Origin: Curvibacter sp. AEP1-3
GTDB lineage: Bacteria; Pseudomonadota; Gammaproteobacteria; Burkholderiales; Burkholderiaceae_C
DNA: 64,000 bases
Direction of reading: 5' to 3'
Assembly (NCBI RefSeq): GCF_002163715.1
Contig: NZ_CP015698.1
Span: forward strand, 2,706,201 to 2,770,200
In this document: positions 1 to 64,000 of the stretch, piece by piece
Layout of the letters: each line of letters starts with the position of its first letter
Position numbering within the stretch: the first letter of the stretch is position 1
The notes under the pieces: generated by a model
Told to the model about the DNA's origin: nothing
Databases searched by the model: none
Seen by the model: only the letters and a program-made list of their open reading frames with translations
Position numbers and translations under genes: made by a program

Positions 1-1258
1 CCTCACCAACGCCGCCCCCGTGCAGCGCCGCAGCTTGCTCAAAGGCACCGCCGGCATCTTGGCCGCCGGCATGTTCCCCGCAGTGCACTCTGCAGAACCC
101 ATCGTGCTGCGTTACTTGGGCACCGCCGTGAACCAGGACAAGGCCATTGGCGAAAAGTTTGAAAAAGACACCGGCATCAAGATCCAGTACGTGGCCGTCA
201 CCACCGATGACGTGACCAAGCGCGCCGTGACTGCGCCCAACAGCTTCGACCTGATTGACACCGAGTACTTCTCCCTGAAGAACATCGTGCCCACCGGCAA
301 CCTGAAGGGCATCGACACCAAGCGCATCAAAAACGCAGACAAGATCACCACCCTGTTCACTACCGGCATGGTGGCAGGCAAGGCCGTGGGCGACCAGGGC
401 ACCGCCCCCAAGAAGACCATCTTCCTGGAAGGCGAAAAGAGCAAAGTGTTCGCCAAGAGCCCGACCCAGTTCATGTCCATTATTCCCACCGTGTACAACG
501 CCGACACGCTGGGCATCCGTCCTGACCTGATCAAGCGCCCCATCTCTTCGTGGGCCGAACTGCTGAACCCCGAATTCAAGGGCAAAGCCGCCATCCTGAA
601 CATTCCTTCCATCGGCATCATGGACGCCGCCATGGTCGTGGAAGCCATGGGCATCTACAAGTACCCCGACAAGGGCAACATGACCAAGAAGGAAATTGAT
701 CTGACGATCAAAACCCTGATTGAAGCCAAAAAACAAGGTCAGTTCCGCAGCCTGTGGAAAGACTTCAACGAGTCCGTCAACCTGATGGCTTCCGGCGAAG
801 TGGTGATCCAGTCCATGTGGAGCCCCGCGGTCACCGCAGTGCGCACCAAGGGCATCGCTTGCACCTTCCAGCCACTCAAAGAGGGCTATCGCGCCTGGGC
901 TTCCGGCTTCGGTATTCCATCCACCTTGTCCGGCCGCAAGCTTGATGGCGCCTACGAGTTCATCAACTGGTTCCTGGACGGCTGGGCAGGTGCGTACCTC
1001 AACCGCCAGGGCTACTACAGCGCCGTGCTGGAAACCGCCAAGGCCAAGATGGAAGCCTATGAGTGGGCGTACTGGATGGAAGGCAAGCCTGCCACCCAGG
1101 ACATCAAGAGCCCCAACGGCGATGTCCTGGCCAAGAAGGGCGAAGTGCGCGACGGCGGCAGCTACGAACAGCGCATGGGCGGCATCGCCTGCTGGAACGC
1201 CGTGATGGACGAGAACGCCTACATGGTCCAAAAGTGGAATGAATTTGTGGCTGCTTGA
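1..1258 (+). CDS. ABC transporter substrate-binding protein, polyamine/PotD-like (5' end beyond window)
   Basis: Periplasmic binding protein (extracellular solute-binding family 1, PotD-like) that would hand its ligand to the two permeases encoded next. A GTG at 20 opens a 412-residue frame, but the frame is open back to base 2 and reads LTNAAPV before RRSLLKG, so the true start probably lies left of the window. The RRSLLKG motif followed by a hydrophobic stretch ending in VHSAEP looks like a Tat signal. The protein then runs to an ordinary family length. The permeases follow after 27 bases, with no ATPase gene in view; it is probably further left. The ligand cannot be read from the sequence. 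The linked racemase suggests a nitrogen compound rather than necessarily a polyamine. Confidence 0.85.
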   Translation, partial: LTNAAPVQRRSLLKGTAGILAAGMFPAVHSAEPIVLRYLGTAVNQDKAIGEKFEKDTGIKIQYVAVTTDDVTKRAVTAPNSFDLIDTEYFSLKNIVPTGNLKGIDTKRIKNADKITTLFTTGMVAGKAVGDQGTAPKKTIFLEGEKSKVFAKSPTQFMSIIPTVYNADTLGIRPDLIKRPISSWAELLNPEFKGKAAILNIPSIGIMDAAMVVEAMGIYKYPDKGNMTKKEIDLTIKTLIEAKKQGQFRSLWKDFNESVNLMASGEVVIQSMWSPAVTAVRTKGIACTFQPLKEGYRAWASGFGIPSTLSGRKLDGAYEFINWFLDGWAGAYLNRQGYYSAVLETAKAKMEAYEWAYWMEGKPATQDIKSPNGDVLAKKGEVRDGGSYEQRMGGIACWNAVMDENAYMVQKWNEFVAA

Positions 1259-1285
1259 TAGCCCTGCATAGGAAGTGAAAACATC

Positions 1286-2206
1286 ATGAGCGCACCTTCG
1301 ACACCTTCACTTCCGGCGGCATCTGCCCCGGGCCGCACGCTTGCGGCCTGGTGGCAGGCCTTGCCACTGACCACGGTGTTTGTGCTCTTCTTTATGATTC
1401 CATTGGCCTTGGTGCTGATGGTGAGTTTCTGGGACTACAACCAGTACGAAATGCTGCCGGGTTTCACCTTCAAGAACTACATCTCGGTGTTCGAAGGCTG
1501 CTTGTCGCGCAATGATTCAGGCGACCTGTGCGTCACCCTCAAGACCTACCTGTCAACGTTCAAGTTCTGCCTGCTGGTATGGGCCCTGACCCTGGTGATC
1601 GGCTTTACCGTGTCGTACTTTCTGGCTTTCCATGTGAAGTCCAGCGGCATGCAGGTGGTGCTCTTCGTCATCTGCACCATTCCTTTCTGGACCTCCAATG
1701 TGATCCGCATGATTGCCTGGGTGCCACTGCTGGGTCGCAACGGGCTGGTGAATGACTTTCTGGTCGGCTACGGCATGGTCGACCAGCCGATTGAGTGGCT
1801 GTTGTTCTCCAACTTCTCGGTGGTCCTGGCGTTTGTGCACCTGTTCACCACCTTCATGATCGTGCCCATCTTCAACAGCATGATGCGCATAGACCGCAGC
1901 CTGATTGAAGCTGCCAACGACAGCGGCGCCAGCGGCTGGCAAACCCTGTGGAATGTGATCGTGCCGCTGTGCCGCACCGGCATCATCATCGGCTCCATCT
2001 TTGTCATCACCATTGTGATGGGCGACTTCGTGACCATCGGCGTCATGGGCGGTCAACAGATTGCCTCCGTGGGCAAGATCATCCAGGTGCAAACGTCTTA
2101 CCTGCAGTTCCCGCTCGCCGCGGCCAATGCCGTGGTGCTGCTGGCCATTGTCTTGATGATCATCTGGGCGCTAACCCGCATGGTCGACATCCGGAAAGAG
2201 CTATGA
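1286..2206 (+). CDS. ABC transporter permease, PotB-like
   Basis: Inner-membrane permease of a polyamine-type importer, 306 residues. A first membrane segment (about residues 28-50, TVFVLFFMIPLALVLMV) is followed by a periplasmic loop and a typical set of about five further segments. The cytoplasmic EAA-like coupling region is visible as EAANDSGASGWQTLWNVIVP, the contact site for the ATPase. It overlaps the next permease gene by four bases (ATGA), so the two are translationally coupled and probably form a heterodimeric channel. Confidence 0.9.
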   Translation: MSAPSTPSLPAASAPGRTLAAWWQALPLTTVFVLFFMIPLALVLMVSFWDYNQYEMLPGFTFKNYISVFEGCLSRNDSGDLCVTLKTYLSTFKFCLLVWALTLVIGFTVSYFLAFHVKSSGMQVVLFVICTIPFWTSNVIRMIAWVPLLGRNGLVNDFLVGYGMVDQPIEWLLFSNFSVVLAFVHLFTTFMIVPIFNSMMRIDRSLIEAANDSGASGWQTLWNVIVPLCRTGIIIGSIFVITIVMGDFVTIGVMGGQQIASVGKIIQVQTSYLQFPLAAANAVVLLAIVLMIIWALTRMVDIRKEL

Positions 2207-3090
2207 ATTCCGACCGTCGTTCACCCGCCTTCTGGCTATTGGCTGCATTTTTTGCCGCCTATGTGCTGTTTCTTTACGGACCCATGTTGGTCATCGTGGT
2301 GCTGAGTTTTCAGGGCCCGGACGGCGGCCTGACTTTTCCGATGCGCAGCATGTCCTTGCACTGGTTCCACAAGCTCGCAGAAGGGCTGGGCACAGTCGAC
2401 ATCAGTTCCGCACTGAAACGCTCACTGGGCCTGGGGTTGACCGTAATGGTCGTCACCGTGGTGTTCTCGGTGCTGGCGGGTTTGGCGTTCCGCAAAAAAC
2501 TGCGCTTTGCGAATGTGCTGTTTTTTACCGTGGTGGCCAGTTTGATCATGCCGTCCATCATTGTGTCGCTGGGTATCGGCCTGGAGTTCCGCCTGCTGGA
2601 TGGCGCCATCAAGAAGATGCTGGAGACCTTCGGCATGGAAAGCGCGTTGGAAAACTACGGCACTGCCTTAGGCATCTATACCTCGGCACTGGGGGCTCAC
2701 CTGACCTGGACGTTGCCCTTCGGCCTGCTCATCATGTTTGCCATCTTCAACCGCTTCAACCCTGCCTATGAAGAGGCAGCCCGCGATCTGGGTGCTACGC
2801 CATGGCAGACCTTCCGCCACGTCGTGCTGCCGCTGATTGCACCCTCGGTGGTCGGCATCGGCATGTTCGGCTTCACGCTGAGCTGGGATGAGATTGCCCG
2901 CACCACGCAAGCTATTGGTGATGTCAACACCCTGCCCCTGGAGTTGCAAGGCCTCACCACCACCGTGACCACCCCGTCCATCTACGCGCTGGGCACGGTA
3001 ACCATGGTGGTATCGTTTCTCGTGATGGGACTGGCCGTGGGGCTGTCCAACCTGTTGGCGAAGCGCCAGCAAGCAAAGCGGGACACATGA
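2203..3090 (+). CDS. ABC transporter permease, PotC-like
   Basis: Second permease of the same importer, 295 residues. I chose the ATG at 2203, which overlaps the stop of the preceding permease in an ATGA arrangement. The open frame runs further upstream to 1948, but that part only shadows the preceding gene. The protein starts with a hydrophobic segment (FWLLAAFFAAYVLFLYGP) and carries the coupling motif EEAARDLGATPWQTFRHVVLP. The stop again overlaps the regulator gene by four bases, so transporter and regulator are one transcription unit. Confidence 0.9.
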   Translation: MNSDRRSPAFWLLAAFFAAYVLFLYGPMLVIVVLSFQGPDGGLTFPMRSMSLHWFHKLAEGLGTVDISSALKRSLGLGLTVMVVTVVFSVLAGLAFRKKLRFANVLFFTVVASLIMPSIIVSLGIGLEFRLLDGAIKKMLETFGMESALENYGTALGIYTSALGAHLTWTLPFGLLIMFAIFNRFNPAYEEAARDLGATPWQTFRHVVLPLIAPSVVGIGMFGFTLSWDEIARTTQAIGDVNTLPLELQGLTTTVTTPSIYALGTVTMVVSFLVMGLAVGLSNLLAKRQQAKRDT

Positions 3091-3797
3091 GCGAATTTGT
3101 TGCACTGACGGAAAACGAGATCTACGAGCGCATGGTGGCCACCATCCTGGACCACCGACTGCCGCCCGGTACCAAACTCATTGAAGAAAAGCTGGCCAGT
3201 GCGTTCGGCGTATCGCGCACCCGCATTCGCCCGGTACTGGTGCGCCTGGCCAACGAACAGATTGTGACGCTGACGCCCAACCGCGGTGCCATGGTGGCCC
3301 AGCCCACCGAGAAAGAAGCGCGCGAAGTGTTTGAGGTGCGCCGAATGATCGAGCCCACCCTGATCGAATGTTTTATTGCCAGCGCTACAGCGGACGACAT
3401 TGCCACCCTCACCCAGTGCATCAATGAAGAAGAGGCGGCGCGCGCCAGTGGAGACATGCGCCGTGCCATTCGGCTGTCCGGGGACTTTCACTTGCACATC
3501 GCGAATGCGTCCGACCACCAGACGCTGGGACGCATCTTGCGTGAACTGGTGTCGCGCACCTCGTTGATCTTGATGACCTACAGCGACAACCATGTACAGG
3601 CCAAATCTGAGGCCACGTCGTGCGGCTGCCAGGAGCACCGTGCGTTGCTGGACGCCATCCGCCTGCGCGACCCGCGCGAAGCCGCCCGCTTGATGCACGA
3701 ACACCTGGCACAACTGGAACAACAACTGCACTTCACGGAAGCCGTGGACGATGCACCGGACTTGTTGTCCTTGTTCGGCGCGCCCGCCACCGATTGA
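3087..3797 (+). CDS. GntR-family transcriptional regulator (FadR/FCD type)
   Basis: DNA-binding regulator of 236 residues. The N-terminal winged helix (about residues 8-75) shows the GntR pattern LPPGTKLIEEKLASAFGVSR followed by RIRPVLVRLANE. The C-terminal part is a helical FCD ligand domain with the metal-binding-type region DFHLHIANASDH and a later EHRALLDAI. It overlaps the permease stop by four bases, and the racemase starts five bases after its stop. The position suggests local control of this transport and racemase operon in response to an organic acid or amino-acid derivative; the effector is unknown. Confidence 0.88.
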   Translation: MSEFVALTENEIYERMVATILDHRLPPGTKLIEEKLASAFGVSRTRIRPVLVRLANEQIVTLTPNRGAMVAQPTEKEAREVFEVRRMIEPTLIECFIASATADDIATLTQCINEEEAARASGDMRRAIRLSGDFHLHIANASDHQTLGRILRELVSRTSLILMTYSDNHVQAKSEATSCGCQEHRALLDAIRLRDPREAARLMHEHLAQLEQQLHFTEAVDDAPDLLSLFGAPATD

Positions 3798-3802
3798 CAT
3801 CC

Positions 3803-4537
3803 ATGCGCCGTTTGCTGGTGATCAACCCCAACACCTCGACCACGGTGAGCGCCCTGGTGCAACACCATGTGCAATTAGCCGCCGGACCTGCGGTGCACGT
3901 GGACACCGTTACCGCGCGGTTTGGCGCACCTTATATCGCTTGCGAGGCCAGCTACGCGGTGGCCGGCCACGCCTTGTTGGATGCATGGGCGGCAGACCAA
4001 TGCAATGCATCCGTCGAGAAACCGGATGCTGTTCTCATCGCCTGCTTTGGCGACCCCGGCCTGTGGGCCTTGCGCGAAGGCAGTGCGGCACCGGTAACCG
4101 GTTTGGCAGAAGCCTCATTCCTGCAGGCCAGCCGCCTTGGCGGATTTGCCGTGGTCACGGGTGGCGCCAAGTGGAAACCCATGCTGCAGCGCCTGGCACT
4201 GGGCTTGGATTTGCACCGAGCGCTGATCGATATTCATACCGTTGCACCCAGCGGCGTAGAGCTGGCCAATGATCCGCAAGCTGCCTTGGAGCTTTTGACT
4301 CAAGCCTGCCTGCAAGCGGCGGCCCACCTGGAAGTCCGCAGCATTGTTCTGGGAGGCGCCGGCTTGGCGGGTATGGCTGCGTCTGTACAAGCCCGGGTGC
4401 CGGTGCCCGTGATTGACAGTGTCGTTGCCGGGACCGTGCATGTTTTGTCACTGGACGCACAATTCCAACGCCGCAATGGCTTTCCGGTGCAATGGGCGCA
4501 GGTATCGCCCGAGTTAAGCGCTTTGGGCAGCAGGTAA
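3803..4537 (+). CDS. Asp/Glu/hydantoin racemase family protein
   Basis: Likely racemase or decarboxylase of the Asp/Glu/hydantoin superfamily, 244 residues. The ATG at 3803 gives the characteristic N-terminus MRRLLVINPNTSTTVS; the open frame reaches back to 3620, but that overlaps the regulator. The two catalytic cysteines expected in this family fit IACFGDPGL in the first half and the C-terminal IVLGGAGLAG region, where Cys is replaced by Gly. The second catalytic Cys therefore appears to be missing, which argues for a role other than classic two-base racemisation. It is the last gene of the operon. Confidence 0.75.
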   Translation: MRRLLVINPNTSTTVSALVQHHVQLAAGPAVHVDTVTARFGAPYIACEASYAVAGHALLDAWAADQCNASVEKPDAVLIACFGDPGLWALREGSAAPVTGLAEASFLQASRLGGFAVVTGGAKWKPMLQRLALGLDLHRALIDIHTVAPSGVELANDPQAALELLTQACLQAAAHLEVRSIVLGGAGLAGMAASVQARVPVPVIDSVVAGTVHVLSLDAQFQRRNGFPVQWAQVSPELSALGSR

Positions 4538-4649
4538 GCAAATTGCTGCAGGTGTAAAGGCTTGTAATCCGCGTCATCCCGGTGAACAACGCACCGTTGT
4601 AGGTGCATAAACCGTCACTTCTGGCGGTGCGGGCCTCGCCCCTTGATGC

Positions 4650-5204
4650 ATGTTGAACTTATCCACATTCCGTTCCGCTATTCAGAACCCTCGTTGGATT
4701 GCAGGCGCTTGTGTTGCCAGTGCACTCCTGATGTCTCCCTTGGTACACGCTGATGACTGGACACCCCTGCTCGGGGGTGGCGCAGGTGCAGCGGCAGGTG
4801 CGGTTCTGGGACAAAGCGTGGGTGGCAAGAGCGGTGCGGTGATTGGTGGCGCATTGGGTGGCGCTGCTGGCGCCGCTGTAACAAGTCACGGCCGCAACCA
4901 GAATGGCGCGGTGATTGGTGGCGCCGTAGGGGGTGCCGCAGGTGCTGCGGTGGGCCAGTCAGTCGGCGGTCGCTCGGGTGCGATTGTCGGTGCGGGCATA
5001 GGCGGTGCTGCTGGCACCGGTATCGCACGCAACATGGGAAACCGACAAGTGCCTGATCGACGTTTTGAAAGCCGGGGGCGCGAGGGCTACGGCTACCACG
5101 CCGGCTACCGCCGGGGAGATGAACGATACGGCAGGGAATTTGACCACCACCACCGCCATGGTCACCATGGTCGCGGCCGGGGCCACGACCGGTATGACGA
5201 CTAA
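4650..5204 (+). CDS. Glycine-zipper envelope protein
   Basis: Secreted or outer-membrane protein of 184 residues with unknown precise role. Residues 1-34 look like a signal peptide ending in LVHADD. Residues 40-125 are almost pure glycine zipper: units such as GQSVGGKSGAVIGGALGGAAG recur about three times. Glycine zippers of this sort occur in envelope lipoproteins and stress proteins and can insert into membranes. The C-terminus is rich in His, Arg, Asp and Tyr (HHHRHGHHGRGRGHDRYDD), a possible metal-binding tail. It stands alone and converges with the hydrolase gene. Confidence 0.75.
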   Translation: MLNLSTFRSAIQNPRWIAGACVASALLMSPLVHADDWTPLLGGGAGAAAGAVLGQSVGGKSGAVIGGALGGAAGAAVTSHGRNQNGAVIGGAVGGAAGAAVGQSVGGRSGAIVGAGIGGAAGTGIARNMGNRQVPDRRFESRGREGYGYHAGYRRGDERYGREFDHHHRHGHHGRGRGHDRYDD

Positions 5205-5207
5205 GAC

Positions 5208-6098
5208 TTAGGCCTTCAAAGTCTGACTAAAGAACGCCAGGGTGCGTTCCCAAGCCAGCTTGGCAGCTGCAGCATCAAAGCGGGGCGTGGTGTCGTTATT
5301 GAAACCATGCTGGGTGCCAGCGTATTGGTGCGCGGTGTAACGTACTCCCGCTGCTTTCAGGGCCGCTTCATAAGCAGGCCAGGCTGCATTGATGCGTTCG
5401 TCTACCCCGGCAAAATGGATCAACAAGGGCGCTTTGACCTTGGCAGCGTCTTCTGCTGCCGGGTGGTTGCCATAGAACGGCACTGCAGCCGACAGGTTAG
5501 GCAGACGCACAGCCAACGCATGTGCCACACCCCCACCGTAGCAGAAACCGACAACCCCCAATTTGCCTGTCGCGTCCGGGTGAGATTGCAACCACTGGGC
5601 AGAAGCCACAAAGTCTTCTGCTGTCTTCTTCTGGTCCAAGGTCGCAAACAGGGTCCTGGCTTTGTCTTCATCGCCGGGATAGCCTCCCAAGGGCGCCAAG
5701 GCATCCGGCGCAAAGACCAGATAGCCCTCCAGGGCAAGGCGACGGGCGATGTCTTCAATGTGTGGATTCAAGCCCCGGTTTTCATGCACCACCAGAACGG
5801 TCGGCAACTTGCCTTGCGTCCCTGCAGGACGTACCAAGTACCCTTTGACGGTTCCATAGCCTGCGGGTGATGGAAGTTCCACCGAAGAGGTAACGATACG
5901 TTTGTCATCTTTGGCAACCTGCTGGGCAGAAGCAAAGTCCGGGCTCAACGCAGCCAGCAAACCTACTGCTGTCATGCCTCCTACGGCGAACTTCTGGGCT
6001 TTTTCCAGGAACCCCCGCCGGTCTACGACACCATGCACATAGGCATCAAAAAGAATGAGCAGTTCCTGATCAAAGTCTTGGGCTGTCTTGCGCGGCAT
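5208..6098 (-). CDS. Dienelactone hydrolase family protein, exported (YghX-like)
   Basis: Alpha/beta hydrolase of the dienelactone hydrolase family, 296 residues. The ATG at 6098 is preceded by GGGGAG seven bases away; an upstream ATG at 6131 lacks such a site. After about 35 residues comes DRRGFLEKAQKFAVGG plus a hydrophobic run and FASAQQ, a likely Tat signal set unusually far from the N-terminus. The nucleophile elbow is GFCYGGG (Cys as in dienelactone hydrolase), with the His in the late motif QHGFNNDT and an Asp in FAGVDERI. The substrate is unknown. Confidence 0.85.
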   Translation of the reverse strand: MPRKTAQDFDQELLILFDAYVHGVVDRRGFLEKAQKFAVGGMTAVGLLAALSPDFASAQQVAKDDKRIVTSSVELPSPAGYGTVKGYLVRPAGTQGKLPTVLVVHENRGLNPHIEDIARRLALEGYLVFAPDALAPLGGYPGDEDKARTLFATLDQKKTAEDFVASAQWLQSHPDATGKLGVVGFCYGGGVAHALAVRLPNLSAAVPFYGNHPAAEDAAKVKAPLLIHFAGVDERINAAWPAYEAALKAAGVRYTAHQYAGTQHGFNNDTTPRFDAAAAKLAWERTLAFFSQTLKA

Positions 6099-6184
6099 GG
6101 TGTCTCCCCAAAAAAGTAGCAGAGTAGCCAAGTCGTGTGACGAACCGGCAGAAGTTTTGCCAAACCCCTACCGCCATCGCGTCT

Positions 6185-7114
6185 TTACGCAGGTGCTCCC
6201 GGCATGGACCCCAAAGGAACTTCGCCACCCAAAGCCTCCATCAAGTCCGGAATCAATTGAGATAGTTCACCGGTGGAAATGATGACATCGGCATCAAAGT
6301 TGTCGTCCTTGCCATCCCCTGCCGCCTTGGAGGCTTCTTCAAACACAGTGTCGAGAAACGTGACTTTTTTGAGTTGCAAGGCTTCAGTCAACACAAAGGA
6401 AACCCGGTCATTCCAGGTCATGGCCAAGCGGGTCGGCATTTTCCCCAAGGCAATGTGTTGGCTCACCTCTTCAGTATCGAGAGGATGTCGGGTGTAGCGC
6501 ACCACTGCTTTGGACTCGTCGGAGGCTTTCAGCTCACATTCCCGGTCAACGGAAAAATCTGTAGGTGATTCCCGTGTGGACAACCACACAGCCATGGCTG
6601 CTGCGGGAGATATCTGGGTATTGACCAACTGAACTGCAAAATCGGGGATGGCTTTGATCAATGCAGTCATCACCTCATCCGCCTTGCCTTGGCTGCCTGC
6701 ATCCAACACGAGCCAGCCGCTTTTGGGATCTATCCACACCCCCACGCTACCTTGCTTGGTAAATGCCATGGGCAATAAAGCAAGGCGTGCGTCATCCCGC
6801 AACTCTCGGACTTCTTTTTTGCCGGGTTTGCGGCCGGTGCTGACTTCGATCTGGGCAACCTGTTCTTCGACCTTGCGTTTGACGACCGAGCCGGGAACAG
6901 ATTTCACTTCCATCATGAGCTTCAACACCCACTGACCACCCACTACTTCTACCAAAGGTCCATGTGCTTGACCCCGGGGCTCTGTCCAGCCTACTGATTT
7001 TTCCTGACTGGCACCGCATTCCACAAAACGGTCCGCCTGCAATGCATCTTCAAGTTGGGCCTGCGTCACAGACCAAGGGGACACCAAGCGATACACGATC
7101 ACGTTTTTAAACAC
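6185..7114 (-). CDS. rdgC: Recombination-associated protein RdgC
   Basis: Nucleoid-associated DNA-binding protein, 309 residues. In Escherichia coli RdgC forms a ring-shaped dimer around duplex DNA and restrains RecA. The start MFKNVIVYRLV matches the family N-terminus, and the length agrees with the usual 300 or so. Conserved features include EKSVGWTEPRG near residue 45 and a charged KRKVEEQVAQIE helix. The gene stands alone; the 79 bases to the hydrolase gene show no obvious signal. Confidence 0.95.
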   Translation of the reverse strand: MFKNVIVYRLVSPWSVTQAQLEDALQADRFVECGASQEKSVGWTEPRGQAHGPLVEVVGGQWVLKLMMEVKSVPGSVVKRKVEEQVAQIEVSTGRKPGKKEVRELRDDARLALLPMAFTKQGSVGVWIDPKSGWLVLDAGSQGKADEVMTALIKAIPDFAVQLVNTQISPAAAMAVWLSTRESPTDFSVDRECELKASDESKAVVRYTRHPLDTEEVSQHIALGKMPTRLAMTWNDRVSFVLTEALQLKKVTFLDTVFEEASKAAGDGKDDNFDADVIISTGELSQLIPDLMEALGGEVPLGSMPGAPA

Positions 7115-7263
7115 ACAACACCTATCAATTTGTTAATTAGACATTTTCATGCATCTTTACAAATCGATATCGCTTCTGCATGCCAGCGTTACATACTGAA
7201 GCAACACTCGGTTTCAACCTGAAGGCAATGTCTGCTGCAGGTATCCACTTTAAGGACACTCCA

Positions 7264-7752
7264 ATGAAACCCGCATTCAAAACTCTGGTGGTCGCCGGCC
7301 TGTTGGCCAGTGCCGGTTTTTCCGTATTGGCGCAGAAGCACGGTGCTGATGAAGGCCAGTACGACCAACGGCCCGGCATGCATCGCATGGACCCCGCCAA
7401 AATGGAAGAAATGCATGCCAAGCGCAGCGCGGAACTGAAAGCAAAACTCAAAATTACAGCGGCACAGGAAGCCAACTGGACCGCTTTCTCCAACAGCATG
7501 AAGCCGCCAGCACCGCAAACCAAACCCGCCACGGACCGCGCTGAGCTCGCCAAGCTGCCTACGCCGGAACGCCTGGACAAAATCAAAGCACTGCGTACTG
7601 AGCATATGGCTGCCCGCACCGCACAAATGGAACAGCGCGATCAGGCCGTTAAAACCTTTTATGGCACGCTGACTGCGGAACAAAAAAAGGTATTTGACAC
7701 CGAATTTGCCAACATGAAGGGGCACCATGACGGCGGCATGTCCAAGCATTAA
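7264..7752 (+). CDS. Spy/CpxP-like periplasmic protein with LTxxQ motif
   Basis: Small periplasmic helical protein of 162 residues, related to Spy/CpxP chaperones or the LTXXQ family. The ATG at 7264 gives a classic signal peptide (MKPAFKTLVVAGLLASAGFSVLAQ). The mature part is rich in Met, His and Lys and contains LKITAAQEANW and GTLTAEQKKVFD, two copies of the LTxxQ-type motif. Such proteins are usually induced by envelope stress or metals. The gene is followed by a long inverted repeat rather than a normal terminator. Confidence 0.82.
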   Translation: MKPAFKTLVVAGLLASAGFSVLAQKHGADEGQYDQRPGMHRMDPAKMEEMHAKRSAELKAKLKITAAQEANWTAFSNSMKPPAPQTKPATDRAELAKLPTPERLDKIKALRTEHMAARTAQMEQRDQAVKTFYGTLTAEQKKVFDTEFANMKGHHDGGMSKH

Positions 7753-7787
7753 GCATTGCTAAACGCTCTATGAGTGCTTCTCCTTGA

Positions 7788-7839
7788 TCATGGTCAAGAA
7801 CTCTGCGGGGTGACTCCCGTAGACTGTTCTTGACCATGA
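7788..7839. repeat. Long inverted repeat covering the start codon of the next gene
   Basis: TCATGGTCAAGAAC at 7788-7801 is an exact reverse complement of GTTCTTGACCATGA at 7826-7839. Inside it, TCTGCGGG (7802-7809) pairs with CCCGTAGA (7816-7823) with one G-T pair, leaving a six-base loop and a two-base bulge. The predicted hairpin has 22 pairs and includes the ATG at 7836. No T-run follows it, so it is not an ordinary terminator. Confidence 0.75.
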
Positions 7840-8678
7840 ACCCATTGCCAACACCAGTTATCTCCGTCCGCACTGTCGGCTTCATGCGGCCTTTGGTGTG
7901 GTTAGGCATGGGTTGGCGGGATATTCAACATTCCGGTATCGCAAGTCTGTCCCATGGACTGATATTGACCTTTATCGGCGCTGCCATTGTCGCGTTCGCC
8001 AGACACAAGTTTTGGCTTTTGGCAGGAGCACTAACGGGATTCTTGGTCGTTGCTCCAGTGCTGGCGACGAGCTTGTATGCACTGAGTCGTGCAATTGAAC
8101 GGGATGAGCCTGCCGACTGGGAAGTCATCGCACAAACCTGGCTGAATTGGCAAAACCAGCGCCTTAATCGATGGAGCGAGGACTATTGGTGCATGTTGCG
8201 TTTTGGCATTCTGTTAGCAGGTGCCGCTACGACATGGGTACTCACATCCGCAGCACTCATTACCTTGCTGGCACCGGCCCCTGTGAACTCTCCTGCAGAT
8301 TTCATTCAGTTGGTAGTTCTCTCACCGCATGGCTGGCTCTTTGAGCTCTGGCTGGCTATGGGTGCCATATTGGCAGCGCCCATGTTCGCATCCAGTGTTG
8401 TCGCGATGCCTTTGCTGCTGGACCGCAAAGTCAATATCAAAACCGCTGTACTGACTAGCTGGCAAGTGGTTCTTAGCAACCCTGGCGTTATGGCCTGGTG
8501 GGCTGCTTTGATCATGGGGTTCACATTTCTGGGACTAGCTTCCCTTTTGATAGGTCTGATTTTTGTGATTCCGATGCTGGGGCATGCCAGTTGGCACGCC
8601 TATCGGGATCTGGTTGCACCTGACATTGATACCCACCTTCAGGACAAGGGTTCGACTCCCGGTACGGGAGCGAAGTGA
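7836..8678 (+). CDS. DUF2189 integral membrane protein
   Basis: Membrane protein of 280 residues of the DUF2189 family, function unknown. The ATG at 7836 is used because the residues after it (VISVRTV...WLGMGWRDI) match how the family begins. No good ribosome-binding site precedes it, and a TTG at 7830 is an alternative. Six hydrophobic segments are visible, for example GLILTFIGAAIVAFA, LLAGALTGFLVVAPVLATSL and LIGLIFVIPMLGHASW. The start codon lies in the right arm of a 22-pair hairpin, so translation may be controlled. The stop overlaps the start of the DUF2788 gene. Confidence 0.82.
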   Translation: MNPLPTPVISVRTVGFMRPLVWLGMGWRDIQHSGIASLSHGLILTFIGAAIVAFARHKFWLLAGALTGFLVVAPVLATSLYALSRAIERDEPADWEVIAQTWLNWQNQRLNRWSEDYWCMLRFGILLAGAATTWVLTSAALITLLAPAPVNSPADFIQLVVLSPHGWLFELWLAMGAILAAPMFASSVVAMPLLLDRKVNIKTAVLTSWQVVLSNPGVMAWWAALIMGFTFLGLASLLIGLIFVIPMLGHASWHAYRDLVAPDIDTHLQDKGSTPGTGAK

Positions 8679-8893
8679 TGTTCGGCTTTTCAGAAGAACA
8701 GATCGCCGCTTTTGGGCTTACTTTCGGCGTGGGAGCATTTATGCTCTACATGCTCTTCATCATCGGACAACTGGCATGGGAATCCAAAGCAGGCAAGTTT
8801 GGCACCTTTGTGCTTTTCTTGGGCTTGGCTTTTGGCATGGTGGGCTTTGCCGCTAAGTTCCTGATTCAGTGGTTCCTGACTTCCACGCTGTAG
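8678..8893 (+). CDS. DUF2788 small membrane protein
   Basis: Small protein of 71 residues with two membrane segments (about residues 12-30 and 42-65), matching DUF2788 in length and pattern; function unknown. The ATG at 8678 shares its first base with the stop codon of the DUF2189 gene, so the pair is translationally coupled. A GTG at 8675 would add one residue. It converges with the diguanylate cyclase gene nine bases away. Confidence 0.82.
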   Translation: MFGFSEEQIAAFGLTFGVGAFMLYMLFIIGQLAWESKAGKFGTFVLFLGLAFGMVGFAAKFLIQWFLTSTL

Positions 8894-8902
8894 CCAGCTG
8901 CT

Positions 8903-10462
8903 TCAGGCACCCAAAACACGGTTTTTGCCAGCCCGCTTTGCCAGATACATTGCCTGGTCTGCTCGCCGGATGGCATCAGCAGGTTCCTCTTGCGCCACAA
9001 CCTGAGCCACGCCCGCACTGAAAGTAATCAATACTTTCTCCGTTCCAGACAAGAAGAAGCGTTTGGTCAATTCCCGCTGCAATCGGGTCATGGCTTCAAT
9101 GCCTTTGTCCAATGGCGTATCGGGCAAAAGAATCACAAATTCTTCACCACCGTACCGAGCCAATGTATCCTGAGGACGCATACATTCTTTAGCAACAGCA
9201 GCCAAATGCGTCAGGGCCACATCGCCAGTTGCATGACCCAAGGTATCGTTCAGCTTCTTGAAGTTATCAATGTCCAGCAACGCAACGCTTAGGACGCTTT
9301 CATTGCGCCTCATGGTGGATATTTCGCGATTCAGAGCCTCATCCAGTCCCTTGCGATTCAAAGCACCTGTAAGCGCATCGTGACGAGCCTGCAAACTGAC
9401 CCTGTCTAGTTCCTTATGCAGTTTGGCCAGCTCGGCCTCTGTCTGTTTGGCGCGTTCCTGCATGGCACCTAACTGTTCTCGGGACAGCTGGCTTTCTTGC
9501 GCCATATTGCGTGTAGTGCCCACAACCTCTTTCAACACAGGCGCAATGTCCGCAATGCTCTTGGCCTGCTCAATCAGGCGGGCACTTTCTTCCAACTTGC
9601 TTTGGAATGTGCCGGTGGACTGGGTCATCTGGGCAAGCCGTTCTATAAATGCGGCCAACATACGTCGCATTTCGTCTTGAGCTTCCAACGCCTTGTATTT
9701 GGCGTCTTTCTGTTTAAAGATGACATCGGCCAAGAGGCGTTCAAGCTCGTCCAAGCGCCGCAAACTCAATGGCGGTGTTGACACACTCATCAACGCATCC
9801 ATCTGACCTTTGAGCCACTGTTCATCCAGACTCAGCTCACCGATGTTCGTGAAGACCAAATGCAGTAGCTTGAGAAGACCCTTGCGAATTTCGGCCTGGT
9901 CTTCTGCTGCAAAGGAAAGCCGGTGGCTGTAATTCACCAACATGGTCTTCAATGTGAAGGCATCCGCATCTGGTTTGCGCATTGCCTGAAGCAAAAGACC
10001 GGTTTGCTCCACAAAACGCTCGTCGTCTGTACCCAACGCCGGTTGTGCGTATTCAATCAACCTGGCGATTTGCGCAAAAAACTCCGCTGTCAAAGCAGGC
10101 GGATTAGCAGGCGGTGGTTCTGCACTAGCTGCTGAAGAAGACGTTAGCGGCGATGTTGCTGCGTCCGACGCCACAACAGGCGCAAACGCGCCATAACCCA
10201 CCAGGGCCGATTTGACACCATCCCAACTCAAACGATCGATTGCATAGTCCAACAAGCCTTTTTGTTTCTGTTGACCGGGCGTCTTGAGCGGCAACGATTG
10301 GGATAGATCGCGCAGGAAGTCTGCCGGAAACGGTTGCACAGAAGGAATACCGGCTATCTCGTTATAGACAGACTGGTAGTTGGCCGGCGTAGGGACCAGC
10401 TTTCTTGCCGTGAGCTGCTTCAAAGTCTCTCGGGCAATCTCGAATGAACGTTTCTCAACCAT
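8903..10462 (-). CDS. Diguanylate cyclase (GGDEF domain)
   Basis: Makes cyclic di-GMP from two GTP. 519 residues from the ATG at 10462, which has AGAAAGAGAAG upstream; the frame extends further but without a better site. The C-terminal GGDEF domain (about residues 350-515) has the active site GGEEF near residue 440 and, five residues before it, RPQD, an RxxD inhibitory site, so product feedback is likely. The N-terminal 330 residues are soluble and helical, with a coiled coil just before the catalytic domain. They resemble cytosolic DGCs whose N-terminal domain is unassigned. No transmembrane segment is seen. Confidence 0.92.
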   Translation of the reverse strand: MVEKRSFEIARETLKQLTARKLVPTPANYQSVYNEIAGIPSVQPFPADFLRDLSQSLPLKTPGQQKQKGLLDYAIDRLSWDGVKSALVGYGAFAPVVASDAATSPLTSSSAASAEPPPANPPALTAEFFAQIARLIEYAQPALGTDDERFVEQTGLLLQAMRKPDADAFTLKTMLVNYSHRLSFAAEDQAEIRKGLLKLLHLVFTNIGELSLDEQWLKGQMDALMSVSTPPLSLRRLDELERLLADVIFKQKDAKYKALEAQDEMRRMLAAFIERLAQMTQSTGTFQSKLEESARLIEQAKSIADIAPVLKEVVGTTRNMAQESQLSREQLGAMQERAKQTEAELAKLHKELDRVSLQARHDALTGALNRKGLDEALNREISTMRRNESVLSVALLDIDNFKKLNDTLGHATGDVALTHLAAVAKECMRPQDTLARYGGEEFVILLPDTPLDKGIEAMTRLQRELTKRFFLSGTEKVLITFSAGVAQVVAQEEPADAIRRADQAMYLAKRAGKNRVLGA

Positions 10463-10953
10463 GCTTGCTTCTCTTTCTGGCGCACACCCTGTTTCAAGCG
10501 CAAAGGCATTGTCAGCTGAAATGGTCAAACCGGAACAAAAGTGCGTTGTAAATGGCACGTGTCAACAACACAAGCAAATGAGCATAACCCTGTGTATAAA
10601 CTCGATGACAACTTCTACTTATCCACAGTTCAGAGGTTTTTTTCAAACTTATCCCTGTTCCGGGTACAAAACCAAAGCACAGTCACGCACAAGAGTAGAT
10701 GAGCTTTAAGCTATTGATTTATATAGGTTTCTATGGCTTATCAACAGAAAAGTGCTTTCCTTATCTACTACTACTATTTTGAATTTAAAGAATTAAGACA
10801 ATAGCAAGGAAAACTTTTTCCCCACTTTTGCAATAATGAATTTATTTTGAGAAATCTTGTGTACATCTGCAATTTCCATCGATAAATCAAGGGAAGACAC
10901 CTTCGCATCAAGTAAGATTTGCCACCTTCTGATGAATCTGTCTTAACCCTTTC
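10463..10953. other. AT-rich intergenic region with DnaA boxes, upstream of minC
   Basis: No gene is supported in these 491 bases. Perfect DnaA-box consensus TTATNCACA occurs on the minus strand at 10591-10599 (TGTGTATAA) and on the plus strand at 10619-10627 (TTATCCACA). A one-mismatch box TTATCAACA lies at 10738-10746. At 10764-10776 the plus strand reads TCTACTACTACTA, that is TAG repeats on the other strand, followed by a very AT-rich stretch up to about 10860. This spacer should also hold the minC promoter and the diguanylate cyclase promoter. Confidence 0.6.
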
Positions 10954-11730
10954 ATGCCAGCACCCTCTGCCGTGCAACCGTCATCCTCAAAACGCAGCAC
11001 GTTTGAAATCAAAAGCGCCCAATTGCCGTTGGTTGCTTTGCTGGTGAAGACCAGCGACTTTCAAACCCTTGCGGAAGAGTTGAACGCTGCATTCGGACCG
11101 CAGGGCGAAACACCGGATTTCTTTGAGAAGGATGGCCTGGTCCTGGATTTCTCATCCTTGGATGTCGATGTACCAGCGCAAGGACTAGAACCTCTGCTAC
11201 GGGTCTTGAAAACCTGTAATCTGATTCCTGTTGCCTACCGTTGTAACCACCCTGCTTGGGCTGAAGCTGCGGAGAAGCTAGGTCTGTTCAAAGCGGAGCC
11301 GGAAGTTCAGCGTTCAAAAGCTGCCACGGTAATTCCCGAACCAAGGCAGACACTGGTTCAGGAAGTCATCCGTGAAGTTCCCGGGCCAGCGACCATGGTG
11401 ATAGACAAACCATTGAGATCTGGACAAAAAGTCTATGCCAAGGGCTGTGATCTAGTGGTTTTGGCTATGGTCAACCAAGGCGCTGAAGTAGTGGCTGACG
11501 GTAACATTCATGTGTACGCAGCTTTACGCGGCAAAGCCATGGCAGGTGCCAGAGGAAATGCCAAAGCGAGAATTTTTGCGCTATCACTGGAACCGGAGTT
11601 GGTTTCCATTGCTGGCGTGTATCGCACCAGTGAGAATCCGTTTCCCAAGGAGGTCCATGGGAAGACGGCTCAAGTCCGGCTCAGTGATGACGGACAAGAA
11701 AAATTATTAATAGAAGCCCTCAAGGCTTGA
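10954..11730 (+). CDS. minC: Septum site-determining protein MinC
   Basis: Inhibitor of FtsZ polymerisation that keeps the division ring away from the poles; 258 residues. The N-terminal FtsZ-inhibiting domain spans about residues 15-110 and a variable linker follows. The C-terminal beta-helix MinD-binding domain (about 150-255) shows the repeat pattern RSGQKVYAKGCDLVVLAMVN and DGNIHVYAALRGKAMAGARG. It is the first gene of minCDE; minD follows after 34 bases. The start has no strong ribosome-binding site (TTAACCCTTTC ATG). Confidence 0.96.
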   Translation: MPAPSAVQPSSSKRSTFEIKSAQLPLVALLVKTSDFQTLAEELNAAFGPQGETPDFFEKDGLVLDFSSLDVDVPAQGLEPLLRVLKTCNLIPVAYRCNHPAWAEAAEKLGLFKAEPEVQRSKAATVIPEPRQTLVQEVIREVPGPATMVIDKPLRSGQKVYAKGCDLVVLAMVNQGAEVVADGNIHVYAALRGKAMAGARGNAKARIFALSLEPELVSIAGVYRTSENPFPKEVHGKTAQVRLSDDGQEKLLIEALKA

Positions 11731-11764
11731 AACATTTCACTTCTTTTTGAAAGACCTGCTTCAC

Positions 11765-12580
11765 ATGGCCAAGATCATTGTTGTTACATCGGGCAAAGGC
11801 GGGGTTGGCAAAACGACAACCAGCGCTAGTTTTGCAACAGGGTTGGCATTGCGTGGACACAAAACCGCTGTCATTGACTTTGATGTGGGTTTGCGCAATC
11901 TGGACCTGATCATGGGCTGTGAGCGTCGTGTCGTTTATGACCTGATCAATGTGATTCAGGGCGAAGCCAACCTGAATCAGGCACTGATCAAGGATAAGCA
12001 ATGCGATAACTTGTACATCCTTGCTGCCTCACAAACACGCGACAAAGATGCACTCACGCAGGAAGGCGTGGAGCGGGTGTTGAATGACTTGTCGTCCATG
12101 GACTTCGAATACATCGTGTGCGACTCGCCTGCTGGTATTGAGACCGGCGCACTGATGGCAATGCATTTCGCTGACGAAGCCCTGGTGGTCACCAATCCGG
12201 AGGTCTCATCCGTGCGCGATTCAGACCGCATTCTCGGAATGCTGTCGAGCAAGACCAAGCGTGCGATGGAAGGTACAACGCCGATCAAGGAGCATTTGCT
12301 CATCACACGTTACAACCCGGCACGCGTAGACCAAGGGCAGATGCTGTCCCTAGAAGATATTCAGGATATCTTGCGCATACCGTTGATTGGTGTGATACCT
12401 GAAAGTGAATCTGTTTTGCAAGCATCGAACCAGGGCGTTCCTGCTGTACACATGCAAGGCAGCGATGTATCTGAAGCCTATAAAGACGTGATCGATCGCT
12501 TTTTGGGTGCTGAAAAGCCCATGCGATTTACCGAGGCTCCCAAACAAGGTTTGCTGAAGCGCCTGTTCGGAGGGAAATGA
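11765..12580 (+). CDS. minD: Septum site-determining ATPase MinD
   Basis: Membrane-associated ParA/MinD-type ATPase of 271 residues that recruits MinC and oscillates with MinE. The ATG at 11765 gives [19 protein letters not shown], containing the deviant Walker A motif with its signature lysine. The C-terminal amphipathic membrane-targeting helix is visible as [10 protein letters not shown]. The frame could start 18 bases earlier, but this start matches the family. minE starts four bases after the stop. Confidence 0.98.
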
Positions 12581-12584
12581 GGCT

Positions 12585-12845
12585 ATGTCATTCCTTTCAT
12601 TTCTGATCGGCGAGAAAAAGAAGACAGCAAGTGTTGCAAAGGAACGGTTGCAAATCATCCTGGCCCATGAACGCAGTGGCCGGAATGCAGCGGAACCTGA
12701 CTATCTACCCGATCTGCAACGGGATCTGGTTGCTGTCATCAGCAAGTACATCAAGATCAATCCTGACGATATCAAAGTCAACCTGGAACGTCAGGACAAC
12801 CTGGAAGTGCTGGAAGTCAAAATTGAGCTACCTGACGCGCGTTAA
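12585..12845 (+). CDS. minE: Cell division topological specificity factor MinE
   Basis: Activates the MinD ATPase and restricts MinCD to the poles; 86 residues, the usual length. It begins [30 protein letters not shown], with the membrane-binding N-terminal helix and the MinD-contact helix. The topological-specificity domain follows (about residues 35-86). A GAGG sequence precedes the ATG. Its stop codon overlaps the stop of the convergent NRDE-family gene. Confidence 0.97.
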
Positions 12846-13597
12846 GCGCTGATAGGAAACTGCAAATTTGTTTGACCCTGCAATCCTCGTTCATTGAACG
12901 TACGTTCTTGGAATGAGATAGCAGCAGGGTCAATCTGCACAAGACTGCTAGCCCGTGTTCCATATCCGGGCATTTTGATAAAGACAGCAGACAGCTGGTG
13001 TTCGATGTGTTGCGGGACACCGGTTGAGGGGCAGGTGTTCAAACTTGCAAGGCGACTATCGCTCAGTAAAGCAAAGTAATCTTCTTCAGAAACGCTTTTC
13101 GTTTCTCGAAGATGTGAAAGTTTGCTCTTAGTAGCCACCAACTTGGGCCAGGGTGTGTCAAATCCAGCATTCGACACGCCCGAAATGCCCGGCAACATGG
13201 TCAGAATCTGACCCGTATGGCTTTCAAAGCCAGCCAAAGTTTCACCGTCGAATACCAGCAAGTTGAACGCGTTGTAAGCATTAGCTTGTGTCGAAATCTT
13301 ATCGAGATATTCTTCGGCATCAAGCGCAGCAGACAAGAATTGAGTAACCAATTCACCCCGGCTTTTTGCCTGTGGATTGGGTGCTTTGCCGCTCCTGAAA
13401 TTGGTGACCGCTGCCATTCTGCCTTTGCGACTGCAGCCCAACCAAGTACCGAGTGCTTCCTGGTCTTTTCCTGCGTAGATGTTGGAATCAGGCCATGCAT
13501 GCAAGGGAAAAGTAGGCCGTTGGTACGCTTCATCACGATTACTCAAAAGAAGCAACTTTTTGGATTCCGGATCCCAGTCCCAGACGATGAGGCACAT
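12842..13597 (-). CDS. NRDE family protein (TANGO2-like)
   Basis: Protein of 251 residues with the NRDE signature near the N-terminus: [20 protein letters not shown] then RDEAYQRP. This family includes eukaryotic TANGO2; the Cys at position 2 suggests an N-terminal nucleophile fold, but the activity is not settled. Further family marks are [16 protein letters not shown] and the late GTRASS. It converges with minE (stops overlap) and lies nine bases from the Lrp gene on the same strand, so the two may be co-transcribed. Confidence 0.88.
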
Positions 13598-13606
13598 TGA
13601 AACACC

Positions 13607-14071
13607 TTAGACCAAGGGAAGTGCGGTTCTATCGATCACACGACGCAGCACAAAGCTGGAGTGAACACCTGTGACTCCTTCAATCCGGGTGAGCTTGTTC
13701 AATAACAAGGTCTGGTAATGATCCATGTCTTTAACGGCAACTTTGATTTGATAGTCCGCATCCTGGCCAGTGATGAGCAGGCATTCAAGCACTTCAGGCA
13801 GTACGCCAACGCTGGCCTCAAAGTTGGCAAATCGTTCCGGCGTATGTCTGTCCATGGAGATGTGGACCAAAGCGATCAAAGACAGACCCAGCTTTTTGGC
13901 ATCCAACATGGCGCGATAACCCGTAATCAAGCCGGATTCTTCAAGCGCTCGGACCCTGCGCAGGCAGGGCGAGGGAGACAAACCAATGCGATCTGCCAAA
14001 TCCTGGTTGGCAATCCGGCCGTCTACTTGAAGGATTTCCAGAATTTGCTGATCTATGCGATCTATTTCCAT
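13607..14071 (-). CDS. Lrp/AsnC-family transcriptional regulator
   Basis: Feast/famine regulator of 154 residues. The N-terminal helix-turn-helix is in residues 1-60 (IDRIDQQILEILQVDGRIAN, then LADRIGLSPSPCLRRV). The C-terminal RAM ligand domain follows, with GQDADYQIKVAVKDMDHYQ. Length and layout are those of Lrp-type global or local regulators; the effector, probably an amino acid, is not readable. The upstream stretch 14072-14110 is very AT-rich, as expected of an autoregulated Lrp promoter. Confidence 0.93.
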   Translation of the reverse strand: MEIDRIDQQILEILQVDGRIANQDLADRIGLSPSPCLRRVRALEESGLITGYRAMLDAKKLGLSLIALVHISMDRHTPERFANFEASVGVLPEVLECLLITGQDADYQIKVAVKDMDHYQTLLLNKLTRIEGVTGVHSSFVLRRVIDRTALPLV

Positions 14072-14256
14072 AATCTATCTATAAAACATAAATTTATAAA
14101 ATATTATGCCAAATATATAGAGAAATAGAGCAACTTCGCAATCTAATGCTTGCTCAACCGCCATACACTTCTTCTCAGGGTTGAATCACAGCCTCACTTA
14201 TTGCGGGACTCACAAGGAACCGGTTCACTGCAGGTTTTACCAAAGCCTCTACCTTT

Positions 14257-14293
14257 AACGCCCTTGCTATTCAACCGATAGCGGGGCGTTTTT
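14257..14293 (+). terminator. Rho-independent terminator with no upstream coding gene
   Basis: AACGCCC (14257-14263) pairs with GGGCGTT (14284-14290), and inside it GCTAT (14266-14270) pairs with ATAGC (14278-14282) around a seven-base loop. The stem ends in a run of T to 14293. Only the plus strand has a T-run. No plus-strand gene lies between 12845 and this site, so it may end an unannotated small RNA. Confidence 0.7.
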
Positions 14294-14314
14294 GATGGCG
14301 GGTACGATCACTGC

Positions 14315-14800
14315 ATGAGCGAGACCACAAATTTTCATTCAGTGATTTCAAAACTGCTGGGTGGACAACGCATCGCCACTTTGGCAACTGTTGACGATGA
14401 CGGACTTCCCCACGCGTCCTTGGTTCCCTTTGCGCTGTTACGTGAGCAGGCATCCCTGTTGATTCATGTGAGCGCACTGGCGCCACACTTTGGCTATCTG
14501 AAGCGCCAATTACAGGCAGCAGTTTTGATTTCAAAGCCAGAAACAGCAGGTGAAGAAGTTCACGCGCTGCCAAGACTTTCAATTCAAGCCGATATTGAAT
14601 TCATTGACAGACAAAGTTCTGACTACGCCCCAGCACGCGATGCATATGTTCAACGTTTCCCTGAAGCGGGATTCATGACCGATTTGCAGGACTTTGCTTT
14701 TGTCAAAATCAAGCCACTTTCAGGCCGGGTTGTTGCCGGATTTGGTGCCGCCAGAAAGCTTGACCAAGCAAGCCTGCAGGCAGCTATTGAGACCAGTTAG
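14315..14800 (+). CDS. Pyridoxamine 5'-phosphate oxidase-like / HugZ-like protein
   Basis: Split-barrel flavin- or heme-binding-type protein of 161 residues. The fold signature LGGQRIATLATVDDDGLPHA, SLVPFALL and RLSIQADIEFI is that of the PPOX/HugZ group. A late FVKIKPLSGRVVAGFGAARK matches the HugZ-type C-terminal part of the barrel. The cofactor and substrate cannot be decided: heme utilisation, F420/FMN reductase or general stress roles are all possible. It converges with the amidotransferase gene, overlapping it by four bases. Confidence 0.82.
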   Translation: MSETTNFHSVISKLLGGQRIATLATVDDDGLPHASLVPFALLREQASLLIHVSALAPHFGYLKRQLQAAVLISKPETAGEEVHALPRLSIQADIEFIDRQSSDYAPARDAYVQRFPEAGFMTDLQDFAFVKIKPLSGRVVAGFGAARKLDQASLQAAIETS

Positions 14801-15501
14801 TTGCTTTCGACGAAAGCGACCATGACTTTGGCAAAGTCTGCGCCCTCGTGTCCGTATTGCAGACTTTCCATGCTGGACGCGTAGTGCTCGTCACCCAGAA
14901 GCGCGCGACGTTTGTTCAAAAGATAGGCGCTGTAATCTTCTACAAACTCGGGATGAGGTTGAATGCACAGGACTTCTCTGCCCTTGGAGTAGGCAGCGAT
15001 AGGGCATCGGTCACTGCTCGCAAGCAGTCGTGCGCCTTCGGGTAACTCCAAGACCTGGTCCTGGTGGCTGGCCAACAAAGCGAAACCATCACGGTTGTTG
15101 TCTACGAGATCTTCTGCGTGCCACTGGTACGTGTTGCGTCCCGTTACCCAGCCTTGAGGTGCACGACCCACTTTGGCGCCCATGCACAGAGCGATCAACT
15201 GATGGCCAAAACACACACCCAACAACTTGATGTCGGTGGACAACAGCGCGGTGACCCTGCGCCGCAGCTCTACCACCCAAGGCTCATCTGAGAAGGAGTC
15301 TGCTTTGCTGCCCGTAAGAAGCACAGCGTCGTAATCTGCAAAATTCGCCGGGTATTCACCGTGCGGTGTGCTGAAACGATCCATTGTCCAATCGGCAGCC
15401 CCGGCATCACGAAGGACTTTCTCCAACATGGCACCGTAATTGCCGTACACCGGGATTAAGGCTTCGTCGATGGTGTCGTTGTCCAGAATGCAGAGTTTCA
15501 T
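14797..15501 (-). CDS. Class I glutamine amidotransferase (GuaA N-domain-like)
   Basis: Stand-alone glutamine amidotransferase of 234 residues that would release ammonia from glutamine or hydrolyse a gamma-glutamyl bond. The start MKLCILDNDTID at 15501 was chosen; the longer frame to 15645 has no support. The catalytic triad is clear: Cys in GVCFGHQLIA, then His and Glu in QPHPEFVEDY. There is no synthetase domain. Relatives are annotated as GMP synthase-like or gamma-glutamyl-GABA hydrolase-like; the partner is unknown. Confidence 0.86.
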   Translation of the reverse strand: MKLCILDNDTIDEALIPVYGNYGAMLEKVLRDAGAADWTMDRFSTPHGEYPANFADYDAVLLTGSKADSFSDEPWVVELRRRVTALLSTDIKLLGVCFGHQLIALCMGAKVGRAPQGWVTGRNTYQWHAEDLVDNNRDGFALLASHQDQVLELPEGARLLASSDRCPIAAYSKGREVLCIQPHPEFVEDYSAYLLNKRRALLGDEHYASSMESLQYGHEGADFAKVMVAFVESN

Positions 15502-15989
15502 GCTTTGAATATTCCCGAGTTTCACTAAGAAAACCACACCCTGTCGAGTCAAAACAGGGCGTGAAGTTCCGGTTTCAGTGCTCCATGCTACATTAGCGAG
15601 TCGCCAAAAAGCGATTGGCAGTGTCTGAGCCTCGTGCAAAAACACAATTCTCCCGACTGTGGAGGTTCCAATCCAGCGCCTATTCGGCTTCTAGAGCGAC
15701 TCCCAATACCTACCGGTAGCTGCAGACGGATAACCAGTCCACTTCCTTTGCAGTTGGCGCGTTTGTATATTTATAAATTCAGAACCAAAATTAGTTTGAC
15801 GATTTACACACAGTTCAACTTGGCAAATAGCGCATTGCCGGCTGCACTGGTGCGACGCGCACAAATATTGAATTTTGGTGTCGATTTTTCAACGCTTGTT
15901 GCGCTGGCGGAATCTGCAAACGCACAAGTTTTTTACCGGACACAAGCTCGAACCGGCTCCTGGTAATTCATAGGTTCAGAGGAAGTTTT
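15502..15989. other. Intergenic region with probable long infA leader
   Basis: These 488 bases hold no gene I can support; a 110-codon frame at 15634-15966 lacks a recognisable family or ribosome-binding site. TATATT at 15766-15771 in an AT-rich patch could be a -10 element for infA, which would leave a leader of about 200 bases. That leader is more GC-rich and ends in GAGGAAG before the infA ATG. The promoter call is weak. Confidence 0.35.
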
Positions 15990-16238
15990 ATGGCAAAAGA
16001 AGATCTGATTGAAATGATGGGCGTGGTTAACGAAGTGTTGCCTGATACCCGTTTCCGCGTCACCTTGGACAATGGTCACCAGCTGATCGCCTATTCGGCA
16101 GGCAAGATGCGCAAGAACCACATCCGCATTCTGGCGGGTGACCGTGTTTCCCTGGAGTTGTCTCCCTATGACCTGAGCAAGGGTCGTATCAACTTCCGTC
16201 ACATCGAAGGCCGCGGCCCGATGACCCCACGTCGCTGA
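15990..16238 (+). CDS. infA: Translation initiation factor IF-1
   Basis: OB-fold protein of 82 residues that binds the ribosomal A site during initiation. It starts [20 protein letters not shown] and contains the S1-like core [20 protein letters not shown] and [20 protein letters not shown]. The C-terminus is about ten residues longer than the 72-residue form found in ribosomal-protein operons. The isolated location also suggests this is the second infA copy of betaproteobacteria, often linked to cold or stress. A GAGGAAG lies just upstream. Confidence 0.96.
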
Positions 16239-16424
16239 TCAGCAACTTGGACATAGGCCGGTGGTCGTCTGATGGCGGGCACCTGCCACGAATAGCCTTA
16301 CTCCGCTGATCATTCTTGGCGGAAAAATACATGGGTTTGGGTTCGTGTTGGAATTACCAACACGTACGGGGTGCAACGCTACCGTGGATAAATCCAAGCA
16401 TCATGAGGAAAAGCAAACAGTCTA

Positions 16425-16481
16425 AATTGCTATTAATTTAATAGCTGCTCGCGCATACTTTACGAGCGCCAGAGCCCGATT
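16425..16481 (+). repeat. Dispersed repeat ATAGCTGCTCGCGC, copy A
   Basis: Reads AATTGCTATTAATTTA, then ATAGCTGCTCGCGCATACTT, then a complementary-type half GAGCGCCAGAGCCCGATT. Four further copies lie at 39.6, 42.0, 42.4 and 54.3 kb, all in the same orientation. Here it sits between infA and the chemotaxis receptor gene. The nearby CGTGTTGG-AATTA-CCAACACG hairpin at 16344-16364 is separate. Confidence 0.75.
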
Positions 16482-16496
16482 AGAGGCTGATTTTGC

Positions 16497-18038
16497 TCAC
16501 AGCTTGAAGGTGGCCACCACCTGCACCAAGTCATTGGCCTGACTCTTCAGGCTGCTCGCAGCCGCTGCCATCTCTTCCACCAATGCGGCGTTCTGTTGCG
16601 TAGCCTGGTCCATCTGGGTGACTGCTTCTCCAACCTGAGAGACACCGGCACTCTGTTCTGAACTGGCGGCGCTGATTTCTCCCATGATGTCTGTCACCCG
16701 GCGGATGCTGCTGACTACTTCGGTCATGGTTTCACCGGCTTTGTCTACCAGACTACTGCCTTGCTCTACCCGCTCTACGCTGGCGTTGATCAGGGTCTTG
16801 ATTTCTTTGGCGGCTTCGGCAGACCGTCCTGCGAGGGACCGGACTTCAGAGGCTACGACTGCAAAGCCCCGGCCCTGTTCTCCTGCTCTTGCGGCTTCTA
16901 CCGCAGCATTCAGGGCCAGGATGTTGGTCTGGAAGGCAATTCCGTCAATGACGCTGATGATGTCTGCGATCTTGCGGCTGGATTCGTTGATGCCTTTCAT
17001 GGTCTCCACGACCTGGCCGACGACTTCTCCACCTTGAATAGCGACGGTAGAGGCATTCATGGCCAGTTGATTGGCTTGACGGGCGGAGTCGGCGTTTTGT
17101 TTGACGGTGGAGCCGAGTTCTTCCATGGACGCTGCGGTTTCTTCCAGAGCGCTGGCTTGTTGTTCGGTGCGGGCGGAGAGGTCGTTGTTGCCTTGGGCGA
17201 TTTCGGCGCTGGCGGTGGCTACGGATTCGGAGCCTGAGCGCACTTGAGATACCACGCTGGCCAACTTGGTTTGCATGCGTTGCAAAGCCGCCAGCAGTTG
17301 GCCGGTTTCGTTGGCCGAGTCCACTTTGATGGTCTTGGACAAATCACCATCAGCAATGTTGTCTGCCAGATCGATTACCGTCGATATCGGCCCGGTAACT
17401 GACTTGGTCACCCACAGGGTGGCAAAAACCGCAGCAATTGCGCCAAGCAACAGTGCCGTGAGCATGGAGGCACGCGCAGTATTGAAGCTATTTTCCGTTT
17501 TGCTACTGGCGAACGTGGCACCGGATTGGTTGTACTCAGAGATCTTTTTGGTAGTGACAATGATTTTGTCAAACAAGACCTTTGCATCGCCTTCCAACAG
17601 CTTGCGGGCAGGAAACTTTTCACGTTTGGTCGACATGTCGATCAGTTGCACGTGCAATGCCTGATACGCTTTCCAGTCGGTTTCCAGCGCATCAAACAAG
17701 GTTTTCTCGTCGGGCTCGTTAACCAATTTGCCGTATTCCTGCCGTGTGGCCTCAACGGTGGCCACCGCTTGCGAAGCCAGTTTTTCTATGCGCTCCATGG
17801 CGCCTTCGTCGGTGTTGAGTACATGCTGACTTTCCCATGCCCGCAAATCTGCCAGGCCCGCTTTCAGGTCGCCTACGAGGCCCACACTCGGCAACCAATT
17901 GGTGGTGATAGCGGTGGTGTCATTGCGCATGGCTTGCATCTGCGAGATTGCAAGCACCACAACGGCGACCAGCAATGCGGTCAGTCCGCCCATCACCGCC
18001 ATCAGACGCGTGGAAATCTTCATGTCTTTGATATTCAT
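16497..18038 (-). CDS. Methyl-accepting chemotaxis protein
   Basis: Membrane chemoreceptor of 513 residues. Transmembrane segment 1 is at about 11-32. A periplasmic four-helix-bundle-type sensor follows to about 190, then transmembrane segment 2 (about 192-213), a HAMP domain and the cytoplasmic signalling domain. The conserved hairpin tip reads [20 protein letters not shown]. No C-terminal CheR-tethering pentapeptide is present. AGGAG lies seven bases before the ATG. GTATCGGGG at 18058-18066, on the coding strand CCCCGATAC, resembles a sigma-28 -10 element, but the spacing to any -35 is poor. Confidence 0.95.
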
Positions 18039-18127
18039 GGCCTGTCTCCTTATGGTTGTATCGGGGCCAAATCCAGCTGCTACCTACGCTTATGGGGTGA
18101 AAAATAGCATGCTTCGCAACGACGAAA

Positions 18128-18166
18128 AAGGCCCATAACAACGGTATTTCCGTCGCTATGGGCCTT
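18128..18166 (-). terminator. Rho-independent terminator of the dehydratase gene
   Basis: AAGGCCCATA (18128-18137) is an exact complement of TATGGGCCTT (18157-18166). Read on the minus strand, the stem is followed by TTTTTCGTC, so it ends transcription coming from the dehydratase gene 24 bases away. Confidence 0.85.
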
Positions 18167-18189
18167 AAAGGCTTCAAACAGTACGCAAT

Positions 18190-19914
18190 TTAGTGGGAGT
18201 CGCGTGGAACGGCTGCGCCGCTTCCACCCACCAAAAAGTCGAGATCGGCACCCAAGTGCGCTTGTTGAACTGTCTCGACGTATAGCTTGTACCAACCGCG
18301 TTTTGGTTTCTCAGGCGCTTGCCATGCAGCAAGACGACGAGCCAACTCTTCGTCAGAAATCTCCAAGTGCAACTTGCGTTCCGGCACGTTCAATTCAATG
18401 ATGTCCCCGTTTTGTACGACCGCCAAAGGGCCTCCCGCCGCCGCTTCAGGAGAGGTATGCAGTACTGTGGTGCCGTAGGCAGTTCCGCTCATACGCGCAT
18501 CCGAGATGCGGACCATGTCGGTAATGCCTTTTTTGAGCACCTTGGGGGGCAGCGGCATATTGCCCACTTCCGCCATGCCGGGGTAGCCGCGGGGACCACA
18601 GTTCTTGAGCACCATGACGCTGTTCTCGTCGATGTCCAGATCCGGATCGTCAATGCGGGCGTGGAAATCCTCAATGGATTCGAACACCACTGCCGGGCCG
18701 CGGTGTTGCAGCAAATGCTTGGAAGCGGCAGAAGGCTTGATCACAGCGCCATTGGGAGCCAGATTGCCACGCACAACGGCAATGCCTGCGGCTGGCATGA
18801 ACGGCTCTTCCACGGTCTTGATGACTTCGCGGTTGTAGCAAGGCGCGTTCTCGACGTTCTGGCGGATGGTTTTGCCGTTCACGGTCAGGGCGTCGCCATG
18901 CAGCATCGGCAGGATTTCACGCATGACGGCAGGCAAGCCACCGGCGTAGCAGAAGTCCTCCATCAGGTATTTGCCGGAAGGCTGCAGGTTCAGGATGTTG
19001 TTCACCTCTGAGCCGAGCTTGTCGAAATCTTCCAGTTTCAATTCCACACCGATTCGGCCGGCTATCGCCAGCAGGTGGATCACGGCGTTGGTGGATCCAC
19101 CGATCGCCGCATTGGTACGGATCGCATTTTCAAACGCCTGGCGGGTAAGGATCTGGGACATCTTGATGTCCTGCTTCACCATTTCGACAATACGGCGGCC
19201 GGTGAGCTGGGCCAAACGCTTGCGGCGCGTGTCGGCTGCCGGAATGGCGGCGTTTTCGGGTAGTGCCATACCCAAGGCTTCGACCATGCTGGCCATGGTG
19301 GAGGCGGTGCCCATCGTCATACAGGTACCGCTGGAGCGGTGCATATCGCTCTCGCAGGAAGAAAACTCTTCCATGGTCATTTCGCCGGCACGCACCATTT
19401 CTGACATTTGCCACACGCCGGTGCCTGAGCCCACATCCTTGCCACGGAACTTGCCGTTCAACATCGGGCCACCGGACAAGCCGATGGTGGGCAGATCGCA
19501 ACTCGCAGCGCCCATCATCAGAGACGGGGTGGTCTTGTCGCAGCCCATTAACAGCACAACGCCGTCGATGGGGTTGCCACGGATGCTTTCTTCGACATCC
19601 ATCGATGCCAGGTTGCGAAACAGCATGGCGGTGGGACGCAGTTGGGTCTCACCGAGCGACATGACGGGAAATTCCAGCGGGAATCCGCCAGCCTCGTACA
19701 CACCACGCTTTACAAACTCTGCCAATTCACGGAAGTGGCCGTTGCAAGGTGTCAGCTCACTCCAGGTGTTGCAAATGCCGATGATGGGACGACCATCCAA
19801 CAGGTCGTGGGGATAGCCCTGATTTTTGAGCCAACTGCGATGCACAAAACCATCACGGTCTTGGCGGCCGAACCAGGCGTGGCTACGGCGGAATGGGGGC
19901 TTTTCGGAATCCAT
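18190..19914 (-). CDS. IlvD/Edd-family sugar-acid dehydratase (probable L-arabonate or related aldonate dehydratase)
   Basis: Iron-sulphur dehydratase of 574 residues. It converts an aldonic acid to a 2-keto-3-deoxy acid; in the characterised pentonate branch this is L-arabonate to L-2-keto-3-deoxyarabonate. Cluster-ligand cysteines fit GICNTWSELTPCN, LLMGCDKTTPS and SSGTCMTMGTAS. The AFE-type region NENSVM and the late DARMSGTAYG are typical of IlvD/Edd. The start MDSEKPPFRRSHAWFG and the length match the aldonate-dehydratase branch better than dihydroxy-acid dehydratase. It is divergent from an SDR gene over 137 bases and belongs functionally with the ketoacid genes at 25.9-29.4 kb. The exact sugar acid is inferred from context. 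Confidence 0.85.
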   Translation of the reverse strand: MDSEKPPFRRSHAWFGRQDRDGFVHRSWLKNQGYPHDLLDGRPIIGICNTWSELTPCNGHFRELAEFVKRGVYEAGGFPLEFPVMSLGETQLRPTAMLFRNLASMDVEESIRGNPIDGVVLLMGCDKTTPSLMMGAASCDLPTIGLSGGPMLNGKFRGKDVGSGTGVWQMSEMVRAGEMTMEEFSSCESDMHRSSGTCMTMGTASTMASMVEALGMALPENAAIPAADTRRKRLAQLTGRRIVEMVKQDIKMSQILTRQAFENAIRTNAAIGGSTNAVIHLLAIAGRIGVELKLEDFDKLGSEVNNILNLQPSGKYLMEDFCYAGGLPAVMREILPMLHGDALTVNGKTIRQNVENAPCYNREVIKTVEEPFMPAAGIAVVRGNLAPNGAVIKPSAASKHLLQHRGPAVVFESIEDFHARIDDPDLDIDENSVMVLKNCGPRGYPGMAEVGNMPLPPKVLKKGITDMVRISDARMSGTAYGTTVLHTSPEAAAGGPLAVVQNGDIIELNVPERKLHLEISDEELARRLAAWQAPEKPKRGWYKLYVETVQQAHLGADLDFLVGGSGAAVPRDSH

Positions 19915-19997
19915 GGGTTTGCCTCTTTATTCGTGGAGGCAGATGCCTCCGGTTCTTGACAGCAGGCATGGTACCAATGCACAGTGATAATAGAAAA

Positions 19998-20029
19998 TGA
20001 ATTTAGAGACAATTCATATATCTATATTG
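19998..20029. promoter_or_regulatory. Candidate operator between dehydratase and SDR genes
   Basis: A perfect inverted repeat TGAATT-N7-AATTCA (19998-20016) is followed by CTATATTG (20022-20029) in the AT-rich divergent promoter region. The same CTATATTG octamer recurs at 21865-21872 upstream of chvE, suggesting common control by the GbpR-like regulator encoded nearby. Confidence 0.4.
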
Positions 20030-20051
20030 CAATCAAAACAGAGAAAAATAC

Positions 20052-20828
20052 ATGTCAGACAAAGCAAAACTCGCGCGCTATCCCAGCCTCGAAGGCAAAA
20101 ACGTATTCATTACCGGTGGCGGAAGTGGGATTGGTGCCTCCATCGTGACGGCATTTGCTGAGCAGGGTGCTCATGTGGCCTTCGTGGATGTTGCGGAAAA
20201 CGAAAGCCGCCAGTTGGCAGAAGAACTGGTGGCCACCATCGGTGCAAAGGTTTGGTGGCGCACCTGTGATGTGCGCGATATCGCTGCCCTTCAGGCCGCG
20301 ACTGCGGATGCTGCGCAAGCGCTCGGCGATTTCTCTGTGCTGGTGAACAACGTCGCCCGCGATGACCGGCACACCTTGGAATCAGTCACCCCGGAGTACT
20401 GGGATGAGCGCATGGCCGTCAACCAACGCCCAGCCTTCTTCGCCATCCAGGCGCTGGTGCCCGGCATGAAACGTTTGGGCGAGGGCTCCATCGTCAATCT
20501 CGGCTCCACCGGGTGGCAAACCAAGGGCAGTGGCTACCCATGTTATGCCGTGGCGAAGTCTTCCGTGAACGGGCTCACCCGGGGCCTTGCGGACACACTG
20601 GGTGCAGACCGCATCCGCATCAATACGGTGTCGCCCGGCTGGGTGATGACAGAGCGCCAGATCAAGATGTGGCTGAACGCCGAAGGCGAGGCCGACATCC
20701 AACGCAACCAATGCCTGCCGGACAAGCTGAAGCCTTCCGACGTCGCCCGCATGGTCTTGTTCCTGGCTTCTGATGACGGAGCGATGTGTACCGCCCAGGA
20801 ATTCAAGGTCGACGCGGGCTGGAACTAA
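20052..20828 (+). CDS. SDR-family dehydrogenase, probable aldose 1-dehydrogenase
   Basis: NAD(P)-dependent short-chain dehydrogenase, 258 residues. The cofactor loop is TGGGSGIG (about 22-29), the catalytic Tyr and Lys are in YAVAK, and the preceding Ser is in NLGSTGW. The usual NNAG reads NNVA. Layout and the C-terminal CTAQEFKVDAGW resemble D-xylose or L-arabinose 1-dehydrogenases, the first step of oxidative pentose use, giving the aldonolactone. It is divergent from the sugar-acid dehydratase and next to the regulator gene, which supports that role; the sugar is inferred. Confidence 0.83.
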   Translation: MSDKAKLARYPSLEGKNVFITGGGSGIGASIVTAFAEQGAHVAFVDVAENESRQLAEELVATIGAKVWWRTCDVRDIAALQAATADAAQALGDFSVLVNNVARDDRHTLESVTPEYWDERMAVNQRPAFFAIQALVPGMKRLGEGSIVNLGSTGWQTKGSGYPCYAVAKSSVNGLTRGLADTLGADRIRINTVSPGWVMTERQIKMWLNAEGEADIQRNQCLPDKLKPSDVARMVLFLASDDGAMCTAQEFKVDAGWN

Positions 20829-20846
20829 GTCAACAGTCGTCGGTTT

Positions 20847-21818
20847 TCAGGCAGGAAGCGGATCTACGCTGAATGCCTTGCCATACACCGTCATGGCAGA
20901 TGACTTCAACGCGCGCAGCACCACTTCGGCCGCTGGCGACAGCAGCCTGTCCCGGCGGGTGATGAAGCCGAATGGCTCCATTTCGCAAGGCATGGCCACG
21001 GGCAGTATCGACATCAGCCCGTGGTTGGCGTAATAGCGAGCCACGTCAACTGCCATCACACTCACCATATCGCTCTGTTGCATCATTTTGCTGATGAACA
21101 GCAGCGCACTGGTTTCCACGCTGTTGGATGGCTGCTCCAAGCCCAGCTCCTGGATCATCAAGTCAAAGCGGTGTCGCAACATGCTGCCAGCCGGCGGCAC
21201 GATCCATCCGTACTTGAAAACATCTTCCAGCGTCGGCTTGATTGCGGTCAGCAGCGGGTGGCCCGGACGAGCGACCGCACAGATCGGCTCCTCAGCCACC
21301 ATCTCGTAGCGCAGTGCCGCCTTGTCGTGCTCAGGCGACAAGCGACCCACCAGGATGTCCAGACTGCCGCGGTTGAGCTTCTCAATCAATACGTTGCTCG
21401 GCTCGATCTGGATGGTGATTTGGAGATTCGGGTGCGCTTGCTTCACAGCAGCCACGGTGGGTGGGAGAAGTGCCAAGCCGGGTGCAGTGATGGAGCCGAG
21501 ATTCACTTGCCCGAATTGCCCGTTCTTGGCCGCTTGCAATTCTTCATGGGCCTGGTTCAAGCTTGCCAGTGCAGCGCGGGCATGCCGGATCATGGTGTCG
21601 CCGTACCAGGTGGGGCGCATACCGCGCGGCAAACGCTCGAACAAGGACACGCCCAACACGTCTTCCAGGTCCTTCAGCAGCTTGGAGGCGGCCGGTTGCG
21701 TCATGTTCAGCACCTGGGCGGCGCGGTGGATATTGCCTTCTTCAGCTAAGGCGACCAATAGCAAAAGTTGCCTGGTTTTGAGCCTTGCACGTAAGAACCA
21801 ATGGGTGTAATTCGTCAT
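20847..21818 (-). CDS. gbpR: LysR-family regulator, GbpR-like
   Basis: DNA-binding regulator of 323 residues. The N-terminal winged helix is at about residues 12-72 (KTRQLLLLVALAEEGNIHRA, then QPAASKLLKDLE), followed by a periplasmic-binding-protein-like effector domain. It faces the chvE-like gene across 146 bases. This is the arrangement of GbpR, which controls the sugar-binding protein gene in Agrobacterium and Azospirillum in response to arabinose, galactose or fucose. The symbol is by analogy. Confidence 0.82.
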   Translation of the reverse strand: MTNYTHWFLRARLKTRQLLLLVALAEEGNIHRAAQVLNMTQPAASKLLKDLEDVLGVSLFERLPRGMRPTWYGDTMIRHARAALASLNQAHEELQAAKNGQFGQVNLGSITAPGLALLPPTVAAVKQAHPNLQITIQIEPSNVLIEKLNRGSLDILVGRLSPEHDKAALRYEMVAEEPICAVARPGHPLLTAIKPTLEDVFKYGWIVPPAGSMLRHRFDLMIQELGLEQPSNSVETSALLFISKMMQQSDMVSVMAVDVARYYANHGLMSILPVAMPCEMEPFGFITRRDRLLSPAAEVVLRALKSSAMTVYGKAFSVDPLPA

Positions 21819-21864
21819 TTAGGGTTAGCACCAATCTGCATTTGCATATCGAATAAGCCTCAAA

Positions 21865-21885
21865 CTATATTGGAAATAAATCAAT
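21865..21885. promoter_or_regulatory. Candidate LysR-type operator upstream of chvE
   Basis: ATTG-N9-CAAT (21869-21885) is a dyad that contains the LysR-type T-N11-A pattern. It lies 80 bases before the chvE start in the divergent region with the LysR gene, and CTATATTG (21865-21872) overlaps its left edge. Confidence 0.4.
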
Positions 21886-21964
21886 GTGGTAAGTAAGATT
21901 TGCCGCCTGAGCCGAAAAGGCGAGGACGTATCTGACAGAAGCAACTAAACACAGGAGACATTCC

Positions 21965-23041
21965 ATGACAGCACGTAGAACCACCCTCAAGGTACTTGCA
22001 GCAAGCCTTGCAATGGGTCTGGCCTTCGGCACCACCGTAGCGCAAGCACAAGACAAAGGCCTGGTCGGCGTAGCCATGCCTACCAAGAGCTCTACCCGCT
22101 GGATCAGCGACGGCAACAGCATGGTTGCCGCTTTGGCAGCCAAAGGCTACAAAGCCGACCTGCAATACGCAGAAGACGACATCCCCAACCAGTTGGCCCA
22201 GATCGAAAACATGATCACCAAGGGTGCCAAGGTGCTGGTGATTGCCGCGATCGACGGTACTACCCTGACCAACGTGCTGCAAAAAGCCGCTGACAAGGGC
22301 ATCAAGATCATTTCTTATGACCGCCTGATCGTCGGTTCCAAAAACGTGGACTACTACGCCACATTCGACAACTTCCAAGTTGGCGTGTTGCAAGCCCAGT
22401 CTCTGGAAAAGGCATTGGGTCTGAAAGAAGGCAAAGGCCCGTTCAACATCGAATTGTTCGGTGGCTCTGCCGATGACAACAACGCGTTCTTCTTCTATGA
22501 CGGCGCCATGTCCGTGCTGGACCCGTACATCAAGTCCGGCAAGCTGGTGGTTCGCTCCAAGCAAACCGGCATGCAAAAAGTGGCAACCCTGCGTTGGGAC
22601 GGCCAAGTAGCCCAAGCCCGTATGGAAAACTTGTTGAGCGCCTACTACGGCAAAGACAAGGTCCATGCCGTGTTGTCTCCGTATGACGGTCTGTCCATCG
22701 GCATCTTGTCTGCGCTCAAGGGCGTGGGCTACGGTGGCACCGGTCAACCCATGCCTTTCGTGAGCGGCCAGGATGCGGAAGTGCCTTCCGTGAAGTCCAT
22801 CATCCGCAAGGAACAGTACTCCACCATCTTCAAGGACACCCGCGAACTGGCCAAGGTTACTGCCAACATGGTGGATGCAGTCATGTCCGGCAAGCAGCCT
22901 GAAATCAACGACACCAAGACCTACAACAACAAGGTCAAGGTTGTTCCTTCCTACCTGCTCAAGCCTGTGGCAGTGGACTTGTCCAACTACAAGCAAGTGT
23001 TGGTTGGCAGCGGTTACATCAAAGAAGAGCAGCTGAAGTAA
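21965..23041 (+). CDS. chvE: ChvE-like multiple-monosaccharide-binding protein
   Basis: Periplasmic sugar-binding protein of 358 residues, family of ChvE/SbpA, which bind arabinose, galactose, glucose, xylose and related sugars. The signal peptide is [20 protein letters not shown] onward, ending AQAQ. The mature start [19 protein letters not shown] and the later [35 protein letters not shown] match the family. AGGAGA precedes the ATG. A hairpin terminator after the gene probably lets the binding protein be made in excess over GguA and GguB. A second paralogue is encoded at 29462-30526. Confidence 0.93.
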
Positions 23042-23061
23042 TCTTTAGCGGCGATAAAGAG

Positions 23062-23090
23062 GCCCTGTGCCCCAAAGCACAGGGCTTTTT
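23062..23090 (+). terminator. Intra-operon terminator between chvE and gguA
   Basis: GCCCTGTGC (23062-23070) pairs exactly with GCACAGGGC (23077-23085) around a six-base loop, followed by five T. It lies between the binding-protein gene and the ATPase gene of the same transporter. Confidence 0.9.
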
Positions 23091-23128
23091 ACATTCTTCT
23101 GGTTCAAGAGAACGATCGTTGAGGCACC

Positions 23129-24661
23129 ATGGCTGAACCCATTTTAGAAATGCGTGGAATGCGCAAGACATTCCACGGCGTGACCGCCCTAAGCAATGTG
23201 AACCTCACAGTGCAAGAAGGCCAGATCCACGCCATCGTCGGCGAGAACGGCGCCGGCAAATCCACCCTGATGAAAGTGCTGAGCGGTGTCTACCCCTACG
23301 GCGACTACGAAGGCACCATCCGCTACCAGGGTGAAGAATGCCGGTTCCGCGGCATTCACGACAGTGAAGAAAAAGGCATCATCATCATCCACCAAGAGCT
23401 GGCTCTAGTGCCGCTGCTGTCGATCACTGAGAACATTTTTCTCGGCAACGAACAGGCCAAAGGTGGCGTGATTGACTGGAATACGTCTTACGTCAAAACG
23501 CAGGCCTTGCTAAAAAAAGTCGGCTTGAAAGAATCCCCCAACACCCTGATTACCAACTTGGGTGTCGGTAAACAACAGCTGATCGAGATTGCCAAAGCGC
23601 TGTCCAAAGAGGTCAAACTTCTGATCCTGGATGAGCCTACCGCCAGTCTGAACGAGACAGACAGCGATGCCTTGTTGGAGTTGCTGCTCGAGCTCAAGCG
23701 CCAGGGCATCTCCTGCATCCTGATTTCGCACAAACTCAACGAAATATCCAAGGTGGCAGATGCCATCACAGTGCTGCGGGACGGCGCGACCGTGGCCTCA
23801 CTGGATTGCCGTGCGGAACCGGTCAGTGAAGACCTGATCATCCGCCATATGGTCGGGCGTGAAATGGCGGATCGCTACCCCAAGCGCACGCCCAATGTGG
23901 GCGATACCGTGTTCGAAGTGCGGGACTGGGTGGTGCACCACGCCATTCACCCTGAGCGCAAAGTCATCAAGGGCGTCAACCTGCACGTCAAGCGTGGAGA
24001 GATTGTCGGCATTGCCGGCCTCATGGGCGCAGGACGTACCGAATTGGCCATGAGTATCTTCGGCCGTACCTATGGCCAGAACATCAGCGGCAAAGTGCTG
24101 CTCAACGGCAAAGAAGTCGATACCAGTACGGTACAAAAAGCCATCGACCAGGGTATTGCGTATGTCACCGAAGACCGCAAAGGTTACGGACTGGTACTGG
24201 ATGAAACCATTGCCTGGAACACCACGCTGGCAAACCTGTCTGCTGTGTCTACCAAGACGGTGGTCGACGAAGGCAAAGAGTTCAGCGTCGCCCAGGACTT
24301 CCGCAAAAAGCTCAACATCCGCAGCCCCAATGTGTTTGCCCGCACCGTCAATTTGTCGGGTGGCAACCAGCAAAAAGTGGTGCTGAGCAAATGGCTGTTT
24401 TCCGAGCCTGAAGTGCTCATTCTGGATGAGCCCACCCGCGGCATCGACGTGGGAGCCAAGTATGAGATCTACACCATCATTGCGCAGCTCGCCGCTGAGG
24501 GGAAATGCGTGTTGATGATCTCCAGCGAGATGCCCGAGCTCTTGGGCATGTGCGACCGGATCTGTGTATTGAATGAAGGTGCTTTTGTGGCGGAATTTCC
24601 AGCCGCAGAAGCGACACAAGAAAAAATTATGCGTTCTATCGTGACGTCAGGAGTGAACTGA
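23129..24661 (+). CDS. gguA: Sugar ABC transporter ATP-binding protein GguA (two ABC domains)
   Basis: Tandem-ATPase subunit of 510 residues, driving monosaccharide import. The first nucleotide-binding domain has Walker [10 protein letters not shown], signature LGVGKQQ and Walker B LLILDEP. The second has a degenerate Walker [10 protein letters not shown], signature LSGGNQQ and LILDEP. This asymmetric pattern is typical of the CUT2 family. The permease gene follows two bases after its stop. Confidence 0.95.
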
Positions 24662-24662
24662 A

Positions 24663-25856
24663 ATGGCAAGCACAACCCCGGAAACAAACGCCCCCGCCTC
24701 GGGTGGCGGCATGGCTTTCTTGAAAAGCAACCTGCGCGAATACGGCCTGCTGATTTCACTTGTCATCATCATGGTGTTCTTCCAGGTCAAGACAGACGGC
24801 ACCCTGTTTCAGCCGCTGAACCTGACCAACCTCATCCTGCAAAACAGCTACATCATCGTGATGGCGCTGGGCATGCTGCTCGTCATCGTGGCCGGCCACA
24901 TTGATCTGTCGGTAGGCTCAGTGTGCGGCTTCGTTGGCGCGGTAGCGGCGGTGCTGATGGTCAACTACAACTGGCACTATGTGCCAGCCGCCATCGTTTG
25001 CCTGATTCTGGGTGGCGTCATCGGCGCGGCCCAAGGCTATTGGGTGGCGTTCTACAAGATCCCGTCCTTTATCGTGACGCTTGCCGGCATGCTGGTCTTC
25101 AAAGGCCTGGCGCTGGCAGTGCTGGAAGGCGCATCCGTGGGCCCTTTCCCGCCCGAGTTCCAGTTGCTGAGCACCGGCTTTATCCCTGATCCGTTTGCCG
25201 GCGAAACCTTGCGGGTTGCGACTCTGGTGATCGGCTTGCTGATTGCCTTGGTAATGCTCATCACCAAAGTGCGTGGCCGAGCAGACCGCGCCGCGCATGG
25301 CATAGAGAACGAGCCTGTTCTTTTCTTCGCGATTGCCAATCTCATTTTCATCGGCATGATCGTGGCCTTCAGCTACCAGCTGGCTTCGTACAAGGGCCTG
25401 CCCAATGTGCTGGTCGTCATGTTGCTGTTGATGCTGGCTTACGACTTCGTAGCTTCCCGCACGACGATCGGCCGCCGAATTTACGCACTGGGCGGTAACG
25501 AGAAAGCCGCAAAACTGTCAGGTATCCGCACAGAGCGCCTTACCTTCTACACCTTCATCAATATGGGTGTGTTGGCTGCGCTGGCCGGTCTGATTTTCGC
25601 AGCCCGCTTGAACACAGCCACTCCCAAAGCGGGTCTGGGTTTTGAGCTGGACGTGATTGCTGCCTGCTTTATCGGTGGCGCATCCGCCTCCGGTGGTGTG
25701 GGCAAGGTGCTGGGCGCAGTCATCGGCGCTTTCATCATGGGCGTCATGAACAACGGCATGTCCATCATGGGCATCGGTATCGACTATCAGCAGGTCATCA
25801 AGGGCCTGGTCTTGTTGGCAGCCGTCTGCTTCGACGTCTACAACAAAAACAAATAA
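24663..25856 (+). CDS. gguB: Sugar ABC transporter permease GguB
   Basis: CUT2-family permease of 397 residues with about ten membrane segments. The hallmark GHIDLSVGSVCGFVGAVAAV is at about residues 78-100, and the GGASASGGVGKVLGAVIGA region near the C-terminus. It starts MASTTPETNAPASG with a long polar N-terminus before the first segment. It forms the channel for the ChvE-like binding protein or proteins. The next gene starts ten bases downstream, so import and catabolism share one transcript. Confidence 0.94.
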   Translation: MASTTPETNAPASGGGMAFLKSNLREYGLLISLVIIMVFFQVKTDGTLFQPLNLTNLILQNSYIIVMALGMLLVIVAGHIDLSVGSVCGFVGAVAAVLMVNYNWHYVPAAIVCLILGGVIGAAQGYWVAFYKIPSFIVTLAGMLVFKGLALAVLEGASVGPFPPEFQLLSTGFIPDPFAGETLRVATLVIGLLIALVMLITKVRGRADRAAHGIENEPVLFFAIANLIFIGMIVAFSYQLASYKGLPNVLVVMLLLMLAYDFVASRTTIGRRIYALGGNEKAAKLSGIRTERLTFYTFINMGVLAALAGLIFAARLNTATPKAGLGFELDVIAACFIGGASASGGVGKVLGAVIGAFIMGVMNNGMSIMGIGIDYQQVIKGLVLLAAVCFDVYNKNK

Positions 25857-25865
25857 GGACTCACC

Positions 25866-26795
25866 ATGTATTCCGCATCCAACGCCCGCTACAAGGGTGT
25901 GTTTCCTGTCGTCCCTACGACCTTCAATGACGCCGGCGAGCTGGACCTGGAAAGCCAGAAGCGCTGTGTCGACTTCATGATCGACGCCGGCTCCACCGGT
26001 CTGTGCATCCTGGCCAACTTCTCCGAGCAGTTTGTGTTGGCCGATGCTGAGCGCGAAGTGCTCACCAAAACCATCCTTGCGCATGTGAATGGCCGGGTGC
26101 CGGTCATCGTGACCACCACCCATTTCAGCACCCAGGTCACCATCGCGCGCAGCGTACAGGCCCAGCAGCTGGGTGCCTCCATGGTCATGGTCATGCCTCC
26201 GTATCACGGTGCCACTATCCGTGTACCGGAAGGCCAGATTTATGAGTACTTCGCCCGCTTGTCGGATGCAATTGATATTCCCATCATGATCCAGGACGCG
26301 CCGGTCAGCGGCACGCCTCTGTCGGTGCCTTTCTTGGCCCGCATGGCGCAGGAGATCAAGCAGGTGTCGTACTTCAAGATCGAGACAGCGGGCGCGGCGT
26401 CCAAGCTGCGCGAGCTCATCCGCGTGGGTGGAGCCGCCATTGAAGGTCCGTGGGATGGTGAAGAAGCCATCACCCTCATGCCCGATCTGGACGCAGGTGC
26501 CACCGGTGCCATGACCGGCGGTGCCTACCCCGACGGTATCCGCAAGATTGTGGATGCCTATGCTGCCGGCCGTCGTGAAGATGCGGCTGCCCACTACCAG
26601 CAGTGGCTGCCGCTCATTAACTATGAGAACCGCCAGGGCGGCATACTGACTGCCAAAGCCCTGATGAAGGAAGGTGGCGTCATCGCTTGCGAAGCCGGCC
26701 GTCACCCCTTCCCCGCCATGCATCCCGACACACGCTCCGGTTTGATCGACACGGCCAAGCGTCTGGACCCCATGGTGTTGCGCTGGGGCCGGTAA
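25866..26795 (+). CDS. DapA-family 2-keto-3-deoxy-sugar-acid dehydratase or aldolase (probable L-KDA dehydratase)
   Basis: Class I (Schiff base) lyase-fold protein of 309 residues, dihydrodipicolinate synthase family. The Schiff-base lysine fits YFKIETAG (about residue 170). The start YKGVFPVVPTTFNDAGELDL is typical. Its length and layout fit L-2-keto-3-deoxyarabonate dehydratase, which yields alpha-ketoglutaric semialdehyde. That product is the substrate of the aldehyde dehydrogenase encoded at 28005, which favours a dehydratase over an aldolase. An aldolase yielding pyruvate remains possible. Confidence 0.85.
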   Translation: MYSASNARYKGVFPVVPTTFNDAGELDLESQKRCVDFMIDAGSTGLCILANFSEQFVLADAEREVLTKTILAHVNGRVPVIVTTTHFSTQVTIARSVQAQQLGASMVMVMPPYHGATIRVPEGQIYEYFARLSDAIDIPIMIQDAPVSGTPLSVPFLARMAQEIKQVSYFKIETAGAASKLRELIRVGGAAIEGPWDGEEAITLMPDLDAGATGAMTGGAYPDGIRKIVDAYAAGRREDAAAHYQQWLPLINYENRQGGILTAKALMKEGGVIACEAGRHPFPAMHPDTRSGLIDTAKRLDPMVLRWGR

Positions 26796-26827
26796 GCCCG
26801 TTCATCACCCGATAAGGATTCGCCACC

Positions 26828-27988
26828 ATGTCAGAAAACACCGTTTTCCAACTCCTGGGTCGCCGCTTGCGACTGGCCGTGATCGGTGGTGGCCCCGGCT
26901 CCTTTATCGGCGCCATGCATCGCCAGGCCGCGCGCTTGGATGACCGGTACGAATTGGTGGCAGCAGCTCTTTCGTCCGATCCTGAACGATCCAAGTCCAG
27001 TGGACGAAGCATCGGGGTACCCGCAGATCGTTGTTACGCAGATGGCACCACGTTGATCGAAGCGGAGGCCCGTCGCGCCGATGGCGCTGAGGTCGTGGCC
27101 ATCATGACGCCCAATGACAGTCACTTCCGCTTTTCCATGCAGGCGCTGGAACATGGCATGGACGTGATTTGCGACAAACCCATGACCAATACGCTGCAAG
27201 AAGCCGAGGCACTGCATGCGAAGGTGCAGAGCAGCGGTCGTGTGTTTTGCCTGACCCACAACTACACCGGCTACCCCATGGTGCGCCAAGCCAAGGCCAT
27301 GGTGATGGAAGGCTTGTTGGGTGACATCCGTCTGGTGCAAGTGGAATATGTGCAAGGCGGCCGCGCCAAAGCCGGCCCCGGTCGCCGCGCATGGAAAGAA
27401 GACCCGGCCCGTGGTGGCCCTTCCCTCGTGATGGGTGATATCGGCACCCACGCCCATAACCTGCTGCGCTTCATTACCGGTCTCGAAGTCGCCGAGGTCG
27501 CCGCGGATGTAGGCAGCATCGTGCCCGACCGCGTCACTCATGACTATGCCGGCGCCATGCTGCGCATGAGCAACGGTGCGCGTGGCAGCTTCTGGGTTAC
27601 GCAGGCTGCAGCGGGTGTGGAAAACGGCCTGCGCATCCGCGTGAGTGGTTCGTTGGGCAGTCTGGAGTGGCATCAGGAACATCCGCAGGTGCTGCAATTC
27701 AAACCGCTGGACGCTCCCGCCCAAGTGCGCACCCCGAATGGCCAGGGCACCCTGCCATTGGCAGCCCGTGCCTCGCGCATTGTGGCGGGCCACCCGGAAG
27801 GTTTTCATGAGGCGTTTGCCAATCTGTATACCAATGCGGCTGACACGATTGCCGCGCAGCGCAGCGGTCACACGCCTGACCCGCTGAACCAATTTTTCCC
27901 GAATGCGACCGACGGCTTGCAAGGCATCCGCTTTGTTGCCGCCGCCAACGAGTCCAGCCGCCACAACGGCGCCTGGACCGCCGTTTAA
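26828..27988 (+). CDS. Gfo/Idh/MocA-family oxidoreductase
   Basis: NAD(P)-dependent sugar oxidoreductase of 386 residues. The Rossmann motif is AVIGGGPGSFIG, the family EKP motif appears as CDKPMTN, and the active-site-type region is GDIGTHAHNLLRFITG. Family members oxidise or reduce sugar hydroxyls. Here it could oxidise an aldose or an inositol-like side substrate that enters the same pathway. It lies 32 bases after the lyase gene and 16 before the aldehyde dehydrogenase gene. The substrate cannot be told. Confidence 0.86.
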   Translation: MSENTVFQLLGRRLRLAVIGGGPGSFIGAMHRQAARLDDRYELVAAALSSDPERSKSSGRSIGVPADRCYADGTTLIEAEARRADGAEVVAIMTPNDSHFRFSMQALEHGMDVICDKPMTNTLQEAEALHAKVQSSGRVFCLTHNYTGYPMVRQAKAMVMEGLLGDIRLVQVEYVQGGRAKAGPGRRAWKEDPARGGPSLVMGDIGTHAHNLLRFITGLEVAEVAADVGSIVPDRVTHDYAGAMLRMSNGARGSFWVTQAAAGVENGLRIRVSGSLGSLEWHQEHPQVLQFKPLDAPAQVRTPNGQGTLPLAARASRIVAGHPEGFHEAFANLYTNAADTIAAQRSGHTPDPLNQFFPNATDGLQGIRFVAAANESSRHNGAWTAV

Positions 27989-28004
27989 CCCACTTCATCA
28001 AACC

Positions 28005-29444
28005 ATGACCACCCAACACAACAACCTGATCAACGGCGAATGGCTCGCCGGCACCGGCTACGCGCCCAACCTGAATCCGTCCAACCTCGCAGACGTGATC
28101 GGCGAATACGCCCAAGCCGATGTGAGCCAACTCAACGCTGCGGTAGCCGCTGCCCAAAAGGCCTTCCCGGCTTGGTCTACAGGTGGCATCCAGGCCCGCG
28201 CCGACGCGCTCGACAAAATCGGCAATGAAATCCTGGCTCGCAAAGAAGAGCTGGGCACCCTGCTCTCCCGCGAAGAGGGAAAGACACGCGCCGAAGGCAT
28301 TGGCGAAGCTGCCCGTGCCGGCAACATCTTCAAGTTCTTTGCCGGTGAATGCCTGCGCCTGGCCGGTGAAACATTGCCCTCCGTGCGTCCGGGCATCGGG
28401 GTGGAAGTCACCCGCGAGCCTTTGGGCGTGATCGGCCTCATCACCCCCTGGAACTTCCCCATCGCCATCCCCGCCTGGAAGATTGCACCTGCACTGGCCT
28501 ATGGCAACTGCGTGGTGTTGAAGCCCGCAGACCTGGTGCCAGGCTGTGCTTGGGCGCTGGCAGACATCATCCACCGCAGCGGCATTCCTGCAGGTGTGTT
28601 CAACCTCGTCATGGGTTCGGGCCGTGTCATTGGCGACGCCTTGGTCAATCACCCCGGCATCACCGCCGTGAGCTTCACCGGCTCCGTGGGTGTGGGCCAG
28701 CGCATTGCCGCCGCCTGTGCTGGTCATATGAAAAAGGTCCAGCTCGAAATGGGCGGCAAGAACCCCCAAGTCGTGCTGGACGATGCTGACCTGAATGTGG
28801 CTGTTGAGCTCAGCGTGCAAAGTGCCTTCTACTCCACCGGCCAGCGCTGCACCGCGTCCAGCCGCCTGATCGTGACTGACAAGATTTATCCCGCTTTTAT
28901 CGAAGCCATGCAAAAACGCATGGCCGCCATCAAGGTGGGTGACGCCTTGGCCGCTGGCATCGACATCGGTCCGGTGTCGTCCCAAGCGCAGCTGGAGCAG
29001 GACTTGTCGTATGTGGAAATCGGCAAGCTTGAGGGCGCCACGCTGCTCACCGGTGGCGAACGCCTCACGCGCGACACCGAGGGCTTTTACATGGCCCCGG
29101 CCCTGCTGGTGGACAGCACCCCGTCCATGCGTATCAACCGCGAAGAAATCTTCGGTCCGGTGGCCAGCGTGATCCGTGTGAAGGACTACGACGAAGCCTT
29201 GGCCGTCGCCAATGACACGCCCTTCGGCTTGTCTGCCGGCATTGCCACTACCAGCCTGAAGTACGCCACCCATTTCAAGCGCCACAGCCAGGCCGGCATG
29301 GTGATGGTGAACCTGCCCACCGCAGGGGTGGACTACCACGTGCCCTTCGGCGGACGCAAGGGCAGCAGCTACGGCTCCCGCGAGCAGGGCAAGTACGCTG
29401 CCGAGTTCTTCACCACGGTGAAGACGGCTTACACATTGGCATAA
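28005..29444 (+). CDS. Aldehyde dehydrogenase, probable alpha-ketoglutaric semialdehyde dehydrogenase
   Basis: NAD(P)-dependent aldehyde dehydrogenase, 479 residues from the ATG at 28005. The general-base Glu lies in LEMGGKNPQ, the catalytic Cys in GQRCTASSR, and the cofactor site in TPWNFPIAIPAWKIAPALAY and FTGSVGVG. In the neighbouring pathway it would oxidise alpha-ketoglutaric semialdehyde to 2-oxoglutarate, feeding the citric acid cycle. The role rests on context; the family is certain. Confidence 0.9.
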   Translation: MTTQHNNLINGEWLAGTGYAPNLNPSNLADVIGEYAQADVSQLNAAVAAAQKAFPAWSTGGIQARADALDKIGNEILARKEELGTLLSREEGKTRAEGIGEAARAGNIFKFFAGECLRLAGETLPSVRPGIGVEVTREPLGVIGLITPWNFPIAIPAWKIAPALAYGNCVVLKPADLVPGCAWALADIIHRSGIPAGVFNLVMGSGRVIGDALVNHPGITAVSFTGSVGVGQRIAAACAGHMKKVQLEMGGKNPQVVLDDADLNVAVELSVQSAFYSTGQRCTASSRLIVTDKIYPAFIEAMQKRMAAIKVGDALAAGIDIGPVSSQAQLEQDLSYVEIGKLEGATLLTGGERLTRDTEGFYMAPALLVDSTPSMRINREEIFGPVASVIRVKDYDEALAVANDTPFGLSAGIATTSLKYATHFKRHSQAGMVMVNLPTAGVDYHVPFGGRKGSSYGSREQGKYAAEFFTTVKTAYTLA

Positions 29445-29461
29445 GTAGCAAGGCCTGACAC

Positions 29462-30526
29462 ATGCGCACCCTCCGACGGATCTTTTTGAGCAGTTTGTTG
29501 TTGGTGTCCATGCCGTGGGCCTATGCACAGAACAGCAAGGGCGGTGTGGGCATCCTGATGCCCACAGTCACTTCCCAGCGCTGGGTGGTGGATGGCCTGG
29601 CTATGGTGCGTGCCATGGACAAGTTGGGCTACCGCCCCGACCTCAAGTACGCCAACGACGACGTGGCTACACAAGTGGCCCAGACGGAGGAAATGCTCAA
29701 GGCTGCTGACATGAAAGTGCTGGTCATCGGCGCCATTGACGGCACCAAGCTGGCCCCGGTGCTCAAGAAGGCCGCCGAGCGCAACATCAAGGTCGTCGCT
29801 TATGACCGCCTGATCCGCGACACGCCGCATGTGGACTACTACGCCACCTTTGACAACTTCCAGGTCGGCGTGCTGCAGGGTACCGACATCATCGAGCGGC
29901 TGGGTCTGGACAAGGGCAAAGGCCCGTTCACCATCGAGCTGTTCGCCGGTTCTCCGGACGACAACAACGCATACTTTTTCTACGACGGTGCCATGTCGGT
30001 GCTCAAACCCTACATCGACAAAGGCAAGCTCGTCGTTGGCTCAGGCCAGATGGGTATGGAGAAGGTGTCCACCCTGCGTTGGAGCGGCTCGGTAGCCCGC
30101 GCCCGCCTGGTGCAGATCCTGGACAAGCATTACACCAAGCAGCGCCTGGATGCCTTGCTCTCGCCTTATGACGGCATCAGCATGGAGCTGATTACTGCCA
30201 TGAAAAAGGCCAACTACGGCCAGGGCGGCCAGCCCTTGCCGGTAGTCACCGGCCAGGACGCCGAGATGCCTACGGTACGCTCCATCATCCGGGGCGAGCA
30301 AACCTCCACGGTGTTCAAGGACAACCGCGAGTTGGCCCAGGTCGTCACCACCATGGTGGACGCCATCCTCTCCGGCAAAAAGCCCGCCATCAACGACGAG
30401 AAGACCTACAACAACGGCCAGAAAGTTGTACCTGCCTTTTTGCTCAAACCCGCGGTGGTCGATATCAACAACTGGCGTGCCACGCTGGTGAACTCCGGCT
30501 ACTACAAGGCCGACCAGTTCAGGTAA
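29462..30526 (+). CDS. Second ChvE-like sugar-binding protein
   Basis: Periplasmic sugar-binding protein of 354 residues, clearly paralogous to ChvE at 21965. Both share blocks such as GKGPF, IELF and DDNNA followed by [10 protein letters not shown], and SPYDG. The signal peptide ends WAYAQN. It lies 17 bases after the aldehyde dehydrogenase gene, with its own terminator, and has no permease or ATPase of its own nearby. It probably feeds the same GguAB channel with a different sugar, or acts as a sensor-type binding protein as ChvE does with a kinase. Confidence 0.9.
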
Positions 30527-30550
30527 CCGCGCTCGGCCCCCTGCGCCCAT

Positions 30551-30576
30551 AGCCCCCTCCTGCAGGGGGCTTTTTT
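30551..30576 (+). terminator. Terminator of the pentose operon and intron landing site
   Basis: AGCCCCC (30551-30557) pairs with GGGGGCT (30565-30571) and is followed by a T-run. The first group II intron starts three bases after the T-run. Confidence 0.9.
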
Positions 30577-30579
30577 ACG

Positions 30580-32481
30580 GTGCGTCCGGCAGGACGCTCT
30601 CACTAGGAGGTGAAAGACCTCTACTCGCCCTGCAAGGGGAAGGGTTAGCCAATGGCAAGGGCTTCGCGGGCGACTGCGAGTCTGAAGGAAGCCGGATGGC
30701 AAAGCGCTGGTTCGACGAACAGGAAGCGGATATGAGGCGCCACAGGGGGGTAAGGAGTCCGAAATCTCTGAAGCCCAAAACTTGCACGGAACTCTGTGGC
30801 GTAGATCCGACGGACATAAGCGTGAAAGTGGGTGCGTAATACCCGGAGAGATCTGAGTGTGGTGCCCGTAAGGGCTACCGGCCATCGAAAGGTGACGGGA
30901 GGCTCGCTCAGAAGTCAGCAGAGGGCATAGTAGGTGCAACCCAAGGTGATGAGCCACAAGAGGCGGCACCGAAGGCCCGAACAAGTGGAAACGAGAGTAG
31001 GAACGAAGTCACTCGATGCCAATCGATGAAGCAGAAGCCCTCGCAAGAGGGGCCCACAGCGAAGGAACCGGACGGAATCTGGGGAGTGCGCACGTGGGTG
31101 CTGAGGTGGGTACGGCGTACGTCGAGCAACCGAAATCGGAGAGAGACCGGCTCATGAGCCGAGTCGTGGATCGCGACAACATGCAGCTCGCTTACAGCCG
31201 AGTCATGAAGAATCGCGGCGCACCCGGCATTGACGGAATGCGCTGTGAAGACCTCAAGACGTGGCTCAAAGTGAACTGGTCGCAAGTAAAGAAGTCGTTA
31301 CTGGATGGAACCTACCGCCCCCAAGCGGTACGTCGGGTGGACATACCCAAGCCGCAAGGCGGGGTACGCACGCTCGGAGTGCCCACGGTGGTGGACAGGC
31401 TGATTCAGCAGGCGCTACATCAGGCGATGCAACCCCTGTTTGAACCTACCTTCTCGCAAAGCAGCTACGGCTTCAGACCGGGGAAAAGTGCGAAGCAGGC
31501 GGTAAGCAAAGCGGCAGAGTACATCCGTGGCGGCAAGCGCTGGGTGGTGGACATGGACCTGGAGAAATTCTTCGACCGTGTCAACCACGACGTGCTGATG
31601 GCGCGGGTGGCACGCCAGGTACAGGACAAAACCGTCCTGAGCCTGATACGCAGGTTTCTGGAGGCCGGGATGATGGCCAACGGGGTAGAGACACCACGGT
31701 ACGAGGGTACACCGCAAGGCGGCCCCCTGTCACCACTACTGTCCAACATCCTGTTGACTGATTTAGACCGGGAGCTAGAGGCACGCAAGCTGCTGTTTTG
31801 CAGGTATGCGGATGACTGCAACATCTACGTGAGCAGTCAGCGGGCGGGCCAACGCATCATGGAGGGCATAAAGAGGTTTCTTGCAAACCGGCTCAAGCTC
31901 ACTGTGAACGAGACCAAAAGTGCGGTTGAGCGGCCATGGAAACGCAAGTTTCTGGGATACAGCGTGACAGCACAACGAGCCAGCAAAATCCGAATAGCCA
32001 AGGAAAGCACGCAACGCCTGATGCACGCCGTGCGCACATACTGTGCACAGGGACGGGGCAGGCCACTGCCCCAGACCATCGAAAAGCTAAATCCGGTTTT
32101 ACGGGGATGGATGAACTACTTCAGCCTGACCCAGAGCCACAAGCCCATCGAAGCACTGGATATGTGGGTACGTAGACGGCTACGCGCCCTGATGTGGAGG
32201 CAATGGAAAAGGACAAAGACGCGGGAATCCAAAATGCTCGCACTCGGGCTCGATGCCCAGCGGGCATGGAAGTCCAGCGTCAATGGCCATGGTCCATGGT
32301 GGAACGCCGGTGCCAAACACCTGCGCCAAGCTCTCCCGACGAAATACTTCACGCAACTCGGGCTGGTCTCGCTGGTGGCAACCCACCAGCACCTCCAGCG
32401 TCCTACTTGAACCGCCGTATGCGGAACCGCACGTACGGTGGTGTGAGAGGGCTGAGGGGGTAACCCCTCACCCTACTCGAT
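30580..32481 (+). mobile_element. Group II intron, copy 1 (class C-like)
   Basis: A 1902-base intron. It begins GTGCG (30580), the group II 5' consensus, and ends CTCGAT (32481), fitting the 3' AY rule. The maturase frame sits in the domain IV position. After its stop comes a domain V-like hairpin (32409-32443, GAACCGCCGTATGCGG with GCACGTACGGTGG). A domain VI-like hairpin (about 32445-32475, AGGGCTGAGGGG and CCCCTCACCCT) follows. Insertion three bases behind a Rho-independent terminator is the habit of bacterial class C introns. Confidence 0.92.
31016..32410 (+). CDS. ltrA: Group II intron reverse transcriptase/maturase, copy 1
   Basis: Reverse transcriptase and maturase of 464 residues that helps the intron splice and return to DNA. 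The RT core carries GTPQGGPLSPLLSN and the active site RYADD, preceded by VDMDLEKFFDRVNHD. The C-terminal maturase X domain includes RGWMNYFSLTQSHKPIEALD and LPTKYFTQLGL. There is no HNH endonuclease domain, as expected for class C introns. The protein appears identical to the second copy. Confidence 0.96.
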   Translation: MPIDEAEALARGAHSEGTGRNLGSAHVGAEVGTAYVEQPKSERDRLMSRVVDRDNMQLAYSRVMKNRGAPGIDGMRCEDLKTWLKVNWSQVKKSLLDGTYRPQAVRRVDIPKPQGGVRTLGVPTVVDRLIQQALHQAMQPLFEPTFSQSSYGFRPGKSAKQAVSKAAEYIRGGKRWVVDMDLEKFFDRVNHDVLMARVARQVQDKTVLSLIRRFLEAGMMANGVETPRYEGTPQGGPLSPLLSNILLTDLDRELEARKLLFCRYADDCNIYVSSQRAGQRIMEGIKRFLANRLKLTVNETKSAVERPWKRKFLGYSVTAQRASKIRIAKESTQRLMHAVRTYCAQGRGRPLPQTIEKLNPVLRGWMNYFSLTQSHKPIEALDMWVRRRLRALMWRQWKRTKTRESKMLALGLDAQRAWKSSVNGHGPWWNAGAKHLRQALPTKYFTQLGLVSLVATHQHLQRPT

Positions 32482-34383
32482 GTGCGTCCGGCAGGACGCT
32501 CTCACTAGGAGGTGAAAGACCTCTACTCGCCCTGCAAGGGGAAGGGTTAGCCAATGGCAAGGGCTTCGCGGGCGACTGCGAGTCTGAAGGAAGCCGGATG
32601 GCAAAGCGCTGGTTCGACGAACAGGAAGCGGATATGAGGCGCCACAGGGGGGTAAGGAGTCCGAAATCTCTGAAGCCCAAAACTTGCACGGAACTCTGTG
32701 GCGTAGATCCGACGGACATAAGCGTGAAAGTGGGTGCGTAATACCCGGAGAGATCTGAGTGTGGTGCCCGTAAGGGCTACCGGCCATCGAAAGGTGACGG
32801 GAGGCTCGCTCAGAAGTCAGCAGAGGGCATAGTAGGTGCAACCCAAGGTGATGAGCCACAAGAGGCGGCACCGAAGGCCCGAACAAGTGGAAACGAGAGT
32901 AGGAACGAAGTCACTCGATGCCAATCGATGAAGCAGAAGCCCTCGCAAGAGGGGCCCACAGCGAAGGAACCGGACGGAATCTGGGGAGTGCGCACGTGGG
33001 TGCTGAGGTGGGTACGGCGTACGTCGAGCAACCGAAATCGGAGAGAGACCGGCTCATGAGCCGAGTCGTGGATCGCGACAACATGCAGCTCGCTTACAGC
33101 CGAGTCATGAAGAATCGCGGCGCACCCGGCATTGACGGAATGCGCTGTGAAGACCTCAAGACGTGGCTCAAAGTGAACTGGTCGCAAGTAAAGAAGTCGT
33201 TACTGGATGGAACCTACCGCCCCCAAGCGGTACGTCGGGTGGACATACCCAAGCCGCAAGGCGGGGTACGCACGCTCGGAGTGCCCACGGTGGTGGACAG
33301 GCTGATTCAGCAGGCGCTACATCAGGCGATGCAACCCCTGTTTGAACCTACCTTCTCGCAAAGCAGCTACGGCTTCAGACCGGGGAAAAGTGCGAAGCAG
33401 GCGGTAAGCAAAGCGGCAGAGTACATCCGTGGCGGCAAGCGCTGGGTGGTGGACATGGACCTGGAGAAATTCTTCGACCGTGTCAACCACGACGTGCTGA
33501 TGGCGCGGGTGGCACGCCAGGTACAGGACAAAACCGTCCTGAGCCTGATACGCAGGTTTCTGGAGGCCGGGATGATGGCCAACGGGGTAGAGACACCACG
33601 GTACGAGGGTACACCGCAAGGCGGCCCCCTGTCACCACTACTGTCCAACATCCTGTTGACTGATTTAGACCGGGAGCTAGAGGCACGCAAGCTGCTGTTT
33701 TGCAGGTATGCGGATGACTGCAACATCTACGTGAGCAGTCAGCGGGCGGGCCAACGCATCATGGAGGGCATAAAGAGGTTTCTTGCAAACCGGCTCAAGC
33801 TCACTGTGAACGAGACCAAAAGTGCGGTTGAGCGGCCATGGAAACGCAAGTTTCTGGGATACAGCGTGACAGCACAACGAGCCAGCAAAATCCGAATAGC
33901 CAAGGAAAGCACGCAACGCCTGATGCACGCCGTGCGCACATACTGTGCACAGGGACGGGGCAGGCCACTGCCCCAGACCATCGAAAAGCTAAATCCGGTT
34001 TTACGGGGATGGATGAACTACTTCAGCCTGACCCAGAGCCACAAGCCCATCGAAGCACTGGATATGTGGGTACGTAGACGGCTACGCGCCCTGATGTGGA
34101 GGCAATGGAAAAGGACAAAGACGCGGGAATCCAAAATGCTCGCACTCGGGCTCGATGCCCAGCGGGCATGGAAGTCCAGCGTCAATGGCCATGGTCCATG
34201 GTGGAACGCCGGTGCCAAACACCTGCGCCAAGCTCTCCCGACGAAATACTTCACGCAACTCGGGCTGGTCTCGCTGGTGGCAACCCACCAGCACCTCCAG
34301 CGTCCTACTTGAACCGCCGTATGCGGAACCGCACGTACGGTGGTGTGAGAGGGCTGAGGGGGTAACCCCTCACCCTACTCGAT
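32482..34383 (+). mobile_element. Group II intron, copy 2 (direct tandem of copy 1)
   Basis: Starts GTGCG at the base after copy 1 ends and has the same length, 1902 bases, ending CTCGAT at 34383. Every position I compared by eye is the same as copy 1, and the encoded protein is identical. No host DNA separates the copies; the 3' flank CCTGTGCC resumes at 34384. Confidence 0.92.
32918..34312 (+). CDS. ltrA: Group II intron reverse transcriptase/maturase, copy 2
   Basis: Same 464-residue protein as at 31016-32410, offset by exactly 1902 bases, with intact YADD active site and maturase domain. Both copies therefore keep coding capacity. Identity implies a very recent duplication or ongoing gene conversion. 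Confidence 0.95.
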   Translation: MPIDEAEALARGAHSEGTGRNLGSAHVGAEVGTAYVEQPKSERDRLMSRVVDRDNMQLAYSRVMKNRGAPGIDGMRCEDLKTWLKVNWSQVKKSLLDGTYRPQAVRRVDIPKPQGGVRTLGVPTVVDRLIQQALHQAMQPLFEPTFSQSSYGFRPGKSAKQAVSKAAEYIRGGKRWVVDMDLEKFFDRVNHDVLMARVARQVQDKTVLSLIRRFLEAGMMANGVETPRYEGTPQGGPLSPLLSNILLTDLDRELEARKLLFCRYADDCNIYVSSQRAGQRIMEGIKRFLANRLKLTVNETKSAVERPWKRKFLGYSVTAQRASKIRIAKESTQRLMHAVRTYCAQGRGRPLPQTIEKLNPVLRGWMNYFSLTQSHKPIEALDMWVRRRLRALMWRQWKRTKTRESKMLALGLDAQRAWKSSVNGHGPWWNAGAKHLRQALPTKYFTQLGLVSLVATHQHLQRPT

Positions 34384-34455
34384 CCTGTGCCATGCAGGCC
34401 TGCTAAGGTTCGCAGTCCGGCCCGGAATACGGGCCTTGCACACAGGAGAGCACAC

Positions 34456-35262
34456 ATGGCAATGGATGTAGTCGACTACGAAATTTTTGGTTCCGAGATG
34501 CAATACGTCGAGGTGGAACTCGACCCCGGTGAAGCCGCCATCGGCGAGGCCGGTGTGATGATGTACATGCAAGAAGGCATCACCATGGACACCATCTTTG
34601 GTGATGGTTCCCAGCAAGGCGGCTTTTTCGGCAAGCTTATGGGCGCAGGCAAGCGCCTGCTGACCGGCGAAGGCCTGTTCACCACGGTTTTCGAAAACAG
34701 CGGATCCGGCAAGCAACGCGTGGCCTTTGCAGCACCCTACCCCGGCAAGATCGTGCCCATGGACCTGAGCCAGCTTGGCGGCACCATCATCTGCCAGAAA
34801 GATTCCTTCTTGTGCGCCGCCAAAGGCGTGGCGCTTGGCATTGCCTTCCAGAAAAAGCTGGGCGTGGGCTTGTTCGGCGGCGAAGGCTTCATCATGCAAA
34901 AGCTCGATGGCGACGGCATGGCTTTTGTGCACGCCGGCGGCACGCTGATGGAGCGCACTCTGGCGCCCGGTGAGACCCTGCGGGTCGATACCGGCTGTGT
35001 GGTGGCTTTCCAGCCCACCGTGGACTTTGACATTCAGTTCGTAGGCAAAGTGAAGTCCGCCATCTTCGGCGGTGAAGGTTTGTTCTTTGCCACCCTGCGC
35101 GGTCCGGGCAAGGTGTGGCTGCAAAGCCTGCCGCTCTCGCGCCTGGCAAACCGCATCATCCTTTCTGCACCCGCTGCAGGTGGCCGGTCTGCGGACCAAG
35201 GCTCCTTGTTGGGCGCGGGCGTGCTCGGCGGCCTGATTGGTGGCGGTAGCAACGACGACTGA
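34456..35262 (+). CDS. TIGR00266 / AIM24-family protein
   Basis: Protein of 268 residues in the AIM24 (TIGR00266) family, a double beta-helix-like fold found in bacteria and mitochondria; the molecular role is unclear. AGGAG lies before the ATG at 34456. Glycine-rich strands repeat along the chain ([51 protein letters not shown]). The C-terminus [16 protein letters not shown] is a short glycine-rich tail. It lies four bases before the M48 peptidase gene, so the two form a pair. Confidence 0.88.
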
Positions 35263-35266
35263 GCGC

Positions 35267-36403
35267 ATGCCGAGCAGCAGTAGCGAAGCAGCCGCCCATG
35301 GCACATTCACAGGCCGATTCTTTGCCCCCGGTCTGGACGGCGTTGGCGTAGCCGCCATTGCGTTCTGGCAATACGGTCGCTTGCAGGTGCAAGCTGCCGA
35401 CCAAGCGTGGGAATCTGAGCCGGATGCACGTGTGCAGTCTGGTGGTTTCAATGCCACGCAGCTCGCGCTGGTATGGGCCGGTGCGGAACGCGAATGCCGC
35501 TTTTATGTGGATGCCGGTGCCTCGCGCACGGTCTTTGCTGCCGGTTTGCCCGCTCACCTGACACCGCAGCACCAGGCCGCCGGCAACGCAAGCGCCAAGG
35601 TGGAGCGGCGCTTCAGGTTGTGGTGGGCCGCTTTGGCGCTTCTTGCACTGGTTCCATTGCTGGCCCTGGTCTTGTTAATCACCCGCGTGGACGACGCTGT
35701 GGGCTGGCTGGTGAAGCATATTCCTCACGAGCAGGAAGCCAAGCTGGGCGACTTGGTGCTGGCCCAGACCCGCGCACAAATGCGCGTGATGGAGTCCGGC
35801 CCGGCAGTGGACGCAGTACGCCTCATGGGCCAGCGCCTGACCACGGGCTCGGCCTACACCTACCGTTGGCTGGTGGTCGACAAAGCCGAGCTCAATGCCT
35901 TTGCAGCGCCCGGCGGCGTGGTGGTGGTCTACAGCGGTTTGCTGCAGGCCGCCAAAACGCCGGAAGAAGCAGCTGGCGTCATCGCCCACGAGGTGGCACA
36001 TGCCGAGTTGCGTCATGGCCTGCAAGGCCTGGTCAAAGCGCTGGGGGTGCGCGCGGGTGCCGCAGTGCTGCTGGGCGACTGGAGCGGTGCCGCGCTGGGT
36101 CAGGCGATGACCGGCTTGTTGGAAATGAAGTTTTCCCGCGAGGCTGAGGAAGCCGCCGATGCCGAAGGTTTGCGCCGTTTGGTGGCTGCCCGCATCAATC
36201 CGTCCGGCATGGCCGACTTTATGGACACGCTGGCCAAGCAAAGCCCCGGGGTTGCAGTGCCAGAGCTACTGTCCACCCACCCAGCCTCTGAGGGCCGGGC
36301 CACGCGTCTGCGCGAGGCAGCCAAGGCCCATACCGGGCCTTGGGATGTACTGCCCTTGGACTGGGCTGCAGTCCAAGGGTCTTTAAAGACCTCGAGTCCT
36401 TAA
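35267..36403 (+). CDS. M48-family zinc metalloprotease, membrane-anchored
   Basis: Peptidase of 378 residues. The N-terminal 110 residues form a beta-rich domain. One membrane segment is at about 118-140 (WWAALALLALVPLLALVLLI), and the M48 peptidase domain follows. The zinc motif is HEVAH (in IAHEVAHAELRHG) and the third ligand Glu fits FSREAEEAADAEG. The late LLSTHPASEGRATRL is the usual M48 end motif. It is coupled to the AIM24-like gene and converges with the next gene, stops overlapping by four bases. Envelope quality control is a reasonable guess. Confidence 0.9.
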   Translation: MPSSSSEAAAHGTFTGRFFAPGLDGVGVAAIAFWQYGRLQVQAADQAWESEPDARVQSGGFNATQLALVWAGAERECRFYVDAGASRTVFAAGLPAHLTPQHQAAGNASAKVERRFRLWWAALALLALVPLLALVLLITRVDDAVGWLVKHIPHEQEAKLGDLVLAQTRAQMRVMESGPAVDAVRLMGQRLTTGSAYTYRWLVVDKAELNAFAAPGGVVVVYSGLLQAAKTPEEAAGVIAHEVAHAELRHGLQGLVKALGVRAGAAVLLGDWSGAALGQAMTGLLEMKFSREAEEAADAEGLRRLVAARINPSGMADFMDTLAKQSPGVAVPELLSTHPASEGRATRLREAAKAHTGPWDVLPLDWAAVQGSLKTSSP

Positions 36404-37122
36404 GGGTTGGCAGCCAGCGTCTTGTAAGACGGGATGTTGTCGAACACATCCTGTGGCTTGGAGAAGTCACTGGCCTTGTTGGCTGCATCCTGCAGGCTCT
36501 CAGCCCATGTACGCATACGGGCAATCAAAGCTTTGCGTTCCGCGGATGCTTCGAGGCCGGCGGGTGTCCAATCTGCGGGGGTTGTATCGCCGAAATTCAG
36601 CGCATTGGCGAGGATGTGGAAGGTGACCACATAAGCGCGGCCCGCACTTTTGAAATTGACGATGCGGACATCAAATACCAGCAGATCACGTGGTCGGCTT
36701 TGCACGCTGCGTACATTGATGGTCATGCAATTGTCATCCCGTCCACGCGCTTTGTTGACGGCAACGATATGGGATCCGCTGCAGGGGCTGCCGGTCACGA
36801 ACTGATCCATGCTGGCGGAGGACAAGTTAGTGGTGAGTACCTGCACTGCTTGATCCTGGAAATTCGAATCCACGTTCACCAGAACTACGGTACCCCGGTT
36901 GATCTCATCGGCATTGTTGATGGCACCCGCGACTTGTGTTGTGACATCTACGATGCGCCAGAGGTCACCACCGGTGTAAATGCTGTAGCCACCTGCGGTG
37001 CTCCAGCGCTCCACCAAGGCACCTTTTTCAAAAGGGGCTGGCTTGCCGTCCTTAAAAAACTCGACGGCAGACGCCTGCAGGGAACCGAAAACGAAAAAAG
37101 CGGTAAGAAAAATGCGTTTCAT
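36400..37122 (-). CDS. Secreted protein of unknown function
   Basis: Protein of 240 residues with a clear signal peptide (MKRIFLTAFFVFGSLQASAV) from the ATG at 37122. I do not recognise the family. The mature part is mixed alpha/beta without membrane segments. It has two cysteines (SPCSGSH and DDNCMT) that could form a disulphide, and a helical C-terminus. It converges with the M48 gene and is divergent from fliA over 95 bases. Confidence 0.7.
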   Translation of the reverse strand: MKRIFLTAFFVFGSLQASAVEFFKDGKPAPFEKGALVERWSTAGGYSIYTGGDLWRIVDVTTQVAGAINNADEINRGTVVLVNVDSNFQDQAVQVLTTNLSSASMDQFVTGSPCSGSHIVAVNKARGRDDNCMTINVRSVQSRPRDLLVFDVRIVNFKSAGRAYVVTFHILANALNFGDTTPADWTPAGLEASAERKALIARMRTWAESLQDAANKASDFSKPQDVFDNIPSYKTLAANP

Positions 37123-37217
37123 AAACAAAGAATAAAAATGAGGGCCTGATGCTATCCGTCAATATCTTTCTGGCCCATCCCCCGTTAGAGTGAAAGCTCT
37201 GAGTTTTATAAGTTTTC

Positions 37218-38015
37218 ATGACTGGTTCGCCCGACTCGCTGAACGATGACACCCGCAAGCTGGTGGAAGACCACCAGCCGGTGGTGCGCTCCGTGGCGAA
37301 CCACGTGGGGCGGCGCCTGCCGCCGAACGTGGACAGGGCGGATCTGGTGCAGGACGGCATGCTCGGGCTGATGGAGGCGCTGCTGCGCTGGACCAAAGAG
37401 TCCTCGGGCATGCATTTCGAAAACTACATCGCCCTGCGGGCCCAGGGCGCCATGATTGACGGCCTGCGCGCTGCCGATCCGGTAAGTCGCCAGGTGCGCA
37501 AAGACATGCGGCGGGTCGAAGTGGCGCTGCAGCAGCTCAGTCACCGGCTTGGCCGTCCGCCGACCGAAGGCGAGCTGGCCAAGCAGCTTGACATGCCTTT
37601 GGCCGACTACCAGCGCTTGCTGCAGGACGCTCAAGGCTACGTGCTGATCTCGCTGCAAGACCTTACCGGCGACAGCGTAGACCAGTATCTCAAGCGCTGC
37701 CTGGAAGACAACGCCGACCCCCTGGCCCTGTTGGAGCGCGCTGCCCTGCGCCAGGCGCTGGCTGAATCCATCCAGCTGCTCCCACGCAAAAGCCAGATCC
37801 TGCTCACGCTGTATTACGAGCACGAAATGCGCATGCACGAAATTGCCAAACACCTCGGCCTCTCGGAAGCGCGCATCTCGCAAATGCACACCCAGTCCAT
37901 CGCCCAGCTACGCGCCTCGCTGGCTGACCGCGACATTGAGCGCCTGCTCACCCCGCGCATGCGGCCGCGCGACGAGCCTGACGAGTCGGAGTACAGCGTT
38001 CTTAGCAACGGTTGA
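37218..38015 (+). CDS. fliA: Flagellar sigma factor FliA (sigma-28, FliA/WhiG family)
   Basis: RNA polymerase sigma factor of 265 residues for late flagellar and chemotaxis genes. Region 2 shows YIALRAQGAMIDGLRAADPV and DLVQDGMLGLMEALLRW. Region 3 includes LGRPPTEGELAKQL, and region 4 the helix-turn-helix EIAKHLGLSEARISQMHTQS. Length is slightly above the usual 240, from a C-terminal polar tail. Unusually, no flagellar gene is adjacent: a secreted unknown lies upstream and cyanase downstream. Confidence 0.93.
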   Translation: MTGSPDSLNDDTRKLVEDHQPVVRSVANHVGRRLPPNVDRADLVQDGMLGLMEALLRWTKESSGMHFENYIALRAQGAMIDGLRAADPVSRQVRKDMRRVEVALQQLSHRLGRPPTEGELAKQLDMPLADYQRLLQDAQGYVLISLQDLTGDSVDQYLKRCLEDNADPLALLERAALRQALAESIQLLPRKSQILLTLYYEHEMRMHEIAKHLGLSEARISQMHTQSIAQLRASLADRDIERLLTPRMRPRDEPDESEYSVLSNG

Positions 38016-38087
38016 CCTGCCCCTGAAGCCCCCGGGCACGATGCTTGCTGGGTCGCTCCTGCCAATCAACACCCGCAGGAGCACCCC

Positions 38088-38531
38088 ATGAACCGCAACG
38101 ACGTTACCGAGAAGATCATGACCGTGAAGGTCAGCAAAGGCATCACCTGGGAATCGGTGGCCAAAAAAGTGGGCTTGAGCAAAGAGTGGACTACCGCCGC
38201 CTGCCTGGGCCAAATGACGCTGGACGACAAGCAAGCCAAGATCGTGGGCAAGATCTTCGGCCTGACCGTGGAAGAGCAAAAGTGGCTGCAAGTGGTGCCC
38301 TACAAAGGCTCGCTACCCACTCCTGTGCCTACCGACCCGCTGATCTACCGCTGGTACGAAATCGTCAATGTGTACGGCACCACCATCAAAGAACTCATCC
38401 ACGAAGAGTTCGGCGACGGCATCATGAGCGCCATCGACTTCTCCATGGATATCGTGCGCCAGCCCGACCCCAAGGGCGACCGGGTAAACGTAGTGCTGTC
38501 GGGCAAGTTCCTGCCCTACAAAACTTACTGA
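38088..38531 (+). CDS. cynS: Cyanate hydratase (cyanase)
   Basis: Converts cyanate and bicarbonate to ammonia and carbon dioxide (via carbamate). 147 residues, close to the usual 150 or so. The N-terminal helix bundle includes TWESVAKKVGLSKEWTTAA. The catalytic Arg and Glu are in YRWYEIVNVYG and the Ser in DGIMSAIDFS. No cynT carbonic anhydrase or cynR regulator accompanies it. It converges with the DAHP synthase gene without a gap. Confidence 0.96.
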   Translation: MNRNDVTEKIMTVKVSKGITWESVAKKVGLSKEWTTAACLGQMTLDDKQAKIVGKIFGLTVEEQKWLQVVPYKGSLPTPVPTDPLIYRWYEIVNVYGTTIKELIHEEFGDGIMSAIDFSMDIVRQPDPKGDRVNVVLSGKFLPYKTY

Positions 38532-39632
38532 TTAAGCAGCGGCCTTCTGGCGGCGCGCACGTACCGCGGCCGCCAAGGTTTCGAGCACCGGCACGGTTTG
38601 CGCCCAGCTGATGCAAGCGTCCGTCACGCTCACGCCGTGTTGTAGCGGCTTACCGTCCACGATGTCTTGGCGGCCTTCGTTGAGGTGGCTCTCGATCATC
38701 AGGCCGGTAATGCGCGCATCGCCCGCGGCAATCTGTGCTGCCACGTCCTGGGCCACCACGATCTGGCGGGCGTGCTGCTTGCTGCTGTTGGCGTGGCTCA
38801 CGTCAATCATCACCTGCTCGCGCAGGCCGGCGGCTTTGAGCAGCGCGCAGGCTGCGTCGACATCGGCGGCTGAGTAGTTGGGCGCCTTGCCGCCACGCAG
38901 GATCACGTGGCAATCGTTGTTGCCGCGCGTCTCGAAGATGGCGGCCTGGCCCATTTTGGTCATGCCCATGAAAGCGTGCGCGCCTTGCGCGGCCTGAATG
39001 GCGTCGGTTGCCACCTTGATGCCGCCATCGGTACCGTTTTTGAAGCCCACCGGGCAGCTCAGGCCGCTGGCCAGCTGGCGGTGGCTCTGGCTCTCGGTGG
39101 TGCGCGCACCAATGGCACCCCAGCTCACCAGCTCGCTGATGAACTGCGGCGAGAGCAAATCCAAAAACTCGGTGGCTGCAGGCAAGCCGGTGTCGAGCAC
39201 GTCCAGCAACAAGCGGCGCGCCATCTCCAGCCCTTGGTTAATGGCAAAGCTGCCGTCCAGGTGCGGGTCGTTGATATAGCCCTTCCAGCCCACGGTGGTG
39301 CGCGGCTTCTCAAAGTACACGCGCATCACCACCAGCAGGTCGGCACTCAGCGCATCGGCTTGTGCCTTGAGCAGGCGGGCGTATTCCATGGCCTGGCTGT
39401 GGTCGTGGATGGAGCAGGGCCCCACCACCACCACCAGCCGGTCGTCCTGCCCCTGCAGGATGCGCGAGATGGCCGCGCGGCTGCTCTCCACCAGCGCCTC
39501 GGCAGCGGCCGGCACGGGCAGCTTTTCTTCCAGCAGCGCGGGGGTGATGAGCGGGCGCACCGCGCCGATGCGCACATCGTCAATACGGGTGGTGTCGTGG
39601 GTGGTCAGGGCGGCGATGGTGGAGGTGGTCAT
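38532..39632 (-). CDS. aroG: 3-deoxy-7-phosphoheptulonate synthase (DAHP synthase, class I)
   Basis: First enzyme of aromatic amino acid synthesis: phosphoenolpyruvate plus erythrose 4-phosphate to DAHP. 366 residues from the ATG at 39632; the frame runs on to 39818, but that part is repeat sequence. Family motifs are VVVVGPCSIHDHSQAMEYA, RVYFEKPRTTVGWKGYIND, GAIGARTTESQSHRQLASGL and VMIDVSHANSSK. Feedback by Phe, Tyr or Trp cannot be told. No clear ribosome-binding site precedes the start, because a dispersed repeat lies right there. Confidence 0.93.
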   Translation of the reverse strand: MTTSTIAALTTHDTTRIDDVRIGAVRPLITPALLEEKLPVPAAAEALVESSRAAISRILQGQDDRLVVVVGPCSIHDHSQAMEYARLLKAQADALSADLLVVMRVYFEKPRTTVGWKGYINDPHLDGSFAINQGLEMARRLLLDVLDTGLPAATEFLDLLSPQFISELVSWGAIGARTTESQSHRQLASGLSCPVGFKNGTDGGIKVATDAIQAAQGAHAFMGMTKMGQAAIFETRGNNDCHVILRGGKAPNYSAADVDAACALLKAAGLREQVMIDVSHANSSKQHARQIVVAQDVAAQIAAGDARITGLMIESHLNEGRQDIVDGKPLQHGVSVTDACISWAQTVPVLETLAAAVRARRQKAAA

Positions 39633-39633
39633 A

Positions 39634-39690
39634 CTATGAATTTGATAGCTGCTCGCGCATATTAGGCGGGCGCTGGAGGGTGATTTTGTT
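39634..39690 (+). repeat. Dispersed repeat, copy B, in the aroG leader
   Basis: GATAGCTGCTCGCGCATATT followed by AGGCGGGCGCTGGAGGGTGA. It abuts the aroG start codon on its upstream side, so part of the aroG leader is repeat-derived. Confidence 0.75.
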
Positions 39691-39735
39691 TGTATTTTAG
39701 GTGTTGATGGGCGTACGCCGAAATGAGTCAGGCAT

Positions 39736-40320
39736 TCATTTGTAGTAGTAGTACCAATTACTTTGATAGTTCTTATCAAAGTTGTGTTTTGAATCAAAAC
39801 TAACCGTGAATTCTTCATTGCTCAAATAGCCGAATTCATCGTGAAGAATCAGAAGATCAAAGTACATCTTCGCGTAAATGCACTTCTTTCCTTCTGCCAT
39901 ATTCTTTTCCTTTTGTTCATCGGTAAAGAAGAAGAAAGTGACATGGCCAAAAAAGCGCGAGATTTCCCAAAGATCTTTATTCCCAATTCTTTGAATCAGA
40001 GCTGCAATGTCAGCGTCAGAAATCTTGTTATCGGTTTCAGCTCTTGCTATTGGTGAAAACGCAGAAAAAACTACAAATGGTTTGTCGGCCCGAATGTTTG
40101 AGACAGAGTGCCGCATACAAACTTCCCCAAACTTATTCGCAATGGCATTTGTCTTGACTTCGTCAAAGTTGTACTCCTTGCTAAAGACGGCGACGTGTTG
40201 TGGATGTTCCAGAATGATCTGCAATCGACCTCTATGAGGTTCATCGAAGATTACGTTCAACACGACCACATTCCAAGTTGCTTCTATCCACCGTGCAAGC
40301 TCATCCATGTGCGTCGACAT
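39736..40320 (-). CDS. Unknown protein, AT-rich gene
   Basis: Protein of 194 residues from the ATG at 40320 (MSTHMDELARWIEATWN); an ATG at 40383 would add 21 residues. I do not recognise the family. The chain is mixed alpha/beta, cytosolic, rich in Phe and Asn, and ends NYQSNWYYYYK. Base composition is visibly more AT-rich than all neighbours, with many AAA, GAA and TTT codons, suggesting recent transfer. It lies next to an HNH nuclease gene in divergent orientation. Confidence 0.65.
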   Translation of the reverse strand: MSTHMDELARWIEATWNVVVLNVIFDEPHRGRLQIILEHPQHVAVFSKEYNFDEVKTNAIANKFGEVCMRHSVSNIRADKPFVVFSAFSPIARAETDNKISDADIAALIQRIGNKDLWEISRFFGHVTFFFFTDEQKEKNMAEGKKCIYAKMYFDLLILHDEFGYLSNEEFTVSFDSKHNFDKNYQSNWYYYYK

Positions 40321-40551
40321 GCGACTCTTGCCCTGCTTAATTTTTTTGGTTAAACCATACTCTGGGTCGGACGATGTGATCATTTGCAAAGCGAAGCAGT
40401 TTCTTTCAAGCAAGCATAACAATCACCACTCGAAGAAACCGATTTGATTTGATAGGTGGTGGAAGCTCGCTGGCTATCGGATTGCAAACAACTCCATGCC
40501 TAAATAGTTGGAGGTCTGCCTGGCATACTGCTTTTCAAGGAGGAAAGCGGT

Positions 40552-41340
40552 ATGTCAAAAGAGACAAAGCCACGCAATGACTGGACTCGAGAGCAGGTAT
40601 TGGCGGGCCTGCATATCTATCTGCAGCTGAACTACGGACAGCTCCATGCGCGCAACCCCAAAATCAAGGAGTTGGGAACTTGGATTGGCCGTACCGCGAA
40701 CTCGGTCGCACTCAAGCTGTGCAACTTAGCCAGTCTGGACCCCGCAGTGCTTGCGAGTGGTCGCAAAGGTATGGACGGCGCATCCAAGGTCGATAAAGCG
40801 GTTTGGAAAGAACTCTTGGCGAATTGGGATGCCATGGTCCTTGAAGCCGCTTCGATCTATGGAAAGTTGGCGGCGGGTCATGGCTTGGAGGTTGCCGACG
40901 AGTTGGACCTAGAGTTACCGCCTACGGAACTGGGGCGCACCCGCACGGCCACGGTGCAAGTTCGTGTCAATCAAGCGCGTTTTCGTAAGTCTGTGCTGGT
41001 GGGCTACAACAGCACCTGCTGCATCAGCGGTTTGCAGAACGAGCGCCTGCTCATCGCGAGCCACATCGTCCCGTGGAGCGAAGATGCCCACAATCGTTTG
41101 AATCCGCAAAACGGCCTGTGTCTTTCCGCGCTGCATGACCGCGCATACGACCAAGGGCTGATTACGGTGCTGCCTGACTGCACCGTGCGCGTGAACACCA
41201 AACTTAAATCCAAAAGCGCCGACGCGTTTTTGCAGGAGTCGCTTTTGCGGTTCGACAAGGCGCCCATTCGCATGCCTTCTCGCTTGGCACCTGCGCCTGA
41301 ATTTTTGGCTTGGCACGCGGGTCACTTTGGATTCATCTGA
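40552..41340 (+). CDS. HNH endonuclease-domain protein
   Basis: Putative nuclease of 262 residues with a strong ribosome-binding site (AAGGAGG) before the ATG. The N-terminal 90 residues resemble a restriction-type recognition region (WTREQVLAGLHIYLQLNYGQ). The C-terminal HNH domain (about 165-235) shows CCISG, then SHIVPWSEDAHNRLNPQNGL followed by CLSALHDRAYDQGLI: the His, Asn and His of an HNH_2-type site. No methyltransferase is adjacent, so a classical restriction pair is not supported. Confidence 0.85.
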   Translation: MSKETKPRNDWTREQVLAGLHIYLQLNYGQLHARNPKIKELGTWIGRTANSVALKLCNLASLDPAVLASGRKGMDGASKVDKAVWKELLANWDAMVLEAASIYGKLAAGHGLEVADELDLELPPTELGRTRTATVQVRVNQARFRKSVLVGYNSTCCISGLQNERLLIASHIVPWSEDAHNRLNPQNGLCLSALHDRAYDQGLITVLPDCTVRVNTKLKSKSADAFLQESLLRFDKAPIRMPSRLAPAPEFLAWHAGHFGFI

Positions 41341-41993
41341 TGGCTTTACAAGACCGGGACTACATGCGAGACCGTAGAGATGGCGACAAGGTGCTGCAGT
41401 TCAGGCCAGCGCCGCAGAAGACATCGGTTTTCACCATCGTTCTGTATGTCGTCGCTGCTTTGTATTTGCTATACCAAGCAGCTCTTTGGTGGCAAAACAA
41501 ACTACCTTCAACAAAGCCTGCAGCCGCATCGTCGGTAGCCGTACCCTCGTCGGGCAACTTGGGTGCAGATGTGCCTCGCGCTCTGGAGCCGCAGCCACAA
41601 AGAACTACGCAAACACAACCCAATCAACCGCCCGCGCCTGGCACGGTGAGCAAGTGTGTGCTGAATGGAAAAGTAACTTACTCGGATGCGGCCTGTCCCA
41701 AAGATGCTGTTGTGGGCAGTGTGAAGCTGCCCCCACCTGCTCCTGTGGATGCGTTTCAGCAAGCTAGAACGACGCCCGCTCCAACCGCTGTGCTTCAACA
41801 GTCAGAACCTCAGCCAACGCTCCACACCCCGTCGCAAGCTGCACCAGCCAAGTCAGCGGAGTGCAAATACTTAGATGAGTTGGTGAAGCAAATCGACATT
41901 CGTGCACTGCAGCCCCAAAGCCTGCAGCAGCAGGATTTGCTGCGAGAAGACCGAAAGAAAGCGCGGGATAGGCAATTCTTTTTAGGGTGTTAA
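41340..41993 (+). CDS. DUF4124-like single-pass membrane protein
   Basis: Protein of 217 residues. Its ATG at 41340 shares a base with the HNH stop (TGATG), so the genes are coupled. The N-terminus MALQDRDYMRDRRD is a motif seen in several Comamonadaceae membrane proteins. One membrane segment lies at about 37-55 (VFTIVLYVVAALYLLYQAAL). A Pro- and Gln-rich linker and a short KCVLNGKVTYSDAACPKDAV unit follow, DUF4124-like with two Cys. Function unknown. Confidence 0.72.
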   Translation: MALQDRDYMRDRRDGDKVLQFRPAPQKTSVFTIVLYVVAALYLLYQAALWWQNKLPSTKPAAASSVAVPSSGNLGADVPRALEPQPQRTTQTQPNQPPAPGTVSKCVLNGKVTYSDAACPKDAVVGSVKLPPPAPVDAFQQARTTPAPTAVLQQSEPQPTLHTPSQAAPAKSAECKYLDELVKQIDIRALQPQSLQQQDLLREDRKKARDRQFFLGC

Positions 41994-42052
41994 ATGCTCC
42001 GATTTCGATAGCTGCTCGCGCAATATCCACTTGCGCTAGAGCCCGATTTGAC
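41994..42052 (+). repeat. Dispersed repeat, copy C
   Basis: GATAGCTGCTCGCGCAATAT, then CACTTGCGCTAGAGCCCGAT, filling the 61 bases between the DUF4124-like gene and the glycosylase gene. Confidence 0.75.
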
Positions 42053-42054
42053 TC

Positions 42055-42558
42055 TTAAACCAGCCCATGCCGCTCCATTACCTCCCGCCACGCCGCCAGC
42101 TTGCGCTCAAAGCTCCATGACGCATTAGCCGGGCTGGTGCTGGGGAGCTGGTAAACGGGCACGCCCAGGGTGCGGGTGTGGCGGGCGTGTTTGAAGCTCT
42201 CGCCGCCGTTGTGGGCGATGGCCTGTAGCTGCGGCAGGTGCAGTGCGGCGATGTCGTTGGGCACCGCGTTGCGGATGGCACTGTCCAGGCTGCCTTCGCG
42301 TTCGCAGCTGGCGTACACGTCCCACACGCCCAGGCCGCTCTCCAGCAGCCAGTTGCTACGATTTTCATAGCTGCTCGCGCATATTTCATGGGCGCCAGAC
42401 GGCCAAATGGCTTGCAATATCTTCCAGAACTGGTTTTGCGGGTGACCGTAATACTCTTGCGCCTGCAACGAGCGCACACCGGGAAAGCTGCCCAATATCA
42501 GCACCTTGGTGGCGGGTGACACCAGCGGCGCCAGGCCGGTCAGGGTGACTGCCGCCAT
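42055..42558 (-). CDS. DNA-deoxyinosine glycosylase (UDG family 6), with in-frame repeat
   Basis: Base-excision glycosylase of 167 residues for hypoxanthine in DNA. Motif 1 is LILGSFPGVRSLQAQEYYGH and the late motif is PSTSPANASW. Residues about 53-68 (SGAHEICASSYENRSN) are encoded by the antisense strand of a dispersed repeat copy. The repeat length keeps the frame, so the protein carries a repeat-derived insertion between the first motif and the helix WLLESGLGVWDVYA. Whether the enzyme is active is not known. Confidence 0.85.
   Translation of the reverse strand: MAAVTLTGLAPLVSPATKVLILGSFPGVRSLQAQEYYGHPQNQFWKILQAIWPSGAHEICASSYENRSNWLLESGLGVWDVYASCEREGSLDSAIRNAVPNDIAALHLPQLQAIAHNGGESFKHARHTRTLGVPVYQLPSTSPANASWSFERKLAAWREVMERHGLV
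42355..42403 (+). repeat. Dispersed repeat, copy D, inside the glycosylase gene
   Basis: CATAGCTGCTCGCGCATATT, then TCATGGGCGCCAGACGGCCA, lying antisense to and in frame within the 42055-42558 gene. Confidence 0.78.
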
Positions 42559-42572
42559 GCGCGTGCCCTGCT

Positions 42573-42887
42573 TTACTTTTTGGCCAGGGTTTTGCGGGCC
42601 TGCTCGATGCCGCCCACGTTCTCGGCTTTGCTAAAGCCCATGCCCTTGAGCGTGTCCAGCGCGATGCCGCTGCGCCGGCCACTCTGGCAGTACAGCAGCA
42701 CGGTGTCGTCCTTGCCCACGCCCGCCTTGGCAATCTCCTGGGCGATGGCGGTGTGCTCGATGTTGATGGCGCCTTCCACATGCCCGGCGGCAAACTCTTG
42801 CGGACTGCGCACGTCAATGATGACGTCTTTGGCCTGGGCCGAGAAAGCCATCAAGGCGAGGGTGATACTGGCGAATAGTGTTTTCAT
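42573..42887 (-). CDS. Exported rhodanese-domain protein (PspE-like)
   Basis: Single-domain sulphurtransferase of 104 residues. The signal peptide MKTLFASITLALMAFSAQA starts at 42887; an upstream frame to 42938 has weaker support. The rhodanese domain shows VIIDVRSPQEFAAGHVEGAI and the active loop CQSGRRSG with the catalytic cysteine. Periplasmic thiosulphate sulphurtransferase activity is the family expectation. It lies 14 bases upstream of the glycosylase gene on the same strand. Confidence 0.9.
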   Translation of the reverse strand: MKTLFASITLALMAFSAQAKDVIIDVRSPQEFAAGHVEGAINIEHTAIAQEIAKAGVGKDDTVLLYCQSGRRSGIALDTLKGMGFSKAENVGGIEQARKTLAKK

Positions 42888-42970
42888 GGAGTTGCTCTCA
42901 AGGAATAGGCGGTTTGGGTGCCCCGCCATTGTGGACAATTACAGCACCCCCCGCACCAAGGAGCATCCGG

Positions 42971-43552
42971 ATGAACAAAAACCGCCTCGAAGCCTTTAGC
43001 GATGGCGTCATCGCCATCATCATCACCATCATGGTGTTGGAGTTCAAAGTGCCGCACGGCGAGACGCTGGCAGACCTGCTGCCGCTGTGGCCCGTGTTCC
43101 TGAGCTACGTGCTGAGCTTTGTGAATGTGGGCATTTACTGGAACAACCACCACCACCTGATGCACGCGGTCAAAAAGGTGAATGGCAGCATCCTCTGGGC
43201 CAACCTGAACCTGTTGTTCTGGCTGTCTCTCATGCCCTTTGCCACTGCTTGGATGGGCGAGAACCACTTTGCCGCCACCCCTGTGGTGCTGTACTGCGTG
43301 GACCTCTGCCTGTGCGCTGCGGCCTACACCTGGCTGCAGAGCTGCATCATCCGCCACGAGGGCCGCGAGTCGACACTCAGCCACGCGGTGGGCACCGACC
43401 GCAAAGGCAAGATTTCGCTGGCCAGCTACGTCGTTTCGATTGGCTTGGCGCTGGCGGGCTACCCGGCTTTGGCCGGCATCTTTGTAGGGTTGGTGGCCTG
43501 CATCTGGCTGATCCCCGACCGCCGCATCGAAAAGACGCTTACTGGGGAATAA
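42971..43552 (+). CDS. TMEM175-family potassium channel-like protein
   Basis: Membrane protein of 193 residues with about six membrane segments, the bacterial TMEM175 (DUF1211) pattern. The diagnostic motif is RLEAFSDGVIAIIITIMVLE at residues 5-24. The His-rich NNHHHLMHAV and the next helix follow as in the family. Bacterial members form tetrameric potassium-permeable channels. Its stop overlaps that of the convergent alpha-galactosidase gene. Confidence 0.9.
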   Translation: MNKNRLEAFSDGVIAIIITIMVLEFKVPHGETLADLLPLWPVFLSYVLSFVNVGIYWNNHHHLMHAVKKVNGSILWANLNLLFWLSLMPFATAWMGENHFAATPVVLYCVDLCLCAAAYTWLQSCIIRHEGRESTLSHAVGTDRKGKISLASYVVSIGLALAGYPALAGIFVGLVACIWLIPDRRIEKTLTGE

Positions 43553-45713
43553 ACCGCAGCCGGTATATCAGCGCGCTCTCAGCAACCATGCGTGGCAGCG
43601 GCAGGCCTACTGCGGCCAGCCACGCGCCATGGGCGGTGGGCGGCAGGGCCGCTTGGGCACCGGCGGCCAGCGCGGCATCGTTGAGCGGGCTGCTGGTCCA
43701 GTCAGGTGGGGTCGGGTCCAGCCGCTCGATGGTGTAGTGCGCCGCCGGGCGCAGCATGGGCAGGCGCAGGGGCGGCGTGTTGCGGTGGGTGGTGGGCGTG
43801 GTGCGGTACACCAGCAGCAGAATTTCGCTGGCACCGGCGTCGCCATGGGCTTGCCAGACCACGCCGTCGCCTGCCTCGCCGAGCCACACCTGGCCGGTGT
43901 GCAGGCGGTTGCGCAGCTGCTTGTACATGCCCACCCAGCGGCCCAAGGCCATGCGGTCCTCATCGCTCATGTGGCGCACGTCAGCCTCAATGCCGAGGTG
44001 CCCGCTGATCGCAACACCGGCACGGAAGTTCAGGCTCTGGCTGCGGCCGGTGGTGTGCGCGGGCGCGGGGCCGATGTGGGCGCCCAGAATCTCGGGCGGC
44101 AAAAACTGCAGCGCGCCGCGCTGGATGGCCACGCGCGAGAGTGCGTCGTTGCAGTCGCTGGTCCAGACGCGGTGGGTGTGGGCGAGCACGCCCATGTCCA
44201 GCCGGGCGCCGCCCGAGGCGCAGCTTTCAATTTCGAGCTGCGGGTGGGCGGCGCGCACTCGGTCCACCAGCGCATACAGCGCGTACACAAAGCGGCGGTA
44301 GGCCGGGCGGCCCAGCGCGTCGCCGGCGGTGGTGAGGTCGCGGTTCATGTCCCACTTGAGGTAGGCAATGGGCACGTTGCTCAAGAGTGCGTGCAGCTTG
44401 GCAAACAGGTAGTCGGCCACCTCAGGGCGGGCTACGTCCAGCACCAGCTGGTTGCGCATGGTGAGCAGGGGGCGGCCCTCCAGCCGCAGCGCCCAGTCGG
44501 GGTGGGTGCGAAAGAGCTGGCTGTCGGGGTTGACCATTTCGGGCTCTACCCACAGGCCGAACTCCATGCCCAACTGGTTCACGTGGCGGGCCAGGGGTTG
44601 CAGGCCGTCGGGGTATTTGGCTGGGTCGGGCCACCAGTCGCCCAGGGCAGCGCGGTCGCTGTGGCGGCCCTGGAACCAGCCGTCGTCGAGCACAAAGCGC
44701 TCCACGCCCACGCTGGCGGCGGCTTCGGCCAGAGCATTGATGTCGTCGCTGCGGTGGTCAAAGTACACCGCTTCCCAGGTGTTGAGGTGCACCGGGCGCG
44801 GGCGCATGCGGCCACCGGGCCAGGGCAAGCGGCTGCGCACCGTGGCGTGAAAGTTGGCGGCCAGGCCGTTCAGGCCTTGTACCGAGCAGCTGGCAAACAG
44901 GGTGGGTGTTTGCAGGTGTTCGCCTGCGCCCAAGCGCACTTCGCCGGGGGCCAGCCACTCGCCCATTTGCCATTGGTATTGCCCGTCGTGCAGCCACTCG
45001 ATGGATTGGCGGTGGTTGCCTGACCAAGCCAGGTGCGCGCCATACACCGTACCCGCGTGTTCGGTGCTGCCGGGCGTGGTGACTACGGCACCGGGAAAGC
45101 TGTCGTGCGAGGTGCGGCCGCGCCGGTTCTCGCGCAGCCAGGTGCTGCGCGAGAGGGCATCCACCTGCAACTGAAATTCGTTGGCCCATTGGCCGGTGTA
45201 AGAGCGCACGGCCTGGGCGTCGCCCGGCAGCGGCACCGTGCCTGCGGCCAGCCACTGCACGTCCAGCACATCATGTCCGTCGTTCACCAGGGTGGTGCTG
45301 AGCTGCAGCACATCGTGCGCGTCCAGCGCCATGTGCAGCGTGAGGCGCAGTTGCGCCACGCTGTCAGTGAGGTGGATGGCAATGCGCTTTCCGGTGAGCA
45401 GGGTTTCCACCTCGCAGTGGGTGAACTGTTGCGCAAACTGCTGGCCGCTGCGGTGGGCCAGCAAGGCGCTTTGCATGTACCAGCCCACCCCAAAAGTGGG
45501 GGCAACGGTCAGCGGCTGGTCGAACTCCATGCTGCTGGGCGGGATGGCCCGGCCGTCGCGCAGCGGAGCCAGGGGCACACAGTTGTCCGGCAGGCGGGGG
45601 CCCCAGTAACGCCACAGCGGCGCCTCACCCGGGCGCACCTCCAGCACCACGCTGGTGTGGGTGCCATGTAGGGTGGTGAAGGTGGCAGAAGCCTCGGGTG
45701 CGTGGGTGCTCAT
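43539..45713 (-). CDS. Alpha-galactosidase, glycoside hydrolase family 36
   Basis: Cytosolic hydrolase of 724 residues that removes alpha-1,6-galactose from melibiose or raffinose-type sugars. There is a long N-terminal beta-sandwich, a catalytic barrel and a C-terminal beta domain. The nucleophile Asp is in YLKWDMNRDL and the acid/base Asp in WTSDCNDALS; SCASGGARLDMGVL between them is a family mark. No signal peptide. It is the last gene of the galactoside operon and overlaps the ATPase gene by four bases. Confidence 0.93.
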   Translation of the reverse strand: MSTHAPEASATFTTLHGTHTSVVLEVRPGEAPLWRYWGPRLPDNCVPLAPLRDGRAIPPSSMEFDQPLTVAPTFGVGWYMQSALLAHRSGQQFAQQFTHCEVETLLTGKRIAIHLTDSVAQLRLTLHMALDAHDVLQLSTTLVNDGHDVLDVQWLAAGTVPLPGDAQAVRSYTGQWANEFQLQVDALSRSTWLRENRRGRTSHDSFPGAVVTTPGSTEHAGTVYGAHLAWSGNHRQSIEWLHDGQYQWQMGEWLAPGEVRLGAGEHLQTPTLFASCSVQGLNGLAANFHATVRSRLPWPGGRMRPRPVHLNTWEAVYFDHRSDDINALAEAAASVGVERFVLDDGWFQGRHSDRAALGDWWPDPAKYPDGLQPLARHVNQLGMEFGLWVEPEMVNPDSQLFRTHPDWALRLEGRPLLTMRNQLVLDVARPEVADYLFAKLHALLSNVPIAYLKWDMNRDLTTAGDALGRPAYRRFVYALYALVDRVRAAHPQLEIESCASGGARLDMGVLAHTHRVWTSDCNDALSRVAIQRGALQFLPPEILGAHIGPAPAHTTGRSQSLNFRAGVAISGHLGIEADVRHMSDEDRMALGRWVGMYKQLRNRLHTGQVWLGEAGDGVVWQAHGDAGASEILLLVYRTTPTTHRNTPPLRLPMLRPAAHYTIERLDPTPPDWTSSPLNDAALAAGAQAALPPTAHGAWLAAVGLPLPRMVAESALIYRLRFIPQ

Positions 45714-46810
45714 GAGCCGTAGATGCGGGCGCCGCTCTTGTCGAACAGCAAGGCCTTTGTAGCATCAAAGCGGGCTTCCATGGCCTGGCCGGAGCGCAGC
45801 TCGCGGCCGTTTTTGCTCTCGATAACCACCATCACGCCGCCGCTGGAGCGGGCGTAGGTAAAGGTTTCGCCGCCCAGGTGTTCCAGCATGTCGATGGTGA
45901 CGGGCAGGACGGTATCGCCCTGCTCCTGGAAGTGCTCAGGCCGAACACCTACCGACACCTCGCTGCCGATGGCAGGCAGGTTTTTAGCCAAGGGCAGTTG
46001 GATGGTGGTGTTGTCAAAACCGTTAAGGCTGATCTGGCAGCCATTGCCGCAGTTAACTGTGGCGTGGCCGGTGACCTTGCCTTCAAAGAAATTCATGCGC
46101 GGCGAGCCGATGAAGCCGGCCACAAAGGTGTTGGCCGGGTTGTCATACAGCTCCAGCGGCGCGCCCACCTGCTCCACCACACCGGCGCGCAGCACCACGA
46201 TTTTGTCGGCCAGGGTCATGGCTTCCACCTGGTCGTGCGTCACGTAGATGATGGTGCTGCCCAGCTCGCGGTGCAGGCGCGCAATCTCGATGCGCATGTG
46301 CACCCGCAGCTCAGCGTCGAGGTTGGAGAGCGGCTCGTCAAACAAAAACACCTGCGGGTCGCGCACGATGGCACGGCCGATGGCCACGCGCTGGCGTTGC
46401 CCGCCTGACAGCGCCTTGGGCTTGCGGTCCATCAGGGGCTCCAGGCCCAAAATCTTGGCGGCGGAGTCCACTTTGCTCTTGACCACGTCTTTGGCCACAC
46501 CTGCGTGCTTGAGGGCAAAGCCCATGTTTTCGCGCACCGTCATGTGGGGGTAGAGCGCGTAGCTCTGGAACACCATGGCAATGCCGCGCTTAGACGGGTC
46601 CACATGGTTCATGACCTGGTCGCCGATGCGCAGCTCGCCGCTGGTGATGTCTTCCAGGCCCGAGATGGCGCGCAAGAGCGTGGACTTGCCGCAGCCCGAG
46701 GGGCCCACGAACACCACGAATTCGCCGTGTTTGATGTCGAGGTCCACGCCCCGGATGATGTCGATCTCGCCGAATGATTTGCGGACCTGGGTGAGTTTGA
46801 CGTCTGCCAT
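45710..46810 (-). CDS. Sugar ABC transporter ATP-binding protein (UgpC/MsmK type)
   Basis: ATPase of 366 residues for a CUT1 importer. Walker A GPSGCGKST, signature LSGGQRQR, Walker B VFLFDEPLSNLD, then a C-terminal OB-like regulatory domain (about 235-360) with VGVRPEHF. It lies between the beta- and alpha-galactosidase genes and serves the permeases encoded upstream, at 49.1-50.8 kb. ATPases of this type can serve several importers. Confidence 0.94.
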   Translation of the reverse strand: MADVKLTQVRKSFGEIDIIRGVDLDIKHGEFVVFVGPSGCGKSTLLRAISGLEDITSGELRIGDQVMNHVDPSKRGIAMVFQSYALYPHMTVRENMGFALKHAGVAKDVVKSKVDSAAKILGLEPLMDRKPKALSGGQRQRVAIGRAIVRDPQVFLFDEPLSNLDAELRVHMRIEIARLHRELGSTIIYVTHDQVEAMTLADKIVVLRAGVVEQVGAPLELYDNPANTFVAGFIGSPRMNFFEGKVTGHATVNCGNGCQISLNGFDNTTIQLPLAKNLPAIGSEVSVGVRPEHFQEQGDTVLPVTIDMLEHLGGETFTYARSSGGVMVVIESKNGRELRSGQAMEARFDATKALLFDKSGARIYGS

Positions 46811-46836
46811 GTTCTTTTCCTCGTCGACTCGGTTGT

Positions 46837-49083
46837 TTATGCGGCGCGCAGCGTCACGCGCTGCTCGCCCATGCGGCGGGTGGATACGCGCAAGGTGATG
46901 TCACCCACCGCGCCGCTGGTTTCCAGCCAGAAGCCGGTAGTGCCGCCCTTGAGCGTCAGCAAATCGGGGCCCAGCAGCTTGGCTGCGCCGGTGACTTCCA
47001 CATGCACCACGTCGTCCATAAACGGCAGCAGGCGGCCGGCTTGGTCCAGCGCGCGCACGATGACGCGGGTGGCGTCTTTCTCATGGGCTTGCAATTGCGT
47101 GTCGTCCACTTCCACTTGCAAAGTGGTGGGCACCGGGTTGCCCGAGAGCTTGACGGTGGAAACCGCCTTGCCGTTGAGATAGCCCGTCACCGTGGCATCG
47201 CGCCACAGCATGCCCCAGGCGCCCAGGTCGTTCATGTTGACGTGGCGGCTGTCAAAAATGACTGGCGCATGCGGCAGGTGCGGGTAGCGCTCGCGGTCAG
47301 GCTCGGCGCGCTTGGGCGCAAAGTCGCCCACTTGCAGTTCCACGTAGTCGCAGTTGGTGAGCACGATCAGGGGCAGTACTTCGCAACGGTCTTTCTCGCC
47401 ACGGGCCCAGTAGGTCACGGGTTGCAGCACCACTTGCTCTGCAGGGCTGCACTGGCTGGTGTAGCCCCAGGCGGCGAACTTGGGTTCGCGGAAGATGTCC
47501 ATCACGCCGTGGTGGCAGATGCGGTCGCCCGCGCCGAAGTCTTTGTGGGTGTTGTAGTCAAACATGCACCAGCCAATGGCGCCGCTGATGACGGGGTTTT
47601 CATACGCCTTGTTCAGTACATCCAGATGCCGGCGCACATGCTCGGCCTGGCGGTCTTCGGGGTCGATGCGCTTGGTGGGGTACATGTGGCCGTTGAACTC
47701 GGTCACCAGATACGGCACCTCGTGGGCCAGGCCGGTCACCTGGCGGGGCTGGCGCAGCGGGGTGGGGGCAATGCCCTTCATCCACTCCGGGGGGGCCACG
47801 TGGCAGAAGTCGTTCACGGTGTACACGTCTTCCAGCAGCTCGCTGTTTTCGATGTAGCGCACGCCACCGGTCTGGCGGGTTGTGTCCAGGCTGCGGGCCA
47901 TCGCGTTGGTGCGTGTGTAGAAGTCGTGGTTGTCTTGCGACTCGTTGATGCGTACGCCCCAGATGATGATGGAGGGGTGGTTCCAGTCGCGCTCGACCAT
48001 GCGGCGCACGTTCTCCACCGACTCGTCCTGCCAAGCCTGGCCGCCAATGTGCTGCCAGCCCGGAATCTCTTCAAACACCAAGAGGCCGATCTCGTCGCAG
48101 CGGTCCAGAAAGTAGGTGGACTGCGGGTAGTGCGAGGTGCGCACCAGGTTGCACTTGAGCACGTCTTTCATGACGTCGGCGTCTTTGGCCTGGGCGCGCT
48201 GGCCCATGGCGTAGCCCACGTAGGGGAAGCTCTGGTGGCGGTTGAGGCCGCGGATCTTGAGCGGCTTGCCGTTAAGGAAGAAACCTTCGGTTGTGAACCG
48301 GGCGGTGCGGAAGCCAAAGCGGGTGCTGTGCTGGTCGCTGCCGGCGCTGGTGTTCAGCGTGACGCGGGCCACGTACAGCACAGGGCTGTCCAGCTCCCAC
48401 AGCGCGAGGCCGGCCAGTGACTCAAACGAGGCGCTGAACTCTGCGCCAGACACATCCACGGTTTGCTGGTGCAGCACGGCGCCATCCACAGTGCACAGCT
48501 CCACCAGTGCGGTGCCGGTGAAGGCCGCCTGCGTGGGGTTGGCCAGAAAGCCTTTGACGGTGAGGCCCTTGGCGTCGCTCAGTTCGTTAGCGGTTTCGAC
48601 CTTGATGTTCGCAATCGACACGGCGTCGTTCACTTGCAGCCACACATCGCGGTAGATGCCGGCGTAGGTCAGGTAGTCGATCTGGCCGCCGAAGGGGGGA
48701 ATCTCGGGGTTCTCGCTGCCGTCCACCTTCACGGTGATGAGGTTGTCGCCTTCTTTCAGCAAGCCAGTTAGGCGGGCGTTGAACGGCGTGTAGCCGTCTT
48801 TGTGCGCAGCAACTTGCTGGCCGTTGACCCAGACCACGCTGTTGGCCATGGCGCCGTCAAAGCGCAAGGCCACTTCGCGGCCGGCAAACGCGGGCTGCCA
48901 GGCCAGGGTGTACTGGTAGGCAAATTCCTTCTGGAATGCGCATTCGTCGAAGTAGGTCATGTCCAGGTCGACGGCGTTGTGCGGCAGGCGCACGGCCTCG
49001 CCGGCAGCGGCCTTGGCGATGAGCTCAGACGAAAAAGAGGTGTGAAAGGTCCAGCCCGAGACGAGCTTGGTAACGGTACGCAT
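46837..49083 (-). CDS. Beta-galactosidase, glycoside hydrolase family 2
   Basis: Hydrolase of 748 residues. The N-terminal sugar-binding sandwich (about 1-165) contains YAGIYRDVWL, followed by an immunoglobulin-like domain. The catalytic barrel (about 275-560) holds the acid/base Glu in IIIWGVRINESQD and the nucleophile Glu in LVTEFNGHMYPTK. A further C-terminal beta domain follows. No signal peptide, so it acts on imported sugars. Beta-galactosidase is the most likely activity, but beta-glucuronidase-like specificity cannot be excluded. Confidence 0.87.
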   Translation of the reverse strand: MRTVTKLVSGWTFHTSFSSELIAKAAAGEAVRLPHNAVDLDMTYFDECAFQKEFAYQYTLAWQPAFAGREVALRFDGAMANSVVWVNGQQVAAHKDGYTPFNARLTGLLKEGDNLITVKVDGSENPEIPPFGGQIDYLTYAGIYRDVWLQVNDAVSIANIKVETANELSDAKGLTVKGFLANPTQAAFTGTALVELCTVDGAVLHQQTVDVSGAEFSASFESLAGLALWELDSPVLYVARVTLNTSAGSDQHSTRFGFRTARFTTEGFFLNGKPLKIRGLNRHQSFPYVGYAMGQRAQAKDADVMKDVLKCNLVRTSHYPQSTYFLDRCDEIGLLVFEEIPGWQHIGGQAWQDESVENVRRMVERDWNHPSIIIWGVRINESQDNHDFYTRTNAMARSLDTTRQTGGVRYIENSELLEDVYTVNDFCHVAPPEWMKGIAPTPLRQPRQVTGLAHEVPYLVTEFNGHMYPTKRIDPEDRQAEHVRRHLDVLNKAYENPVISGAIGWCMFDYNTHKDFGAGDRICHHGVMDIFREPKFAAWGYTSQCSPAEQVVLQPVTYWARGEKDRCEVLPLIVLTNCDYVELQVGDFAPKRAEPDRERYPHLPHAPVIFDSRHVNMNDLGAWGMLWRDATVTGYLNGKAVSTVKLSGNPVPTTLQVEVDDTQLQAHEKDATRVIVRALDQAGRLLPFMDDVVHVEVTGAAKLLGPDLLTLKGGTTGFWLETSGAVGDITLRVSTRRMGEQRVTLRAA

Positions 49084-49093
49084 GTGAAAAGCC

Positions 49094-49912
49094 TTATTTG
49101 ACGGAGCCCAGCATGCCCTGTACGAACTGCCGTTGCATTGCGAAGAAGACGACCAGGGTGGGCAGGGTGGCGAGCATGGCCGCCAGCATGATCACGCCGA
49201 AGTCAGGAAAGTAGGCCGAGCCCAGAGAGGACAGCACCAGGGTGATGGTTTTGAGCTCGGGGGACTGCAGCACGATGAGGGGCCAGAGGAAGTTGTTCCA
49301 CGCCGCCATGAACACGATGATGAAGGCCGCGGCATAGGTAGAGCGCATGACCGGCACATACACAAACAGGAAGATCTGCCATTCCTTGAGTCCGTCCAGG
49401 CGCGCGGCTTCGCGCAACTCGGGCGGAAAGGCTTTGGTGCTCTGGCGGAAGTAAAACACGATGTAGGCAGATGCCACCACCGGCAGGATGACGGCGAGGT
49501 GGGTGTCCAGCAGATCGAACTGCGCCATCAGGATGAACAGCGGAATCATCAGCGCCGCAAAGGGCACCATCAGTGTGAGCAGCAGGCCGTTGTAAAGGCG
49601 TTCGCGGGCCTTGGAGCTGAATACTTCAAAGCCGTAGCCCGCCATGGACGAGACCAGCAGCGTGAAGAAGCCGCCGATGATGGCGATCTTTCCGGAGTTC
49701 CAGAAGACCTGGGCCACATCAAAGCTCTTGTTGAGTTTTTCGAAGTTCTCCAGCAGCGCGCTGCCGAAGGTGAACTTGCCCTTGGTCACATCCACCGAGG
49801 CGTTGGTGGAGCTGATCACCATCCAGGCAAAGGGGAAGATGGAAACAAAGGCCATGACCCCCAGAAAGAGGTAGACGCTGGCCATGCGGAATTTTTCTGC
49901 CCAGTTGGTCAT
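49094..49912 (-). CDS. Carbohydrate ABC transporter permease (MalG-like)
   Basis: CUT1 permease of 272 residues from the ATG at 49912 (MTNWAEKFRM); the longer frame to 50017 overlaps the upstream permease. Six membrane segments are visible. The coupling motif reads EAARLDGLKEWQIFLFVYVP. It starts one base after the stop of the partner permease gene, so the two are coupled. Confidence 0.93.
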   Translation of the reverse strand: MTNWAEKFRMASVYLFLGVMAFVSIFPFAWMVISSTNASVDVTKGKFTFGSALLENFEKLNKSFDVAQVFWNSGKIAIIGGFFTLLVSSMAGYGFEVFSSKARERLYNGLLLTLMVPFAALMIPLFILMAQFDLLDTHLAVILPVVASAYIVFYFRQSTKAFPPELREAARLDGLKEWQIFLFVYVPVMRSTYAAAFIIVFMAAWNNFLWPLIVLQSPELKTITLVLSSLGSAYFPDFGVIMLAAMLATLPTLVVFFAMQRQFVQGMLGSVK

Positions 49913-49913
49913 G

Positions 49914-50810
49914 TCAGTTGCGCTCCCGGGCGGCATAAAACTGGATGGCGGCCAACGCGGCCACCAGCAGCACGATGACGTAAGACACCGTGGCGGCGTA
50001 GCCGAAGTTGGGCACAAACTTGAACGACAGGTTGTAGATGTACATGGACAGTGTGAGCGTGTTGTCAGAGAACACGGTGCCCACGGTGGTGATGTTCATG
50101 GGTTCATCAAACAACTGCAGCGTGCCGATGGTGGAGGTCACCGTGGTGAACAGGATCACCGGCTTGAGATTCGGGATAGTGATGGAGACAAAGCGGCGGT
50201 AGGCCGAGATGCCATCGATACGGGCAGCCTCGTAGATCGACTTGTCGATGTTCTGCATGGCCGCGAGATAGAAGATCATGTTGTAGCCGGTCCAGCGCCA
50301 GGTGATGGCGATGATGATGACGACCTTGGACCAGAACGGGTCGTTGAGCCAGGGGATAGGCTCAGCAATAAGGCCCAGCCACGCCAGCGCGTGGTTGACC
50401 AGGCCGTCATACGAAAACATGCTTTTGAACACCACCGAGTACGCCACCAGCGAGGTCACGCAGGGCAGGAAAACTGCCGTGCGCAACAGCCCGCGAAAGC
50501 GCAGGTTCGGCATGTTGAGGCAGCTGGCCATGACCAGCGCCAGCAACAGCATGATGGGAACCTGAATCACCAGGAAGATGCAGGTGTTCTGCAGCGCCTT
50601 CAGGAAGACAGGATCACTGGCCAGACGCACGATGTTGCCGGTGCCTACGAACTCAACCACCGTTCCCTGCCCGGCATGCAGGGACATCCACAGCGACTTG
50701 ACGATCGGGTAGGCCATGAAGACCCCGATCAGCCCGAGTGCGATGGAAACAAATAGCCAACCGTTGACGTCGAAAAAACGCCGGTAGCTGGTCGTAGGCT
50801 TGGGCGCCAT
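49914..50810 (-). CDS. Carbohydrate ABC transporter permease (MalF-like)
   Basis: CUT1 permease of 298 residues with six membrane segments. The coupling motif reads YEAARIDGISAYRRFVSITI. It begins after a polar N-terminus (MAPKPTTSYRRFFDVNGW) and follows the binding-protein gene by 30 bases. It pairs with the MalG-like permease to form the galactoside channel. Confidence 0.93.
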   Translation of the reverse strand: MAPKPTTSYRRFFDVNGWLFVSIALGLIGVFMAYPIVKSLWMSLHAGQGTVVEFVGTGNIVRLASDPVFLKALQNTCIFLVIQVPIMLLLALVMASCLNMPNLRFRGLLRTAVFLPCVTSLVAYSVVFKSMFSYDGLVNHALAWLGLIAEPIPWLNDPFWSKVVIIIAITWRWTGYNMIFYLAAMQNIDKSIYEAARIDGISAYRRFVSITIPNLKPVILFTTVTSTIGTLQLFDEPMNITTVGTVFSDNTLTLSMYIYNLSFKFVPNFGYAATVSYVIVLLVAALAAIQFYAARERN

Positions 50811-50840
50811 GGTGCTCCTTGGGTGCAGTGTTGCCGTGTC

Positions 50841-52127
50841 TTACTTGATTTGCGAGGCGAGCTGGTTGTGGATGTTTTCCAGCGCCTTCTCGACCGGCAT
50901 GCCTTGGGCCAGGCCCGGCAGTTGGGCGGCTACAGCAGCGTCACCTTCAGCGGTGTAAATGCCGTAGTTCACGCTAGGCACCTTGCCCATCCAGTCGCTG
51001 TATTGCTGCCACACCTTGGCGCCACCGAAGAAGGGGTCGGCTTCAGAGTAAGCCTTGCCGTTACGCGAAGCCAACAAGGAGCCCACCGCACCGCGGGACT
51101 GCAGAATGGTTTGGTAGAAGTCCACATCCTTGGCGTAGATTTCGTTCAGGAAGTCGGCTGCAGCAGCCTTCTCTTTGGCGCTGGAGAGCACGTACCAGCT
51201 GGAACCGCCCAGGTTGGATGCGTTGGTTGCGCCAGGCACATTCAGGCGGGGAGTGGCGGCCACAGCCCATTTGCCGGACTGGCTGGCTTCTGCCTTCACG
51301 GAGCCGGTGATCCACACGCCGGTGATCACGGAGGCGACGTCACCCTTGTTCAGCGCGCCGACCCACTCGCCCCAGCCGGAGGTGGGCTTGTAAACGCCGG
51401 TCTTCATGAACTTGACCTGGGTTTCCAGCGCGGCCTTCAGCGCGGGGTTGTTCTTGATGTCGAGCTTGCCGTCTTTGTCAAAGTACCAGCGGCCTGCGGA
51501 CTGCATCATGATGCGGATGCTGGCGATGTCCTGGGGGTCCATGGCGAACATCTTCTTGCCGGTCTTGGTTTCGACTTGCTTGCCGATTTCCAGGTAACGG
51601 TCCCAGGTGATGTTCTGCATGTCCTTGTCGGTGAAGCCGGCCTGCTTGATCAGGTCGCTGCGGTAGTACATGCCGGTAGTGCCGGTGTCAAAAGGCAGAC
51701 CGTAGACTTTGCCGCCCAAGGTCATCAGGTTGACCTTGTAGTTGGCAAACGCCTTGTGGTCCACCTTGCCGGACAGGGGTTCAAACGCGCCGGGGAAAGA
51801 GCGCAGGTACTTGGGGGCGTTGTAGTCTTCCACCAGCACGATGTCGGGCAGGTTCTTGGTCACGCCGGAGGCCAGGGTGGTTTGCAGTTTTTGCTCCACA
51901 TCGGCTTTGGCCATGTCCACGATCTTGAAGGTCACGCCGGGGTTCTTGGCGGTGTAACGCTTGGCCGCCTCTTGCATGATGGCGATGTTGAAGTTCGGGT
52001 CCCAAGCCCAGATGGTGACTTCGCCGGCGTTGGCGGCGTGGCTGGCCATCAGGCCGGTGGTGCCCAGAGCCAGGCCGATCATGGCGGTGGCGGTGCTGCG
52101 GAGAGTGAAGCGTTTGGCGAAATTCAT
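50841..52127 (-). CDS. Sugar ABC transporter substrate-binding protein (family 1)
   Basis: Periplasmic oligosaccharide-binding protein of 428 residues. The ATG at 52127 has AGGA upstream and gives a signal peptide (MNFAKRFTLRSTATAMIGLA onward, ending ANAGEV). The mature start VTIWAWDPNFNIAIMQEAAK is typical of family 1 binding proteins. It is the first gene of the operon that also encodes two permeases, beta-galactosidase, ATPase and alpha-galactosidase, pointing to galacto-oligosaccharides or melibiose-like ligands. Confidence 0.94.
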   Translation of the reverse strand: MNFAKRFTLRSTATAMIGLALGTTGLMASHAANAGEVTIWAWDPNFNIAIMQEAAKRYTAKNPGVTFKIVDMAKADVEQKLQTTLASGVTKNLPDIVLVEDYNAPKYLRSFPGAFEPLSGKVDHKAFANYKVNLMTLGGKVYGLPFDTGTTGMYYRSDLIKQAGFTDKDMQNITWDRYLEIGKQVETKTGKKMFAMDPQDIASIRIMMQSAGRWYFDKDGKLDIKNNPALKAALETQVKFMKTGVYKPTSGWGEWVGALNKGDVASVITGVWITGSVKAEASQSGKWAVAATPRLNVPGATNASNLGGSSWYVLSSAKEKAAAADFLNEIYAKDVDFYQTILQSRGAVGSLLASRNGKAYSEADPFFGGAKVWQQYSDWMGKVPSVNYGIYTAEGDAAVAAQLPGLAQGMPVEKALENIHNQLASQIK

Positions 52128-52307
52128 AGTCTGTCTTCCTGTTGATATGGGGTCAGGCACGTCATGCGGGGCGAACCGTAGCATGCGTATCTGTTGTCTC
52201 CAGAGTCCGGGCCTGCCAAAAAAAGTGGGGCGGGTCAGGCTCTGCCTTTGTGAATGAAACCAGAGTGTGTTGGGGTTGAATCCTGGTACCGGCTGGCGTC
52301 CTTTCGT

Positions 52308-52327
52308 AAATTTAAGCGGTTAAATTT
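52308..52327. promoter_or_regulatory. LacI-type operator O1
   Basis: AAATTTAAGCGGTTAAATTT: eight-base arms are perfectly complementary around GCGG, with the central CG typical of LacI-family operators. It lies 181 bases upstream of the binding-protein gene and 217 upstream of the LacI gene. Confidence 0.8.
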
Positions 52328-52409
52328 CTGACTGAAACACATGTCGACATTCGTACCGCCACCGGTCCGGAAGGCTTGCAGACCCGCCGGGGAGACATCC
52401 GTAAATTTA

Positions 52410-52429
52410 AAATTTAAGCGGTTAAATTC
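52410..52429. promoter_or_regulatory. LacI-type operator O2
   Basis: AAATTTAAGCGGTTAAATTC: the same site with one base changed at the end, 102 bases from O1. Two equal sites in one divergent promoter region suggest looping by a tetramer or separate control of the two directions. The rest of 52128-52543 shows no gene. Confidence 0.8.
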
Positions 52430-52543
52430 GACAATTTTTCGAGTATACCTATGGGTATCCGCAAAAAAACCGGCTCCTAGGGTAAGTCCTAGGGATCAAA
52501 AAACGTATCAATCGATGCCAATTCACACCAAGTTGCAGTGCCC

Positions 52544-53563
52544 ATGGCTACCCTGAGTGAAGTCGCCCGACTGGCAGGAGTCACCACTGCCACGGTGTCC
52601 AATGTGCTGCGCAATACCCAGAAGGTGAAACCAGCCACGGTGCAAAAGGTGCAAGAGGCGATTGCCGCGACCGGCTACCGCCCCAACCTGATGGCACGCG
52701 CGCTGGCCGAAGGCAAGTCGTCCATGGTGGCGCTGGTGCTGCCCGACATCAACAACCCCTTCTACCCCGAGTTCGTGCGGGTGGCCGAGCGGGTGGCGCG
52801 GCATCGCAACTACTTTCTGATGGTGTGCAACACCGACGAGCGCCCTGACATCGGCCGCGCGTATCTGCACCAGATTGCCGGTACGCTGGCCGACGGCGTG
52901 CTGGTGCTGCACACCGGTATCAGCGCGGACGACATCAATGAGCTGAAGACCCGCCGCTCCCCCATCGTGCTGGCGTCCGAAGAGCAGGTGGACCTGGCCA
53001 ACCGCATTCCCCATGTGGTGGTGAACTTCCACCGCGCGGGCGAAATTGCAGGGCAGCATTTGCTGGACTTGGGCCACCAGCGCATTGGTGCCATCGTGGG
53101 TTGCGGCCTGGAGGGCATGCAGCTTGGGCGTCTGGACGGGTTCAAAAGCGCCTTGGCTGCCGCTGGCATGACGCTGGCTGAGCCAATGGTCCGCAATGTG
53201 AGCGACACCGTGGCCGGCGGCCATGAGGCCACCGACTCATTGCTGGAGCAGCACCCCGACATCACCGCCATTTTTTGCACCAACGATTTGATGGCCTATG
53301 GCGCCAGCCAGGCCCTGGCCGACCGGGGCATCCGCATCCCGCAAGACATTTCGCTCATCGGCATCACTGACATCCAGCTCGCGCGGGACATGCGCCCGGC
53401 GCTTACCACCGTAGCCCTCGGCATTGAGCAGGTGGCCACCATCTCCATCAACCTGCTGTTGGACTTGATTGAAAACCCCCAGCACGAACCCACCATCGTG
53501 CATGTGCCCGATCCGGTGCTGGTAGTGCGTGCCTCCACCGGCCCTGTGCGCAGCGGCGCCTGA
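52544..53563 (+). CDS. LacI-family repressor of the galactoside locus
   Basis: Regulator of 339 residues from the ATG at 52544; a GTG at 52538 would add two residues. The N-terminal helix-turn-helix is ATLSEVARLAGVTTATVSNV, the hinge helix region RPNLMARALAEGK. The sugar-binding domain has VALVLPDINNPFYPEFV and the late GITDIQLARDMRPALTTV. It is divergent from the galactoside operon across two palindromic operators, so it very likely represses both directions until a galactoside is present. Confidence 0.94.
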   Translation: MATLSEVARLAGVTTATVSNVLRNTQKVKPATVQKVQEAIAATGYRPNLMARALAEGKSSMVALVLPDINNPFYPEFVRVAERVARHRNYFLMVCNTDERPDIGRAYLHQIAGTLADGVLVLHTGISADDINELKTRRSPIVLASEEQVDLANRIPHVVVNFHRAGEIAGQHLLDLGHQRIGAIVGCGLEGMQLGRLDGFKSALAAAGMTLAEPMVRNVSDTVAGGHEATDSLLEQHPDITAIFCTNDLMAYGASQALADRGIRIPQDISLIGITDIQLARDMRPALTTVALGIEQVATISINLLLDLIENPQHEPTIVHVPDPVLVVRASTGPVRSGA

Positions 53564-53584
53564 AGTACGGGCCGCGGTGGCGGC

Positions 53585-54211
53585 CTACAGTGTGTCGATG
53601 GGGTTGTGAGCCGTGTCGTCGCCGATGGCGAAGCGGTCCCGGCAGCGGGTGTAGAAGCTTGCGCCGAAGCGACCCACCGGGTGGTAGTCCTGCAGGTGCA
53701 CGCGCCACTTTTCGGTGTCTATCAAGCCATCGCGTGCGCTCATCCACAGCACCCGGCCAATGAACACATAGCGGCTGGGCGTTTCCAGCGTTTCATGCAG
53801 CACGCATTCAAAAGCCACCGGTGCCTCCGCAATGCGCGGCGGGCGCACCGTGTGGGACGGAGCGGCATGCAGGCCCACCGCGTCCAGCTCACTCACCGAG
53901 GCTGGGAAGGCATGGCCGCAGGCGTGCATCTGGGCGGCCAGAGGCTCGTCCGTCATGTGCACGACGAACTCGCGCTCGGAGAGGATGTTGGCCGCCGTGT
54001 CCTTGAGCTGCCCGTCCTGCAAGCGGTTGATGCTGAGCATGACCACCGGGGGGGCCTCACCCAGCATGTTGAACATCGAAAACGGTGCGGCGTTCACCAC
54101 GCCCGCTGCGTTCAGGCTGGTGACCAGCGCAATCGGCCGCGGCACGATGAGGCTGGCCATGAGCTTGTAGCGCTGGTAAGCGGTGATCTGTGAAAAGTCG
54201 ACTTCGGTCAT
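53585..54211 (-). CDS. Flavin reductase family protein
   Basis: FMN-binding split-barrel protein of 208 residues from the ATG at 54211. Family marks are PRPIALVTSLNAAGVVNAAP, SMFNMLGEAPPVVMLSI and KDTAANILSEREFVVHMTDE. Such proteins are reductase components of two-component flavin monooxygenases or related enzymes; no monooxygenase is adjacent. It converges with the LacI gene. Confidence 0.9.
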   Translation of the reverse strand: MTEVDFSQITAYQRYKLMASLIVPRPIALVTSLNAAGVVNAAPFSMFNMLGEAPPVVMLSINRLQDGQLKDTAANILSEREFVVHMTDEPLAAQMHACGHAFPASVSELDAVGLHAAPSHTVRPPRIAEAPVAFECVLHETLETPSRYVFIGRVLWMSARDGLIDTEKWRVHLQDYHPVGRFGASFYTRCRDRFAIGDDTAHNPIDTL

Positions 54212-54260
54212 GCGCAACGTGCACGCAAGGGACGTGCCGTTAAACCGGAGCGGAGAAGCC

Positions 54261-54315
54261 CGCTATCAAAACAGAAGCTACCCGCGCATATACCATGAGC
54301 GCTACAGGCACTTTT
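54261..54315 (+). repeat. Dispersed repeat, copy E (diverged)
   Basis: CGCTATCAAAACAGAAGCTA, then CCCGCGCATATACCATGAGC and GCTACAGGCA. It is the same repeat in a more diverged form, between the flavin reductase and RidA genes. Confidence 0.6.
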
Positions 54316-54340
54316 TACCTAAAAATACCTGCGACGCTGT

Positions 54341-54694
54341 TCAGGCGGTCGCTGCGGTAAATGCAATCTCCAGCAGATAGTCCGGGCTGGCCATCTCGGC
54401 GCTCACGCACACCCGGGCCGGTGCGCAACCCTCTGGGAGCCAAGCTTGCCACGCGGCGTTGAAGGTAGCGCGGTCGCTCATGTGCTTGAGGTAGATGGTG
54501 GCAATCAATAAACGGCTTTTGTCACTGCCGGCCAGCGCCAGTGTGCGCTCGGCTTGTGCAAACACAGCCTGCGATTGGCTGGTGATGTCGGTGCCGCTTT
54601 CGGGCACTTCCACAAAATAAGCTGTGCCGTTGTGCACCACCGCGTCCGACCATTGGGCGGTGGGGTTGATGCGTTGGATGGGGGAGACTGTCAT
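54341..54694 (-). CDS. RidA family protein (YjgF/UK114)
   Basis: Trimeric enamine/imine deaminase-like protein of 117 residues, a little shorter than typical RidA. Conserved parts are YFVEVPESGTDITSQSQAVF and the active Arg in PARVCVSAEM, with a late Glu in LLEIAFTA. It resembles the RidA subgroup that lacks part of the N-terminal motif, so deaminase activity is not certain. It lies 37 bases upstream of the DUF2894 gene, not obviously in that operon. Confidence 0.85.
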   Translation of the reverse strand: MTVSPIQRINPTAQWSDAVVHNGTAYFVEVPESGTDITSQSQAVFAQAERTLALAGSDKSRLLIATIYLKHMSDRATFNAAWQAWLPEGCAPARVCVSAEMASPDYLLEIAFTAATA

Positions 54695-54731
54695 AGGGAA
54701 TCCTGTTCAGAGCTTGACGCTTTGGCGCATC

Positions 54732-55184
54732 CTACTTGAGGCGGCGTTTTCCGCCTTTTGCCGGTTTGGTCGCCTGCGGCAGCGTCATCGTGTCCAGCTG
54801 CAGCATGGTGTCCAAGTGGCTCATGAAGTGGTGCAGGTAGGCGGGAGACAGGTCTTGCATCAGACCCAAAGTGCGCAGCACCAGACGGTGCGAGTTGAGC
54901 GGGCCGGCATTGGCGGGGCCTTGTTGCAGCGCGTGTTCCACCTGGTCTTGCACTTTCATGCGATGCCACGACTGGCGGAACTGCTGCACGCTTTTCATTT
55001 CCACCGTGCGCGGTGGGTTGGATGCAGTTGCCGCGTTTTCAGAGACTGTCGCGGGGCTTTGCAAGCTGCGGTTCAGAGCCTTCAGGGCGTTGAGGCCTTT
55101 GCGGGGAATCGCAGTGCGTGGCTGCTCTGGGAGCTGGCGCATGCGCTCTAGCAGGGCGTGCATGGCGTGCGACGCGTCAGTCAT
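54732..55184 (-). CDS. DUF2894 protein, last gene of the MotAB-like operon
   Basis: Protein of 150 residues, DUF2894, function unknown. It is cytosolic: an N-terminal helix (HAMHALLERMRQLPEQPR), a low-complexity linker and a C-terminal helical domain (residues about 65-135). That domain reads SVQQFRQSWHRMKVQDQVEH, then PAYLHHFMSHLDTMLQLD, and a basic tail KPAKGGKRRLK follows. It overlaps the OmpA-like gene by eight bases. Its constant association with the channel-like pair suggests a cytosolic accessory or effector of that complex. Confidence 0.82.
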   Translation of the reverse strand: MTDASHAMHALLERMRQLPEQPRTAIPRKGLNALKALNRSLQSPATVSENAATASNPPRTVEMKSVQQFRQSWHRMKVQDQVEHALQQGPANAGPLNSHRLVLRTLGLMQDLSPAYLHHFMSHLDTMLQLDTMTLPQATKPAKGGKRRLK

Positions 55185-55821
55185 GGGTAACTTGCGTACC
55201 CTTGGGCACCGGGGCCATCTCCACGCGGCGGTTCAGGGCCCGGCCGCTCTCGTTTTGGTTGGATGCCACGGGCTGCTGTGCGCCAAAAGCCGCAGCAAAC
55301 ACGCGCGAGGCAGGCATGCCCTCTTCAATGAGCGCGCGCGTCACGGTGAGCGAGCGCTGCGCGGAAAGCTCCAGATTGTCGGCAAAGTGCCGGTTGGCTC
55401 CTGAAACGGCTACGTTGTCCGTAAAGCCGCTGACCATGAGCATCTCGTCCCGCTCACCCAGGTACACCTGCAGCGGCGGAACCAGGCTTTTGAGCAACTG
55501 CCGCCCGTCGGCGCGTAGCTGGTCGGAGTTGACGGCAAACAGCACGCTGCCGCTGATGCCGATGCGCCCGTTATTCAAGGTCACGCGGCCCGATTGCAAG
55601 GGGATGGCCAAGGCCTTCTCCAGCGCCATGCGGCGCTGTTCTTCCTGTTGGCGCTTTTTGACTTCGGACTCCAGGTTGGCGACCAGGTCCATCTGGACCA
55701 CCAGCACACCGACCAGAATCAGCACAAACGCACCCAGCAGGCCGGCCATCAGGTCGCCAAAAGTGGCCCAGACCGGGGCGCTATCGACCCCGCTGTCGTC
55801 CATGGTGTCGATGTCCGTCAT
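55177..55821 (-). CDS. OmpA/MotB-like protein with N-terminal transmembrane Asp
   Basis: Protein of 214 residues. One membrane segment at about 22-45 starts WATFGDLMAGLLGAFVLILV; the Asp (residue 23) at its start matches the ion-carrying Asp of MotB and ZorB. A short coiled coil follows (EVKKRQQEEQRRMALEKAL). An OmpA-type peptidoglycan-binding domain (about 85-205) has FAVNSDQLRADGRQLL, NLELSAQRSLTVTRAL and ALNRRVEM. The ATG at 55821 overlaps the stop of the DUF802 gene by one base. The role is inferred: the stator-type partner of the DUF802 channel. Confidence 0.88.
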   Translation of the reverse strand: MTDIDTMDDSGVDSAPVWATFGDLMAGLLGAFVLILVGVLVVQMDLVANLESEVKKRQQEEQRRMALEKALAIPLQSGRVTLNNGRIGISGSVLFAVNSDQLRADGRQLLKSLVPPLQVYLGERDEMLMVSGFTDNVAVSGANRHFADNLELSAQRSLTVTRALIEEGMPASRVFAAAFGAQQPVASNQNESGRALNRRVEMAPVPKGTQVTHD

Positions 55822-57704
55822 CACGCAGTCCCTGCGGTAGTGACGGCCTGATTGCGCAGTTTGCGCAGGTCTTCCACCACGGCTTTTTGCGAGCTCAGAC
55901 TGAGGTCGATCACCTCACGCGCCTGGGCTACGTAGTAGGCTAGCTGTTCGTCACTGCGCTCCATGGATTGGTTGACTGCGGCCTCCACCCCCTGCAGGCT
56001 CTGGACCAGCTGCTCGCTGGTACCCACAAACAGTTCCACCGCTTGCTGGAAGCTGCTGCCGAGGTTGGAAAGTTCGGTGGCACTGCCACCCACTTGCGCG
56101 GCCAAGTGGTCGGCCTTGTCGGCTTGTAGCGCCAGTGTTTGCGAAAACTGCTCTTGCACTTGCAGCAGCGTGTGGCCGGTGTTGGCGACCAAGGTGTCAA
56201 TGGCGGCGCGCTGGCCTTGCGTGGTGGCCTCGGCCGATTGCAGCACGCCGTGCAGGCGCTCCATGAGCTGTTGGCGCTCTTGCAGTGCAAGCGTGTCACG
56301 TTCGTCCAGCTGGCTCATGCCGGTGCGCAGTTGCAGGGTGAGTTCGCTGATGCGGGCAGCGGCGGCTTCGCTGCGGGCAGCCTCTTCTGCACGCAAGTCG
56401 TTCAGTCCAGTGCGCCACAGGGCGGTGAGCTGGTCCATGCGGGCCTGCTGCTGTTCTGTCCAAGTGGCCTCGGCCTGCTGTTGGGCAGCGACCAGCGCTT
56501 CAGATTGCGTCAGCACACGGGCCATGCCGGCTATGGCCGCGCTCGCTTGGCTTGCGGTGTGCCCGGTGATGGTGGCCACGTTGGCTTCCAGCGTGCGGGC
56601 AAAAGTCTGCTGCTGCGCCTGCGCGTGTTCGCCCGCGCGCTGCCATTCGGTCTGCAGGGTGGCGGTGCTCTCATTCAGGGCGCGTGCCCAGTCGGCCGTA
56701 AGGGTGTGGGTGCCTTCGCGGAAGGCGGTTTGCACGCCCTGGAGTTGCGCTTGCAAGGCTTCACGCATCTGCGTGTGTTGTTGGCGCGTCTCGGCCACCA
56801 GCTGCTGCAGGGCGGATTCCATGACCGGCACGATGGCTTCGCTGGTTTGCTTCGCACCCGCCAACAGGCTGTCTTGCAGGCTTTGCCCTACGGCAGTGGC
56901 TAGGCCGGTGTAAGCGCGGCCGACGTCGGCATGGAATGCTTGCTGCTGGGCTTCCAGCCGTGTGTTCAGGGCCAGGTTGCGTTGCTCGATTTGTTCCATC
57001 AACCGGCTGAGCTGTTCTGCCACCGCAGGCAGTGCCTGCACTTGCTGCTGCTGGGCCAGCAGCCCGGCTTCCCGTTGGTGGGCCAGGGTGAAGGGCCGCA
57101 GCACCGTGGCAATACGACTGTCCAGCAGGCGGGTGACTTGCAGGCGCTCGCGGCGGCAGAGTGCGGACACCAGACCCAGCAAAGCCGATGTCGCCACCCC
57201 CGCCACCGACGTGCCAAAGGACAGGCCCAGACCTTTGATAGGTGCCGCAAGCGCCGCGCGAATGGCTTGCAGGTCGGCAGAGCCCTCCAAGGCAAAGACG
57301 GCGCCTTTGAAGGTCATGACCATGCCCAGAAAGGTGCCCAGCATGCCCAGCATGACCAACAGTCCAACGAGGTACGGGGTGAGCGATGGGCCCGGCAGGC
57401 CCACCCGCTCACCCTCAATGCGCGCACGCACGCTGGGTTGCAAGGCGGCAGGTACGCGGGCCAACCATGCGCTGAGCGACTCCAGCGGTTCGCCCATGTC
57501 AATGAGCGCCTGCCGCAAGGTGTGGGTGGTGGAGCGGTAGCTGGACATTTCCCGCAGGCCCATGGCATAGACCGCGCCAATGAGCAACGTCATGCACAAA
57601 GCCAGATAACTGGTGCCTAAAAAGCCCAGAGCGATCCAGCCCACAAAAACAGCCCCTGCGCCAATAGCGGCGGGGATGACGAAACGGTTCATATCTTGAG
57701 TCAT
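55821..57704 (-). CDS. DUF802 protein: MotA/ExbB-like membrane part with long coiled-coil tail
   Basis: Protein of 627 residues. Four membrane segments at about 8-30, 32-50, 109-131 and 157-183 are followed by a cytosolic tail of about 420 residues. The tail is almost entirely Gln-, Ala- and Glu-rich coiled coil. The third and fourth segments carry LVGLLVMLGMLGTFLGMVMT and GLSFGTSVAGVATSALLG, close in pattern to the pore-lining helices of MotA, ExbB, TolQ and ZorA. Known family: DUF802. Inference: a proton- or sodium-driven 5:2 motor with the OmpA-like protein as partner and a long intracellular rod. Confidence 0.87.
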   Translation of the reverse strand: MTQDMNRFVIPAAIGAGAVFVGWIALGFLGTSYLALCMTLLIGAVYAMGLREMSSYRSTTHTLRQALIDMGEPLESLSAWLARVPAALQPSVRARIEGERVGLPGPSLTPYLVGLLVMLGMLGTFLGMVMTFKGAVFALEGSADLQAIRAALAAPIKGLGLSFGTSVAGVATSALLGLVSALCRRERLQVTRLLDSRIATVLRPFTLAHQREAGLLAQQQQVQALPAVAEQLSRLMEQIEQRNLALNTRLEAQQQAFHADVGRAYTGLATAVGQSLQDSLLAGAKQTSEAIVPVMESALQQLVAETRQQHTQMREALQAQLQGVQTAFREGTHTLTADWARALNESTATLQTEWQRAGEHAQAQQQTFARTLEANVATITGHTASQASAAIAGMARVLTQSEALVAAQQQAEATWTEQQQARMDQLTALWRTGLNDLRAEEAARSEAAAARISELTLQLRTGMSQLDERDTLALQERQQLMERLHGVLQSAEATTQGQRAAIDTLVANTGHTLLQVQEQFSQTLALQADKADHLAAQVGGSATELSNLGSSFQQAVELFVGTSEQLVQSLQGVEAAVNQSMERSDEQLAYYVAQAREVIDLSLSSQKAVVEDLRKLRNQAVTTAGTA

Positions 57705-57710
57705 AAGGTG

Positions 57711-58394
57711 TCAGGCCCCGGTCTGCCAGGCCTCTACCAGGCCGGTGACGGGTTCCAATCTAAAGTGCAGTTCCGCCACCAGGGCGTCTTGAAAATCTTG
57801 CTCGAATGCGGCCATGGAGAGCGCAGCATCCTGGCGATAACGGTGAAAACGCCGCTCCAGCAGTGCGGAGAGCTTGGCCAGCAGTGCCTGGGCGCGTTCA
57901 CCCAGCATGTCTTCCAGGGTGGTATCCATCTGGGCCAATTGGCTCAGGCGGGGGCTGGTGCGGGCGAGCACTTCGCGGCAATGCTGGCGGAACGGGCCTA
58001 TGCGCAGCTCCATGCGCCGCTGGATGTCCAGGTAGCGCTGGCGGTAGCTGCCGTAGTCCTCATCTTCTGCCGGTTCGGGCGCCGCTTGGGCAATGCCCGC
58101 CACGCGCACCTGCGCAGGCACCGGCCGCACGGGTGGTTGCCGGATGAATCCGGTCAAGTCAACACACAGCTGTTGCAAGGCCTGGCTCAGGTCGGGCTCA
58201 TGCGCGGTCCGGGATGCAACCACTTTGGTTGCTTTGGTGATGGCGGGCAAGGCGCCACGCAATGCAATGGCATCCAGTGGCCCCAGCCACGCGCTCCAAT
58301 GGAGTGCCCAGTCCGGCCGGGTGGGTCGGACTTCTATCGCACTCCAGCTTTCCAGCAGACCGATGAGCCCCGGCGTTCCGGAACTCAGCGCCAT
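57711..58394 (-). CDS. DUF3348 protein, first gene of the MotAB-like operon (5' end altered by transposon)
   Basis: Soluble protein of 227 residues (DUF3348), function unknown. It is helical, with ARGINSSR-type family start replaced here by MALSSGTPGLIGLLESW. The core includes RQRYLDIQRRMELRIGPFRQ and the C-terminus RFHRYRQDAALSMAAFEQDF. The ATG at 58394 is two bases from the predicted end of the Tn7-like element and has no ribosome-binding site. A TTG at 58484 inside the element would add 30 residues. The native 5' end and promoter have probably been displaced. Confidence 0.75.
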   Translation of the reverse strand: MALSSGTPGLIGLLESWSAIEVRPTRPDWALHWSAWLGPLDAIALRGALPAITKATKVVASRTAHEPDLSQALQQLCVDLTGFIRQPPVRPVPAQVRVAGIAQAAPEPAEDEDYGSYRQRYLDIQRRMELRIGPFRQHCREVLARTSPRLSQLAQMDTTLEDMLGERAQALLAKLSALLERRFHRYRQDAALSMAAFEQDFQDALVAELHFRLEPVTGLVEAWQTGA

Positions 58395-58395
58395 C

Positions 58396-58487
58396 TGTAG
58401 GTTCGCACTTGATATCCGAATTGACTGGTGCCATTTCAATGAGTTTCGGTTTTCAAATAAGAATCTATTGTTGTCGGTTCTCAAAAT
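58396..58487 (+). repeat. Putative TnsB-binding repeats at transposon end
   Basis: Three similar 16-base units: TGTAGGTTCGCACTTG at 58396, TTTCGGTTTTCAAATA at 58444 and TGTCGGTTCTCAAAAT at 58472. A weaker TTTCAA-containing unit lies around 58429. The outermost begins with TGT, as Tn7-family ends do. Confidence 0.6.
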
Positions 58488-58609
58488 TCTACCGAACTTC
58501 CTAAAAGCTGAATCCCGAAGTTGCCTGTTGCTGCCGGCCGCTTCTTCAACTAGCTTGCTGTAAATTCATGCTCCAGAGAATTAAGTGGGTACTTGATGGT
58601 GTCAACAGG

Positions 58610-60403
58610 TCAGGTCAACTTGCCGAAACCCTCGAAATAGTTTCGACATTCAATGCGGTTGTACAGCAACTGCCTGCACCCATCAATTTCTGGACCCGCA
58701 ACAGGGACGACCCCTGCCTGATCAAGAACTTTCTTTACAGTTTTTGGGGAAGTCTTCCATTGCAAAGCGAGATCCCGACAAAACACAAACTGAGACTTAA
58801 AGGACTCCACTTCAGTATGGCGAACATACTGTTGATTCCTGGCACCAAATGCGTTGGCGTTAACGCGTAGAAATCTAGTCCGAACAAGCGAATAGGCTAC
58901 TTCTTGCTTGATATGGAGGAGGGCGGCAACCTGTGGAATTGTGTAGTCTTGGATCTTAGAGATGAAAGTCAAATCAAACCACGCATTGACTTCTTTGTTT
59001 GAGACAAGAAGTCCTCCAATGGTTGAAACCCCCTCCACACGACCAATGAGAGGCAGTTTTTTTGAAAATATCTCGATCAAAAAGGTGCCCACCTGATCGT
59101 TCTTCCATGACTTAAAACGCAGAATATATTCCACGGAGATGCAATCTTTGATTTCAGAGACATATGTCGGCTGACTATGAATAAACTGCGTCCACGCGTC
59201 AATCCATGATGTGGGTATTGACCATGGACAACCTAGCCCCCCCAATTTGAAAGCATCGGGGCAGATCACAGGCAATAGCGCCTGCAAGCGCGACTTCTTG
59301 AAGCCCAATCGGTTTGCAGCGTACTGCAACGAGGAATGTGAGATCTGCGCCTTGCAAAAATTGTCAACGTCCGCTCTGTGTACTAGAACAATCACTCGTC
59401 CTTTTTCGGTCGTGCGTCGGGATGCGCGGATGCTGAGGGCGTCAATTAGCGCAAGTAGACGGCGTCTAGATATGCCCATTTGCGAACAGGCGTGATTCGC
59501 CGGAATCCAGTCCACTCTTTCAAGCAGCGCTTTGTGTAGACGCTTATTTCGCCGTGTGATTCCCTCAGTCCAAAACTCTGCCATGTAGTCTTGAAAGGCT
59601 TCTCTGAGAAACTCAAATTCTTCATTACGAAATCCACGGTACAAAGACAAGTAGAAACCGCGAAATGCAACGGGCAATCGCCCAGAGGTGCCTTCCACGG
59701 CACTTGCCTTCAAAGAACTCGCAATCCTATTGAATCCAACAGGCCAGTTGAATATAACTTCAGCGGCTGAACTCGTAACGTGCCATGAGATGCGAAGTTG
59801 ATCAAGATCTGCGATCTTCTGGGGACGTCTACTTTTGGGGAAGCTTGCGTAAGCACCCAAAAACAGGATGATTCGAACACATTGATTCAAACTCAGCCCG
59901 TCTAAAAAAAGACCCGTGTTTGGAAGGTAACCCATTGCAAGTCGGTGCAAGTGGTTACTAAGCAGACAGACGTTGGAAGGTGCAGGGGAGGGGACCTCAT
60001 CTAACAGGGATCGACCGCAGTCACAGAAAAGTAGCTTCGCCCGCTGCCAATGCAGCGATGCATGACATACCGAGCAAGAATCAACCAACCAGCAACAACA
60101 AACGGGGCAAGCGTCGGCAAACAACACCTCCCATCCGATATGCCATGTACCTCGGACTTTCAAGCATGCCGGGCAGAAGCGTGAGTGTTTTGAATTGTAC
60201 GAAGGCAGTTGCCCAGCGACATCTCCCGCAGAATTTGAGTGCGAAGTCGCACCTCTATCTATTGGGTATATGTCAGAAACCTTTTGGAACGAGAGCAGGT
60301 TGTCTTCAGCAAGTCTGAGCTGGTAGCCAAAGGGCCCCTCGTCGCTATGCTGTATGGGAGTTCGAAGCAATCCTGAGCCTTGAGTCACTTCGATCAAAGG
60401 CAT
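58610..60403 (-). CDS. TnsD-like TniQ-family target selector with C-terminal module array
   Basis: Large TniQ/TnsD-type protein of 597 residues. The TniQ-like N-terminus (about 20-75) is followed by cysteine-rich zinc fingers (C77-x2-C80, a cluster from 99 to 113, then FCDCGRS at 127-131). Residues about 300-590 look like five similar units of 50-60 residues. Each has a helix-turn-helix-like part and ends in a wing such as RADVDNF, SWIDAW, KEVNAWF, HTEVESF or RIECRNYF. It would bind the attachment site and recruit TnsC. It overlaps the TniQ gene by ten bases. Confidence 0.82.
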   Translation of the reverse strand: MPLIEVTQGSGLLRTPIQHSDEGPFGYQLRLAEDNLLSFQKVSDIYPIDRGATSHSNSAGDVAGQLPSYNSKHSRFCPACLKVRGTWHIGWEVLFADACPVCCCWLVDSCSVCHASLHWQRAKLLFCDCGRSLLDEVPSPAPSNVCLLSNHLHRLAMGYLPNTGLFLDGLSLNQCVRIILFLGAYASFPKSRRPQKIADLDQLRISWHVTSSAAEVIFNWPVGFNRIASSLKASAVEGTSGRLPVAFRGFYLSLYRGFRNEEFEFLREAFQDYMAEFWTEGITRRNKRLHKALLERVDWIPANHACSQMGISRRRLLALIDALSIRASRRTTEKGRVIVLVHRADVDNFCKAQISHSSLQYAANRLGFKKSRLQALLPVICPDAFKLGGLGCPWSIPTSWIDAWTQFIHSQPTYVSEIKDCISVEYILRFKSWKNDQVGTFLIEIFSKKLPLIGRVEGVSTIGGLLVSNKEVNAWFDLTFISKIQDYTIPQVAALLHIKQEVAYSLVRTRFLRVNANAFGARNQQYVRHTEVESFKSQFVFCRDLALQWKTSPKTVKKVLDQAGVVPVAGPEIDGCRQLLYNRIECRNYFEGFGKLT

Positions 60404-61485
60404 GGTGTGTACTCCGCCATTCCCCTGATAGGGCCCAGATAAATTCTCTTTCGTTTGGCCTGCCTGCGGCCCGCCTTGGAGCGTGGCGCTACCTGATGTG
60501 GGCCTGGATGAAATTCCGGCACGTAGGGTGCCTCGGCCGCGGCAGTCAGATCTTCTGCGCTCAGCCCAAGTTCATTTCTCCAATCCCAAAGGATGCGTGG
60601 AAAGGGTAGCTCTTCGAGGCTACCTCTCAGAAGCTGGCGGGTCTCATCCGGTGTCTTGTTGAGCCGAACGGCATGGCTCAATGTGAGTGGTGACGAAGCT
60701 GCGTACAAAAATATCGCTTCTCGAAGTTGGAGGCAATAGCGCTGATCAGCAAGAATTTTGAGCATCAGCCAGGCGATACTGCCCTGATTCAAACGTCCGC
60801 TAGGGATATCGAATTCATCTGCAAACTCTGGAAGAAGTACGTACTCAAGGAACTCCATCAGAAGCAAATGCCAATGAAGAGGAATGCCCCAATCCTGTCG
60901 AGAAGCATCGGTAGATGCTGTCCATGGCCGCAACGAACGCATTGTGGCCATTGCCAGTAGTCGACAATGGCCTCGCTCCACTGTTCCAGAAGCGGCTCTA
61001 ACCTGCATGGCACCAATTTTCAAGCCGCAGCGGCATCTTCGGCATCCCCAGTCCCACCCAATGTCTCTACCGCAACGTGTGCAATGACTGATCATTCGGC
61101 AGTTGTGGATATGGCAAACCGTGTATCTGCGCAAGTCCCAATAAACTCGCGAAACACCATCATCCGCGAAGCAAAGAGGGCAAACCCTTCCGCTAGTGGA
61201 ATTGATCAATGATTTGGGGAACCGTTCGTCGCCAATCCGGAACTCTTCTGCCCGGCTAGAAATTGCGACATCGAACGATCCATGCGCGCGCAAGACATCG
61301 CTAGATGTCCCAGTCAATGCTGACAGTAAGTCTATATTCGCATTGATAGTATGAAGACTGGAAAGTGACTTCCGCACTCTTGAGAAGCAGTGGTTCAGCT
61401 CTGCAGATCGGGCGACAAATCCGCGCGTGCTTTCGTAGATTTTCATCTCCGTCAAAAGCAGAAATGAAGAAGTAGGTACATCCAT
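60394..61485 (-). CDS. tniQ: TniQ-family protein
   Basis: Adaptor between target DNA and TnsC, 363 residues. The middle region carries a zinc finger: CPLCF, then CHIHNCRMISHCTRCGRDIG and further paired cysteines CRRCRCG. The C-terminus is strongly basic (RSKAGRRQAKRKRIYLG). The N-terminal half lacks the usual ESLSSW start, so it may be a diverged TniQ. The gene lies 12 bases after tnsC and overlaps the TnsD-like gene, so all are translated together. Confidence 0.83.
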   Translation of the reverse strand: MDVPTSSFLLLTEMKIYESTRGFVARSAELNHCFSRVRKSLSSLHTINANIDLLSALTGTSSDVLRAHGSFDVAISSRAEEFRIGDERFPKSLINSTSGRVCPLCFADDGVSRVYWDLRRYTVCHIHNCRMISHCTRCGRDIGWDWGCRRCRCGLKIGAMQVRAASGTVERGHCRLLAMATMRSLRPWTASTDASRQDWGIPLHWHLLLMEFLEYVLLPEFADEFDIPSGRLNQGSIAWLMLKILADQRYCLQLREAIFLYAASSPLTLSHAVRLNKTPDETRQLLRGSLEELPFPRILWDWRNELGLSAEDLTAAAEAPYVPEFHPGPHQVAPRSKAGRRQAKRKRIYLGPIRGMAEYTPCL

Positions 61486-61497
61486 GACCGCATCAAT

Positions 61498-62538
61498 TCA
61501 AGAGAATTTTCGCGTGTGTTTTTGCTTCACTTCGCCAAAGTATTGATTGATGTCATCCCAAACATCAAAAGGTTCAAAGGGCTTGTTCAACAGGCGAAAT
61601 GTTCTCATCCCAGAAAATGGATTTAGTTCGTCAGGCGCCCCTGTCCAAATTGCGCGGCGGAAAGAGTTTGCCAAATCTGCGAGCTCAATTCGAACCTTTC
61701 CTTCAGCACCGCACCTTGACACAACGTCGTCCAGAATCTTGATGATGTAATCCATGAGGCCATGCGTTGCAAAGTAGAAGCGGCGAGCCATGTTGGGTTC
61801 CGACAGATCAATACATTCAATCGGCAACGAGCTTTGCAAAGCATTCAGAACCCCGCGAAACTCCAGCTTATTCTTGCTATCGTAGAAACTGAATGGCGAC
61901 AAGTACAACGGTGCACCAAACCGGCGGCGCATTTGTGGATTGCTATTGAGAACCAGGATGGATCGCGGTAGTCCACTGAGAATGACAGGTATGCGAAGGG
62001 AATCAATCAGGGTCTTGACCCAGTCAGTCACCTTCCGGCATTCGGCCGTACGCCTCCCATCGACAAAGTGTTGAAACTCGTCAATCATCAATAGCTCGAC
62101 GCCACATGATTTGAACAAGTGCACTATGCGATTGGTCTTAACGGTTGTATTGCCTGATGCGGCAGCGGGGTCTCCCATTGCAAGCAAGATGGTCTCCGCC
62201 AGCATCTTTACAGAAGGGGCCGCGGGTGTAGTGACACGCACTACCGGGATCTTCATTCCTGCAGCTGTTCTTACTGCGGGAAACTTAGACGCGTAGTATT
62301 CCAATACCGTGGTTTTGCCGCTGCCAGTTTGGGCGACCAGCAACATGCCTTCAGCGACATTGGCTTCCACACCTCGCCGATGACGTCGTGCGATCTCCCG
62401 GATAGCCTCAGTGAACTGAGGTGTTTCAATGATTTCATGGCGAAGACTGAACGTCGAAGCAACGGTTGAGTAATTCGCTTGATCTTTTTTGGAGAGTCCA
62501 AGACCGGAAAGCAGCTGTAGATTGTTGATTGTTTGCAT
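61498..62538 (-). CDS. tnsC: TnsC/TniB-like AAA+ ATPase
   Basis: Transposition regulator ATPase of 346 residues from the ATG at 62538; an ATG at 62625 would add 29 residues, and neither has a good ribosome-binding site. Walker A is AQTGSGKTT (69-77) and Walker B LLMIDEFQHF (149-158), followed by a sensor region ILSGLPRSILVL. It polymerises on target DNA in related systems and passes the target from TniQ or TnsD to TnsB. It lies between tnsB and tniQ. Confidence 0.9.
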   Translation of the reverse strand: MQTINNLQLLSGLGLSKKDQANYSTVASTFSLRHEIIETPQFTEAIREIARRHRRGVEANVAEGMLLVAQTGSGKTTVLEYYASKFPAVRTAAGMKIPVVRVTTPAAPSVKMLAETILLAMGDPAAASGNTTVKTNRIVHLFKSCGVELLMIDEFQHFVDGRRTAECRKVTDWVKTLIDSLRIPVILSGLPRSILVLNSNPQMRRRFGAPLYLSPFSFYDSKNKLEFRGVLNALQSSLPIECIDLSEPNMARRFYFATHGLMDYIIKILDDVVSRCGAEGKVRIELADLANSFRRAIWTGAPDELNPFSGMRTFRLLNKPFEPFDVWDDINQYFGEVKQKHTRKFS

Positions 62539-62693
62539 ATGATGGAAGCAGAGAAATCTGCGCAAGCCATGAACTGCGGATCGTCCAAGATTGGAAAATC
62601 GCTGTAGCGCGTTGACTGATCTCATTGAAAATGAAGGTCAGGTTCGAACGAGCCAAGTTCTATGGCTTGGCGAGTTAATAGAAAAGTTGGGGC

Positions 62694-64000
62694 TTAGATG
62701 GGCGCGAGTTCACGCTCGCTTTTTGTGAAGATCGGCATGACTTCGTCCGAATCCGCGTCCAGATCTGCATCTGGTTCGAGCTCTGTATCAACAGGTACCC
62801 GTGCGGCGTCCAGAGGGTCGTTTGCGCGTGGTGACAGAACAGCCTCACTGTCTAGAAGCTCAAGCGAAGCAACGGTCTTGCGCGTCTTGGTTTTTTTAGC
62901 CACGACAGCTGCTTCAACGATGGCTTGAATCTCCGACTTCACCAAAAGCAACTGTTGCTGTGTCCATTTGTCTGTGAAGCGCTTGCGTGTCTGCGCACAA
63001 ATCATGCGGTGAACATACCGATTCAAGCCTTTCGCATAGGCCAAATCGACAGCAGGAACGTCCACAAACTCTTCCAAATCTGGATGAAACACCGAGATGA
63101 AACTCACGTCATGTTCGAAGGCACGAAGCACCAGTTGAGGCCGTTTCCCTTGATGCTTTTCCCGAAGCGCCTGCAAAACAGGTGAGTTGTAGTTCAAATT
63201 GTCATACTGGAGGCCGTAGTGAAACAAAGTGCGGCAGCCTTCAAATCCCACCATGGCATTCAACTGATGTGGAAATGCTGGTAGTTCTATGACCGTCCTG
63301 CTTGCCTCCATTTGCCATACATGAAGTGGAGTGAAGCCCTTGAGACCGCGGTGCGGTGTCTTGTGATAAACGTCCACAATCCATTTCAGAATGAGATGCG
63401 TCAGCACTTCAATATCGATAGCCGCATGCTTCTCACTGTCGTAATCGCCTTTTTCTTCAACATTCGAGAACGTAGTACCGGGTAGCTGGTGAATGAGACT
63501 GCGATTCAGTGTCCCAAGGAGCCGCTCAATGGCCCCCTTCATATAGGGCATGGCGATTCCGCAATAGTGAATCGTCATGCCCATCTCAAGAGCAACAGCA
63601 TCAATTGTGTGGCCGTGAAATTCCATTCCGTTGTCCGATACGAGCGTGTCGATGAGGCCGTGTGCCGGCCAAGGTCCCTCGATGTCCGGAAATTGCGCTA
63701 GCAACTCGTCCTTGGGTAAGATGGCTTGGCGCAAACAATAGAGAATTGAAATCTGTGACGGCGCGTGGAAACTCACGTAGAAGCCCACAATCATTCGGGA
63801 CTTACGATCCACGGCCAACGTCAACCATGGCCTTCCCAAGATAAGCCGAGTTTTTTCACAAATTACGGTGATGTCCAGCGGCGTGTGGTCAATTTCGACG
63901 CGTTGAAGTATTCGGTCAACTTGAACGCCTTCATTGGCCACTCGCATTTTCTTTTCAGTCGCAGCGGAGCCGTCTCTGGCGTTAGACACAATCCTGTTGT
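62694..64000 (-). CDS. tnsB: TnsB/TniA-like DDE transposase (5' end beyond window)
   Basis: Mu/Tn7-type integrase, at least 435 residues; the frame stays open to the window edge, so the N-terminal DNA-binding part is missing here. Numbered from the GTG at 63989, the catalytic residues are Asp34 (VEIDHTPLD), Asp119 (LVSDNGMEFHG) and Glu155 (GAIERLLGTL). The last two are 36 apart, a DD35E site. The C-terminal Mu-type beta-barrel and an acidic tail (ELEPDADLDADSDEVMPIF) follow, the latter probably contacting TnsC. Confidence 0.92.
   Translation of the reverse strand, partial: NRIVSNARDGSAATEKKMRVANEGVQVDRILQRVEIDHTPLDITVICEKTRLILGRPWLTLAVDRKSRMIVGFYVSFHAPSQISILYCLRQAILPKDELLAQFPDIEGPWPAHGLIDTLVSDNGMEFHGHTIDAVALEMGMTIHYCGIAMPYMKGAIERLLGTLNRSLIHQLPGTTFSNVEEKGDYDSEKHAAIDIEVLTHLILKWIVDVYHKTPHRGLKGFTPLHVWQMEASRTVIELPAFPHQLNAMVGFEGCRTLFHYGLQYDNLNYNSPVLQALREKHQGKRPQLVLRAFEHDVSFISVFHPDLEEFVDVPAVDLAYAKGLNRYVHRMICAQTRKRFTDKWTQQQLLLVKSEIQAIVEAAVVAKKTKTRKTVASLELLDSEAVLSPRANDPLDAARVPVDTELEPDADLDADSDEVMPIFTKSERELAPI

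Follow-up and report, generated by a model that had tools for sequence, protein, structure and literature searches.

A chromosomal Zorya type III operon of Curvibacter sp. AEP1-3, parted from gyrB by a transposon

Introduction

Zorya systems of types I and II are built around a motor of five ZorA subunits surrounding two ZorB subunits, and the 2025 paper describing this ion-driven, peptidoglycan-anchored complex reports a requirement for its Asp, for its peptidoglycan-binding domain, and for the ZorA tail, without which defense is lost (PMC11890865). For both types, helicase or nuclease components have been named. A 2021 paper defines type III by a DUF3348 and a DUF2894 gene placed around the ZorAB pair and reports that it protects E. 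coli against phage (PMC8565338). According to that report, the Stenotrophomonas nitritireducens type III operon lowered plaquing in E. coli for at least one phage, and cultures carrying it did not collapse with PVP-SE1 at an MOI under 0.1 (PMC8565338). Here we compare with these systems an operon in a 64,000-nucleotide stretch of the Curvibacter sp. AEP1-3 genome, referred to below as the window.

Results and Discussion

The operon matches Zorya type III

A scan of the window for ORFs and Pfam domains detected four open, tightly packed genes on the minus strand at positions 54732-58394, in the order DUF3348, ZorA, ZorB, and DUF2894 (Table 1). None of the four ORFs contains an internal stop. 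DUF3348 and ZorA are 6 nt apart, ZorA and ZorB overlap by 4 nt, and ZorB and DUF2894 overlap by 8 nt. The DUF3348 gene starts at the ATG at 58394; the mechanically called ORF extends to a TTG at 58484, within transposon sequence. Neighbors seen in the Pfam scan beside the operon were RidA, a flavin reductase, and transposon genes.

Table 1. Features of the operon and its upstream junction in the window
Feature	Position	Strand	Evidence
DUF3348 protein, first gene, 227 aa	57711..58394	-	Pfam PF11828 1.5e-38; PADLOC ZorG3 2.5e-52
ZorA3, MotA/ExbB/TolQ-type channel subunit with long cytosolic tail, 627 aa	55821..57704	-	PADLOC PDLC00648 8.2e-205
ZorA T124, candidate pore-lining Thr of TM3 (LGTFLGM)	57333..57335	-	invariant in 40/40 aligned cores
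ZorA T165-S166 of TM4 (FGTSVAG)	57207..57212	-	aligned to TS of 8VVN; S166 invariant in 40/40
ZorA cytosolic tail, residues 206-627, heptad-patterned	55824..57089	-	sequence scan
ZorB3, 215 aa, GTG start, one TM segment and OmpA-type domain predicted to bind peptidoglycan	55177..55824	-	PADLOC PDLC00651 2.2e-105
ZorB D24, expected ion-carrying Asp	55753..55755	-	sequence scan; equivalent D24/D21 in PMC11890865
DUF2894 protein, last gene, 150 aa, basic C-terminal tail	54732..55184	-	Pfam PF11445 2.8e-33; PADLOC ZorF3 8.9e-39
Transposon target duplication copy, 5 bp (GATGG on minus strand), contains DUF3348 ATG	58391..58395	.	
Near end of transposon, outside operon, runs past window end	58396..64000	.	

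The PADLOC models for Zorya type III matched all four proteins, with E values from 9e-39 to 8e-205, and we regard membership of the window operon in type III as almost certain. A first-pass annotation made from the window alone had described a ZorAB-like pair set between two DUF genes in a four-gene operon with overlapping or nearly overlapping genes and without ZorC, ZorD, or ZorE. Each of these observations was borne out by the open frames and by Pfam and PADLOC, which found DUF3348 and DUF2894 in place of the missing components, a difference from types I and II. Its conclusion that the operon belonged to another system, of undescribed function, was wrong, since DUF3348 and DUF2894 beside ZorAB are what defines type III, a system already tested against phage (PMC8565338). 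We thus read the operon as an intact chromosomal copy of a known system, one that probably works by phage defense passed from motor to partners.

The operon resembles type III in all four proteins and in the placement of the DUF3348 and DUF2894 genes around the motor pair. It differs in its position at the 3' end of gyrB in the window's clade, in a short DUF2894 protein that lacks about 70 N-terminal profile positions (its Pfam alignment spans positions 72 to 183 of 185), and in a ZorA tail without a Pfam DUF802 match. The DUF802 label that the first-pass annotation gave to the ZorA-like protein did not hold, as no Pfam DUF802 match was obtained for it at E 0.1; nor was one detected in the Curvibacter sp. 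AEP1-3 genome at 1e-3. Annotators nevertheless name some homologues of this protein "DUF802 domain-containing".

ZorA and ZorB resemble the ZorAB motor more than a flagellar or Tol/Ton stator

A hydropathy scan of ZorA placed two segments at the N terminus and a further pair near residues 105-139 and 161-184, followed by a tail of 422 residues that contains only 2 prolines and has a heptad periodicity matched by 0 of 300 shuffles. These findings confirm the earlier description of a four-segment MotA/ExbB-type protein with a coiled-coil tail of about 420 residues. Its proposed partner, a MotB-type protein with an Asp at the start of the transmembrane segment and an OmpA domain, was likewise recovered: in ZorB, D24 lies where the protein's only TM segment begins, and residues 95-199 form an OmpA domain (Pfam, 3.1e-16), for which peptidoglycan binding is predicted.

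When a profile of 40 ZorA cores was compared with the PDB, one convincing chain was found, 8VVN (E 1.1e-6; runner-up 0.42), which is the ZorA of a Shewanella type I Zorya; the same search with the single ZorA sequence gave no match at E 1. The ZorB-like protein matched 8qyd at 2e-6 among many OmpA-domain proteins; the table entry reads "Membrane protein", and we take this structure to be ZorB. Together with the PADLOC ZorA3 and ZorB3 assignments, these profile comparisons show that the likeness to ZorA and ZorB had been rightly recognized. Judged from sequence, the two proteins are a predicted ZorAB motor. They share with types I and II the ZorA/ZorB core, the Asp, the Thr/Ser positions, the peptidoglycan-binding domain, and the long ZorA tail, as these are described in PMC11890865, and by analogy with those types they would assemble as an ion-driven ZorA5-ZorB2 complex.

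MotAB/PomAB and ExbBD/TolQR complexes also consist of a four-segment A subunit and a one-segment B subunit with an Asp, with an OmpA domain in the MotB type, and the window pair has the same architecture. A flagellar-type or Tol/Ton-type stator serving motility, gliding, or outer-membrane work would account for these common MotA/ExbB and MotB/OmpA domains and for the scores of ZorB on MotB models. We consider this very improbable. ZorB reached 83.3 bits against MotD, short of the cut-off of 283 for this curated flagellar model, versus 344 bits against NCBIfam NF006547 (cut-off 194), and it fell below the cut-off of every MotB model among the best 25 NCBIfam matches. The PADLOC ZorA3 and ZorB3 matches were far stronger, the operon has no TonB/TolA-like gene by Pfam, and type III differs from these stators in its long heptad-patterned tail and two constant, soluble DUF partners.

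A transposon separates the operon from gyrB

In the closest relatives of the window, the operon and gyrB overlap by one nucleotide, and in the window's clade the operon is linked to dnaN-gyrB. In the window, a 56,272-bp transposon that carries Gabija-type genes sits exactly in the gyrB/operon overlap; neither gene is broken, and the target duplication preserves both the gyrB stop and the DUF3348 ATG. Because the transposon parts the operon from gyrB, read-through expression has probably been lost, which speaks for a decayed or silenced relic. We find this improbable given the four open frames, the preserved stop and start, and the low dN/dS of the operon against three close relatives (0.03-0.27, values that mostly reflect the time before the insertion). 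Horizontal replacement of the operon at its site behind gyrB was also considered, as ZorB dS is about 0.7-1.2 versus about 0.3-0.5 for gyrB in some pairs; we make no such claim, because codon bias in gyrB and dnaN can explain the gap.

Distribution and genomic neighborhood of type III

Phage defense is, on balance, our favored native function for this operon. A rival explanation is that the operon serves chiefly in housekeeping or stress, as a peptidoglycan-anchored motor coupling the state of the wall, through DUF3348 and DUF2894, to a cytosolic or nucleoid-linked process, with phage protection as a side effect or a product of overexpression; we hold this to be doubtful. The first-pass annotation had proposed that absence from defense islands and presence in nearly all members of the order would argue against defense, and the outcome was mixed.

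The ZorB3 marker was patchy in the family (44/150 genomes) and uncommon in a sample of the class (10/276), so near-universal presence did not hold at either level. By genus, it was present in nearly all genomes of one (79/81) and of a second (17/19), and in 4/5 of a small third genus, with one match in each positive genome of all three, but in only 36/100 of the window's own genus and 6/11 of another. The near-core, single-match presence in some genera favors the housekeeping explanation; the patchiness in the family, the class, and the latter two genera speaks against it. One ZorB match in each of three genomes (G034, G154, and G588) contains a stop codon.

Matches to all four families, meaning profile matches and not intactness, were found in 67 of 68 distinct loci (the exception, L053, lies at a contig edge). 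In further sets, the counts were 20/20 loci of the genus with 79/81 and 16/17 of the second near-fixed genus, where the exception is at a contig end. Clustering of the four families exceeds chance. In L075 ZorA is split into two ORFs, in L126 and L128 it extends across two frames, and DUF2894 is matched in L128 by one 73-aa ORF only.

The sites themselves vary: 70 loci, two pairs of duplicates among them, fall into 40 shared-flank groups, and the 20 examined loci of the genus with 79/81 fall into 5, which again disfavors a housekeeping role; all 17 loci of the second genus are joined by shared flanks, which favors it, as does the dnaN-gyrB linkage in the window's clade. Among the 25 listed of 166 Pfam families in type III flanks, most are metabolic, transport, or regulatory. 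PADLOC models on 120 flanking ORFs (of 125 picked at 43 loci; 5 long ones were dropped for size) gave 4 families, two of them HEC-05, with one ORF each. Flanking ORFs were picked by a simple length/GC3 rule, and some of those picked may be spurious. These flanks, too, are consistent with housekeeping.

For comparison, type I loci of the family were collected with a ZorA model (10/150 genomes at E 1e-15, 0 above the model cut-off), and 8 of the 10 were used, 2 lacking ZorC/ZorD. At least 4 of their 40 flanking ORFs matched PADLOC (two methylases and two specificity subunits), among 143 families, a figure that inflates the type I signal, since many of the models converge on the same handful of proteins. 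Some of the 8 loci adjoin type I restriction-modification and DUF3375/DUF4194 genes. Thus, defense matches are few beside type III and commoner beside type I. Type I flanks also include ordinary genes, such as GidA, GidB, and aldehyde dehydrogenase. Type I ZorA was not found in the 81-genome genus, a result of little weight because the same search found none in the control either.

Type I ZorA was on plasmids of 41-188 kb (15 of 24 records listed). The ZorA3 core occurred on 27 of 72,556 plasmid records, none smaller than 366 kb, and on 0 of 50,697 phage records, counts that weigh against defense as the native function.

In favor of defense, the 2025 paper calls the way in which the three Zorya subtypes are spread typical of anti-phage systems (PMC11890865). 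Flanks with few PADLOC matches and near-fixation in some genera fit poorly with an ordinary defense module, and in the literature titles and abstract openings searched, which covered few subscription journals, near-fixation of Zorya III in a genus was not reported. What is new here is this ecology of type III, odd for a defense system. In Burkholderia cenocepacia K56-2 infected with Bcep176, one or two genes at the start of Zorya III were altered in transcription, but knockdown of any predicted defense system, Zorya III included, is reported to have caused no fitness change (PMC12584637), which weighs against defense. The direct protection seen in E. coli (PMC8565338) argues against a mainly housekeeping role and for defense. 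Given the near-fixation in some genera, the scarce defense neighbors, and the gyrB linkage, defense as the everyday job of type III becomes sharply testable.

The soluble partners and a possible route from motor to phage arrest

The two type III partners carry only domains of unknown function and no recognized enzyme domain, in contrast to the helicase or nuclease parts named for types I and II. In the mechanism that we propose, an incoming phage would disturb the wall so that ZorB engages peptidoglycan, ions would flow past D24 and move ZorA and its tail, and the tail would act on the DUF3348 and DUF2894 proteins, which would stop infection. DUF3348 may be a helical adaptor on the ZorA tail, and DUF2894 might touch nucleic acid through its lysine/arginine tail; both assignments are guesses.

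More tentatively, and in our view unlikely as a whole, type III could be a wall-sensing motor fixed in several lineages and not primarily a mobile immune module, being core in some genera and lying mostly outside defense islands, with partners (helical DUF3348, basic DUF2894) relaying mechanical signals of the envelope to the nucleoid. Protection from phage would in that case be part of a broader reaction to breach of the wall, and the gyrB overlap in one clade may couple translation of the operon to that of gyrB.

The AlphaFold2 model of the DUF3348 protein is all-helical (pLDDT 83.2, pTM 0.79), and that of the DUF2894 protein is poor (mean pLDDT 49.4, pTM 0.18). The C-terminal tail of DUF2894 has a net charge of +5 in the window and of +4 or more in 56/56 scorable proteins from 58 matches, a basic character that would also suit the housekeeping explanation. 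PDB searches with DUF2894 and DUF3348 sequence profiles yielded no credible relative, and kinship between the two families found no support in profile-profile comparison, which gave a probability of 0.6%. The names of the partners clash between sources: DUF3348 is ZorG and DUF2894 is ZorF in PADLOC-DB, and the text of the 2021 paper calls them ZorF and ZorG, respectively (PMC8565338).

The operon encodes a ZorAB-like motor of type III Zorya

The operon consists of four minus-strand genes in the order DUF3348, ZorA-like, ZorB-like and DUF2894, joined successively by a 6-nt gap, a 4-nt overlap and an 8-nt overlap. Pfam recognized DUF3348, OmpA and DUF2894 among the encoded proteins. The ZorA-like protein had no Pfam match at E 0.1 and a weak match to the NCBIfam ZorA model (32.7 bits; cut-off 100), and it matched the PADLOC ZorA3 models very strongly (8e-205). 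PADLOC labels the four proteins ZorA3, ZorB3, ZorF3 and ZorG3. The last two names are swapped between sources: DUF3348 is ZorF and DUF2894 is ZorG in the consulted text of PMC8565338, and PADLOC-DB has the reverse.

The first-pass annotation had proposed a ZorAB-like motor within a different system of undescribed function. Its structural description and the motor itself were largely borne out by the four hydrophobic segments of the ZorA-like protein, its 422-residue tail with strong heptad periodicity (reached by 0 of 300 shuffles), the position of ZorB D24 at the start of the membrane helix, and the ZorA3 and ZorB3 assignments. The claim of novelty did not stand, since the consulted text of PMC8565338 already introduces type III Zorya as a gene pair, printed zorBC, between DUF3348 and DUF2894 genes in 6,401 cases. 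The same text reports that a type III operon from Stenotrophomonas nitritireducens reduces plaquing in E. coli.

In types I and II, according to the consulted part of PMC11890865, five ZorA subunits encircle two ZorB subunits, defence needs each of the Asp, the peptidoglycan-binding domain and the ZorA tail, and the tail is a rod that possibly turns or rearranges. The operon has the same motor pieces, namely ZorA T124 and S166, the long tail and the ZorB Asp. Both ZorA residues were invariant in 40/40 aligned cores, and profile alignment of the core to 8VVN, the ZorA of Shewanella type I Zorya, placed T124 against T and T165-S166 against TS. By analogy, the ZorA/ZorB pair probably works as in types I and II, as an ion-driven motor.

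We infer a role in the mechanism for both cytosolic partners. The predicted structure of DUF3348 is all-helical with good model confidence. DUF2894 homologues have in common the motif NAGPLNSH, invariant in 30/30 aligned, and a basic C-terminal tail, with a net charge of at least +4 in all 56 scored (58 hits). DUF2894 is only 150 aa long in the window's clade, where it lacks some 70 positions at the start of the Pfam profile; many of the remoter homologues reach about 200 aa or more.

Features of the operon, its flanks and the transposon (L numbers denote genomic stretches; L011, L111, L112 and L068 cover the transposon region of the window's own genome, G000)
Feature	Coordinates	Remark
Operon, four genes	window 54732-58394	minus strand
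DUF2894 gene	window 55184-54732	minus strand
Transposon	window 58396-64000, on to G000:C1:2820867 (L011, L111, L112, L068)	ends and target duplication
Gabija-type GajA/GajB and 890-aa AAA protein	L011:10244-13521 and L011:16113-18785	inside transposon
Flavin-reductase-domain gene	window 53585-54217	
Stretch containing that gene	window 53554-54261	0.7 kb

Distribution and integrity of the gene set

With the ZorB3 model NF006547 as marker, matches over its cut-off were found in 44 of 150 family genomes and in 10/276 of the class sample; within the genus of the window, 36 of 100 genomes were positive (23/49 when only good genomes were counted). Two genera in which both sampled members were positive had the marker in 17/19 and 4/5 genomes, and two further genera, picked likewise from class hits, in 79/81 and 6/11; because all four were selected for positivity, the counts demonstrate cases of near-fixation but give no measure of its frequency.

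The marker tracks the operon, as all four families were matched in 43 of the 44 positive family genomes and the remaining locus lies at a contig edge. Among 70 loci compared for gene content, including two duplicate pairs (L003 = L091 and L004 = L089), 67 of the 68 distinct ones had all four families on one strand in the same order. So did 20/20 loci examined in the 79/81 genus, with the same order, and in the 17/19 genus all four families were found in 16 of 17 further loci, with L126 truncated by the contig end. At L128, in the relative G546, the ZorA start and the whole of ZorB occupy one open frame, part of the ZorA tail is matched in another, and the DUF2894 match spans just 73 aa; this copy is either frameshifted or broken, or reflects an assembly error. 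One genome (G029) carries type I (L130) and type III (L056) Zorya about 100 kb apart on the same contig.

Against three close relatives, dN/dS was 0.11-0.12 for ZorA, 0.03-0.06 for ZorB, 0.13-0.27 for DUF3348 and 0.12-0.23 for DUF2894, compared with 0.01-0.03 for gyrB; against the more distant locus L092, three operon genes gave 0.06-0.21. These ratios indicate that the operon genes are under constraint, which is weakest in DUF3348 and DUF2894.

Type III differs from type I in genomic setting

The 70 loci fell into 40 groups by common flanking ORFs, 29 of them singletons. In the 17/19 genus a single group held all 17 loci (by single linkage, which may count antisense ORFs), and in the 79/81 genus 12 of 20 loci had common flanks and the remainder formed four more groups. 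We read this as an operon that was mobile in the past and is now stable in some lineages.

Type III also differs in distribution and setting from type I of the same family. Among the 120 ORFs surveyed beside type III loci, PADLOC at E 1e-10 matched four families (HEC-05 twice, BrxL and mad1), one ORF each, and the Pfam matches were mostly to metabolism, transport and regulation (25 families shown of 166). At eight type I loci, the same procedure matched 143 PADLOC families across 40 flanking ORFs; two type I methylases and two specificity subunits were among the matches. The two surveys thus give at least 4/40 flanking ORFs with a PADLOC match for type I versus at most 4/120 for type III. Pfam placed the Wadjet components DUF3375 and DUF4194, as well as transposases, in the type I flanks alongside ordinary genes. 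The ZorA3 core was present in 27 plasmid records (72,556 searched), which range in size from 366 kb to 3.5 Mb, and in 0 of the 50,697 phage records searched; type I ZorA was present in 24 plasmid records (41-188 kb among the 15 listed).

This atypical distribution and setting merits a second look, but it does not disprove defence: fixation in a lineage is compatible with a defence system, and the reduced plaquing in E. coli still counts. The Burkholderia screen that points the other way (PMC12584637) used one phage and knock-down; its authors' explanations include a knock-down too short or weak and inactivity against that phage, and Zorya III did respond in transcription at its first one or two genes. 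In the consulted text of a Variovorax study (PMC11953036), type III Zorya is predicted by PADLOC only.

A transposon separates gyrB from the operon

In close relatives (91-95% DNA identity), dnaN and gyrB are followed by the operon. Of 10 distinct loci with gyrB near the operon, in eight the stop codon of gyrB shares one base with the start codon of DUF3348 (TGATG), and in the other two the genes are separated by a short gap (L067) or by about 2.7 kb (L072). In the window's genome, homology to the relatives breaks off where DUF3348 starts, with gyrB 56 kb away on the same strand. Between them is a 56,272-bp transposon, inserted exactly in the stop/start overlap with both genes left whole. Its ends start TGTAGGTTC, and a 5-bp target duplication, GATGG, preserves the stop of gyrB as well as the start of DUF3348.

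The operon-side end encodes TniB, two TniQ-like proteins (one below the Pfam cut-off) and a 685-aa putative transposase that matches rve (DDE integrase) weakly. Beyond the rve-type gene lie homologues of GajA and GajB (5.8e-70 and 1.5e-58), followed by the AAA protein, which has a weak Cap4-nuclease match. Judged by these homologies, the transposon carries defence-type cargo. Its TniQ-like protein had one other relative at E 1e-20 (41% identity) among the 100 genus genomes searched. On the other side of the operon, the stretch containing the flavin-reductase-domain gene is missing from the relatives L003 and L004, which are otherwise collinear.
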